A stretch of 36,760 nucleotides of DNA. It comes from a virus. The notes beneath the pieces were generated by a model. The model did no database searches and was not told the DNA's origin. It worked only from the letters and a program-made list of their open reading frames with translations. Below, piece after piece: positions 1-36,760 of the stretch. The DNA is taken from the IMG/VR virus record IMGVR_UViG_3300032236_000383, positions 1 to 36,760 of that record; one strand, given 5' to 3'. Within the stretch, counting starts at the first letter, position 1; the number at the start of each line of letters is the position of its first letter. The translations under genes were made by a program, and so were the position numbers.

Positions 1-594
1 GTCATCAACGACGCCTTCCTGGTCACGCTGTTCCAGATCCTGGTCGAAGCGCCACAGATGACGGCGACCGAGGCCATGCTGCGTGCGCAGGAAAAAGGAT
101 CGCTGCTCGCCCCGACGATGGGCCGCCAGCAGTCGGAATTCCTGGGACCGCTGATCGAGCGCGAGATCGACATCCTGGCACATGCCGGCGCATTGCCGCC
201 GATGCCTGATGCACTCAAGCACGCCGGCGGCATCGTTGACGTGGAGTATGTGAGCCCGCTCAACCGCGCCCAACGCAGCGAGGATGGCGTCGCGATCCTG
301 CGCACGCTCGAGTCCATCACGCCGCTGGCCCAGATCGATCCGAAGGTCATGATGGTGTTCGACCCCGAGGCGATCGCCCGCGAGCTCGCAGACATCAATG
401 GCGTGCCGGAGAAGGTCATGCGCACGCCTGATCAGATCGCGGCAATGGAAGAGCAGCAGGCCCAGGCCCAGCAAGCACAGCAGCTGCTGCAGGCCGCTCC
501 CGTGATCTCTGGCTCGGTCAAGGATCTGGCCCAGGCACAAAGCCTGGCAGGAGCAAACCCAGCGCAACAAGCACCGGCGATCTTCCCACAATGA
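1..594 (+). CDS. Portal (head-to-tail connecting) protein, C-terminal part
   Basis: This is the 3' part of the portal gene, open from the first base of the window (197 codons plus stop). The portal ring sits at one capsid vertex, admits DNA during packaging and joins head to tail. The start of the readable protein, VINDAFLVTLFQIL, and the later MGRQQSEFLGPLIEREIDIL stretch are typical of the podovirus head-tail connector family. The tail end is Gln/Ala-rich, as is common there. The N-terminal 347 residues are encoded at 35719-36760, so the two pieces are one gene divided by the cut point. The stop overlaps the next start as ATGA. The family call is from memory of conserved blocks. Confidence 0.9.
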   Translation, partial: VINDAFLVTLFQILVEAPQMTATEAMLRAQEKGSLLAPTMGRQQSEFLGPLIEREIDILAHAGALPPMPDALKHAGGIVDVEYVSPLNRAQRSEDGVAILRTLESITPLAQIDPKVMMVFDPEAIARELADINGVPEKVMRTPDQIAAMEEQQAQAQQAQQLLQAAPVISGSVKDLAQAQSLAGANPAQQAPAIFPQ

Positions 595-779
595 GCGAAC
601 ACGATTGGACTGAACAGATGCAGGCGGTGCTGGAGAAGGACGCCACCCGCCGGCCACAGAGCAGGTTTGCTGCAGGCGTCCTAACGCCGCGGTCGAACAC
701 CATCGCAGCGATCGATGCCCTGGTGCTCGAGCTGCTCCTCCTGAAAAGACGCCTGGTCGATGCTGAACAAGATCATTGA
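591..779 (+). CDS. Small hypothetical protein
   Basis: A 62-residue protein whose start overlaps the portal stop (ATGA) and whose 3' end overlaps the next gene by 20 bases. This is the tight packing of a translationally coupled operon. The C-terminal half (AIDALVLELLLLKRRLVDAE) looks like one amphipathic helix rich in Leu, and there is no signal peptide. No clear Shine-Dalgarno sequence precedes it, so translation probably depends on the portal gene. I do not recognise a family. Its place between portal and scaffold suggests a head-morphogenesis accessory, but this is inference only. Confidence 0.6.
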   Translation: MSEHDWTEQMQAVLEKDATRRPQSRFAAGVLTPRSNTIAAIDALVLELLLLKRRLVDAEQDH

Positions 780-1053
780 AAAGGTGCTTCGCAAGAAGCT
801 CGCCTACCGTCGCACCTTCATGGACGACCAGGGACGGCTGACGCCGGAAGGCGAGATCGTGCTCAACGACCTGCGCAAGTTCTGCCGGGCGACCGGCTCG
901 ACAATGGTGCTATCGCCCGTATCGAAGACGATCGACCCGCTGGCGATGGCAATGGCCGAAGGCCGGCGCGAGGTGTGGAACCGCCTGATGGCCCACCTCT
1001 ACGTCAACGAGAAACAGGTCTTTGAACTCCACGAAAGGGACAGCGATGGCTGA
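760..1053 (+). CDS. Bbp19-like phage protein
   Basis: A 97-residue protein of the small family typified by Bbp19 of Bordetella phage BPP-1, found between portal and scaffold or capsid genes in many podoviruses. Hallmarks are the LAYRRTFMDDQG start, the VLNDLRKFCRATG block in the middle and the EGRREVWNRLMAHL block near the C-terminus. It is predicted all helical. Its function is not established; the conserved position points to head assembly. It overlaps both the preceding small gene and the start of the next one (1046). The family call comes from motif memory, so I am fairly but not fully sure. Confidence 0.75.
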   Translation: MLNKIIEKVLRKKLAYRRTFMDDQGRLTPEGEIVLNDLRKFCRATGSTMVLSPVSKTIDPLAMAMAEGRREVWNRLMAHLYVNEKQVFELHERDSDG

Positions 1054-1423
1054 CAAACAGAACCCGAAGGCAGCCGAGTTCTTCGCGGTCCTGCTGCACT
1101 CCGCGACGATCGCGCACATGCTGCACTTCCAGACGAAGAGCTTCTCGCAGCACATGGCGCTCGGCACGTTCTACGAAGAGATGCCCGACAAGGTCGACGA
1201 GCTCGTCGAGACCTACCAGGGCGTCTACGGCATCGTGCAGGACTACCCGTTCGAGAAGGGCATCAAGATGCCGAACGACCCGATTAAGTTCGTGGTCGGT
1301 CTCGGCGACTATGTCGACACGAACCGCAAGGCTGTCAGCGATCGCAGCGAGATCCAGAACCTCATCGACGAGATCACGCAGCTGATCGACACGACCAGGT
1401 ACAAGCTCGAGAACCTGTCCTAG
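1046..1423 (+). CDS. DUF5856-type phage protein
   Basis: A 125-residue acidic, all-helical protein starting MADKQNPKAAEFF. This ATG is preceded by a GAAAGGGA ribosome site; an upstream in-frame ATG at 1022 lies deep in the previous gene and lacks one. The stretch HFQTKSFSQHMALGTFYEEMPD followed by a VDELVETYQGVYG helix recalls a phage family of unknown function (DUF5856 as I recall it) with a ferritin- or Dps-like four-helix pattern. Whether metal-binding residues are present cannot be settled by eye. It ends just before a structured leader and the scaffold gene, so it belongs to the head module. Confidence 0.7.
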   Translation: MADKQNPKAAEFFAVLLHSATIAHMLHFQTKSFSQHMALGTFYEEMPDKVDELVETYQGVYGIVQDYPFEKGIKMPNDPIKFVVGLGDYVDTNRKAVSDRSEIQNLIDEITQLIDTTRYKLENLS

Positions 1424-1429
1424 CGGATG

Positions 1430-1486
1430 CCGGCGTTATGAGCGCCGGACGCAGCGACGATGGGCTGACAGCCGGGAAAGACCGGC
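1430..1486 (+). promoter_or_regulatory. Two hairpins in the scaffold-gene leader
   Basis: The 87-base gap before the scaffold gene contains two perfect short inverted repeats. One is CCGGCG (1430-1435) with CGCCGG (1443-1448) around a 7-base loop. The other is GCCGG (1471-1475) with CCGGC (1482-1486) around the loop GAAAGA. Neither is followed by a T-run, so they are not ordinary terminators. They may protect a processed mRNA 5' end or tune scaffold and capsid expression. Confidence 0.45.
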
Positions 1487-1510
1487 AACCCTCAACTCTA
1501 GGAGAGAACC

Positions 1511-2404
1511 ATGTCTGATGGAGCAACTGGGTCGGCCATTCTGGTCGGCAACCCGGCAAGCGATGGCGCTGCCGGCAACGCTGGCGCTGCTGCGCCGGCT
1601 CCCAGCAACACTGCAGCACCGACCGACGCATCTGCGGCCGCGCCTGCGCCTGGCACCGGCAACTGGTACGACACGATCCAGGACGCCGAGCTCAAGGGCT
1701 ACGCGCAGAACAAAGGCTGGAAAGATCCGGTCGAGGTGCTCAACGGTTACAAGAACCTCGAGAAGCTCGTCGGCCAGGACAAGATCCCGATGCCCAAGGG
1801 TGCCGAGGATAAGGAAGGCTGGGCGCGCGTGTATGACGCGCTGGGTCGCCCGAAGAGCGCCGAAGAGTACAAGCTGCCTGTGCCGGAAGGCGACACCGGC
1901 GAGTTCGCCAAGGTCGCAGCCGGAAAGTTCCACGAGCTCGGCCTGACCGCCAGCCAGGCACAGGGTCTCGCCGAATGGTGGAACGCCACCCAGGGCGGCC
2001 AGATGGAGCAGATGCAGCAGCAGTCTGCACAAAAGTCTGAGGCTGATCTGCAGGGTCTGCGCCAGGAATGGGGCAAGGCCTATGACGAGAACATCGAGAT
2101 GGGCCGGCGTGCAGCGCGTGAGTATGGCCTGGACGCCAGCAAGCTGTCGGCGATCGAGAACGCGCTCGGCACCGGCGAGATGATCAAGCTGATGGCAAAG
2201 ATCGGTCGCGCCCAGGGCGAGCACTCGTTTGAGAGCGGAGAAAACAACAAGGCCAGCGGTGGCTTTGGCATGACGCCGGACGCAGCTCGCCAGCGGATCT
2301 CGGCGCTGCAGCAGGACAAGGATTGGACGGCGAAGTACCTGTCGAACAATGCCGACGCGAAAGCCGAGATGCAGCGGCTGATGTCGCTTGCCTATCCCGA
2401 GTGA
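1511..2404 (+). CDS. Capsid scaffolding protein
   Basis: A 297-residue acidic protein immediately upstream of the capsid genes, the usual place for a scaffold. Such proteins template procapsid assembly and leave before packaging. The first 50 residues are an Ala/Gly/Pro-rich disordered leader. Then follows a conserved block, WYDTIQDAELKGYAQNKGW, continuing to a PVEVLNGYKNLEKL segment, that I know from phage head-assembly proteins of this group. The middle is Gln-rich and predicted coiled coil, and the C-terminal part is helical and charged. A good site (AGGAGAGAACC) precedes the ATG. The role rests on composition, block similarity and position. Confidence 0.8.
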   Translation: MSDGATGSAILVGNPASDGAAGNAGAAAPAPSNTAAPTDASAAAPAPGTGNWYDTIQDAELKGYAQNKGWKDPVEVLNGYKNLEKLVGQDKIPMPKGAEDKEGWARVYDALGRPKSAEEYKLPVPEGDTGEFAKVAAGKFHELGLTASQAQGLAEWWNATQGGQMEQMQQQSAQKSEADLQGLRQEWGKAYDENIEMGRRAAREYGLDASKLSAIENALGTGEMIKLMAKIGRAQGEHSFESGENNKASGGFGMTPDAARQRISALQQDKDWTAKYLSNNADAKAEMQRLMSLAYPE

Positions 2405-2436
2405 TGCGCTGACCTCAACGACCTTGCGAAAAAACC

Positions 2437-2658
2437 ATGCACAAGCCTGAAATTCGTTTAGAATGTCTCAAGCTGGCGCACCGGCCTGGGCTGTCACCTC
2501 AAGAGGTGATCAGCGTGGCGAGAGAATATCTCGCCTGGGTCGGTGGCGTCGTTGACCCGACAACCGCTGCGCGGCCGGGTGACAGCCTGAAAGAAGGCAA
2601 ACCGGCCCCGTCGGTTTCCCGATCGGACAAGCCCCTTGAAGCAGTAAAGCGCCGCTAG
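2437..2658 (+). CDS. Small hypothetical protein between scaffold and capsid
   Basis: A 73-residue basic protein. The N-terminal 40 residues (RLECLKLAHRPGLSPQEVISVAREYLAWVGG) form two likely helices resembling a small helical, possibly DNA- or protein-binding, domain. The C-terminal 30 residues are rich in Pro, Lys and Ser and probably disordered. Small genes of this kind occur between scaffold and capsid genes in related podoviruses, but I know no function. The codon pattern matches the neighbours. The upstream spacer is A-rich (GAAAAAACC) with no strong ribosome site. Confidence 0.65.
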   Translation: MHKPEIRLECLKLAHRPGLSPQEVISVAREYLAWVGGVVDPTTAARPGDSLKEGKPAPSVSRSDKPLEAVKRR

Positions 2659-2696
2659 TCGGCAACCGTTAATCCATTCCTCAAGGGGGAAATACT

Positions 2697-3635
2697 ATGT
2701 CTTTCAACGTCTCAACCGCGTTCGTCCAGCAGTACTCGACGAACGTCTCGATGCTCCTGCAGCAGCAGGGTTCGCGTCTCCGCAGTTCCGTCGTCAACAA
2801 CAAGTTCCAGGGCAAGGCTGCCTCGATGGTCGAGCAGTTTGGCTCGGTCTCACCGGTGCGCAACCAGTCGCGCCACAGCGATACCCCGCTGATCTCCACG
2901 CCGCAGGACAAGCGCTGGATCTACCCGAACGATTACGACTGGGCTGACCTCATCGACAACCAGGACAAACTGCGCATGCTGATCGATCCGACCAGCAGCT
3001 ACGCAATGGCTGGTGCCTGGGCGATGGGTCGCGCAATCGACGACGAAATCATTTCCGGCATCTTCAACTCGAACAACACCGGCGAAAACGGCACCTCGGC
3101 AACGGGCCTGCTGTCGGCTTACGGTTCGGGTTCGCAGGCTGTTGGCGTGACCGTCGGCGCTTCGGGCAACACTGGCCTGAACATCGCGAAGCTGCGTGCA
3201 GCCAAGCGTATCCTGCTGACCGCCGAAGTCGATGTCGACAATGATCCGCTGTACATGATCATCTCGGCCAAGCAGCACGATGACCTGCTGAACGAAGCAC
3301 AGGCGATCTCTCTCGACTACAACAGCAAGCCTGTTCTGGTCGACGGCAAGATCACCCAGTTCATGGGCTTCAACTTCATCCACTCGGAGCGCATTCCTGG
3401 CGCGGCCAACTTCAACACCGGCATCAACCCTGCTGTCACCGGCTACACCACCGGCTCGCAGTACATGGTTCCGTTCTATGCGAAGTCGGGCGTGTGCCTT
3501 GGTCTGTGGAACGACGTGACCACTTCGGTCGACCGCCGCGCTGACAAGCGCAACTCCTATCAGGTCTACGTCACCGGCACCTTTGGTGCTGCGCGTACCG
3601 AGGAGAAGAAGGTCGGTTTCATTACCTGCGTCTAA
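2697..3635 (+). CDS. Major capsid protein
   Basis: A 312-residue major head protein of the type seen in BPP-1-like podoviruses (HK97 fold with a rearranged topology in BPP-1). Supporting blocks are the Gln/Val-rich helical N-terminus beginning MSFNVSTAFVQQYSTNV, then PLISTPQDKRWIYPNDYDWA, DLIDNQDKLRMLIDPTSSYA and AMGRAIDDEIISGIF. These correspond to conserved parts of phage capsid proteins annotated in this group. The gene has the strongest ribosome site of the region (CAAGGGGGAAATACT before ATG), consistent with the need for hundreds of copies. It directly follows the scaffold module and precedes a probable decoration protein. Confidence 0.88.
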   Translation: MSFNVSTAFVQQYSTNVSMLLQQQGSRLRSSVVNNKFQGKAASMVEQFGSVSPVRNQSRHSDTPLISTPQDKRWIYPNDYDWADLIDNQDKLRMLIDPTSSYAMAGAWAMGRAIDDEIISGIFNSNNTGENGTSATGLLSAYGSGSQAVGVTVGASGNTGLNIAKLRAAKRILLTAEVDVDNDPLYMIISAKQHDDLLNEAQAISLDYNSKPVLVDGKITQFMGFNFIHSERIPGAANFNTGINPAVTGYTTGSQYMVPFYAKSGVCLGLWNDVTTSVDRRADKRNSYQVYVTGTFGAARTEEKKVGFITCV

Positions 3636-3648
3636 GGAGCACTGAACA

Positions 3649-4095
3649 ATGGCAACCTACCTCTCTAACGAACTGGCAAACGACGCCACCGGCCTGACCA
3701 CTTCGGCTCCTGTCGGTTTTCGTCCTGCCGGTAACCTGGTTGGCGCTCGCGTCAAGGCGTTCCGCGCCACCATCACGTTTGCATCGCAGGCTTCGGGCTC
3801 GCTGATTACCCTCGGCAAAGTCCCGGCTGGCGCTGCATTCGCGTATGGCGTGATCACCGTTGGCACCTCGACCGGCTCTGCAACTCTGTCGGTCGGTAAC
3901 GCGACGACCGCGGCGAAGCATTCCGCAGCTGCTGCCTACACCACGACCGACACTCCGGTCCTGTTTGGCAAGGCCGCGGCAATCGCCGGTGCTGCAAACA
4001 CTGATGACGAAACGCTCTATGCAACCGTCGGCGGCGCAGCTCTGCCGTCCAGCGGCACTGCTGTGATCGAAGTCTTCTTCACGTCTGCAAACTAA
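3649..4095 (+). CDS. Probable head decoration (cement) protein
   Basis: A 148-residue protein rich in Ala, Thr, Gly and Ser with a pattern of short beta strands. It is encoded 13 bases after the capsid gene, behind an AAGGAG site. BPP-1-type heads carry a beta-sandwich cement protein encoded next to the capsid gene. The position, size, lack of charge and beta pattern (ATITFASQASGSLITLGKVP, then repeated TGSATLSVG-like strands) fit that role. I do not recognise a diagnostic motif, so another minor head protein is possible. A hairpin terminator or attenuator follows the gene, as expected after very highly expressed head genes. Confidence 0.65.
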   Translation: MATYLSNELANDATGLTTSAPVGFRPAGNLVGARVKAFRATITFASQASGSLITLGKVPAGAAFAYGVITVGTSTGSATLSVGNATTAAKHSAAAAYTTTDTPVLFGKAAAIAGAANTDDETLYATVGGAALPSSGTAVIEVFFTSAN

Positions 4096-4103
4096 GCCGT
4101 AAA

Positions 4104-4136
4104 GGGGCGAGGGAAACCTCGCCTCTTCTCTTATCT
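4104..4136 (+). terminator. Hairpin terminator or attenuator after the capsid module
   Basis: The stem GGCGAGG (4106-4112) pairs perfectly with CCTCGCC (4117-4123) around the stable tetraloop GAAA, and is followed by a pyrimidine-rich tail CTTCTCTTATCT. The tail is not pure T, so partial termination is more likely than complete. That would lower expression of the tail genes relative to capsid and decoration protein. Confidence 0.7.
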
Positions 4137-4147
4137 GGGGAACTGAA

Positions 4148-4336
4148 ATGGCTACCTATTTCTTCGGTATCAACAACGGCGACAACGAATACGCTGTCAC
4201 CTCTGGCGCTACCACGACCGGCAAGGATGTGGAAGTCGCGATCAACACGACCGCCAACGTCCCGAGCGAGCAGGAATTGCTGATTGCGCTCGAGAAGCTG
4301 GAGAACGCAATCCTCCGCGCCGGCAAGGCCTGGTAA
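4148..4336 (+). CDS. Small hypothetical head or tail protein
   Basis: A 62-residue protein with a beta-type N-terminal half (YFFGINNGDNEYAVTSGATT) and a helical C-terminal half (EQELLIALEKLENAILRAGKAW). It is the first gene after the probable terminator and has the ribosome site CTGGGGAACTGAA. Similar very short genes lie between capsid and tail-tube genes in BPP-1-like phages, but I cannot name the function. Codon use matches the neighbours and the spacing to the next ATG is 9 bases, so I regard it as real. Confidence 0.7.
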   Translation: MATYFFGINNGDNEYAVTSGATTTGKDVEVAINTTANVPSEQELLIALEKLENAILRAGKAW

Positions 4337-4345
4337 GGGGGCATC

Positions 4346-4663
4346 ATGACAACGCGTCGCGCTGATGACCAGCAATATGCCCTCCTGACCAATGGCTCGG
4401 CGACCGGTTCTTCGGTCTCGATCCGCGGCGGTGAATACATCGCATTCTTCGATGGCACCATCGGTGGCGCGACTGTGTCGCTGCAGGTGAAATCGCCGTC
4501 CGGTGTGTGGATGAACGTCGAAGTGTTCACCGGTAATGCGGTGTCCTACACGACGTTGCCACGCTCGCAAACCGGCATTGACCTGCCTGCTGGCGAGGTT
4601 CGCGCCTTTGTAACGGGCGGCACGCCGTCTGGCTTGAACGTCAATCTCGTCGGCCTCGGCTGA
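4346..4663 (+). CDS. Hypothetical beta-rich virion protein
   Basis: A 105-residue protein with alternating hydrophobic residues, many Gly, Thr and Ser, and no predicted membrane segment. The middle stretch VSIRGGEYIAFFDGTIGGAT followed by VSLQVKSPSGVWMNVEVF reads as a small beta sandwich like those of head-decoration or fibre-attachment proteins. It lies between a 62-residue gene and the gp11-like adaptor gene in the same transcription direction, behind a GTAAGGGGGC site. The structural role is inferred from context and strand pattern only. Confidence 0.65.
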   Translation: MTTRRADDQQYALLTNGSATGSSVSIRGGEYIAFFDGTIGGATVSLQVKSPSGVWMNVEVFTGNAVSYTTLPRSQTGIDLPAGEVRAFVTGGTPSGLNVNLVGLG

Positions 4664-4675
4664 TAGGAGGCTTCG

Positions 4676-5275
4676 ATGGCCTCTGTCATTCAGGTCGCCA
4701 ACCGTGCGCTGACCAAGCTCGGCGCTGCGCGCATCATTTCGCTTGATGATGACAACAAGCAGGCGCGCGCGATCGCGAATTGCTTTGACGATCTGCGCGA
4801 CGACGAGCTGCGTGCGCACCGCTGGCAGTTTGCCATGAGGCGCATAGAGCTCGCTGCTTTGTCCGATGCGCCGGCGTTTGGCTATAACTACCAGTACGCA
4901 TTGCCGCCGGATTACCTGCGCATGGACATGGTCGATGATCGCTTTCCTTCGGCGATCATGGATAACTACATCGACACCGAATACCTGGAGTGGACGGTCG
5001 AGGGCAACCTGATCCTGACCGACATCGATGCGCCGCTGAAGCTGCGTTACATCGCCCAGATCACCGAGCCCAACAGCTGGGACTCAAACTTCCGCGAGGC
5101 CTTGGCGTCACGCATTGCGATGGAGATCTGCGAGGATCTCACGCAGTCCGACACCAAGAAGCAGGCCGCGGCCAACGATTACAAGCGCGCCATCACGCAG
5201 GCGATCCGCATCGGCTCGATCGAGAAGCCGTCGGTGATGCCGCCCGACAACCAGTGGATCATTTCGAGGATCTAA
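4676..5275 (+). CDS. Tail tubular protein A-like adaptor (T7 gp11-like)
   Basis: A 199-residue protein of the family that includes T7 gp11. In that phage a dodecameric ring links portal and nozzle. Typical blocks are VANRALTKLGAARIISLDDD, the DLRDDELRAHRWQFAMRR helix pair, then FGYNYQYALPPDYLRM and a late LKLRYIAQITEP strand pair. The C-terminus is a helical bundle with ALASRIAMEICEDLTQS. It has an ATAGGAGGC ribosome site and is followed one base later by the nozzle gene, the same gene pair as in T7. I consider this secure at the family level. Confidence 0.88.
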   Translation: MASVIQVANRALTKLGAARIISLDDDNKQARAIANCFDDLRDDELRAHRWQFAMRRIELAALSDAPAFGYNYQYALPPDYLRMDMVDDRFPSAIMDNYIDTEYLEWTVEGNLILTDIDAPLKLRYIAQITEPNSWDSNFREALASRIAMEICEDLTQSDTKKQAAANDYKRAITQAIRIGSIEKPSVMPPDNQWIISRI

Positions 5276-5276
5276 G

Positions 5277-7556
5277 ATGCCCAAGGCCTCCGCGATCCGC
5301 ACGAGCTTCAATGCCGGCGAATTGTCGCCGCTCATGGATGGGCGCGTCGACATCCAGAAATACGCCAATGGCTGCCGGCTCATGGAGAATTTCATCCCGT
5401 CGGTGCAGGGTCCTGCGGTTCGCCGCGGTGGCACCCGCTACGTCGCCGAGGTGAAGGCGAGCGCCAACCGCACCTGGCTGGCACGCTTTGAATTCTCGTC
5501 GACACAGAGCTTCGTGCTTGAATTCGGCGACACCTACATTCGGTTTTATTTCAACCGCGGCCAGCTGCTTTCGGGCGGCTCGCCTTACGAGATCGCCTCG
5601 CCCTATGCAGTCGCCGACCTGACCAACAGCGACGGCGGCTTCGCGCTCGACATGGTTCAGTCGGGCGATGTGATCTACATCGTTCACCCGAAATACCCGC
5701 CGCAAAAACTCTCGCGCCTGGGCAACACGAACTGGACGATCGCGCCCATCACGTTCCTCAACGGACCGTTCCAGGACGAGAACACCGACCGCACGAAGAC
5801 GATCTACGCATCGGCCACATCCGGCACGATCACGATCACAGCCTCGTCGGCTATGTTCACCTCGGCGATGGTGGGTCAGTACATTTACCTAGAGCCGGCT
5901 GACCTCTCCAACGTCAAGCCGTGGACGGCCGGCCAGGAATTCTCCAGCAATCCATACGGGGTTCTGCGCCGGTCCGAGGGCAACACATACACTTGCACGA
6001 CCAATGGCACGCCGAGCTCCGGCAAGGTTTGGCGCACAGGACCGGACAAGCCGATCCACACCTACGGCACGCAGGCCGATGGCGACGGCTCATCGATCTC
6101 TGGCACGACGGTCGAAAAGCAGGGCCTGGATTGGCTCTTCGTCGACAATGGCTACGGTTACGTCAAGATCACCGGCTATACGAACAGCACCACTGTCACG
6201 GCTGTCGTGCAAGGCAACAACCCGCTGCCTGGCGGCGTAATAGGATCGGGTAAGGCGACGTTCCGGTGGGCGCTGGGTGCGTTCTCCGCGACCAATGGCT
6301 ACCCGTCGCACGTCACGTTCTTCCGCGAGCGCCTGACCTTTGCGATGGGGCAGAAGCTCTATTTCTCGGTCGCGGCCGACTTTGAAAATTTCGCATCGAA
6401 GAACGACAGCGGCATCGTCTCTGCCGACATGGCGATCCAGGCGACGATTTCGTCCGACCAGGTCAACCAGGTGCAGTGGATGGTGCCGACGCAGGCGCTG
6501 CTGATTGGAACGTCTGGCGGTGAGTTCGCTTGTTCGGAGAACTCCACCAGCGAGGCGTTTGCGCCTGGCAACGTCAAGATCGAGCAGCAGACATCTGATG
6601 GCTCTCGTGCGGTCAACCCGGCGCGCGTGGGTTACTCGACGCTGTTTGTTCAGCGCTCGGGCAAGAAATTGAAGGAAGCAGCCTACAACTTCCAGCAGAA
6701 CGGCTACATCACCAACGACCTGACGGTGCTCGCCAACCATGTGACCGGCAACGGCATGGTGCAGACGGCCTGGCACCGCGAGCCCTATGTGGCTCTGTGG
6801 TCGGCACGAAGCGACGGCCAGCTGCTGGGCTTCACCTTCAACAAAGAGCAGGATGTGGTGGGATGGCACCGCCACATACTGGGCGGGAATGGCATCGTCG
6901 AGTCAGTGGCGGTCATCCCGTCGCCGGACGGTACGCAGGACGATCTTTGGATGATTGTCCGGCGTACCATCAACGGCTCAACGAAACGCTACGTCGAGTA
7001 TTTGTCGCGCGAGTACCAAACCGGTGATGCGCAGGCTGACTGCTTTTATGTCGACTCTGGTGCCACCTATTCCGGCACAGCCACGACCACGATCAGCGGC
7101 CTGGGCTACCTCGAAGGGCAGACGGTGCAGGTGCTGGCAAATGGTGCTGCGCATCCCGATCGTGTGGTGAGCTCGGGCTCGATCACGCTGCAGGTCTCGG
7201 CGACCAAGGTGCAGGTCGGCCTGGGCTACGTCTCGACGCTGCAGACCAATCGAATCGAAGCGGGCGCTGCTGACGGCACGGCCCAGGGCAAGATGAAACG
7301 CATCAACAAGTGCGTCATTCGCTTCCTGAACACGCTGGGCGCACAGGCTGGTCCCGATCTAAACAACCTCGACACGATCGAGTTTCGCTCGCCGTCGGCG
7401 CTGATGGACCAGGCCCCGCCGCTCTTCACCGGCGACAAGCTGATCGAGTGGCCGAGCGGATATGACTTTGATGGCTATGTGATGGTGCAGCAGCCGCAGC
7501 CTCTACCGATGACGGTGGTCGCCGTGATGCCGCAGCTGCACACGTTTGACAGATGA
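5277..7556 (+). CDS. Tail nozzle protein (T7 gp12-like, tail tubular protein B)
   Basis: A 759-residue protein similar in length and N-terminal sequence to podovirus nozzle proteins, which form a hexameric tube tip below the gp11-like ring. The opening blocks IRTSFNAGELSPLMDGRVD, the YANGCRLMENFIPSVQGPA stretch and VRRGGTRYVAEV are strongly characteristic. Further on, the FVLEFGDTYIRFYFNRGQLL and PSHVTFFRERLTFAMGQKLY blocks belong to the beta-propeller core. The ATG sits one base past the upstream stop (TAAGATG), so translation is probably coupled. The stop overlaps the next gene as ATGA. Confidence 0.9.
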   Translation: MPKASAIRTSFNAGELSPLMDGRVDIQKYANGCRLMENFIPSVQGPAVRRGGTRYVAEVKASANRTWLARFEFSSTQSFVLEFGDTYIRFYFNRGQLLSGGSPYEIASPYAVADLTNSDGGFALDMVQSGDVIYIVHPKYPPQKLSRLGNTNWTIAPITFLNGPFQDENTDRTKTIYASATSGTITITASSAMFTSAMVGQYIYLEPADLSNVKPWTAGQEFSSNPYGVLRRSEGNTYTCTTNGTPSSGKVWRTGPDKPIHTYGTQADGDGSSISGTTVEKQGLDWLFVDNGYGYVKITGYTNSTTVTAVVQGNNPLPGGVIGSGKATFRWALGAFSATNGYPSHVTFFRERLTFAMGQKLYFSVAADFENFASKNDSGIVSADMAIQATISSDQVNQVQWMVPTQALLIGTSGGEFACSENSTSEAFAPGNVKIEQQTSDGSRAVNPARVGYSTLFVQRSGKKLKEAAYNFQQNGYITNDLTVLANHVTGNGMVQTAWHREPYVALWSARSDGQLLGFTFNKEQDVVGWHRHILGGNGIVESVAVIPSPDGTQDDLWMIVRRTINGSTKRYVEYLSREYQTGDAQADCFYVDSGATYSGTATTTISGLGYLEGQTVQVLANGAAHPDRVVSSGSITLQVSATKVQVGLGYVSTLQTNRIEAGAADGTAQGKMKRINKCVIRFLNTLGAQAGPDLNNLDTIEFRSPSALMDQAPPLFTGDKLIEWPSGYDFDGYVMVQQPQPLPMTVVAVMPQLHTFDR

Positions 7557-7978
7557 TCGTCGTGCCTTTTGAGGCAGCACACCTGAAGCAGCTGGGCATC
7601 CAGCAAAGCCAGGAAGTGTTCAGGCCGATGATGCTGAAAGACGAGTACGGGATTAGTTTGGAAAAGGGCGGGCCAGCCTTTTCGGCGTTTGTAGACGGTG
7701 AGATAATCGCAGCACTGGGGATTATTCCTCAATGGGAGAACCGGGCGATGGCATGGGGTCTGATTGGCGGGAATGCTCGCCGGCACTTCGTGCCACTGAC
7801 CAAGGCGATCATGCGGTTCCTCGAGGTGACGCCACACCGGCGCGTCGAGACTGCAGTCGATAGCGATTTCCCCGAAGGGCATCGCTGGGCGCGGCTCCTG
7901 GGATTTGAGAACGAAGGCAGGATGCGCGCCTACACGCCCGACGGCCGCGACTGCAACCTTTATGCAAGGGTGAAATAA
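7553..7978 (+). CDS. GNAT-like internal virion protein (T7 gp13-like)
   Basis: A 141-residue protein with the layout of a GNAT acetyltransferase fold: a beta-alpha start (MIVVPFEAAHLKQLG), a central AFVDGEIIAALGIIP strand pair and a late GHRWARLLGFENEGRMRAYT segment. Podoviruses carry such a protein after the nozzle gene, where T7 has gp13, an internal-virion assembly factor. A canonical acetyl-CoA loop (Q/RxxGxG/A) is not obvious, so catalysis is doubtful and a structural or chaperone role is more likely. Overlaps with both neighbours (ATGA and TAATG) place it firmly in the operon. Confidence 0.75.
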   Translation: MIVVPFEAAHLKQLGIQQSQEVFRPMMLKDEYGISLEKGGPAFSAFVDGEIIAALGIIPQWENRAMAWGLIGGNARRHFVPLTKAIMRFLEVTPHRRVETAVDSDFPEGHRWARLLGFENEGRMRAYTPDGRDCNLYARVK

Positions 7979-8490
7979 TGGCTGCACTACCCGTTTTGAT
8001 GGCTGTGTCGTCTGCGGTCAGCGCGATCGGCGCGATCAACCAGGCGAATGCGCAGGCTGCGAGCTACAGGTCGCAGGCGCAGGCCCAGGAATACAACGCC
8101 ACGATCGAGCGCCAGAACGCGCAGGTGGCGAACGACCAGGCCAACGCGCAGGAAGAACAACAGCGCCGCAAATTTTCGATGATGCAGGGCCAGGCTTTGG
8201 CTGGTGCCGCGCAATCGGGTGCCGGCATGGACGGCTCCAACAAGGATGTCCTGGCGCAGAACGATCTCATGAACGAGCTCGACGCGCTGACGATCCGCTA
8301 CGAAGGCCAGCAGAAATCGCGCGGCCTCGAGGCGCAGGCACAGCTCGACCAGTACGGCGCAACGGTCAGCCGACAGAATGCCGACAACGCGCAAACCGCT
8401 GGTTTTTTCAATGCCGGAGCGAGCCTGTTGTCAGGCGCTGCGAATGGCTACGCCGCGTTCAAGGGCATCGGCCCGTGGAAAGGCGCATAA
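7978..8490 (+). CDS. Internal virion protein (T7 gp14-like)
   Basis: A 170-residue Ala/Gln-rich protein. It has a hydrophobic N-terminal segment (residues 2-20), a long central helical region full of Gln and Asn (AQAASYRSQAQAQEYNATIE and on), and a Gly/Ala-rich C-terminal hydrophobic segment. This matches gp14-type proteins, which are stored in the head, ejected first and form a channel in the outer membrane. It starts on the last base of the preceding stop codon. The class call rests on composition, size and position before two giant internal proteins; sequence similarity in this class is always low. Confidence 0.75.
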   Translation: MAALPVLMAVSSAVSAIGAINQANAQAASYRSQAQAQEYNATIERQNAQVANDQANAQEEQQRRKFSMMQGQALAGAAQSGAGMDGSNKDVLAQNDLMNELDALTIRYEGQQKSRGLEAQAQLDQYGATVSRQNADNAQTAGFFNAGASLLSGAANGYAAFKGIGPWKGA

Positions 8491-8493
8491 GAC

Positions 8494-11400
8494 ATGGCCG
8501 TCAAGATCCCGCAGTACGAAGAGCGCCTGACACCAAACGGTTTTGGCATGGTTCCGCAGGCACGCGGCGTCGAAATTTCCGGCGCTGTCGGCCAGGGGAT
8601 GCAACGTCTCGGGCAGGCCGGAGAGCAGCTGGCTGGCACGATGATCAGGATCGACCAGCAGCAGCAAGAAGCCAACGAGATGAGCCAGGTCGGTCTGAAG
8701 CTGTCGGAATTCAAGCAGCATCAGGAAGAGCAGTACCAGAAGCTCTCGACCTCATACCGGCCAGACAATGTGACCGATGCTGACGGCACGGTTCATCCTG
8801 CAGCTGAAGGCGACTACACCGGGTTTCACGGCCAGGTGGTCAAGCAGTTCCAGGCTGATCGCGATGCGTTCCTGAAAAACATTCAGAACCCTCGTGTGCG
8901 TCAGTACGCAGAGAACCATCTGCTGCAGCTGCAGGACGCATACTCAAGTTCCTCGCTGCAGTGGGAAGGCAAGCAGACGATCGCCAAGCGCGACAACGAG
9001 CTGATCGCCACGACCGAAAACTACGGCAAGGATCTGATGAAGAACCTGTCGCCGGAGCAGTTCGCGTTTGCCAACGCAGCTGTCGGCGGCATGATCGCCA
9101 ACAACGACATGTTGACGCCCGACCAGAAGGTCGATCGCCTGCGTAAGGCCAAGGCTGCGCTGTTGAATTACGCGCTGCAAGGCGTGAACGAGCGCACGCC
9201 GCAAGACCTCGTCGATGCGCTGCATGAGGCAGTCGGCAAAGACACAACGGCTGCTGCGCCGGCAGCAATGCCAGGTCCAGATACCAGCACGGTGAAAGGC
9301 CTGATCACGCCAGGCAACATCGACCTCGCCAACCGACCGCAGGTCAAGAACAAGGACGGCTCGATTTCGACGGTGAGCTCGTTCTCGGTAAACATCGAAG
9401 GCAAGGAAGTCTTGCTGACGCCGATCACCGAAGACGGCAAGGTGCTGACCGAGCAGCAGGCGATCGAGAAGTACAAGAAGGACGGCAAAAACCTTGGCAT
9501 TTTCGACACGCCTGAAGACGCATCCGCATACGCACAGCAGCTGCACGAGTACCAGGACAAGTTCTACAACGCCAAGAAGCCAGCCGAAAGCGGTGCTGTG
9601 CAGTCTGCTGGAATTCCGATCTCCAGCGATCTGCCGATGGGCATGCGCAACCGCAACCCTGGCAACATCAAGTACGCTCGCCAGGCTGATGCCACGAAGT
9701 CCGACTCGAAAGATCAAGGCGACGCACAGGCGCGCTATGAGACTGACGAAATGGGTTTCGCGGCCATGTATCGCTTGGCGCTGCGCAAATTTGATGGCGG
9801 CAAGAACACGGTCGACAGCCTGATTGCCGGCAATGGCGGCTGGACACCTGGCAACCATGAAGCCGCGGCCAGTGTGGCGCGCAAGATGGGCATTGGCCCA
9901 AACGACACAGTCGATCTGCGCGACCCGGCAACGCTCGAAAAGTTCGGCCGGGCTCTGGTTTCGCAGGAGCAGGGGCCAGGTGCCAAGCATTACCCCGACC
10001 AGGTCTACGGCGCGATCGCCAAGGATGTGCTGGCCGGCAAACCTGTCACGAAGGCGACGAGCTACAGCGCAACCTCAAGCGATGGCGCATTGCCTGGAGT
10101 GACCGTCACAGCATCGAAGTCTCAAGCCAATCCGTTCATTCGCGACCTTGTCAGCCAGCTGCCACCCGAGCAGATCATCCCGACGCTAAACAAGGCCGAG
10201 GCAGAAGTGCATCGGCAGATGGGTGTGGCTCGGTCTTCTCTGGAGCCCGTTCTCAACAATCACCTGGTAATGGCAGCCAACGGTGATGCGCCGCCGCAGC
10301 CGCTGACCGAAGATCAATTCGTGGGCGCTTACGGCATGGTCGATGGACCGCGTCGCTATGAAGGCTACCGCGAGGCCATGAGCTTGGCTCCTGACGTGCA
10401 GGCCGCCAAAACCCTGCCGGTCGACAAGCAGGCTGCGTTTCTGGAAGCGCGCCGGCCGCAACCGAGCGATCCGCTCTACGCGATCAAAGCCGACAAGTAC
10501 CAGAAGCTCGCACAGGCGATCGATGCGCAGAACAAGGTGCGCGCCGACGATCCGGTGGCATGGGCCGGTGCGAACAAGTTCGCCGACGTGCAGCCGCTCA
10601 ACTTCAACGACCGCGCAGCATTTGCAGCCGAGCTGACCAAACGCCAGGGTGTGGCATCGACAATGTCGACCATGTTCGGAACCAAGCCTGCGCTGCTGAC
10701 GAAGGCCGAGCAAGCGACGCTGTCGGCCGGCTTCAACAACATGACGACCCCACAGAAGCTGGATTACCTCAAGACCATGCGCGGTGCGGTGAGCGGAGAC
10801 GCCTATCGCGGCCTGGTCCAGGCGATCGCGCCTGACAGCCCGGTGACGGCCGTGGCCGGTGGCATCATGGCTGAGACGAACAACAACACAATCGCCGGCG
10901 GCATGATTGGATCTGACAAGGTCTATCGCCCCGACGTGGTCGCAGGACTGATCCTTGAGGGCGAGCAGCTCCTCAACCCGAACAAGGCCGCCAAGGCACA
11001 GGACGGTACCGGCAAGATGTTGCCGATGCCGCCCGACAAAGACATGCGCCAGGCGTTCGCTGATCAGATGGGCAATTCCTTTGCGGGCAATGCGACGCGC
11101 GCCGACATCACGTTCCAAGCCGTGCGCGCTTACTACGCCGGCAAATCCGCACGCGATGGCGATGTGTCCGGCAATTTCGATTCCGGCCGCATGAAGGAAG
11201 CGATCGAAGCTGTCACGGGCGGCGCGACTGAAATCAACGGCAAGGGCTCGGTGCTGCGTCCCTGGGGGATGTCTGAGCCTTACTTCAAGGACCAGGCGAA
11301 GAAGAAGTTCGACCAGGCGATCGCTGCCAATGGCTACACCAAAGGCATGTTCGATCAATGGGGCGCTTTCGGTCTCGAGATGATGGGTGATCCCGCCGGC

Positions 11401-11628
11401 AATGGCCGTGACCTGTACCTGGTCAAGAACGGCAACAGCTACCTGTTCGGCAAGGACGGCAGGCCGATGGTGCTCGATTTGACGCAAGCTCCGTCGATGA
11501 TGAGCCAGATCCCGACCAGCAACGAAGCCGATCGCCAGCAAGGTCAGCCGGCGGCACCGCTGCCGCCAGTGACCACCAAGCCGGAAAAGACTGACAAGAT
11601 GACCACGACCAAGCCAAAAGCAAAATGA
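8494..11628 (+). CDS. Internal virion protein with muramidase-like domain
   Basis: A 1044-residue member of the T7 gp15/gp16-like ejection proteins. Residues 1-250 are helical and Gln-rich. Residues about 274-360 form a domain known from other phage ejection proteins (GNIDLANRPQVKN start, LGIFDTPEDASAYAQQLHEY end). Residues about 382-515 begin MRNRNPGNIKYAR and continue through DEMGFAAMYR and SQEQGP, a pattern of phage lysozyme-like virion hydrolases that cut peptidoglycan during entry. Candidate catalytic acids are E416 or E419, not certain. The rest is helical with an LTKAEQATLSAGFNNM block; the last 50 residues are Pro/Lys/Thr-rich and disordered. The stop overlaps the next start (ATGA). 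Confidence 0.82.
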   Translation: MAVKIPQYEERLTPNGFGMVPQARGVEISGAVGQGMQRLGQAGEQLAGTMIRIDQQQQEANEMSQVGLKLSEFKQHQEEQYQKLSTSYRPDNVTDADGTVHPAAEGDYTGFHGQVVKQFQADRDAFLKNIQNPRVRQYAENHLLQLQDAYSSSSLQWEGKQTIAKRDNELIATTENYGKDLMKNLSPEQFAFANAAVGGMIANNDMLTPDQKVDRLRKAKAALLNYALQGVNERTPQDLVDALHEAVGKDTTAAAPAAMPGPDTSTVKGLITPGNIDLANRPQVKNKDGSISTVSSFSVNIEGKEVLLTPITEDGKVLTEQQAIEKYKKDGKNLGIFDTPEDASAYAQQLHEYQDKFYNAKKPAESGAVQSAGIPISSDLPMGMRNRNPGNIKYARQADATKSDSKDQGDAQARYETDEMGFAAMYRLALRKFDGGKNTVDSLIAGNGGWTPGNHEAAASVARKMGIGPNDTVDLRDPATLEKFGRALVSQEQGPGAKHYPDQVYGAIAKDVLAGKPVTKATSYSATSSDGALPGVTVTASKSQANPFIRDLVSQLPPEQIIPTLNKAEAEVHRQMGVARSSLEPVLNNHLVMAANGDAPPQPLTEDQFVGAYGMVDGPRRYEGYREAMSLAPDVQAAKTLPVDKQAAFLEARRPQPSDPLYAIKADKYQKLAQAIDAQNKVRADDPVAWAGANKFADVQPLNFNDRAAFAAELTKRQGVASTMSTMFGTKPALLTKAEQATLSAGFNNMTTPQKLDYLKTMRGAVSGDAYRGLVQAIAPDSPVTAVAGGIMAETNNNTIAGGMIGSDKVYRPDVVAGLILEGEQLLNPNKAAKAQDGTGKMLPMPPDKDMRQAFADQMGNSFAGNATRADITFQAVRAYYAGKSARDGDVSGNFDSGRMKEAIEAVTGGATEINGKGSVLRPWGMSEPYFKDQAKKKFDQAIAANGYTKGMFDQWGAFGLEMMGDPAGNGRDLYLVKNGNSYLFGKDGRPMVLDLTQAPSMMSQIPTSNEADRQQGQPAAPLPPVTTKPEKTDKMTTTKPKAK

Positions 11629-14600
11629 GCGTCTTCGACATCGATCAGACCGCTGCGGTCAATTCATACGAGAACGCGCTCAGCAGCCCGATCTGGGAGA
11701 GCGACCTCAAACCGTCCTGGTATTCCGGTGCATGGAAAGCGCCGTTTACCGGTCTTGCTTCAACGGTCAACGACGCGGCACTGCTCCTGGGCGATGCCAC
11801 CACCCCGATGCTGCGCATGGCTGCGCGTCCCGTCGATCAGCTCTTCGGCACAAAGACCGAAGATTGGCTGAACGAGCAGCAGCAGATCGCTGTCGACAAC
11901 ATTAGCAACTGGTCGCCAGATCCGCGCACGACAGGCTGGCTGGGCATGGCTGGGCATGGCCTGATCAACGTCATCCCTGAAGCCATGCTGGGCGGCCCAG
12001 AAACGGCGGCAGCGTTGCAAGGCTACAAAGGATTTCGTCGATCGGTTGCCGAAGGCATTGATCCGGCCACGGCGTTGGGCGTCGGTTCTATTGAAGGCGT
12101 AGCAACCTATGCCGGCATGAAGCTGCCGATGACGTTTGCAGCTGGCGCGCCGCTTTATGCCAACCTCGGCCTGGCCGTCGGCACCAACCTCGCAGTGGGC
12201 GCGGCAACGCGCGGTGGGATCGGTGGTTGGCTCGAGGCCCGCGGCTATTCGGACATGGCCTCGCAGTACCGCGTGCTCGACCAGGAAGCGATGATGGTCG
12301 ACACGATCATGGGCCTGGGCTTTGGTGCCTATGGTCACTACGTCCACGGCAGCGCACCTGAGACCCGACCCCTGGGCGAGATTGCGCCGTCCGAGCTCGA
12401 CGCAGCGCTGGCGGCCAACAACCATTTGCACGTCGAGGTCGACACCTTGCCGGGCGTCCCGACCGATCCGGCCGCACGCCAGGCACACGTCGAGGCTGTG
12501 AACAAAGCGATCGAGGATCTGCTGGCCGGCCGTGATGTCACCGTCAATGAGGCTGTGACGCAAGCGTCGTTTGAAGAGAAGCAGCAGACGCCGTTTCGTA
12601 CCAATGCCGATGCCACGATCCGCGAGCACCTCGGTTCTGATTGGGAGCGTGTCCAGGAGGAGCTGCGCTCGCGCGGTCTGCCGGACGATCCGAACCTGTA
12701 CAACATCGATCAGCGCTCGCCTGTGCGCTTCACCGACAACGTCAGGGGCGCGATCAAGGAGTGGGAAAAGACGGGCGACACCGAAGCGCTGCTGATGCGC
12801 TTGAAGAGCCTGAATGGCGACTTGGAAGAACGCGCTGTCGCCAACGCCGGAAAGCGCTTTGCCGATCGCGAGCGCGGTGAGCTGTGGGTGCGCGAGCGCC
12901 TGATGCGTGCCGAGCGTCACGGCGACATTTCGCCTGAACAGCACGCGCTGGCGAAGTGGCTGATCGACAAGAACCCGGCGATCGCCGACGAGCTTGCGAT
13001 CTCGCTGCGCGGCAGTGGCCGGATGTCCGGCGAAGCTGGCAGCTACAACCCGGCAGAGCGCCTGGTCACGCTGATCAAAGGCGCTGGCGATGCCATGACG
13101 GGAGCTCACGAGTTCCTGCATCACTCCGAACGCATGATGCCTGAAGAGGTGCGCAAGGGCGTGCGCGAGGCCTGGATCAACAGCCTGGAGCGGCTCCAGC
13201 GCACGGCAACCGAGACGCAAAACCATCCGCTGATGCAGGCGATCGATGATGCCCTGCGCGCGGCCGCCGGCGACCGTGAAGCATTCAAGCTGATCGCCTC
13301 GCAAATTGCCGATGGCACGCTGCCGAAAGACTTCTACCAATACGTCAACCCGTCCGAGTTCTGGGCCGTTAATGCCGCACGCCTGGTGGCGCAGCGTGCC
13401 GGAGCCAAGACCTGGATCGGCAAAGCAAAGCAGTGGCTTGCCGAGCTCGTTGAGAAAATCAAATCGGTGTTTGGATTGTCCGACCAGGACGCCATCATCA
13501 AAGGCCTCGACGCGGTCCTGAAATCCGACGGCGAGATCTACGGCAAGATGATAGGCCAGGGGGACTTCTTTCCCGATGTCACCGCTGGCAAGCCTGGCGT
13601 GGAAAAACCAGGCGTCGGAGTCGAGGACAAGAACGTCAACGGCTTTGAGCCTGCGCTGCGCGTCAAGGTCCCGCTCGGCAAGATCGCGCTGCCTGAAAAG
13701 CCGCTGGTCTTGACCGGCACCAACATGAAGAACGCTGGAAAGCAGCTCGCCGGCATCGATGACGCGCTGGCAAAGTTCCCGAATGCCGACAAGTCGCCAC
13801 TCGAATGGTCGCGCATGATGGCCTATGCGATGGCGACCGACGACGTGCCGATCCCGCCCTATCGCTTCCTGAAGGAGATCAACTCCGACGGCGCGGTGCG
13901 CAAGCTCGAGACGCTGACGCCAGGTCAGATTGCTGATGCCGACCACGGCTTTGAGAATGCGCGTCTGTTCCGCGAGGCCTACACAAGCGGCGAGCTCGAT
14001 GTCGAAACCACCGGCAAGCTGTTCATGTGGTCGTTCCTGTCGCGCGGCGTCAGCCCCTACACGCAGGAAGGCCTGTTCATCGACGCCTATCCAGGGATCG
14101 GCGAGTGGTTGAAAGTCGCCGCCGAAGGCAGCTGGGACGAAAGCCGCAAGGCCGCCTTTGACCTGGGCAGCAAGGCCGAGCGCGAGAAGCTCGCCGACCT
14201 GATCCTCCAGGGCGAGATCGATGGCTGGAACGATGCCAAGAAAAAAGCAGAGAAAGAGGGCAAGGAGTTCAACAAGCCGGAGCCGACCCGCATCGAGTGG
14301 GACGAGAATGCCGACGGCACAGTGAACCTGACCTACAGCGAGTGGGCGCGCACCGCGGCACCGAAGGGCTCCGGCCAGCCGGGCTCGGGCGCAACGCACA
14401 ACCTGAACGCCTTCGGCAATCTCTTCCTGGCGAAGATGAGCGAGAAGGATGCCGACGGCGTCTCGAAGCTGCAGCGCATGCACGAGATGATGTCGGACCC
14501 GAACATGACCGGCCAGGCGATCCGTCGCTGGTTCATCGCCAATACCGAGGGCGTGGGCATCGACAACAAGGTCGTGTCGTTCACGCTCCTGGTCGCCGGC

Positions 14601-15491
14601 TTCCCTGATGTGATGGTGCTCGATCGCGTGCAGATCCGTCAGCTGTGGGACGACGGCCGCTTTGAAGGACGCAACCTCTATGACGGCCGCAAGGTCAACA
14701 ACAAGGTCGTGCCTGGCACGTCGTTGGCCGAGATCACCTACGGCGCACGCGGCCTTTTGATCTATGAGGCTGTCGAGCGCGCACTCGCCAAACGGGTCGA
14801 GAATATGTACACGGCGCTGGGCCGCCCACACGACGCCAGCATCGGCCGCTATCACTGGGAGACCTGGGTAGCAGACAGCCAGCAGGAAGCCAGCCACGGC
14901 ACGCTGGACGCGATCCTGCACGATGCCAAGGGCAACCCCGACATGATCTCCGAGGTGACCGCCAAGGAGGGCGAGTACGGTGCCTATCAGTACGGCGCGC
15001 GCTACGGCCGCACAGCTGCCGGCGAGCCTTATTTCCTGTACAAAGTAGGGGAGGGGCAGGAGCGTCGTTACACAGTTGAAGGTTTCCGCGAGTTTATGGA
15101 TGCGGTAAAATCAACAAAGAACGGCGTCGTGCCGGCCAAATTCAAAGTGACGGAGGCAGGCAATGCCCCTTGGTACGAAAGACCTGAAGTCAACCAGCAG
15201 CGCCTCGACGAGCTCGCCGCAAAATACGCAGTCCCCAGCGAGACAGAAGGAGCGGGAGCTGTTCGCACGCCTGGCGAAGGTCAAGCAGTATCCGATCGCG
15301 CCGGACGAGGAGCCGACCCCTACTCAGCAGAAACCATTATCGCCAATCGACCTGACCTGACGGTCGCCAATGAGAGCGGCGAGCTCGTCCCGGCAGGGCG
15401 CGCGCTTGCCCAGGCTGATGCGGAACTCGCAACAGCAGAGCACGAATCACAACAGTTTGACGTAGCCGCGGCCTGCGCACTGAGGGGATGA
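11625..15491 (+). CDS. Giant internal virion protein with zincin and glycosylase-like regions
   Basis: A 1288-residue protein, likely packed in the head and ejected with DNA. The first 230 residues are rich in Gly and Ala, with amphipathic segments suited to membrane passage. H495-E-F-L-H499-H500 is an HExxH zinc-protease motif in a helical, charged region. Residues about 760-1100 form a conserved block I have seen in other phage ejection or polyvalent proteins. Within it, GVGIDNKVVSF (K982) is followed 18 residues later by D1000 in VMVLDRVQIRQLW, resembling the Lys/Asp pair of helix-hairpin-helix DNA glycosylases. The last 55 residues (ETIIANRPDL to AACALRG) are a tail shared by such proteins. 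Overlaps and spacing place it in the ejection operon. Enzymatic roles are inferred. Confidence 0.8.
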   Translation: MSVFDIDQTAAVNSYENALSSPIWESDLKPSWYSGAWKAPFTGLASTVNDAALLLGDATTPMLRMAARPVDQLFGTKTEDWLNEQQQIAVDNISNWSPDPRTTGWLGMAGHGLINVIPEAMLGGPETAAALQGYKGFRRSVAEGIDPATALGVGSIEGVATYAGMKLPMTFAAGAPLYANLGLAVGTNLAVGAATRGGIGGWLEARGYSDMASQYRVLDQEAMMVDTIMGLGFGAYGHYVHGSAPETRPLGEIAPSELDAALAANNHLHVEVDTLPGVPTDPAARQAHVEAVNKAIEDLLAGRDVTVNEAVTQASFEEKQQTPFRTNADATIREHLGSDWERVQEELRSRGLPDDPNLYNIDQRSPVRFTDNVRGAIKEWEKTGDTEALLMRLKSLNGDLEERAVANAGKRFADRERGELWVRERLMRAERHGDISPEQHALAKWLIDKNPAIADELAISLRGSGRMSGEAGSYNPAERLVTLIKGAGDAMTGAHEFLHHSERMMPEEVRKGVREAWINSLERLQRTATETQNHPLMQAIDDALRAAAGDREAFKLIASQIADGTLPKDFYQYVNPSEFWAVNAARLVAQRAGAKTWIGKAKQWLAELVEKIKSVFGLSDQDAIIKGLDAVLKSDGEIYGKMIGQGDFFPDVTAGKPGVEKPGVGVEDKNVNGFEPALRVKVPLGKIALPEKPLVLTGTNMKNAGKQLAGIDDALAKFPNADKSPLEWSRMMAYAMATDDVPIPPYRFLKEINSDGAVRKLETLTPGQIADADHGFENARLFREAYTSGELDVETTGKLFMWSFLSRGVSPYTQEGLFIDAYPGIGEWLKVAAEGSWDESRKAAFDLGSKAEREKLADLILQGEIDGWNDAKKKAEKEGKEFNKPEPTRIEWDENADGTVNLTYSEWARTAAPKGSGQPGSGATHNLNAFGNLFLAKMSEKDADGVSKLQRMHEMMSDPNMTGQAIRRWFIANTEGVGIDNKVVSFTLLVAGFPDVMVLDRVQIRQLWDDGRFEGRNLYDGRKVNNKVVPGTSLAEITYGARGLLIYEAVERALAKRVENMYTALGRPHDASIGRYHWETWVADSQQEASHGTLDAILHDAKGNPDMISEVTAKEGEYGAYQYGARYGRTAAGEPYFLYKVGEGQERRYTVEGFREFMDAVKSTKNGVVPAKFKVTEAGNAPWYERPEVNQQRLDELAAKYAVPSETEGAGAVRTPGEGQAVSDRAGRGADPYSAETIIANRPDLTVANESGELVPAGRALAQADAELATAEHESQQFDVAAACALRG

Positions 15492-15492
15492 C

Positions 15493-18018
15493 ATGAGAGA
15501 CAAGTGCATCGCAGCGGTAGAGCAGGCCATCGGTCGACCGATCACGGTGGCCGAGGCCAACGGCATCGAGCAGCGCATCGTCAAGTCCATGCGCTTCATC
15601 GCCGGCAAAGACCCGGCTGCATTCTCCCGCATGACCGCGGCCGATCGCCTGAAAGCTGCAGCGCAGTTCGCCGCCCAGGATTTGGTGGCCGAAGCAGCGT
15701 TGAAGCTCAAGCGCGTGCAGCTCGCCATTGAGACGCATGACCGGCTGCAGGGTTTTATCGATGACCAGGTGAATGCCGGTATGGACCGGTTCGATGCGCT
15801 GAAGCGCACGCTGGTTTTCGTCGCCGACGGCAAGAGCAATTTCATGTCGGCTGAGAGCCGCACAAACGCCATTTCGGCCAATGCCCGCCGCCAGCTGATC
15901 GACACGTTCGAGGCTGTGGATCCGCGTTTCTGGGGAATGTTCGAGTCGAACGAAGGCATCAGGCTGCTGACGAAGGCGATCTTCGGTGAGCAGACCGGCA
16001 GCCACGAGGCCGACAAAGGCGCGGCCGCCTGGCACGAGGTCGCTGACCAGCTGCGCGAGCAGTTCAACAATGCAGGCGGCAAGATCGGCAAGCTCGAGAC
16101 CTGGTCGGTGCCGCAGCATCACAGCCAGGCGAAAGTCGCCAAGGCCGGCCGCGACACCTGGGTGGCCGAGGTTTTCCCGCTCTTGAACCGCGACAAGTAC
16201 CTGCGCGACGACGGCACGAAGATGTCCGACACCGAGGTCGTCGACTTTCTGCGCAATGCCTGGGTGACGCTGGCGACCGGCGGCATCAACAAGATGGAAC
16301 CCGGCCAGCGCATGAGCGGCATGCTGGCAAACCGCAATTCTGAAAGCCGGTCGATCCATTTCAAGGATGCCGACAGCTACTTGAAATATCAGTCGCAGTA
16401 CGGCGAAAAATCGCTGTGGGGTGTGATCACCGGCCACGTCCAGGGCATGTCGCAAGAGATTGCCATGCTGGAGACCTACGGCCCGAACCCCGACAACGCC
16501 TTCCGCGCGCTGCTCGACAAGCAGCTGCACGAGAAAGCGATCGCCGATCCGGCAAAGGCCGCCAAGGCCGAGAAGGAAGCGCAGCGTCTGTCAGCGCTTT
16601 TCGACTACACCTCCGGCAAAACGCAGCCGGTGGTCAACGAGACCCTCGCCAAGACATTCGACACGCTGCGCAACTGGATGGTGTCGTCTCGCCTGGGATC
16701 GGCCGTCATCACGGCGCTGGCCGACGAGGCGACGGTTCACCTGACCGCGAACGTCAACCGCCTGCCTGAGCTGCAGCTGATCGCCAACGAGCTGTCTGCC
16801 ATGAACCCGGCCAACCGCACTGAGGAAAACCTGGCGCACCGCGCAGGCTTGGCGCTCGACACCATGATCGGCCATCTCAATCGCTGGGGCCAGGACAACC
16901 TCGGCCCGACCTTCTCGTCGAAGATGGCGCAGACGGTCATGCGCGCGTCTGGCCTTGAGGCGCTCGACGGTGCGCGCCGGCGTGCGTTTGGCGTGACGAT
17001 GATGTCGGCGCTGGGCGAGATCTCCGGCAAATACAGCAAGCTCGCTGACATCGATCCGCACGACTACCGCATCCTGCTGTCCAAGGGCATCACCGAGGAA
17101 AACTTCGCGGTCTGGAAGGCAGCCGAGCTCGAGCAATGGGGCGCAGGCAATGGCGTGCTGACGCCTGAAGCGATCATGCGCATCCCTGATGCTGACCTGG
17201 TTGTGGCCGGCATGCCCGACCCTGCCGCGGCCAAGCGCGAGGCGGTGCTGCGCCTCTTGGGCGTCGTGCTCGAGGAAACCGACATGGCCGTGATCCGGCC
17301 TGGCGCATCCGACAAGTTCATGACCGGCGGCGGCTTTGAGCGCGGCACTTGGAAGGGTGAGCTCGCCAGGTCGTTCTTCCTGTTCAAGGCGTTCCCGCTG
17401 TCGATGATCGCGCGCCACTGGATGCGCGGCATGAACATGGAAACGTCCGGCGGCAAGGCGCTTTACATCGCGAGCTTGGTGGCCGGCACGACCGTCCTGG
17501 GCGCGGTGGCGCAGACGATCAACGACTTCCTGCAAGGCAAAGACCCGCGCAATTACAACCCGTTCCAGGGCGAGCACGGCGGCAAGAACTGGCTGGCGGC
17601 TTTCCTGAAGGGCGGCTCGCTTGGGATTTACGGCGACTTCCTGTTTTCCGGCGCGACGCAGACCAGCCACAACGGCGTGCTCGGCGCGATGATGGGACCG
17701 CTCGCCGGCTTTACCGAAGAAGCATTCAACCTGACGCAAGGCAACGTCGTGCAGATGATGCAGGGCAAGGACACACACTTCGGTGCCGAGGCGACAAGGT
17801 TTATCAAAGGAAATCTACCGGGCGCGAGCCTCTGGTATGCAAAAGCAGCTCTGGATCATCTCGTGTTTCACCAGCTGCAGGAGTATTTTTCGCCGGGCTA
17901 TCTTGCTACAATGCAGCGCAGAGCTCAGAAGGAGTTCGGGCAGACTTATTTCTGGCGACCCGGTACTGGCCTCGAAGGCATTCGCGAGCCCGATTTTGCC
18001 AAAGCTATTGGGGAATAA
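15493..18018 (+). CDS. Large internal virion protein (ejection protein)
   Basis: An 841-residue, mostly helical protein starting two bases after the preceding stop, with a GAGGGGATGAC leader. It has no signal peptide. The C-terminal third holds hydrophobic segments, notably ALYIASLVAGTTVLGAVAQT (about 656-675) flanked by SFFLFKAFPLSMIARHWMRG. Further on, SLGIYGDFLFSGATQTSHNG and a terminal FGQTYFWRPGTGLEGI block are familiar from C-termini of large podovirus internal or polyvalent proteins. The likely role is to join the transient channel across the cell envelope, as T7 gp16 does, but it has no lysozyme domain of its own. That domain is in the 1044-residue protein. Structural class is fairly sure, exact role not. 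Confidence 0.78.
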   Translation: MRDKCIAAVEQAIGRPITVAEANGIEQRIVKSMRFIAGKDPAAFSRMTAADRLKAAAQFAAQDLVAEAALKLKRVQLAIETHDRLQGFIDDQVNAGMDRFDALKRTLVFVADGKSNFMSAESRTNAISANARRQLIDTFEAVDPRFWGMFESNEGIRLLTKAIFGEQTGSHEADKGAAAWHEVADQLREQFNNAGGKIGKLETWSVPQHHSQAKVAKAGRDTWVAEVFPLLNRDKYLRDDGTKMSDTEVVDFLRNAWVTLATGGINKMEPGQRMSGMLANRNSESRSIHFKDADSYLKYQSQYGEKSLWGVITGHVQGMSQEIAMLETYGPNPDNAFRALLDKQLHEKAIADPAKAAKAEKEAQRLSALFDYTSGKTQPVVNETLAKTFDTLRNWMVSSRLGSAVITALADEATVHLTANVNRLPELQLIANELSAMNPANRTEENLAHRAGLALDTMIGHLNRWGQDNLGPTFSSKMAQTVMRASGLEALDGARRRAFGVTMMSALGEISGKYSKLADIDPHDYRILLSKGITEENFAVWKAAELEQWGAGNGVLTPEAIMRIPDADLVVAGMPDPAAAKREAVLRLLGVVLEETDMAVIRPGASDKFMTGGGFERGTWKGELARSFFLFKAFPLSMIARHWMRGMNMETSGGKALYIASLVAGTTVLGAVAQTINDFLQGKDPRNYNPFQGEHGGKNWLAAFLKGGSLGIYGDFLFSGATQTSHNGVLGAMMGPLAGFTEEAFNLTQGNVVQMMQGKDTHFGAEATRFIKGNLPGASLWYAKAALDHLVFHQLQEYFSPGYLATMQRRAQKEFGQTYFWRPGTGLEGIREPDFAKAIGE

Positions 18019-18021
18019 ACC

Positions 18022-19938
18022 ATGACCGTATCATCCCAAACGTCGCGGGTCAGCTATTCGGGCAACGGCTCGACGACCGCGTTTTCCGTCCCGTTCTACT
18101 TTCTCGCCACCAGCCACCTGAAGGTCATCCTGCGTGCCTCTGACGGCACCGAGACCACAATGGTGTTGAACACCGATTACACAGTCAGCGGGGCAGGGGT
18201 CTCGGCTGGCGGCACAGTGACGATGACATCGGCACCGGCATCGAGCGTTACAGTCGTGATCACGCGCAACGTGCCACTGACCCAGGATGTCGACTACCAG
18301 CCGAACGATCCTTTCCCGGCTCAGACCCACGAGCAGGCGCTCGACAAGCTGACGATGGAAGCGCAGCAGCTCAACGAGGCCGTCGGCCGCTCGATTAAGC
18401 TGTCGACCTCCAACACCATGAGTTCGACTGAGTTTACAGTCGGAGCGACGGACCGCGCCAACAAGGTGCTGAGTTTTGATGCGGCCGGCGAACTGTCGGT
18501 GACCCAGGAGCTCGGCACCTACCAGGGCAGTTGGACCTCGGGCAAGTCTTACAAGCAGCGCGACATCGTCAAGGACACGTCGAACGCGAACATCTACATC
18601 TGCCTGACCGCGCACACAGCGAGCGGCTCGCAACCGATCTCGACCAACACCGACAGCGCAAAATGGGCGCTCCTGGTTGACGCCGCCACCGCGACTTCGG
18701 CATCGTCGTCTGCGTCTACGTCTGCAACGAATGCTGCGAATTCCGCATCAGCTGCTTCGAGTTCCGCATCATCTGCCTCGACCTCCGCATCAAACGCTTC
18801 GACCAGCGCCAGCAATGCATCGACCTCGGCGACAAATGCTGCTTCAAGCGCGTCGTCTGCCTCGAGCTCGGCCTCGTCGGCGTCGTCGAGCGCGACGGCT
18901 GCGAGCGCATCAGCTGCAGCTGCAGCGGCTTCAGCGGCATCTGGCCTGTACCGGCAGGTGCTGGACAAGAGCGCCAACTACACGGTCCTGGTGGCTGACC
19001 AGGGAACCCTGTTCCGCGCCAACACGGGCAGCGGCGCAATCACTTTCACGCTGCCTCAGATCTCGACGGTCACCGACGGCTTCAAGGTCTCGATCGTCAA
19101 ATGGACGAGCGATTCAAACCAAGTCAGCATTACCAGGTCAGGCAGCGACACGATCAACGGTGGCACCACCGTCACAATTGGATCGCAGTATTCTCAGGTC
19201 ATTCTGGTCGCTGACTTTGAGACGAACACCTGGTTTGCATCGCAGTCTGGTCTTGGCGCAACAAACGTCAACGTCGATCGCTTCAGTGGTAACGCGTCGA
19301 CGACGGCTTTCACGCTGACCGCAGCACCAGGTGCGCAGAACAATGCCGACATTTTCATCAGCGGCGTGTACCAGCAAAAGAACAGCTACACGATCAGTGG
19401 CACAACGCTGACGTTCAGCGCTGCACCGCCAACCGGCACGAACAATATCGAGGTGGTCTATAGCACGCCGTTGCCGATCGGCACGCCGAGCGATGGTACG
19501 GTCACCGCGGCCAAAATGGCGTCTGGTGCCGCCGTCGGAAACCTCGGCTACACGCCGGCCAACAAAGCAGGCGACACCTTTACCGGTGCGGTGACGGCCA
19601 CATCGCTGGCAGACAGCACAGGCGACGTGCGATCGATTCCGCAGAACGCGCAGACAGCGGCTTACACGCTGGTCGCAGGCGACAACGGCAAGCACATCTC
19701 GATTACCACCGGCGGCGTGACAGTTCCATCGGGCGTGTTCTCTGCTGGTCAGGTCGTGACGATCTACAACAACTCGGCATCCAACCAGACGATTACGCAG
19801 GGAAGCGGCCTGACCTTGCAGTGGGCCGGTCAAACATCATCGACGACAGGAAACAGAACGCTTGGCCTTTATGGCATGGCGACAGTCTTATTCATCTCAT
19901 CCAGCGTCGCAGTCATCACCGGTGCGGGGCTGACATAA
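18022..19938 (+). CDS. Tail fibre protein
   Basis: A 638-residue fibre. Residues 1-140 (SYSGNGSTTAFSVPFYFL through QTHEQALDKLTMEAQQLNEA) are the tail-attachment domain used by many podovirus fibres and tailspikes. Residues about 224-308 are Ala/Ser-rich heptad-like repeats, probably a trimeric helical shaft. The distal part has beta modules, including a second copy of the GNASTTAFTLTAAPGAQNN type and an LGYTPANKAGDTFTGAVTA repeat common in fibres. The C-terminal domain is beta-rich and ends ITGAGLT. It begins three bases after the ejection-protein stop and is followed two bases later by the adhesin gene, so these act together in host attachment. Confidence 0.88.
   Translation: MTVSSQTSRVSYSGNGSTTAFSVPFYFLATSHLKVILRASDGTETTMVLNTDYTVSGAGVSAGGTVTMTSAPASSVTVVITRNVPLTQDVDYQPNDPFPAQTHEQALDKLTMEAQQLNEAVGRSIKLSTSNTMSSTEFTVGATDRANKVLSFDAAGELSVTQELGTYQGSWTSGKSYKQRDIVKDTSNANIYICLTAHTASGSQPISTNTDSAKWALLVDAATATSASSSASTSATNAANSASAASSSASSASTSASNASTSASNASTSATNAASSASSASSSASSASSSATAASASAAAAAASAASGLYRQVLDKSANYTVLVADQGTLFRANTGSGAITFTLPQISTVTDGFKVSIVKWTSDSNQVSITRSGSDTINGGTTVTIGSQYSQVILVADFETNTWFASQSGLGATNVNVDRFSGNASTTAFTLTAAPGAQNNADIFISGVYQQKNSYTISGTTLTFSAAPPTGTNNIEVVYSTPLPIGTPSDGTVTAAKMASGAAVGNLGYTPANKAGDTFTGAVTATSLADSTGDVRSIPQNAQTAAYTLVAGDNGKHISITTGGVTVPSGVFSAGQVVTIYNNSASNQTITQGSGLTLQWAGQTSSTTGNRTLGLYGMATVLFISSSVAVITGAGLT
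18691..18945 (+). repeat. Imperfect tandem repeats encoding Ala/Ser fibre shaft
   Basis: Short degenerate units such as TCGGCATCG and ACGTCTGCA recur for about 250 bases and encode SASSA, SATNA and SASNA units. This is a recombination-prone shaft region where length could vary between relatives. Confidence 0.8.
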
Positions 19939-19939
19939 C

Positions 19940-20770
19940 ATGACGATGCACTCTGTTCTGGCTGGCTATAACAAAGGCCGTGTTGCAATCGCACTGACGA
20001 TTTCAGCCAACACGCAGAACTATGACGTGTACGCCAATCGCGGTGCGAGTTATGTCGCTGGTATTTCGGACATCACCGTTACCATCAACTCCGGCATTGT
20101 TGTCGGGAGCTCATCAACTGGCACTTACGCCATGTCTGTATCCAGCAGCTTCAACGCTGGCGACACAGTAACTATTATCAACAACGGATATATTGTTGGC
20201 GCGGCTGGTAGCGGTGGTGCTGGCGGCACTGGAAACGCAAGCGCAACTGTTGGATCGGCCGGATCAGCCGGCGGTAATGCTTTGTCCGTTAGTAGAGCCA
20301 CTACTATTCAAAACAACGGAACGATTGGCGCAGGCGGCGGTGGCGGTGGCGGTGGTGGTGGTGGCTACTGGACTATTGCCAACGGTAGTAACTGGACCGG
20401 CATCGGCGGCTCTGGTGGTGGCGGTGGTGCTGGTAATACTGCCGGTGCGGGTGCATCTGGCGGTAGCGGCACTTTCGGACCTGCTGCTGGTGCAACTGGC
20501 GGCACGGGTACAACTACATCTGGTGGTTCGGGTGGCAGTGCAGTTTCGTATACAAACTCAAGCACGACTTGTACGGGAGCGGCAGGCGGTAATGGTGGCG
20601 GGTTGGGTGCTAGTGGCTCTACCGGCGCAACGCCAAATTCTGCTCAAGGCACTGGACAGACCACTATCGTAAGAGCTGGTGGTGCTGGCGGCGCTTCTGC
20701 CAACTACATTGTGGGTAATGCAAACGTAACTTGGTCCGTAACTGGAACGCGCCTTGGTGGCGTGGCTTAA
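19940..20770 (+). CDS. Glycine-rich receptor-binding adhesin (gp38-like)
   Basis: A 276-residue protein with a beta-rich N-terminal domain (residues 1-85) followed by glycine-rich segments separated by short variable stretches. It includes an 11-glycine run at residues 132-142, and ends VTWSVTGTRLGGVA. This is the layout of phage tip adhesins such as gp38 of T-even-like phage S16, where polyglycine type II helices pack into a sandwich and the loops bind the receptor. The stretch SSTGTYAMSVSSSFNAGDTV followed by TIINNGYIVG is typical of that class. Codon use favours GGT and is visibly less GC-biased than upstream genes, suggesting separate ancestry. It sits directly behind the fibre gene. Confidence 0.8.
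   Translation: MTMHSVLAGYNKGRVAIALTISANTQNYDVYANRGASYVAGISDITVTINSGIVVGSSSTGTYAMSVSSSFNAGDTVTIINNGYIVGAAGSGGAGGTGNASATVGSAGSAGGNALSVSRATTIQNNGTIGAGGGGGGGGGGGYWTIANGSNWTGIGGSGGGGGAGNTAGAGASGGSGTFGPAAGATGGTGTTTSGGSGGSAVSYTNSSTTCTGAAGGNGGGLGASGSTGATPNSAQGTGQTTIVRAGGAGGASANYIVGNANVTWSVTGTRLGGVA
20333..20365 (+). repeat. GGN trinucleotide run (11 glycine codons)
   Basis: Eleven consecutive GGC/GGT codons lie in the adhesin gene. Slippage by whole units would change the length of a glycine helix without breaking the frame. Confidence 0.9.
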
Positions 20771-20782
20771 CTGGAGGAAGAA

Positions 20783-21127
20783 ATGAATACCCTGAAAATG
20801 AAGATCGTCGGTTTCGAGGGCGATCACCTCTTGGTCAAGTTTGCTTCTGACGAGACAAGGTCGCAGAACCCGGACGATTACGAAACGCTGGCTTTCCAGC
20901 CTTTCATCATGTGGCCGGATGTCACGAACACTGAGGAAATCATCAAGCGCGTTGCCCAGGCCGGTTCGTATCACGCACATCAGCAGGCCATGCGCGAGAA
21001 TGCTCAAGCAGATCAGGCGCTGCAACAAGGCCTGACTGCCCTGATTGGAACCGAGCTGCAATACGCGCACGACGATTTGTTTCCTGCACCGCAGAACCCG
21101 GACAATACTCCTTTGCTGGTGGTGTGA
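20783..21127 (+). CDS. Conserved fibre-linked protein of unknown function
   Basis: A 114-residue protein behind the strong site CTGGAGGAAGAA. The N-terminal half is a small beta domain (MKIVGFEGDHLLVKFASDET, then DDYETLAFQP) and the C-terminal half is helical and Gln-rich. Proteins with a similar LLVKFASDET-like opening occur downstream of fibre genes in other phages, where a fibre-assembly role is assumed but not shown. No signal peptide or membrane segment is visible. Its place between the adhesin and two further unrecognised genes suggests fibre maturation or assembly; this is inference. Confidence 0.72.
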   Translation: MNTLKMKIVGFEGDHLLVKFASDETRSQNPDDYETLAFQPFIMWPDVTNTEEIIKRVAQAGSYHAHQQAMRENAQADQALQQGLTALIGTELQYAHDDLFPAPQNPDNTPLLVV

Positions 21128-21128
21128 C

Positions 21129-21605
21129 ATGGAGCAGAAACCATACGCCGCTTTTGGCTATCTTCTCCTGGAACAGTCTTTTCAGGACGGCGAAACATAT
21201 CTGGCAGAAGTGACCAGCGATCCAGGTGCGATCCATTTCTGGGTCGAAGGTCGCTTTCGCAATTTCGACAAGACGCGCAACGCGGCCATGCCTGATCTTG
21301 TGGCCGGTCAGCTCCTGCTGTCGAGCGACTACTATGCCGGGCTGTTTGAACATACTGCAGTCGGGAACACGCGCATCATGTGCGTGAACCGCGCTCTGAA
21401 CCGCGGCTTCATTCCTGATGTCAGCAAGTTTGAATTGCCTGGTGGTTCGGAGACCGTCCTTCCCAAAGGCACCAAGCTATTCTTGTGCGCAGGAACCCTG
21501 GCCGTCGGCGGGCAGAACGTCAGCAAACCGACGCAGATCCGCGTCACGTCCGATAACAGCCTTGTCCAGGCAGTGACCGATTGCTACGGGCTTGTTTTCC
21601 CATGA
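21129..21605 (+). CDS. Unrecognised protein in the fibre cluster
   Basis: A 158-residue protein starting MEQKPYAAFGYLLLEQSF at 21129. An earlier in-frame ATG at 21045 lies inside the upstream gene and would add Cys/Arg-rich residues that look like out-of-frame sequence, so I reject it. The protein alternates beta strands and turns (EVTSDPGAIHFWVEGRF, then GGSETVLPKGTKLFLCAGTL), perhaps a cupin- or jelly-roll-like fold. Its stop overlaps the next start as ATGA, so the two are probably translated together. I do not recognise a family. It may be another host-recognition or fibre-modifying component. Confidence 0.7.
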   Translation: MEQKPYAAFGYLLLEQSFQDGETYLAEVTSDPGAIHFWVEGRFRNFDKTRNAAMPDLVAGQLLLSSDYYAGLFEHTAVGNTRIMCVNRALNRGFIPDVSKFELPGGSETVLPKGTKLFLCAGTLAVGGQNVSKPTQIRVTSDNSLVQAVTDCYGLVFP

Positions 21606-22192
21606 TATACGCGAAGCGACTGAACCTTGAACACCCTATGCTGGATCTCGAACGAGACAGCCATGTACTGGGTCGTCACGGCAAAGGTCTGCATTTCCCG
21701 ATCGAGCGAGTCATTCGACGATATATTCCAAAGGCAAAAATTCGCGCTGTTCAACGCGTGCTGCCGGAGTCGATCCGTATGAAGCCGCTCGGCGTCAATC
21801 TGACCGAGATCCGCATTCTTGGTCCGCACGTTCACACCAGGGAAAAGTGCGTCATCAATTTCTACGAAGAGACGCACGGCGAGCAGACAACATTCTGGGA
21901 AGGCGAAATTGTCCCCGATGATCGCTGGTCATTGGACAATGGCAACGGCTACTACCACGTCAACCACGAGCTGCTGACGCCCGTTGAAAGTTTCAACGCA
22001 AAGCCTGGCGACGTGTGGTTCATGAATACGCTGCAGCCGCATTCTGTCACTTATCCTGGCGACACCAGGACAGACGGGTATCAATTTCTGCCGCTCAACA
22101 TGAATGCTCGGTACATAATGCAGGTTTATTTCGACATCCCGTTTGAAGAAATCTTTCCCGCTTTGGATGAGGCGGGTCTGATCATTCACTGA
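21602..22192 (+). CDS. Possible double-stranded beta-helix (cupin/2OG-oxygenase-like) protein
   Basis: A 196-residue protein starting MIYAKRLNLEHPML at the ATGA overlap. It contains GPHVHTREKCVINFYEET and later KPGDVWFMNTLQPHSV, then RYIMQVYFDIPFEEIF. A pair of His-containing strands about 80 residues apart, a GDVWFMNT turn before the second His, and an Arg on the following strand match the layout of the double-stranded beta-helix fold shared by cupins and 2-oxoglutarate/Fe(II) oxygenases. Whether a full HxD/E...H triad exists is unclear (HVHTRE, then H in QPHSV). If active it could hydroxylate the neighbouring fibre or adhesin. Fold and function are tentative; expression as a gene is convincing. 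Confidence 0.68.
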   Translation: MIYAKRLNLEHPMLDLERDSHVLGRHGKGLHFPIERVIRRYIPKAKIRAVQRVLPESIRMKPLGVNLTEIRILGPHVHTREKCVINFYEETHGEQTTFWEGEIVPDDRWSLDNGNGYYHVNHELLTPVESFNAKPGDVWFMNTLQPHSVTYPGDTRTDGYQFLPLNMNARYIMQVYFDIPFEEIFPALDEAGLIIH

Positions 22193-22220
22193 GTAATCAA
22201 AGGAAAGGCAGGGCCGATGC

Positions 22221-22751
22221 GTGGCACTTACACAAATACCCAATAGCATGACCGCAAACCTCGCTCCGCCCGGCGTGGTGCTGCCCTATGCTGGCTCTAC
22301 CGCGCCGACAGCCTGGCTGCTGTGCGACGGCTCGGCCGTCTCGCGCACGACCTATGCCGACCTCTACGCGGCGATCGGCACCACCTACGGCACCGGCGAT
22401 GGTTCGACCACCTTCAACCTGCCGGACCTGCGGGGCAGGGCGGCGGCCGGCAAGGACAACATGGGCGGCACGGCAGCTAACCGCCTGACCTCTGGCGGCT
22501 CTGGCTTGGACGGCACGACGCTGGGCGCTGCAGGCGGCGCTGAAACGCACACGCTGACAATCCCGCAGATGCCAGCGCACGACCACACGGTCAAATTCAC
22601 AGCCAACCTGGTGAACAGCGCTTCGGCCACCACGGCAGCGGTAAGCGCAAGCGGCACCACCAACGTCTCGGCTCTGAACCAAACCGGCGGCGGCGGCGCG
22701 CACAACAACACGCAGCCAACCCTCGTGCTCAACTACATCATCAAGACATAA
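22221..22751 (+). CDS. Phage tail-collar domain protein
   Basis: A 176-residue protein with the tail-collar domain. The stretches LAPPGVVLPYAGSTAPTAWL and LCDGSAVSRTTYADLYAAIG, then TYGTGDGSTTFNLPDLRGR, are near-consensus for that domain in short tail fibres and related receptor-binding proteins. The C-terminal 60 residues are Thr/Ser/Gly-rich with an HDHTVKF strand and a terminal PTLVLNYIIKT, also typical. The likely start is GTG at 22221 behind AGGAAAGGCAGGG; an in-frame ATG at 22248 is the alternative. It closes the adsorption gene cluster and probably adds a second kind of tail appendage or a fibre tip. Confidence 0.88.
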   Translation: MALTQIPNSMTANLAPPGVVLPYAGSTAPTAWLLCDGSAVSRTTYADLYAAIGTTYGTGDGSTTFNLPDLRGRAAAGKDNMGGTAANRLTSGGSGLDGTTLGAAGGAETHTLTIPQMPAHDHTVKFTANLVNSASATTAAVSASGTTNVSALNQTGGGGAHNNTQPTLVLNYIIKT

Positions 22752-22755
22752 GGCT

Positions 22756-23058
22756 ATGGACCAGGATCTCCTTACAAAGCTGGGGCTCGGTGTCGGATCG
22801 GTCGGCGCTGCCATCTATGCTGCGTTTCGCATGTTTAAGAAAGACCGGATGGACGACAAGGCGGCCGAGCGATCAGACCAGGCTGCCGAGGCTGCCAACA
22901 ACGCCATGATGCAGGTCATCACCACACTGCGCGAGGAGGTCGACAGACTGACCAAGCGGCTCGAGGCGGTCGAGGAACAGAACCGCAAGTGCGAGGAGCG
23001 CAACGACGCCATGCACGCCGAGATCCTGGAATTGAAACAGCAGCTGCACCTGGCGTGA
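22756..23058 (+). CDS. Small membrane-anchored coiled-coil protein
   Basis: A 100-residue protein with one hydrophobic N-terminal segment (LGLGVGSVGAAIYAAF, about residues 9-24) followed by a positively charged stop (KKDR) and a long charged helix. That helix (EEVDRLTKRLEAVEEQNRKC) shows clear heptads. The arrangement, one membrane anchor plus a coiled coil, is seen in virion or lysis accessory proteins and in some spanin-like proteins. A complete Rz/Rz1 pair exists further on, so a spanin role is not needed. It is the first of a run of membrane proteins leading to the endolysin. No family recognised. Confidence 0.72.
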   Translation: MDQDLLTKLGLGVGSVGAAIYAAFRMFKKDRMDDKAAERSDQAAEAANNAMMQVITTLREEVDRLTKRLEAVEEQNRKCEERNDAMHAEILELKQQLHLA

Positions 23059-23059
23059 T

Positions 23060-23743
23060 GTGGACCCGATCACCCTTCTCGCGACAGCCAATGCCTGCGT
23101 CGCGGCCGTCAAGAAGGGCATCGCGCTCTACAAGGACATCAAAGGTACGGCCGGTGAGGTCAAGGATGTCCTGAAGGATCTGAAGGCGCAGTACGACCAG
23201 CTGGTCGCACCGACGCCGCAGCAGAAGCAGCAGTACAACGAAGAGGTTCAGCGGGTTCAGACGATCGCGAAGTCCGATCCGAACGACGTGTTCACCGAGA
23301 TCGGTGACCAGCTGGGCGCTCTGATGGATGCGTATGACGCGCTCGGCAAGGCACTGATCGCCGAAGAGACGAGCTCGAAGAAAGTCTACAAGGGCGAGGA
23401 AAGCATCGGGAGGAGGGCGCTGCGCCGGATCATCATCAGCGCCAGGCTCGACGCCATGCTGACCGAGATCCGCGAGATGATGGTCTACCACGCGCCGCCC
23501 GAGCTCGGCTCGCTGTGGAGCAAGTTCGAGGCAATGTGGCAGAAGATCGTGGCCGAGCAGGAAGTGGCTCACGCTGAAGAGATGAGGCAGTTCCAGATAG
23601 CACAATGGCGACGCAAAAAGGCAATCGAGGAAGCCAAGGCAAAAGCGGCGTGGAGTTTAGCAGTCGTTTTCGTCCTGCTGTACGGAATGGGGCTGATGTG
23701 GCTGACAAAGAGAAGCATGACAATGTACCTTGGTCTCTCCTGA
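23060..23743 (+). CDS. Hypothetical protein with C-terminal membrane segment
   Basis: A 227-residue, mainly helical and charged protein that starts with GTG one base after the previous stop (TGATGTG). The body has a KGIALYKDIKGTAGEVKDVL repeat-like helix and ends with WRRKKAIEEAKAKAAWSLAVV continuing to VFVLLYGMGLMWL, a single membrane span near the C-terminus. Such tail-anchored helical proteins follow fibre genes in several podoviruses, but I cannot name a function. Its 3' end overlaps the next open frame by up to 139 bases, unusual here. A role in lysis control or envelope interaction is possible; evidence is only topology and position. Confidence 0.75.
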   Translation: MDPITLLATANACVAAVKKGIALYKDIKGTAGEVKDVLKDLKAQYDQLVAPTPQQKQQYNEEVQRVQTIAKSDPNDVFTEIGDQLGALMDAYDALGKALIAEETSSKKVYKGEESIGRRALRRIIISARLDAMLTEIREMMVYHAPPELGSLWSKFEAMWQKIVAEQEVAHAEEMRQFQIAQWRRKKAIEEAKAKAAWSLAVVFVLLYGMGLMWLTKRSMTMYLGLS

Positions 23744-23946
23744 TTACGCTGCTGGCAGTGCTGATCACGTTCTTTGTTGTCATGCCGGTGATGGGTTTCA
23801 TGTACATGGACATGTATCACGCGACGAACGCGGCCGTGCGCGAGGTGCAGAAGATGAAAGAGCTGCGGCTGCAGATCCTGACCGAGAAGAGGACGCCACG
23901 AAATGAACCTGACCCTGGCCCAGCTGAAGCAGCTGATCCCCGGTAA
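23605..23946 (+). CDS. Small membrane protein overlapping both neighbours
   Basis: Up to 113 residues with one strong membrane span (WSLLITLLAVLITFFVVMPV) and a helical tail (ATNAAVREVQKMKELRLQIL). The region not shared with other genes, 23744-23902, reads as genuine protein, so the gene is likely real. The start is uncertain: ATG 23605 gives a long overlap and a low-complexity leader, while GTG 23698, preceded by a GGGG-containing site, gives an 82-residue protein starting just before the span. The 3' end runs 44 bases into the endolysin gene. One span followed by a charged helix would suit a holin- or antiholin-like or other lysis accessory. Confidence 0.62.
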   Translation: MATQKGNRGSQGKSGVEFSSRFRPAVRNGADVADKEKHDNVPWSLLITLLAVLITFFVVMPVMGFMYMDMYHATNAAVREVQKMKELRLQILTEKRTPRNEPDPGPAEAADPR

Positions 23947-24553
23947 CCCCTATCCCGAGCAGTGGTACCACGCGCTCGAGCAGCTGCTACCGGACTACGA
24001 CATCAACACGCCCAAGCGCATCGCCGCCTTTATTGCGCAGTGTGCGCATGAATCGACAGGCCGATTATCGGATGGCACTTCCGCGCCCTTTGTGGCGCTG
24101 ACCGAGAACCTGAACTACAAGCCGGCCACGCTGCGGAAGGTGTTCCCTAAGTATTTTCCCGATGATGCGATTGCCGCATCATATTGCGCTAAACCATACA
24201 AAGCAGCTGCGATCGCAAACCGCGTCTACGCCAACCGCATGGGCAACGGAGACGAGGCGAGCGGGGATGGGTTCCGCTACTGCGGCCGAGGTCTGATCCA
24301 GCTGACCGGCAAGTCGAACTACCAGGCTTTCGCCGACAGCTTGCAGATGAAGGTCGAGGATGTGCCGGACTACCTCGCCACGTTTGAAGGCGCAGCGCAG
24401 TCGGCCTGCTGGTTCTGGGAAACAAACAACCTGAATAAATGGGCAGACGCCGGCGACATCAAGGAACTCACGCGCCGCATCAATGGCGGCTTCATTGGAC
24501 TCGACGACAGGATCAAACATTATGAGCACGCGCTTCAAGTTCTTACTGCTTAG
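23903..24553 (+). CDS. Endolysin, glycoside hydrolase family 19
   Basis: A 216-residue cytoplasmic lysin of the chitinase-like GH19 family that cleaves the peptidoglycan sugar backbone at lysis. The core blocks are AAFIAQCAHES (catalytic E50), TENLNYKPATLRKVF (E69), YANRMGNGDEASGDGFRYCG and RGLIQLTGKSNY, then a late RRINGGFIGLDDR. It has no signal peptide or anchor, so it depends on a holin. The spacing between the two catalytic glutamates is about ten residues longer than I expect for phage GH19 enzymes, because of the insert around RLSDGTSAPF. The gene overlaps a small lipoprotein gene at its 3' end. Confidence 0.92.
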   Translation: MNLTLAQLKQLIPGNPYPEQWYHALEQLLPDYDINTPKRIAAFIAQCAHESTGRLSDGTSAPFVALTENLNYKPATLRKVFPKYFPDDAIAASYCAKPYKAAAIANRVYANRMGNGDEASGDGFRYCGRGLIQLTGKSNYQAFADSLQMKVEDVPDYLATFEGAAQSACWFWETNNLNKWADAGDIKELTRRINGGFIGLDDRIKHYEHALQVLTA

Positions 24554-24701
24554 TCTATTGCTGGCCGGCTGCGAGGAGCGTTTCCGCTACCCGTGCCAGG
24601 ACCCCAAAAATTGGGAAACCACAGAGTGCAAGCCGCCGATCTGCACGGCGACCGGCACTTGCCCGGCTGATGTCACGCAACCCGAGAAGGTGAAACCATG
24701 A
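24522..24701 (+). CDS. Small cysteine-rich lipoprotein
   Basis: A 59-residue protein starting inside the endolysin gene (32-base overlap). Residues 1-16 are a lipoprotein signal (basic start, FLLLSLLLAG) and the lipobox is LAGC with C17. The mature part has four further cysteines in short order (RYPCQD, TTECKPPIC, TGTC) and probably forms two disulphides in the periplasm or outer membrane. It is not the outer-membrane spanin of the Rz type, since a complete Rz1 occurs later. Similar small lipoproteins occur in lysis regions of other phages. A role in superinfection exclusion or envelope disruption is possible, unproven. Confidence 0.75.
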   Translation: MSTRFKFLLLSLLLAGCEERFRYPCQDPKNWETTECKPPICTATGTCPADVTQPEKVKP

Positions 24702-25129
24702 TTTTGAGAGCCACAGAGGAGCAGCTCAACGCTGTCCTGAAGTTTGTCATCGGCATCACGTTCTGCCTGATCCTGGTGATCATGGCCGGCCTGTCCATGT
24801 ACTCGGTCGTCTTCGTGACGCAACCGATGTCCGGCATGGCACCGGCCGACAAGAATTTCTTCCTGCTCTTGTCCGACATGTCGAAGTACATCCTTGGCGC
24901 GCTGGCGACCCTGATCGCGGTCAAGGGCAAGGATGCGTTCGTGCCGCCGGGCATTTCGAGCTCGGCCGATTTCAAGGACCCGCCGGCACCCAGGCCTGCG
25001 CCGGTGGTGACCACGACGACGATCGTGCGCCAGGAGCCGACGCTCGATCCGACTTCACCCGCAGCACCTGTTCAAACCGGCTTCGGTGGCAAACCCGCGC
25101 CGATCCAGCCACCACATCCGGAGATCTGA
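24698..25129 (+). CDS. Candidate holin (two membrane spans)
   Basis: A 143-residue protein that starts on the ATGA of the lipoprotein gene. It has a strong first span (VLKFVIGITFCLILVIMAGL, about 14-33), a polar loop with FVTQPMSGMAPADKNFF, a second hydrophobic stretch (SKYILGALATLIAV, about 63-76), and a Pro/Thr-rich disordered tail. The loop wording resembles a phage membrane protein family found beside endolysins. Two spans with both ends on the same side fit class II or III holins, but the long Pro-rich tail is unusual for a holin. This gene is my first choice for holin because it directly precedes the spanins. Confidence 0.7.
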   Translation: MILRATEEQLNAVLKFVIGITFCLILVIMAGLSMYSVVFVTQPMSGMAPADKNFFLLLSDMSKYILGALATLIAVKGKDAFVPPGISSSADFKDPPAPRPAPVVTTTTIVRQEPTLDPTSPAAPVQTGFGGKPAPIQPPHPEI

Positions 25130-25131
25130 TT

Positions 25132-25293
25132 ATGAAAAGCTTAGTTGCACTTATTGCGTTTATCCCAGCCCTGGCGATCGCCGGCGGTGAGATGAAGAAC
25201 GTCTGCCACCAGGAGAAGGGCAGGGAGGTCTGCAAGACCATCAAGGTCCACAAGAAGCTCGAAGGGACGGCCATCCCGCCGAAGAAGAAATGA
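25132..25293 (+). CDS. Small secreted two-cysteine peptide
   Basis: A 53-residue gene starting three bases after the holin candidate. Residues 1-17 are a clear Sec signal peptide (MKSLVALIAFIPALAIA, cleavage likely after A17). The mature product is about 36 residues, basic, with two cysteines (C25 and C34) that can form one disulphide, and a PPKKK end. The stop overlaps the Rz start as ATGA. I know no function; the place between holin and spanin genes suggests periplasmic action during lysis. Confidence 0.68.
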   Translation: MKSLVALIAFIPALAIAGGEMKNVCHQEKGREVCKTIKVHKKLEGTAIPPKKK

Positions 25294-25760
25294 ACCCGAT
25301 CACGACAGCTGCGGCCGCCGTGCTGATCGCTGCCGTGGCAGCTGGTGCCGGCTACGGCAAGGGCTACTTCGCCGGCAAGGCGACGGTGCAGCAGGCCTGG
25401 GATCGCCAGGTCGCTGAGCAGCAGGCCGAGTACGCAAAGGCGCAGGAAGAAGCGCGCGCCAAAGAGCAGGCCATGCAGGCGGCCGCCGACAAACTTCGAC
25501 AGGAGAAAGACCGTGAAATCCGCGACCTCAATGCTCGCGCTACTGCTCTCGCTAACAGCGTGCAGCAGCGTCCCGACCGCGCCACCCAAGGCGGTACAGT
25601 GTCCGGCACCGCCGGTTCTGGACAAGCCAGATCCCGCTGTACTGGAGCCGAGCTTCCTCGAGAGGATGCAGCATTTCTTGCACGGGAGGCTGCCCGAGCA
25701 GACAGCCTCCGCGCCAGCCTCAACCAGTGCCTCGCCCAGTACGAAGCGCTGAAGCACTGA
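25290..25760 (+). CDS. Rz: Inner-membrane spanin (Rz-like)
   Basis: A 156-residue protein with one N-terminal membrane span (about residues 5-22, AAAAVLIAAVAAGAGYG) followed by a long periplasmic helical region (RQVAEQQAEYAKAQEEARAK onward). This is the layout of Rz-type i-spanins, which join with Rz1 to fuse inner and outer membranes as the last step of lysis. Support comes from the fully embedded lipoprotein gene in another frame (25513-25752), the classic Rz/Rz1 arrangement, and from the terminator just after it. Two cysteines occur in the C-terminal half (RCTGAEL and NQCLAQ). The start overlaps the preceding stop. Confidence 0.88.
   Translation: MNPITTAAAAVLIAAVAAGAGYGKGYFAGKATVQQAWDRQVAEQQAEYAKAQEEARAKEQAMQAAADKLRQEKDREIRDLNARATALANSVQQRPDRATQGGTVSGTAGSGQARSRCTGAELPREDAAFLAREAARADSLRASLNQCLAQYEALKH
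25513..25752 (+). CDS. Rz1: Outer-membrane spanin lipoprotein (Rz1-like), embedded in Rz
   Basis: A 79-residue lipoprotein in a different frame wholly inside the Rz gene. The start is GTG 25513, 7 bases after AGGAG; an in-frame ATG lies at 25531. The signal is MLALLLSLTAC with lipobox LTAC, and the mature part is proline-rich (VPTAPPKAVQCPAPPVLDKP), as in Rz1 proteins. The longer reading frame upstream to 25345 is Arg-rich shadow and is not part of it. It would be carried to the outer membrane and bind Rz across the periplasm. Confidence 0.88.
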   Translation: MKSATSMLALLLSLTACSSVPTAPPKAVQCPAPPVLDKPDPAVLEPSFLERMQHFLHGRLPEQTASAPASTSASPSTKR

Positions 25761-25822
25761 CTTTGCTGCCTGCGTCGGCGGGGTTGCCTAATCTCCTCCA
25801 CCCGTAACGTCGCGCAGGATTT

Positions 25823-25849
25823 CCCCGGCCTGAGTGCCGGGGTTTTTTT
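25823..25849 (+). terminator. Rho-independent terminator of the late operon
   Basis: The perfect 7-bp stem CCCCGGC (25823-25829) and GCCGGGG (25836-25842), with a 6-base loop, is followed directly by seven T residues. It lies 63 bases after the Rz stop, where rightward transcription should end before meeting the leftward operon. The 132 bases between it and 25982 hold no convincing gene. Confidence 0.95.
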
Positions 25850-25981
25850 CCGACATACAATATGTAGATGGAATTTTCGCAGGGGTGACTCGGCGACAGC
25901 GCACTGACATTGCAGGGGAATTCGCCGAAAACGCAGGGTCCATTCGCATAAGACATAATCCGGTTCCTGATAGATCAGGGA

Positions 25982-26275
25982 CTAGATGTTGTGGTCTTTA
26001 TCGCGAACCCAGCGCAGTGAATTCACCCTCTTCTTCGGCCGACCAGGCGACCTGATCTTCTCGATGTTGTGCCTGGTGTGGCGCACGGCCTTCGACGCCT
26101 CGTACAAAACCTCGGCGGTATCGCCTGGATCGCGGGACAGGAAGTCTAATCTCTGCGCCAGGCCACGCAATTCCTCGGCCACGCGACGCAGGTTGACGAC
26201 TGACCGCAGCGGGATGTCGATGCGCCCGACCGCGCGAAGATAACTCTCTTCAAACCGACTCGGACGATCACGCAT
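25982..26275 (-). CDS. Hypothetical helical protein, last gene of the leftward operon
   Basis: A 97-residue basic protein beginning MRDRPSRFEESYLRAVGRID. This start has a GAGG site 5-8 bases upstream; the open frame extends further upstream but with Cys/Arg-rich non-coding-like sequence. Two helical regions (LRRVAEELRGLAQRLDFLS and TAEVLYEASKAVRHTRHNIE) are followed by a lysine/arginine-rich end (RSPGRPKKRVNS). No family recognised; nucleic-acid binding is possible from the charge. It is separated from the gene above by 61 bases that contain a 13-bp palindrome, so it may have its own promoter. Confidence 0.68.
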   Translation of the reverse strand: MRDRPSRFEESYLRAVGRIDIPLRSVVNLRRVAEELRGLAQRLDFLSRDPGDTAEVLYEASKAVRHTRHNIEKIRSPGRPKKRVNSLRWVRDKDHNI

Positions 26276-26308
26276 GGCACACCTCGCTGCAGCCACACTA
26301 CCTATTGA

Positions 26309-26321
26309 TGCGATTTTCTCA
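26309..26321. promoter_or_regulatory. 13-bp palindrome, candidate operator (copy 1)
   Basis: TGCGATTTTCTCA fits the near-palindrome TGMGAnnnTCKCA also found at 29458-29470 and 32971-32983. This copy lies in the short gap upstream of the gene starting at 26275 and just downstream of the helix-turn-helix gene ending at 26337. Confidence 0.5.
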
Positions 26322-26336
26322 AGCACGCAGTGACGA

Positions 26337-26570
26337 TCACAACAGCGATTTGATGGCCTTGATGTCCATGCCCGTCGCATCGTGCAGCTGCAGGATGACG
26401 TAGGGCGAGACAGGCATGCGGCCCGATCGGATGCGGCTGATCACCGAGGGCTCGACGCCGATCAGGAGCGCGAGCTGCAGGTCGGTCTTCAGGCGCTTCT
26501 TCTTGCGCACGGTGTCGAGCAGAGCGTGCGGCTTGCGCGGCTCATACTCGCCGGTCTTCTGGTCTTTCAT
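26337..26570 (-). CDS. Helix-turn-helix DNA-binding protein (XRE/Cro-like)
   Basis: A 77-residue protein with a single helix-turn-helix domain. LLDTVRKKKRLKTDLQLALL leads into the recognition unit IGVEPSVISRIRSGRMPVSP, then VILQLHDATGMDIKAIKSLL. The wording DLQLALLIGVEPSVISRIRSG is the standard XRE pattern of two helices around a tight turn. It lacks any partner-binding or protease-like C-terminal domain, so it is probably a small Cro-type or accessory regulator. It overlaps the membrane-protein gene upstream (ATGA at 26567-26570). It is a candidate binder of the palindrome 16 bases beyond its stop. Confidence 0.85.
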   Translation of the reverse strand: MKDQKTGEYEPRKPHALLDTVRKKKRLKTDLQLALLIGVEPSVISRIRSGRMPVSPYVILQLHDATGMDIKAIKSLL

Positions 26571-26764
26571 TTCTCTTCCTTTTCTTGAATGGATGGTTTG
26601 CGCCAGCCGGCCAGGTGCAGCGCGCGCGTGGCTTTCATGTGCTTGCGATGGTCCTGGATGAACATGACACCGGCCACGACCACGACGATCGAGATCACGC
26701 CGATCACCAGGGCGATGCCCGCGGCGATCATGCCGATCACGATCTTGAGCAGGGCCGGAATCAA
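26567..26764 (-). CDS. Small single-span membrane protein
   Basis: About 65 residues with a long hydrophobic stretch (ALLKIVIGMIAAGIALVIGV and on to VVVVAGVMFI) and a charged tail (KHMKATRALHLAGWRKPSIQ). The likely start is TTG at 26764, overlapping the upstream stop as TTGA with GGGG before it. An ATG at 26815 would add an Arg/His-rich leader inside the upstream gene. The tail is cytoplasmic by the positive-inside rule. Early phage membrane proteins of this size often serve in superinfection exclusion, but nothing here proves it. Confidence 0.65.
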   Translation of the reverse strand: MIPALLKIVIGMIAAGIALVIGVISIVVVVAGVMFIQDHRKHMKATRALHLAGWRKPSIQEKEEK

Positions 26765-27033
26765 AACAACCCCGGCTTGATGACAGGCACGACGCGACGG
26801 CCGGTGATGCCGCACTTGCGTGGTGACTGCTCCTGCAGCATGCCGAGCTTCACGAGCTCGTTGACGCGGCCGCAGATGGACGAGAGCTCGAGGCCTGTGA
26901 TGAGCATGAGCTCGCGGCGGGAGTAACCCCAGCCTGGTCGCATCTGGTCCAGGATGTGAAGGTGCTGCGCGCCCAGGCGGCCGCTGTCGCGGTGCTCGTG
27001 GTACGCCTCGATCGATGTATCAGCTACGGTCAT
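26761..27033 (-). CDS. Winged-helix phage protein
   Basis: A 90-residue protein whose core reads as a winged helix-turn-helix. HILDQMRPGWGYSRRELMLI is followed by TGLELSSICGRVNELVKLGM as the recognition part and a CGITGRRVVPVIKPGLF beta wing. Proteins with this wording occur in early regions of many phages, presumably binding DNA in regulation or recombination. The start ATG has the strong site CTAAGGAGGCAGAACA within the end of the upstream gene, and the upstream reading frame stops just after it. It could act on the leftward operon or on the late genes. Confidence 0.82.
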   Translation of the reverse strand: MTVADTSIEAYHEHRDSGRLGAQHLHILDQMRPGWGYSRRELMLITGLELSSICGRVNELVKLGMLQEQSPRKCGITGRRVVPVIKPGLF

Positions 27034-27295
27034 TGTTCTGCCTCCTTAGATTGAACAGCACTGTCAGGTCTGCCTTCAGGATCGCTGCCGCCCGCGGGCC
27101 GCGGATCCGCTCCACCTGCCGCAGGAACTCCTGCCTGGTCAGCAGGGGCCACTGCAGCACGGCGCGCGCTTCGGTTTCTCGCCGCCACATCTCGCCGGAT
27201 CTGTTCTCGTGCTCGAGCAAAAGTGGCTCGAAGGTCAGTCTGCTCGGCGGGGGTGTAGGGCTTGCCGGTGAGGAGCGTCGGACCCGGCGGCTCAT
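27020..27295 (-). pseudogene. 3' part of the frameshifted gene, in the +1 frame
   Basis: From roughly 27200 down to 27020 this frame encodes AVLQWPLLTRQEFLRQVERI followed by RGPRAAAILKADLTVLFNLR, a plausible helical domain that ends with a stop overlapping the winged-helix gene start. The part of the frame upstream of 27200 is Ser/Pro/Arg-rich and looks non-coding, and it has no proper start site. I therefore read it as the C-terminal half of the gene starting at 27311 rather than an independent gene. Confidence 0.5.
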
Positions 27296-27311
27296 TCTTC
27301 TTTTTCGCCAT
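27030..27311 (-). CDS. 5' part of a probably frameshifted small gene
   Basis: The open frame starts MAKKKNEPPGPTLLTGKPYT (ATG 27311, 20 bases inside the ERF gene end) and reads like real protein to about residue 43 (TDLRATFARAREQIRRD). After that it turns into Ala/Arg/Gly/Pro-rich text (AAVAPADQAGVPAAGGADP) typical of GC-rich DNA read in the wrong frame. In the next frame (+1), the same DNA gives well-formed protein to 27020. A single-base indel, a sequencing error or a +1 ribosomal shift near 27190-27240 would restore one 97-residue product. No function recognised. Confidence 0.55.
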   Translation of the reverse strand: MAKKKNEPPGPTLLTGKPYTPAEQTDLRATFARAREQIRRDVAARNRSARRAAVAPADQAGVPAAGGADPRPAGGSDPEGRPDSAVQSKEAEQ

Positions 27312-27930
27312 CCTCACCCTCGGCTCGTATTGCGTCGGCGCGCGCCTTGGCGTTCTCGAGCGCCGTCTTCTTCAGGCTCTCCGGCAGCTCGCGAATGCGC
27401 GGCCGTAGCGCCTCGAGATCATCCAGCGTCGTGCAGTTCAGGATGTCGGTTGCCAGCGTCGACAGCGCCTTGAGCTGGTCGACCGTGGGCTTGTCCTGCT
27501 TCGGCTCTGCCTTGGCGAGCGGCTTGGCTGCCGGCGGACGTCCGTGTGCCGAGCTGTTGCCGTCGTCGTCTTCCTGGGCGACACCGGCCATTGCAGCCAG
27601 GCTGTAGCGGCGCAGGTAGGTGGTTGCGCTGCCGACGCCCTGGGCGTCCGACTTGGCCGGGATACAGCTCGCACGGCTGGTGATGTAGCCGCCCGACTTG
27701 TGGGTCAGGACGGTGTCGACCGTGACCATCGAACCGTCGAAGCTCGTCGACTGCACGATGCCGATGCCGGCCTTGGCAAAGACCGGGCGCACGGTGTTGA
27801 GCACCTCGGCCAGGTCAGCGTAGCTCGAGCGGAAGTGAGGGTTAGCCGCGTTCTTGGTGGCGTTTTCGACTTCGGCCTGCGCGACGGCCAGCGCCGCAAA
27901 CAGGTCAGGGGTGGCGTGGTCCAAAATCAT
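27292..27930 (-). CDS. erf: ERF-family single-strand annealing protein
   Basis: A 212-residue recombinase of the ERF superfamily, which anneals complementary single strands during phage recombination and genome circularisation. The N-terminal core is diagnostic: LFAALAVAQAEVENATKNAA, then NPHFRSSYADLAEVLNTVRP, then a VGSATTYLRRYSLAAMAGVA block. Residues about 125-150 are a Pro/Lys-rich linker and the last 60 form a separate helical domain ending in acidic residues. The start overlaps the end of the exonuclease gene upstream by 4 bases, so the pair is co-expressed. This corresponds to the Redbeta/Redalpha arrangement. Confidence 0.92.
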   Translation of the reverse strand: MILDHATPDLFAALAVAQAEVENATKNAANPHFRSSYADLAEVLNTVRPVFAKAGIGIVQSTSFDGSMVTVDTVLTHKSGGYITSRASCIPAKSDAQGVGSATTYLRRYSLAAMAGVAQEDDDGNSSAHGRPPAAKPLAKAEPKQDKPTVDQLKALSTLATDILNCTTLDDLEALRPRIRELPESLKKTALENAKARADAIRAEGEDGEKEE

Positions 27931-28553
27931 TGTGCTTTCTCCATGATGGTTGCGATCATCTCATCAACTTCGCCAAGGAAGCGCGAGACCTCTTCGGTCA
28001 GCATGCCGATGAACATGTCGTCGCGCTCGACGCGCTGGACGTAGAGCTGCAGCTGCGATGGCATGCGCGGGTCGAAGCTGACGAAGTCACACCAGCGGCG
28101 ATCGGTGATCCACAGCTGGCCCTGGATCTGGGCCATGTGCTCGACCGGCATTCCGTTGCGCAGCGTGTTAACGTGGTTGGTCGGATTGAACGGGCATTTG
28201 ATCTCGATCAAGCCGTCCCAATCGACCAGGCCGTCAGGGCTTGCGCCGGCTGCCATCAGGTCATGCGCGACAAAGCCGATCTGCTCGACCTCGACGTTGA
28301 AGCGGGCCTCGTACAGCGTGCGAGCAGCCGCTTCGTGCGTGGTTCCCCACTGCATGGCCGGCGTGCTGAAGTGTGACACAGCCGAGTTTGTCAGGCGCTC
28401 GGTGGCGACCTCGATTAGGTATGACTCGCGAGCAGCTGCAGGAGCGCCGCTCTTGAGCTTGGCAAGCACGTCCTTGAAGCGGGACGCAGTAGCCTTGCCG
28501 CAGCGCGCCTGGAACCATTCAGCTGTTTGCTGGGTGTCGGTGATCAGTGTCAT
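27927..28553 (-). CDS. YqaJ/lambda-exonuclease-type recombination nuclease
   Basis: A 208-residue 5'-3' exonuclease of the lambda-exo/YqaJ family, which resects double-strand ends so the ERF protein can load. It starts with DTQQTAEWFQARCGKATASR, the usual opening block. The active-site line is GASPDGLVDWDGLIEIKCP, giving D107 and the E117-x-K119 pair of the PD-(D/E)xK fold; E74 in THEAAA and Q143 in IQGQLW-type helix are further conserved positions. The length is typical. It overlaps the ERF gene downstream by 4 bases. Confidence 0.93.
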   Translation of the reverse strand: MTLITDTQQTAEWFQARCGKATASRFKDVLAKLKSGAPAAARESYLIEVATERLTNSAVSHFSTPAMQWGTTHEAAARTLYEARFNVEVEQIGFVAHDLMAAGASPDGLVDWDGLIEIKCPFNPTNHVNTLRNGMPVEHMAQIQGQLWITDRRWCDFVSFDPRMPSQLQLYVQRVERDDMFIGMLTEEVSRFLGEVDEMIATIMEKAQ

Positions 28554-28561
28554 GTTGATCC

Positions 28562-28867
28562 TCAGTAGTTGTACTTGTTCTTAGGCTGATCGGTGTCGAC
28601 CAGGGTAAAAGCGCCCGATGGGTAGCTGTAGGTTGTGCCGTCCTCGTAGACGATGTGGACATCGCCAGCGATCAAACCCCAGCAGCCGTGCAGCGTCTGG
28701 CCGCTCGGGATCGTCGCCATCGCCGCGTGCAGGGCAGGGCGGGTTTCGTCGCGGCACTTGTTGGCAAACAGAATAATCTTGCCGCCAGCCTTGTTGGGGT
28801 ATTCCAACCACTTCTCGGCATGGGCGATCGGCGCTGCCAGCACCAAGGTCAGGATCGCGGCCTTCAT
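28562..28867 (-). CDS. Secreted hypothetical protein
   Basis: A 101-residue protein with a standard signal peptide (MKAAILTLVLAAPIAHA, cleavage after A17). The mature part contains WLEYPNKAGGKIILFANKC and TLHGCWGLIAGDVHIVYEDG, with two cysteines that may bond, and a YSYPSGAFTLVD end. I recall similar exported proteins in early regions of betaproteobacterial phages and prophages, without a known role. The start ATG overlaps the stop of the 34-residue gene upstream (ATGA). A longer open frame upstream is not coding-like. Periplasmic action during infection, such as exclusion, is conceivable. Confidence 0.75.
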   Translation of the reverse strand: MKAAILTLVLAAPIAHAEKWLEYPNKAGGKIILFANKCRDETRPALHAAMATIPSGQTLHGCWGLIAGDVHIVYEDGTTYSYPSGAFTLVDTDQPKNKYNY

Positions 28868-28968
28868 AGATAGGCCTCGATCAGCGCAGGGACGACGAGA
28901 GCTGCGACCAGGATGGTGGCGATGTAGAGGAGCGGGTAACGCTCGATAAAGTTGTCGATCTCTTTCAT
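28864..28968 (-). CDS. 34-residue membrane peptide
   Basis: A very short gene reading MKEIDNFIERYPLLYIATIL then VAALVVPALIEAYL. It has a GGAGAAACC ribosome site, and its ATG and stop both overlap neighbouring genes (ATGA at each end). It consists of a charged start and a single membrane span. The precise overlaps argue that it is translated. The function is unknown. Confidence 0.62.
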   Translation of the reverse strand: MKEIDNFIERYPLLYIATILVAALVVPALIEAYL

Positions 28969-29201
28969 GGTTTCTCCATTGCGTAGATGGCCTTTTCAGC
29001 GGCCTGGTATTGGTCGAAAAACTGGCTGTTGCCATTGGTCATGAGAAAAGCGCCCCACAGCTGGCCGCGATACCAGGACGACATGCTGTACGAGAGGGGG
29101 CTGTTCTGTTCGGCGTTGCGCATCACCGATGTGACGATCTCATCAAAGGTGTAGACAGGAATCGCCTCGATGCGTTTCATGATCTCCTGGACTTCACTCA
29201 T
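28965..29201 (-). CDS. Small hypothetical protein
   Basis: A 78-residue soluble protein beginning MSEVQEIMKRIEAIPVYTFD. The start at 29201 is 6 bases after AGGAGG; an ATG directly before it (29204) is too close to that site. The rest is mixed helix with many aromatic residues (SMSSWYRGQLWGAFLMTNGN, then FFDQYQAAEKAIYAMEKP). It overlaps the upstream gene by 8 bases and the downstream peptide by 4. No family recognised. It belongs to a string of small early genes that in other phages often counter host functions. Confidence 0.7.
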   Translation of the reverse strand: MSEVQEIMKRIEAIPVYTFDEIVTSVMRNAEQNSPLSYSMSSWYRGQLWGAFLMTNGNSQFFDQYQAAEKAIYAMEKP

Positions 29202-29415
29202 CATCAGCCTCCTGCTCGGCGCGCGCGTCGAACATGGCGTCGAGGCGGGCTTGCTCGGCGAGCTCAATCTTGAGGCTGCGGATGTCGCCGGCGCGTTCCT
29301 GGATCACGGCGATCACGTCGTCGACGGGCAAGCGCATGATGTTGGCGATCAGGTCAGGCGATGAGGTGCGGATCGCTGACATGCCGATGATGCTGTTGAT
29401 TTGCTGATCTGTCAT
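29194..29415 (-). CDS. Small hypothetical protein, first of the leftward recombination block
   Basis: A 73-residue acidic protein starting MTDQQINSIIGMSAIRTSSP. ATG 29415 has a GGAGA site at the right distance; GTG 29427 is the alternative. The remainder is two helices (LIANIMRLPVDDVIAVIQER and LKIELAEQARLDAMFDARAE) with an acidic end. No family recognised. It is the first gene after the 124-base gap with the promoter and palindrome at 29456-29491, so it should be made early and in step with the exonuclease and ERF genes. Confidence 0.7.
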   Translation of the reverse strand: MTDQQINSIIGMSAIRTSSPDLIANIMRLPVDDVIAVIQERAGDIRSLKIELAEQARLDAMFDARAEQEADDE

Positions 29416-29457
29416 TGTTGTCTCCACGTTGAGATGCAGCGATTGCTACATCGACGG

Positions 29458-29470
29458 TGAGATTTTCTCA
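29458..29470. promoter_or_regulatory. 13-bp palindrome, candidate operator (copy 2)
   Basis: TGAGATTTTCTCA is the most symmetric copy of the TGMGAnnnTCKCA motif (arms TGAGA and TCTCA). It covers the putative -10 box of the leftward promoter and lies inside a wider inverted repeat with GGTGA and TCACC at its ends (29456-29475). Confidence 0.6.
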
Positions 29471-29491
29471 TCACCCGATTCAACGTGTCAA
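29462..29491 (-). promoter_or_regulatory. Candidate leftward early promoter
   Basis: Reading leftward, a perfect -35 box TTGACA (29491-29486) is followed after 18 bases by GAAAAT (29467-29462; 4 of 6 matches to TATAAT). Transcription would start about 40 bases before the gene at 29415. The -10 box lies in the palindrome, so a protein bound there would block it. Confidence 0.6.
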
Positions 29492-29539
29492 CAAGTTTTT
29501 GATGCCTGTCAAAAGGACAAAAGGGGAGGGGGTATTTGT

Positions 29540-30139
29540 CTAGAACTTGGTTTTGATCCAGAGGACCGGGGAAGCCCAGGCCAGCTCTGCGTTTTCCAGT
29601 AGCACGCCTTTGTGGCCGACCAGGTTATAGGTGCCGCGCCGGTATCCCTTCTTCAGCCAGCACAGTTTCTGGCCGTTGTTCTTGACGGCTATCCAGGCCA
29701 TATCGCCGACGCAGCTGGCCGGGTTGGCGCGATTGCCGGCGACGAAGTACAGCCAGCCATCGACCTGGTCGCGATCGGTGTTGGCGGTCCGTCCCTGGAT
29801 GGCGACGCAATCTGATGGCACGCCTGGCGGCGCTTCGACCATGTCGTGAGCACCCTCGCCGGCCTGCACGACTTCGAAGGTCGCAGTGGTGTAGCCGATC
29901 AGGGGAACCCTGGCCTCGCCATGCACCGGCAGGCCTGCGCGCTCGAGCACCTCGGTCGTCGACACATCGAGGAGCACGGCCAGCTGGGCGGCTTCTTCCA
30001 ATGCCATGCGGCGCTTGCCGCGAAACATAAGGCTGATGGCTGCCGGGTCGATGCCCATGAGCTTTGCCAGGCCGCGCTGAGACAGGCGACGCTCGGCAAG
30101 ACGGTCAGTGAACCACGCGGTATCGATAGGCGTTGACAT
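29540..30139 (-). CDS. CI-like repressor with degenerate S24 domain
   Basis: A 199-residue regulator. Residues about 10-67 are an XRE helix-turn-helix (RLSQRGLAKLMGIDPAAISL then MFRGKRRMALEEAAQLAVLL). Residues 78-199 look like the beta-rich S24/LexA-type domain (VPLIGYTTATFEVV, DGWLYFVAG, CVGDMAWIAV, LCWLKKGYRRGTYNLVG). The place where self-cleaving repressors carry G-D-S-M reads AIQGRTANTD, so the catalytic serine is missing; a lysine is present near residue 163. RecA-triggered self-cleavage is therefore unlikely. It faces a Cro-like gene across a 232-base control region with a 7-bp-arm inverted repeat. It would silence early genes; dimerisation through the C-terminal domain is inferred. Confidence 0.85.
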   Translation of the reverse strand: MSTPIDTAWFTDRLAERRLSQRGLAKLMGIDPAAISLMFRGKRRMALEEAAQLAVLLDVSTTEVLERAGLPVHGEARVPLIGYTTATFEVVQAGEGAHDMVEAPPGVPSDCVAIQGRTANTDRDQVDGWLYFVAGNRANPASCVGDMAWIAVKNNGQKLCWLKKGYRRGTYNLVGHKGVLLENAELAWASPVLWIKTKF

Positions 30140-30152
30140 ATCCTCACCACCA

Positions 30153-30177
30153 TTGCGCTTTTAGTCCAGGAGCGCAA
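30153..30177. promoter_or_regulatory. Inverted repeat in the repressor/Cro control region
   Basis: The perfect arms TTGCGCT (30153-30159) and AGCGCAA (30171-30177) are separated by 11 bases and lie 14 bases upstream of the repressor start. The size and position fit an operator for the repressor itself. I could not identify clear -35/-10 boxes for the rightward promoter in 30178-30371. Confidence 0.6.
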
Positions 30178-30371
30178 GATGGGCGGCGCTTTCTTGAGGG
30201 ATGCGGGGGATGTGGGATTGTGTACAGATCGTCGAAAATTCGATCAATGACTCCTTAGTCGGAAATCAAAAAGCATGGTTAATAAGTCGAGAATTGTGAA
30301 CCTGGGAAACATACGATTTATCAAGTGGAAGGCGCGCATGCTTGACAGAATGGTGCGATTTCCTCAACAAT

Positions 30372-30596
30372 ATGAAGATGGACACATCAACGATTCGACC
30401 GGCCGACCTAGCGGTGCAGGCCTTTGGCGGCGTCAGAGCGCTGGCACGATTGATAGACCGAGACCCCTCGGCGATCTCGCGCTGGAAGCTCGACGGCCGC
30501 ATTCCCTCCAACCTGCAGCGCCAGGTGCTTGAGCTCGCCTGGGAGCGGGGCATCGACCTGACGGCACATGACCTGATTTTCGGGCGGCACGAATGA
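30372..30596 (+). CDS. Cro-like helix-turn-helix regulator
   Basis: A 74-residue protein with the pattern of YdaS/Cro-type phage regulators. FGGVRALARLIDRDPSAISR contains the two-helix reading unit, followed by WKLDGRIPSNLQRQVLELAW and a short helix ending DLTAHDLIFGRHE. Related small proteins commonly start near MDTSTI, so the start is taken at ATG 30372; ATG 30378 and TTG 30342 are alternatives and none has a strong ribosome site. It is the first rightward gene opposite the repressor and overlaps the resolvase gene (ATGA), as expected for a switch partner that turns off early repressor synthesis. Confidence 0.8.
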   Translation: MKMDTSTIRPADLAVQAFGGVRALARLIDRDPSAISRWKLDGRIPSNLQRQVLELAWERGIDLTAHDLIFGRHE

Positions 30597-30949
30597 CCGA
30601 GATCCGGCTGCCCTGGCCGCCGGCAGAGCTTTCCCCCAATGGCCGGCTGCATTGGTCGAAGCTCGCGCGGGCGAAGAAGATTTACCGCGAGGCCTGCTGG
30701 GCGACGACGCTTGAGCAGAAGGCGACGGTGAACCCTGACGCCAGGCTGCGCACCGAGCTGCTGTTCTACCGGCCGACCCGCCGGGAGATGGATCACGACA
30801 ACCTGCTCGCGCGCATGAAGGCCGGGCTGGATGGCGTAGCTGATGCCCTGCGCATCAACGATCGGCGCTTCAGACCGATCACCGTGGACGTGGCCGAGGA
30901 GATCGGCGGCTTCGTATTGCTTCGACTTTTTGATGAGGAAGAAAAATGA
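30593..30949 (+). CDS. rusA: RusA-like Holliday-junction resolvase
   Basis: A 118-residue enzyme of the RusA family, which cuts four-way DNA junctions formed by recombination or replication. Typical signs are the opening LPWPPAELSPNGRLHWSKLA, the helix with KKIYREACW, and above all MDHDNLLARMKAGLDGVADA leading to LRINDRRF, which supplies the catalytic aspartates. The length is normal for the family. It overlaps its neighbours at both ends (ATGA) and sits between the Cro-like gene and SSB, so it acts with replication rather than with the distant recombinase genes. Confidence 0.9.
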   Translation: MTEIRLPWPPAELSPNGRLHWSKLARAKKIYREACWATTLEQKATVNPDARLRTELLFYRPTRREMDHDNLLARMKAGLDGVADALRINDRRFRPITVDVAEEIGGFVLLRLFDEEEK

Positions 30950-31344
30950 ACAAGGGATTTTTTGTCGGCAACCTCGGACGCGACGCCGAGATGCGATCGA
31001 GCCAGACCGGCGACACCGTCTGCAATTTCTCGCTCGCCGTGAACGTCGGCACCCGGCAGAACGAAGAGACCATGTGGGTCGACTGCAAGCTGTGGGGAGC
31101 CCGCGGCGAGAAGCTCATGCCGTACCTGAAGAAAGGCTCGCGCATGGCGGTCGAGGGCAAGATCAAGCTCGACACCTACCAGACCCGCGACGGCGCTGCG
31201 AAGACCGTGCTGGTGATGACCGTCGGCGACCTCGAGCTGATCGGCGAACGTCAAAAGCGGGACGATGGCGTTGAGCGCCACGAGACACCGAAGCCGAAAG
31301 CCCCTACGCGCCACGAGGACATGAACGACGAAATCCCGTTCTGA
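30946..31344 (+). CDS. ssb: Single-stranded DNA-binding protein
   Basis: A 132-residue SSB with an OB-fold domain: MNKGFFVGNLGRDAEMRSSQ, CNFSLAVNVGTRQNEETMWV then DCKLWGARGEKLMPYLKKGS, and an EGKIKLDTYQTRDG strand pair. It is followed by a basic, Pro-containing linker and the acidic tip MNDEIPF. That tip is the usual docking tail for host repair and replication proteins such as exonuclease I and primosome factors. It coats single strands during replication and recombination. It overlaps the resolvase stop and is followed by a 106-base structured gap. Confidence 0.95.
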   Translation: MNKGFFVGNLGRDAEMRSSQTGDTVCNFSLAVNVGTRQNEETMWVDCKLWGARGEKLMPYLKKGSRMAVEGKIKLDTYQTRDGAAKTVLVMTVGDLELIGERQKRDDGVERHETPKPKAPTRHEDMNDEIPF

Positions 31345-31354
31345 TGTAAAGTAC

Positions 31355-31428
31355 AGGCAAAGGCTAGTGTATCGAGCACGAAAAGACGATTCATCACCGT
31401 CCTGCCTTTTGCCTCGCCTCAGTGATGA
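31355..31428 (+). promoter_or_regulatory. Interleaved inverted repeats before the replication gene
   Basis: The gap between ssb and the next gene contains two inverted repeats in an A-B-A'-B' order. A is AGGCAAAGGC (31355-31364) with A' GCCTTTTGCCT (31404-31414, one-base bulge). B is TCATCAC (31391-31397) with B' GTGATGA (31422-31428). In RNA the two stems could form a pseudoknot or exclude one another. B' ends 22 bases before the start at 31451, close enough to affect ribosome loading. Confidence 0.5.
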
Positions 31429-31450
31429 CTGCCTCTTGATGAAAGGTACT

Positions 31451-32140
31451 ATGAACTTCTATCCGTTCCATATCGGGGACTATTTGTCCCACACTGCGCA
31501 CCTGTCTGATGCGGAAGATCTCGCATATCGCAGGATGCTTGATCTGTATTACCAAACCGAGCAGCCGTTTTCTGATGTGGCTATGGTCGCGCGCCGCGTC
31601 AGATCTGATGCCGATACGGTTCAGATCATTCTCACAGAATTCTTTGCCCAGGACGACGCCGGCAGCTGGCACCATTTGCGCTGCGATGCCGAGATCGCGA
31701 AGTATCACAGCAAGGCAGACAGCGCCCGCAAAGCGAACCAGGCACGATGGGCATCTGATCGGCATCTGAAATCAGATCCGGTTCAGATCCTAACCAAGAA
31801 CCAAGAACCAATAACCAAGAACCAGGAACCAAAGAAAAGCATTAAGCGCGCAAGCGCGCTGCCCGACGAGTTCCAACCATCGCAGCTGCATTACAACCTG
31901 GCCCTGTCGATCGGCGTGAAGCTGGACGAGGAGATCGCGAAGTTTCGCGACTACCACCAGGCCAAGGGCTCGGTGATGAAGGACTGGGATGCGGCGCTCC
32001 GCACCTGGATCAGGAATGCGGCCGAGTTCAGCAAGCGCTCAACGCCTGCTCAACGTCCGTCGCAGCAGCAGCGCCTGGAGCAGAACAACCGCGACGCGGT
32101 CGAACGGGCGAAGCGCATGATCTTCGGAGGTGAGGCATGA
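31451..32140 (+). CDS. DUF1376 replication-initiator-like protein
   Basis: A 229-residue protein beginning MNFYPFHIGDYLSHTAHLSD then AEDLAYRRMLDLYYQTEQPF, the signature of the DUF1376 phage/prophage family found in replication modules. The family's N-terminal part is winged-helix-like. Residues about 112-128 hold the repeat TKNQEPITKNQEP, encoded by direct DNA repeats. The C-terminal part (ALPDEFQPSQLHYNLALSIG, MKDWDAALRTWIRNAAEF) resembles the helicase- or primase-contacting end of phage initiators. The ATG at 31451 follows AAAGGTACT; the open frame upstream is not coding-like. It probably binds the origin inside its own gene, as lambda O does; this is inference. Confidence 0.82.
   Translation: MNFYPFHIGDYLSHTAHLSDAEDLAYRRMLDLYYQTEQPFSDVAMVARRVRSDADTVQIILTEFFAQDDAGSWHHLRCDAEIAKYHSKADSARKANQARWASDRHLKSDPVQILTKNQEPITKNQEPKKSIKRASALPDEFQPSQLHYNLALSIGVKLDEEIAKFRDYHQAKGSVMKDWDAALRTWIRNAAEFSKRSTPAQRPSQQQRLEQNNRDAVERAKRMIFGGEA
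31599..31824. repeat. Repeat cluster, candidate replication origin
   Basis: The hexamer TCAGAT or its complement ATCTGA occurs seven times (31599, 31603, 31621, 31753, 31764, 31772, 31783), including a perfect palindrome TCAGATCTGA at 31599-31608. CGGTTCAGATC is repeated at 31617-31627 and 31779-31789. Directly after come two copies of TAACCAAGAACCA (31791-31803 and 31812-31824) in an A-rich stretch that lasts to about 31845. Iterons followed by easily melted A-rich DNA inside the initiator gene is the lambda origin plan. Confidence 0.55.
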
Positions 32141-32355
32141 TCGAGCTGACCATTGCCGAGGCCGTGAAGGCATCCGGCTTTACTGGTGGCATGGCTGCCG
32201 AGCTGACCAATCTTCTCGCCGAGGCTTACTCGCAGGGCAGAATGCACGAGCGCGAGGAATGCGCGAAGTTGTGCGATGCGTTGTGGAAAGAAGAGGGTTG
32301 GGATGCCAATGCAGGGTATGCGGCAGATCTCATCCGCGAAAGGGGGCAGGCATGA
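32137..32355 (+). CDS. Small hypothetical protein in the replication module
   Basis: A 72-residue acidic protein, MIELTIAEAVKASGFTGGMA then AELTNLLAEAYSQGRMHERE, with a helical body and a C-terminal GYAADLIRERGQA. Its start and stop overlap both neighbours as ATGA, so it is part of one translational chain. A longer frame covering the same DNA (from 32130) is rejected here because its text is Cys/Arg-rich until the next gene's own start. No known family. It may be a partner of either replication protein beside it. Confidence 0.7.
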   Translation: MIELTIAEAVKASGFTGGMAAELTNLLAEAYSQGRMHEREECAKLCDALWKEEGWDANAGYAADLIRERGQA

Positions 32356-32978
32356 GCCCAGATCAATTCGACGCCTTCGCGGATCTGCTGCGCGCGGTCT
32401 ACGGCTATTACGGCAAGGACCTATCCGAGGACACGCTCGCGATTTGGTGGGGCGGGGTCAAGCACATGGATCTGGCCGCGGTACGCGATGCGCTGAACCG
32501 CCACGTCCAGAACCCAGACACCGGGCAGTTCGTGCCGAAGATCGCCGACATCGTGAAGATGGGGCAGGGGTCGACCGGCAACATGGCACTGCGCGCATGG
32601 ACCCTGGTCGACCAGGCTGTGCGCACGATCGGGCCGTACCGCTCCGTCACCTTCGACGATCGCATCACGATGCGCGTGCTCCAGGACATGGGCGGCTGGG
32701 CGAAGTTCGCCAACACGCAGGAACAGGAGTGGCCGTTCGTGGCGAAGGAATTCCAGAACCGGTACTCAGGCTATCGGGTCCGGTCCGAGATCCCAGAATG
32801 CCCAGACCACCTGGTCGGGATCGCCGAGGCGCAGAACGTCATGAACGGCATGCCGCTCGAGCCCGTGATGCTGATCGGCAACCAGGACAAGGCCCGCGAG
32901 ATCCGGTTGAACGGCACCAAGGGAGGGACGCAGATCGCGTTCCAGGAAGCCGCAACCATGATCAAAGCGTTGCGATAA
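32352..32978 (+). CDS. DUF6475-type replication protein
   Basis: A 208-residue protein of a phage family I know as DUF6475, usually placed after the initiator. Conserved wording includes FADLLRAVYGYYGKDLSEDT, LAAVRDALNRHVQNPDTGQF then VPKIADIVKMGQGSTG, and a late DMGGWAKF with WPFVAKEFQNRYSGYR. The arrangement, with a first domain that reads like the N-terminal part of helicase loaders, suggests a role in bringing host DnaB to the origin, as lambda P does; that role is inferred. The stop codon lies inside a copy of the 13-bp palindrome. Confidence 0.82.
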   Translation: MSPDQFDAFADLLRAVYGYYGKDLSEDTLAIWWGGVKHMDLAAVRDALNRHVQNPDTGQFVPKIADIVKMGQGSTGNMALRAWTLVDQAVRTIGPYRSVTFDDRITMRVLQDMGGWAKFANTQEQEWPFVAKEFQNRYSGYRVRSEIPECPDHLVGIAEAQNVMNGMPLEPVMLIGNQDKAREIRLNGTKGGTQIAFQEAATMIKALR

Positions 32979-32983
32979 TCTCA
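32971..32983. promoter_or_regulatory. 13-bp palindrome, candidate operator (copy 3)
   Basis: TGCGATAATCTCA fits TGMGAnnnTCKCA and overlaps the stop codon of the upstream gene, 23 bases before the terminase small-subunit start. It lies exactly where early genes end and packaging genes begin, so it could govern the early-to-late step. No good -35/-10 pair is visible here. Confidence 0.5.
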
Positions 32984-33006
32984 TCAATGGTGATACCATC
33001 AAAATC

Positions 33007-33444
33007 ATGACGAAACGAGGAAGACCCAGCACTTACGAGCCGGCCGTGGCCGCCGAAATCTGCCGACGCATGGCCGATGGCGAAAGCCTGCGCTCTGTCT
33101 GCCGGGACGAGGGAATGCCTGCAGCATCAACGGTTCGGGGCTGGGTGATCGAGGACATCAATGGATTTGCCGAGCAGTACACGCGCGCACGCATGCTGCT
33201 GGCCGAGCACTGGGCTGACGAGGTGCTCGAGGTCAGCGACGACCTGCCGGCCATGACGGGCGAGGGCAAGTACGACAGCGCCTCGGTCCAGCACCAGCGC
33301 CTGCGCGTGGACAGCCGCAAGTGGCTGCTCTCGAAGGTCCTGCCGAAGGTCTACGGCGACAAGCTCGACGTGACCAGCGACGGAAAGCAGGTGGGACTGA
33401 ACATTGCCATCGACCTGACAGACACGAAAGGGAAAGCCGCATGA
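33007..33444 (+). CDS. terS: Terminase small subunit (Sf6-type)
   Basis: A 145-residue DNA-recognition subunit of the packaging motor. The start MTKRGRPSTYEPAVAAEICR then RMADGESLRSVCRDEGMPAA and STVRGWVIEDINGF make a helix-turn-helix of the kind seen in Sf6-like small terminases. The central helix pair (AEQYTRARMLLAEHWADEVL) forms the ring core and the end carries RKWLLSKVLPKVYGDKLDV, also typical. It binds the pac region and hands the DNA to the large subunit encoded 400 bases on. Use of headful packaging fits the apparently circular permutation of this sequence. Confidence 0.9.
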   Translation: MTKRGRPSTYEPAVAAEICRRMADGESLRSVCRDEGMPAASTVRGWVIEDINGFAEQYTRARMLLAEHWADEVLEVSDDLPAMTGEGKYDSASVQHQRLRVDSRKWLLSKVLPKVYGDKLDVTSDGKQVGLNIAIDLTDTKGKAA

Positions 33445-33575
33445 TCGCGTTCGTGACGTACCTCGCTTGCATCTGGCTGGGCGTGGGTTTTGGCGTGCTG
33501 GCGACTGCGCTTTGCGTGGCTTCCAGGGACGGCGACGACATCGTGCGCCGCGGCCGTAACAGGTGGCACCGATGA
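33441..33575 (+). CDS. 44-residue membrane peptide between terminase genes
   Basis: A tiny gene whose ATG overlaps the small-terminase stop (ATGA) and whose stop overlaps the next start (ATGA). The product is MIAFVTYLACIWLGVGFGVL then ATALCVASRDGDDIVRRGRN: one membrane span and a basic tail. Similar one-span peptides occur near terminase genes in other phages without known function. The double overlap is the main argument for translation. Confidence 0.65.
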   Translation: MIAFVTYLACIWLGVGFGVLATALCVASRDGDDIVRRGRNRWHR

Positions 33576-33844
33576 CCAACCTCGAGCTCTCACTGATCGT
33601 CTGGGCCTGCGTGACGATGGGCATCTATGGTTGGGCCTGCTGGCCGCGCAAGCGCGCCGCGGAGCCGGTCGAGGTAACGCCTGAGGTGACGCCCGATGAC
33701 ACCATCCGTCGCTGCAAGAACGGCCACGAGATGACGGAGAAGTACTGCAAGACCTGCAAGAACGATCGCGCCAGGGCGAAATACGCAGCCGACAAACAAG
33801 CTCGGATCGCGGCCATTCGCAAAAGAATTGCCGAGGGCGGATGA
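33572..33844 (+). CDS. Small membrane protein with zinc-ribbon-like end
   Basis: A 90-residue protein: an N-terminal membrane span (LELSLIVWACVTMGIYGWAC), a Pro/Val/Thr linker, then RRCKNGHEMTEKYCKTCKND followed by a basic helix (AKYAADKQARIAAIRKRIAE). The C-x3-H...C-x2-C spacing (CKNGH, YCKTC) looks like a small zinc ribbon of the kind that precedes HNH endonuclease domains, but no HNH motif follows. HNH nucleases often sit beside terminases and aid DNA cutting, so this may be a remnant or a partner of the terminase. It overlaps the large-terminase start (ATGA). Confidence 0.7.
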   Translation: MTNLELSLIVWACVTMGIYGWACWPRKRAAEPVEVTPEVTPDDTIRRCKNGHEMTEKYCKTCKNDRARAKYAADKQARIAAIRKRIAEGG

Positions 33845-35232
33845 CCACGCAGATCACCTACCGGCCGCCTGGCCCGGTCTCGAAAGGTTTCATGGTGTCA
33901 GACGCGTTCTTCCGCGGCATCATGGGACCGTTCGGCTCGGGAAAGTCGACCGTCTGCGTGATGGAAGTCCTGCGCCGGGCCAAGCAGCAGAAGATCGGCG
34001 TCGATGGCAAGCGCCGCTCGCGCTGGGCCGTGGTTCGCAACACCTATCCCGAGCTGCGCACGACCACGATCAAGACCTGGCACCAATGGGTGCCGCCATC
34101 GATAGGGCGCTGGGTCGACACTGGACCGCCCACGCATCACATCCAGGAAGGCGACCTCGACCTCGAGGTGATCTTCGTCTCGCTCGACCGGCCGCAGGAC
34201 GTGGCAAAACTCTTGGGCATGGAGCTCACCGGTGCCTGGGTGGACGAGGCGCGCGAAGTCCCGAAGGCTGTCATCGATGGCCTGACCGGCCGAGTCGGTC
34301 GCTACCCGTCGACCATGATGGGCGGCTGCACCTGGTCTGGCATCATCTGCTCGACCAACCCGCCGGACAATGACCACTGGTGGTACAAGCTCGCCGAAGA
34401 GGTCAAGCCCGAGGGCTGGGCATTCTTCCGTCAGCCTGGTGGGCGTGACGCCACCGCCGAGAACATCGAGAACCTGCCGCCTGGTTATTACGAGCGCCAG
34501 GTCGCCGGCAAGGACGAGGATTGGATCAAGGTCTACGTCGACGGCGACTACGGCTTCGTGCGCGACGGCAAGCCGGTCTATCCCGAGTACCGCGACAGCG
34601 TGCATTGCCGGGAGTTCGGCATCGTGTCGGGCTGGCCGATCTACATCGGCATCGACTTTGGCCTGACGCCGGCGGCCGTGTTCGGGCAGAAGAGCCCGAT
34701 GGGTCAGTGGCGCTGGCACTCCGAGCTCGTCACCGAGGACATGGGAGCGAAGCGCTTTGCCGAGCTGCTGCGTGCTGCCATGCACGAGCGTTACCCTGGC
34801 TTTACGTTTGCCCAGATCACCGGCGACCCGGCAGGCGAGGGCAGGGCGCAGACTGACGAGACAACGCCGTTCCAGATCCTGAACGCGGCCGGCGTGCCGG
34901 CAAGGCCTGCACCCACCAACGATTTCATGAAGCGGCGCGAGAGCGTGGCCGCCTGCCTGACCAGGATGATCGACGGCGAGCCTGGCTTGCTGGTGCATCC
35001 GCAGTGCCAATCATTGCGGAAAGGCATGGCTGGGGGATACAATTACCGTCGGATACAAGTATCCGGCGAAGAGAAATACCGAGATGTCCCCGACAAGGGC
35101 ATCTATTCGCACGTCTGCGAGGCCGGGCAGTACATGATGGTCGGCGCAGGCGAGGCGCGAACGCTGGTGAAGCGGGACAAGCCCGTCGCCCGACGAGCCA
35201 CCGCGTTGTCCGATTACTCAATTCTGGGGTGA
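33841..35232 (+). CDS. terL: Terminase large subunit
   Basis: A 463-residue packaging motor and nuclease. The ATPase domain has Walker A GPFGSGKST (G29-T37, K35) and Walker B LTGAWVDEA (D135, E136) with a following STNPP coupling motif. The nuclease domain has YIGIDFGLTPAA (D272), ITGDPAGEG (D329) and a final LSDYSILG (D458), the three acidic positions of the RNase H-like fold. The length is typical for podoviral large terminases. It drives DNA into the head through the portal encoded just downstream and cuts it. The start overlaps the preceding stop. Confidence 0.96.
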   Translation: MTTQITYRPPGPVSKGFMVSDAFFRGIMGPFGSGKSTVCVMEVLRRAKQQKIGVDGKRRSRWAVVRNTYPELRTTTIKTWHQWVPPSIGRWVDTGPPTHHIQEGDLDLEVIFVSLDRPQDVAKLLGMELTGAWVDEAREVPKAVIDGLTGRVGRYPSTMMGGCTWSGIICSTNPPDNDHWWYKLAEEVKPEGWAFFRQPGGRDATAENIENLPPGYYERQVAGKDEDWIKVYVDGDYGFVRDGKPVYPEYRDSVHCREFGIVSGWPIYIGIDFGLTPAAVFGQKSPMGQWRWHSELVTEDMGAKRFAELLRAAMHERYPGFTFAQITGDPAGEGRAQTDETTPFQILNAAGVPARPAPTNDFMKRRESVAACLTRMIDGEPGLLVHPQCQSLRKGMAGGYNYRRIQVSGEEKYRDVPDKGIYSHVCEAGQYMMVGAGEARTLVKRDKPVARRATALSDYSILG

Positions 35233-35235
35233 AAC

Positions 35236-35445
35236 ATGGCTGGACTATTTGGCTCTTCCGATCCTCCACCGCCGCCGCCACCGCCGCCGGCACCTGCACC
35301 TGCTCCCACGATCGACGCTGCGCGTTCGGCTCAAAAGACCGAGGACACCGCTCTGTCGCGCAAGGGCCGCGCTGCCACGATCCTGACCTCGACAGCCGGC
35401 GATCTCTCGTCGCCTGACACCAGCAAGAAGACGCTGGGGAGCTGA
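35236..35445 (+). CDS. Small proline-rich protein between terminase and portal
   Basis: A 69-residue protein: MAGLFGSSD, then a nine-proline run and PAPAPAPTID, then SRKGRAATILTSTAGDLSSP. Small genes with the RKGRAATILTS wording stand between large terminase and portal genes in many podoviruses; their function is not known to me. The proline run is a poly-proline helix, probably a flexible tether. It starts three bases after the terminase stop. A virion or packaging accessory role is likely from position. Confidence 0.75.
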   Translation: MAGLFGSSDPPPPPPPPPAPAPAPTIDAARSAQKTEDTALSRKGRAATILTSTAGDLSSPDTSKKTLGS

Positions 35446-35447
35446 CG

Positions 35448-35717
35448 ATGGGTGGATCTTCAGGCCCAACAAAGCAGGACCAGGAACGCGACGCGGCTAA
35501 TGCGGCCGCTGTCGCTTTAAGCAGCGAGATCAGCGCCGGCGTTGCCAGCAAGGCTGCGACCGGCACGACCGCCTTAATCGGCGGCGAGCAGCGCTACGGC
35601 GAAGGCGATGTTGCGATGATCCGCAAGAACCAGGACCTCACTGGCCGATCCGCGTATGGCCGCGGTGCCACGGTTCTCGCCGGCGCTCCCGCCGCCAAAA
35701 CCACATTAGGAGCCTGA
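35448..35717 (+). CDS. Small hypothetical protein before the portal gene
   Basis: An 89-residue Ala/Gly-rich protein: MGGSSGPTKQDQERDAANAA then AVALSSEISAGVASKAATGT and a Gly/Arg-rich end (GRSAYGRGATVLAGAP). The central part is one long helix. It starts two bases after the preceding stop and ends one base before the portal ATG, so it belongs to the same translational chain. I do not recognise a family, although short Ala-rich genes at this place recur in related phages. Confidence 0.68.
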   Translation: MGGSSGPTKQDQERDAANAAAVALSSEISAGVASKAATGTTALIGGEQRYGEGDVAMIRKNQDLTGRSAYGRGATVLAGAPAAKTTLGA

Positions 35718-35718
35718 T

Positions 35719-36760
35719 ATGGCTGACAGCCGCGTCGATGACATCCTGCGCAGGCAGGAAAAGATGCAGACCGATCGCGCGGTCTTTGAGCAGCACTGGC
35801 GCGAGATCGCCGAGCGCATTCTGCCGCGCTCCGATTATTTCCGAGTGAACCGCCAGCCAGGCGACAAGCACACCGAGCGTGTGTTCGACGCTACCGCGGC
35901 CCTGGCGCTCGAGCGCTTTGCTGCGGCGATGGAGTCAATGCTGACGCCTCGCACGCAAAAATGGCACCGGCTCAAGGCCGTCGAGCCCGACCTGATGGAA
36001 GACCCGCAGGTCAAGCTGTGGATGGACCAGGTCACGCAACTGCTGTTCAACGTGCGCTATGCACCGAAGGCCAACTTCGCCAGCCAGGCGAACGAGGCCT
36101 ACATGTCGCTGGGTGCTTTCGGCACCGGTGCCATGTTCATCGACGAGGCGATCGGTTCTGGCATCCGCTACCGATCGGTGCATCTCTCGGAGCTGTTCAT
36201 CGCCGAAAACCACCAGGGCGTGATCGACACAGTCATCCGCAAATTCCCGATGACGGCGCGCCAGATGGCGCAGAAGTTTGGCATCGACAAGTGCTCTGAA
36301 AAGGTCAAAACCGCGGCCGAGAAGTCGCCCGAGCAAACCTTCGATGTGCTGCACGCTGTGCTGCCAAACGAGGACATCAAGACTGGCCGCAAGGACTACC
36401 GCGGCATGGCGTTCTCGTCCTGTTACATCGACTATGACGGCCGCACCTATCTGTCCGAAGGCGGCTACCGTTCGATGCCCTATGCGGTCGGACGCTACGT
36501 CACCACCGTGAAAGAAATCTACGGCCGCTCGCCGGCGATGACGGTTCTGCCGGACATCAAGATGCTCAACGAGATGAGCAAGACGGTGATCCGCGCGGCC
36601 CACAAGCTGGTCGACCCGCCGCTGCTGCTCCAGGAAGACGGCGCGCTGCAGGCCTTCGACCTGCGACCTGGTGCGCTCAACTTCGGCGGCGTCAACGAGC
36701 AGGGCCAGCAGCTGGTGCATCCGCTGCAGACCGGTGCTCGCATCGACATCGGCCAGGACA
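35719..36760 (+). CDS. Portal (head-to-tail connecting) protein, N-terminal part
   Basis: The first 347 residues of the portal protein, running off the right end of the window. Typical blocks are ILRRQEKMQTDRAVFEQHWR then EIAERILPRSDYF near the start, the AALALERFAAAMESMLTPRT helix, FGTGAMFIDEAIGSGIRYRS, then YGRSPAMTVLPDIKMLNEMS. The remainder of the protein is encoded at 1-594. Together they give at least 544 residues, normal for this family. The window ends one base into a codon, and the start of the window begins in frame 1, so the missing link must be 3n+2 bases. From memory of relatives about 20 bases would suffice. Confidence 0.95.
   Translation, partial: MADSRVDDILRRQEKMQTDRAVFEQHWREIAERILPRSDYFRVNRQPGDKHTERVFDATAALALERFAAAMESMLTPRTQKWHRLKAVEPDLMEDPQVKLWMDQVTQLLFNVRYAPKANFASQANEAYMSLGAFGTGAMFIDEAIGSGIRYRSVHLSELFIAENHQGVIDTVIRKFPMTARQMAQKFGIDKCSEKVKTAAEKSPEQTFDVLHAVLPNEDIKTGRKDYRGMAFSSCYIDYDGRTYLSEGGYRSMPYAVGRYVTTVKEIYGRSPAMTVLPDIKMLNEMSKTVIRAAHKLVDPPLLLQEDGALQAFDLRPGALNFGGVNEQGQQLVHPLQTGARIDIGQD

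Follow-up and report, generated by a model that had tools for sequence, protein, structure and literature searches.

Peptidases, ADP-ribosyltransferases, methylases and polymerases have all been described in polyvalent and ejection proteins of phages. A zincin-like class of such peptidases has been described in polyvalent proteins (PMC5512222). Searches of the accessible literature for a base-excision enzyme among polyvalent or ejection proteins, and for internal virion glycosylases, returned nothing relevant. Bacteria are by now established to use glycosylases in their conflict with phages, an example being Brig1 (PMC11078745). The Ogg2 glycosylases (MjaOgg2, PDB entries 3fhf and 3knt; SsoOgg2, 3fhg; TmaOgg2, 3n0u; Pfam PF22175; NCBIfam PRK01229) are stand-alone enzymes of about 210 amino acids with a strictly conserved C-terminal lysine, the carboxylate of which senses 8-oxoG (PMC3397491). 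As described below, these enzymes gave the best fold matches and the best PDB sequence matches of a domain that we located inside a phage protein.

The window analyzed here, a stretch of 36,760 nucleotides that constitutes positions 1 to 36,760 of the IMG/VR virus record IMGVR_UViG_3300032236_000383, encodes the large protein P0001 (Table 1). This protein stands at the place in the gene order that phiV10 gp19 and epsilon15 gp16 take, and is homologous to them at both its N and its C terminus. However, phiV10 gp19 is only 600 amino acids long, matches P0001 at its two ends alone and contains neither a peptidase nor an Ogg2-like domain; in P0001, these two elements form a cargo block between the gp19-matching ends. 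Wherever a locus was found to have them, the nozzle and internal virion genes are placed upstream and the tail fibre gene downstream. Cluster position and homologous ends are thus those of a virion ejection protein, and the description of P0001 as virion-ejected in the first-pass annotation is well supported by this synteny. Judging from gene order and homology, P0001 probably enters the cell together with the phage DNA.

Table 1. Features of P0001 and their positions in the window
Feature	Position	Strand	Evidence or remark
P0001, 1288-aa multidomain virion-module protein	11625..15491	+	corresponds to phiV10 gp19 / epsilon15 gp16 in position and, in part, in sequence
N-terminal part, residues 69-318, common to phiV10 gp19 and PHROG 1145	11829..12578	+	34% identity, E 4e-38; phrog_1145 E 1.8e-60
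Zincin-like metallopeptidase region, residues ~400-650	12822..13574	+	HEFLH 495-499; conserved E578 in NPSEFWA
Ogg2-like domain (residues 670-1205), including elements specific to the family	13632..15239	+	conservation, AlphaFold2, Foldseek
Helix-loop-helix with FLSRGVSPYTQEGLF, residues 793-833	14001..14123	+	model helices 793-804 and 811-833
Insertion, about residues 843-903	14151..14333	+	in just 6/60 relatives
Helix-hairpin-helix: helix 963-973, hairpin GEGVGIDN, helix 981-990	14511..14600	+	model; aligned with MjaOgg2 HhH
K982, counterpart of Ogg2 catalytic lysine	14568..14570	+	invariant 60/60; aligned to Ogg2 Lys
D1000, counterpart of Ogg2 catalytic aspartate, directly before helix 1001-1008	14622..14624	+	invariant 60/60; alignment, model
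Invariant motif Y1062...GR..S.GRYHWETWV..S.QE..H1091	14808..14897	+	alignment of relatives
C-terminal end, residues 1218-1288, common to phiV10 gp19	15276..15488	+	36% identity, E 2e-4

The cargo block has the composition expected of a polyvalent protein, in which several effector-type domains are combined, often with a zincin-like peptidase. The relatives of the peptidase region include Erwinia phage proteins annotated as DarB-like, and both the HExxH motif and NPSEFWA are conserved among the relatives. In other proteins, the partners of the Ogg2-like domain are ART-PolyVal, LPD22, ddrB-ParB, a methyltransferase and an inorganic pyrophosphatase. The domain is optional and moves between unrelated proteins.

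Within this block, a 400-base segment (14400-14800) had initially been singled out, and GVGIDNKVVSFTLLVAG followed by FPDVMVLDRVQIRQLW had been read as the helix-hairpin-helix and catalytic strand of an HhH-GPD glycosylase. This wording was confirmed in the 1288-aa open reading frame, at residues 976-992 (14550-14600) and 993-1008 (14601-14648), respectively, with 18 residues from K982 to D1000; the first-pass annotation gives the same Lys-Asp spacing for endonuclease III. The segment is real, but the conserved unit is considerably bigger and extends over the whole Ogg2-like domain. This domain of approximately 535 amino acids is strongly conserved and was found in more than 80 contigs of uncultured phages, while tblastn detected no relative of it in isolated phages (three different queries) or plasmids; among the best matches listed, those to isolates and plasmids fall in other parts of the respective proteins. 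A cellular Ogg2 was looked for in Verrucomicrobiota and none was found.

Homologues were collected by peptide patterns that contain neither K982 nor D1000, and the alignment showed that both residues are invariant in all 60 distinct, non-redundant homologous domains. In an alignment of 59 relatives, little or no variation was likewise seen at H953, R967, R968, D980, N981, Q1003, E1048, E1051, H1077, W1078, W1081 and Q1087. The domain is also the slower-evolving part of the protein, with dN/dS of 0.25-0.28 versus 0.37-0.50 elsewhere. A single copy of the pattern K-x2-S-x6-G-x7-D[RK] is present in P0001; the pattern appears in 0.2% of shuffles of P0001 and has no occurrence in the 584,080 residues of other open reading frames of related loci. 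Since the motif is present once, is rare in shuffles and has K982 and D1000 invariant, the wording is far from chance; these counts, the invariance and the agreement of sequence and fold searches rule out a chance match.

The structure of the window's domain was modeled with confidence by AlphaFold2 (pLDDT 92, pTM 0.90). In this model, K982 is among the first residues of the second helix of the helix-hairpin-helix, the place of the catalytic Lys in bifunctional members of the superfamily; the helices flank the GVGIDN hairpin, and D1000 sits just ahead of the next helix, where the HhH-GPD superfamily has its catalytic Asp. Foldseek comparison of the model with 350,542 PDB chains placed TmaOgg2 (3n0u) first (probability 0.99, TM 0.64 by target), and the core model of a relative of approximately 45% identity retrieved MjaOgg2 (3knt), SsoOgg2 (3fhg) and TmaOgg2 (3n0u) as ranks 1-3 (probability 1.00, TM 0.69), followed by endonuclease III-3 (DrEndoIII-3) at rank four (probability 0.93), mouse OGG1 at rank six and AGOG lower. 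Both models thus point to the helix-hairpin-helix and all-alpha glycosylase core of the superfamily and not to an unrelated fold, with E values that are nevertheless weak (0.016-0.2). The first-pass annotation had also proposed that FLSRGVSPYTQEGLF, residues 804-818 (14034-14078), is the first core helix of the family. The stretch is not one helix but covers the tail of a helix, a loop and the first part of the following helix, as does the LLSAQ-T region of the family. In the model, the helix-loop-helix 793-833 is the likely counterpart of the first core helices of the HhH-GPD family.

Sequence profiles led to the same enzymes. When a profile of 54 members was compared with the PDB sequences, the sole matches were the MjaOgg2 entries, with K982 on the catalytic Lys and D1000 on the catalytic Asp, and a core profile also listed the MjaOgg2 entries first (E value of 0.041); overall, the HMMER E values were 0.04-0.15. 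Ogg-HhH (PF22175) was matched by 6 of the 54 members (best E value of 0.0028), whereas no other Pfam family was matched by two or more, and the NCBIfam N-glycosylase/DNA lyase model was also matched by 6 members. The window's own protein yielded no family for residues 670-1205 in Pfam, NCBIfam or PHROGs, and as a single-sequence query against the PDB it returned just chance death-domain matches. Full-length hhalign comparisons with the Ogg2, HhH-GPD and ADDT families placed Ogg2 alone slightly above background (22.7 versus 17-19 for reversed controls), with HhH-GPD and ADDT at background. Because the Foldseek E values are weak and the full-length profile-profile scores are near background, none of these statistics settles the matter by itself, and the case rests on the agreement of independent searches. 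Taken in this way, the Ogg2 fold matches, the alignment of Lys on Lys and Asp on Asp and the invariance of both residues support the original reading of an HhH-GPD, Ogg2-like fold and active site.

The likeness to Ogg2 comprises K-x2-S-x6-G-x2-D-V-x3-L/I-D-R-x3-R-x-L, present in both with identical spacing from the Lys; over the stretch that runs from the Lys through the following helix, 10 of 29 residues are identical to those of MjaOgg2. In contrast, the phage domain is some 330 amino acids larger and is part of a multidomain ejection protein, its GVGIDNK hairpin is two residues longer than GIGYK of Ogg2, and the model revealed extra N-terminal, insert and C-terminal beta elements. In place of LDLxxWY of Ogg2 it carries the invariant RYHWETW; the surrounding motif Y1062-H1091 is a candidate for the base pocket or for a second part of the active site. 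Of the Ogg2 signature KEASHFLRN...DRH, just K..S..L...G..DV...DR...R.L is held in common, and the window's own domain does not reach the cut-off of the family model. The C-terminal lysine cannot be present since the domain is internal: at least 80 residues follow it in P0001, and the alignment contains no such end. Membership in Ogg2 proper, with specificity for 8-oxoG, is ruled out by the missing lysine. Endonuclease III belongs to the same fold class (HhH-GPD, PF00730), yet membership there is ruled out by the lack of any PF00730 or profile match, and no Fe-S cluster motif was noticed in the phage domain.

We consider it reasonably probable that residues 670-1205 constitute a divergent HhH-GPD domain, nearest in fold to Ogg2, which is injected as predicted glycosylase/AP-lyase cargo of an epsilon15 gp16-type podovirus ejection protein. 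The cargo block would be packaged in the virion and enter the cell with the genome, where the zincin-like peptidase may free the Ogg2-like domain. The domain would then flip a particular base out of DNA, with K982 as the putative Schiff-base nucleophile activated by D1000, and the base would be excised and the strand nicked. Most likely, this activity would serve, soon after infection begins, to clear bases that are damaged or marked, whether in the phage DNA as it enters or in DNA bearing a host mark.

The presence of the Lys and Asp is no proof of glycosylase chemistry, because phage amino-acid:DNA transferases have the same fold and a similar GFK..D stretch. The domain might accordingly modify bases rather than excise them, like ADDT (PF18724) or the helical domain of the 5-hmdU kinase, with K982 or D1000 used in another reaction, which we regard as unlikely. 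Both PDB fold searches did list the solved transferase PUGT (8z2n), albeit weakly. The transferases have a K and a D near equivalent places, with a GFK..D...PVDFD stretch retained in phage M6 ADDT, and neither the roughly 330 extra residues nor RYHWETW is a feature of Ogg2. However, the transferase ranked far lower (fold probability of 0.08-0.12 versus 0.99-1.00 for Ogg2), the domain has no PF18724 match or profile similarity to that family, and no thymidine-hypermodification gene was recognized among the window proteins scanned. A further point against this reading is that hypermodifying enzymes work inside the cell, on freshly synthesized phage DNA, and not from the virion.

Slightly less credence still is given to an HhH-GPD scaffold without catalytic activity, or one that does no more than bind DNA, which would hold DNA in the core or help to pull it into the cell. 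Such a role would suit an ejection protein beside the DNA entry machinery, and HhH motifs are frequently found in proteins that bind DNA without being enzymes; nevertheless, the (near-)invariance of K982, D1000 and numerous further polar positions in the relatives is unusual for a passive scaffold. That the domain is optional and travels between unrelated proteins also speaks against this role. An equally small chance is left to a toxin-like effector, i.e., an injected glycosylase/lyase that would break host chromosomal, plasmid or prophage DNA at a base absent from or protected in phage DNA. Many conflict effectors are combined in polyvalent proteins (PMC5512222), and glycosylases such as Brig1 are established weapons on the bacterial side (PMC11078745). 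Among the window proteins scanned, however, no sign of modification of the phage's own DNA was seen. Few copies of ejection proteins enter the cell per infection, which also speaks against this role.

If the reading as an injected glycosylase/lyase is true, some phages deliver a base-excision or base-handling enzyme of their own to the cell, either as the phage-side counterpart of Brig1-type weapons or as a repair kit carried with the genome. More tentatively, and at somewhat under an even chance, the domain may represent a widespread new family of virion-injected Ogg2-fold glycosylases/lyases, carried by uncultured phages as exchangeable cargo of ejection and polyvalent proteins, whose target as the DNA enters would be one particular lesion or modified base, in repair or counter-defence. 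The question lends itself to direct testing, since the domain is common among metagenomic phages, although none of the isolates searched has it, and combines strong conservation with sufficient independence as a unit to be expressed and assayed. Compared with the polyvalent proteins (Iyer et al. 2017, PMC5512222), the main text on which contains no glycosylase, the phage domain stands apart in that it matches no Pfam LPD family; however, P0001 and its relatives share with them the large multidomain architecture of virion-module proteins, the zincin-like peptidase and the exchangeable effector domains.

The 1288-aa protein had been proposed, from the sequence alone, to carry an active site resembling that of HhH-GPD glycosylases, and the positions of its ORF and motifs as well as the 18-residue spacing of K982 and D1000 proved exact. 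Shuffling this protein reproduced the pattern K-x2-S-x6-G-x7-D[RK] in 0.2% of cases, and the other ORFs of the related loci, 584,080 residues in all, did not contain it. With the segment as a query and peptide patterns that leave out K982 and D1000, we obtained 86 related stretches from viral contigs, of which 80 were kept. The expected invariance of K982 and D1000 across homologues was borne out, as both were retained in 60 of 60 non-redundant domains, together with G978, D980, N981, S985, G992, D995, R1001 and Q1003 and, farther toward the C terminus, E1048, E1051, R1067, R1075, H1077, W1078 and W1081. The conserved unit comprises residues ~670 to 1205, and residues 843 to 903 (~60) constitute an insertion present in only 6 of the 60 relatives. 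Compared with five close relatives, the window's Ogg2-like domain had a dN/dS of 0.25 to 0.28, against 0.37 to 0.50 for the N-terminal and peptidase parts.

AlphaFold2 modelled the window's domain from a 54-sequence alignment with a pLDDT of 92 and a pTM of 0.90. When this model was compared by Foldseek with 350,542 PDB chains, Thermotoga maritima Ogg2 (3n0u) occupied ranks 1 and 2 (probability 0.99 and 0.98; TM 0.64 and 0.63 by target length; E 0.18 and 0.26), and among the other matches listed only DrEndoIII-3 (0.18) exceeded a probability of 0.1. A separate model (pLDDT 88) was made of the core of L077, the shortest of the divergent relatives, which is 40 to 47% identical to most of the family and lacks the insertion. 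With this model, the Ogg2 structures 3knt, 3fhg and 3n0u ranked first to third (probability 1.00; TM 0.69 by target, 0.52 to 0.53 by query), followed by DrEndoIII-3 (0.93) and, at lower probability, by OGG1, other EndoIII and AGOG structures. The best E value across both models was 0.016 and the rest were worse, probably because the domain is divergent and much larger than Ogg2. In the predicted structure, K982 opens the second hairpin helix (981-990) and D1000 lies immediately before helix 1001-1008; a Lys at the start of the second HhH helix and an Asp directly before the next helix are the arrangement of HhH-GPD enzymes.

Family HMM profiles were also run against 177,635 PDB sequences, and their first match was MjaOgg2 (3fhf, 3knt), whose entries were the only ones matched by the 54-member profile (E 0.15); the core profile reached E 0.041. 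In the alignment, the catalytic lysine of MjaOgg2, which is changed to Gln in 3knt, faces K982, and the Asp of AIIDRHILREL faces D1000. Pfam Ogg-HhH was matched by 6 of the 54 members (best 0.0028) and the NCBIfam N-glycosylase/DNA lyase model by six (best 0.014). Profile-profile comparison with genuine full-length Ogg2 relatives placed the best local match in the HhH-to-Asp segment, in the right register; its score of 22.7 is little above the 17 to 19 of reversed-sequence controls (Ogg2 versus HhH-GPD, 46.5), and sequence alone is therefore no proof of homology. Since two unrelated methods both pick the same small family from the whole PDB, we consider the predicted Ogg2/HhH-GPD fold convincing. 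The first-pass annotation read motif, register and fold correctly.

The gene order of this 36,760-base IMG/VR-type record is that of a podovirus.

Features of the window
Feature	Position	Remarks
Capsid gene	2697-3635	
Tail and nozzle genes	4676-7556	
Internal virion protein genes	7553-8490	
1044-aa protein	8494-11628	Matches both head-protein and endolysin PHROGs; a probable ejection protein that carries a domain for cutting the cell wall
1288-aa protein	11625-15491 (+)	Follows the 1044-aa protein
phiV10 gp19 match, residues 69-318	11829-12578	
AHEFLHH	13104-13124	Zincin-like region
NPSEFWAVNA	13353-13376	Downstream of AHEFLHH
phiV10 gp19 match, residues 1218-1288	15276-15488	
Open frame, 1053 aa	11760-14921 (-)	Antisense to the whole 1288-aa gene; most likely a codon-usage by-product
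841-aa virion structural protein	15493-18015	Follows the 1288-aa protein
Tail fibre genes		Follow the 841-aa protein
Tail fibre	18022-19938	T7-type N terminus; weak CBM_5_12 (carbohydrate-binding) match

The 600-aa phiV10 gp19, whose annotation notes similarity to epsilon15 gp16, has the same neighbours as the 1288-aa protein and matches only its ends; it lacks counterparts of the peptidase and of the Ogg2-like domain. The 1288-aa protein is therefore a virion-module protein of the epsilon15 gp16 type whose middle is occupied by a cargo block, and this central stretch of ~900 residues appears to be exchangeable. Epsilon15 gp16-like proteins have been taken as ejection proteins by synteny (PMC8954989), although one review assigned the epsilon15 core to gp17 (PMC5850374). 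Wherever these genes were found among 155 loci, those for nozzle and internal virion proteins lay upstream and the tail-fibre gene downstream. In three loci, domain ORFs of >2000 aa also contained a homologue of the 841-aa protein, forming giant fused virion proteins.

The zincin-like metallopeptidase region, N-terminal to the Ogg2-like domain, carries its conserved glutamate in NPSEFWA and shares ~42 to 44% identity with parts of proteins from Erwinia phages that bear the annotation DarB-like antirestriction, transglycosylase or DNA methylase. Such peptidases are a hub of polyvalent proteins and were proposed to process them (PMC5512222); the main text of that paper makes no mention of a glycosylase. 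Several of the longer-protein relatives scanned carried ART-PolyVal, LPD22, ddrB-ParB, methyltransferase or pyrophosphatase domains.

An alignment-based second scan yielded 213 relatives. Bacterial and archaeal genomes, scanned as well, contributed a single contig, which is assigned to an Opitutae MAG; the patterns of both scans include DNKVVS, so K982 conservation there is partly built in. No relative of the domain was found in 50,697 phage records (three different queries) or 72,556 plasmids (one query). To date the family is known from uncultured phages and from two 'uncultured Caudovirales phage' proteins in BFVD, and the original observation points at an undescribed domain family. On the Opitutae contig, possibly a viral contig binned with its host, positions 5736-10337 encode inorganic pyrophosphatase, methyltransferase and Ogg2-like domains in one 1534-aa chain. 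Separately, on plasmids of Pseudomonas, Rhizobium, Agrobacterium, Neorhizobium and Synechocystis (L176-L181), Ogg2-like genes adjoin genes for a 7-cyano-7-deazaguanine synthase (QueC-like) together with one of two kinds of gene, TIR-domain or DNA adenine methylase, in what looks like defence islands.

We propose that the 1288-aa protein would be ejected ahead of or together with the DNA, with the Ogg2-like domain possibly freed by the peptidase. The domain would bind DNA via its hairpin and flip a base into a pocket including the invariant RYHWETW segment, where K982 and D1000 would perform glycosylase/lyase chemistry. Clearing damaged or marked bases at DNA entry would fit both the low number of injected copies and the window proteins scanned, among which no self-modification genes were recognised. 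The same domain might possibly attack host DNA, or might modify bases in the manner of ADDT, whose members likewise retain a GFK..D stretch; a non-catalytic scaffold is a further possible role.

The HhH-GPD fold and polyvalent or ejection proteins are each known, and we found no description of their combination. Ogg2 enzymes have a strictly conserved C-terminal lysine, the carboxylate of which recognises 8-oxoG (PMC3397491). In contrast, the window's domain is internal, with at least 80 residues after it, and the KEASHFLRN/DRH signature of Ogg2 is shrunk to K..S..L...G..DV...DR. Its identification as an Ogg2 is therefore not supported, and 8-oxoG cannot be taken for granted as the substrate. 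Supported instead is a domain that would work like an HhH-GPD glycosylase/lyase.
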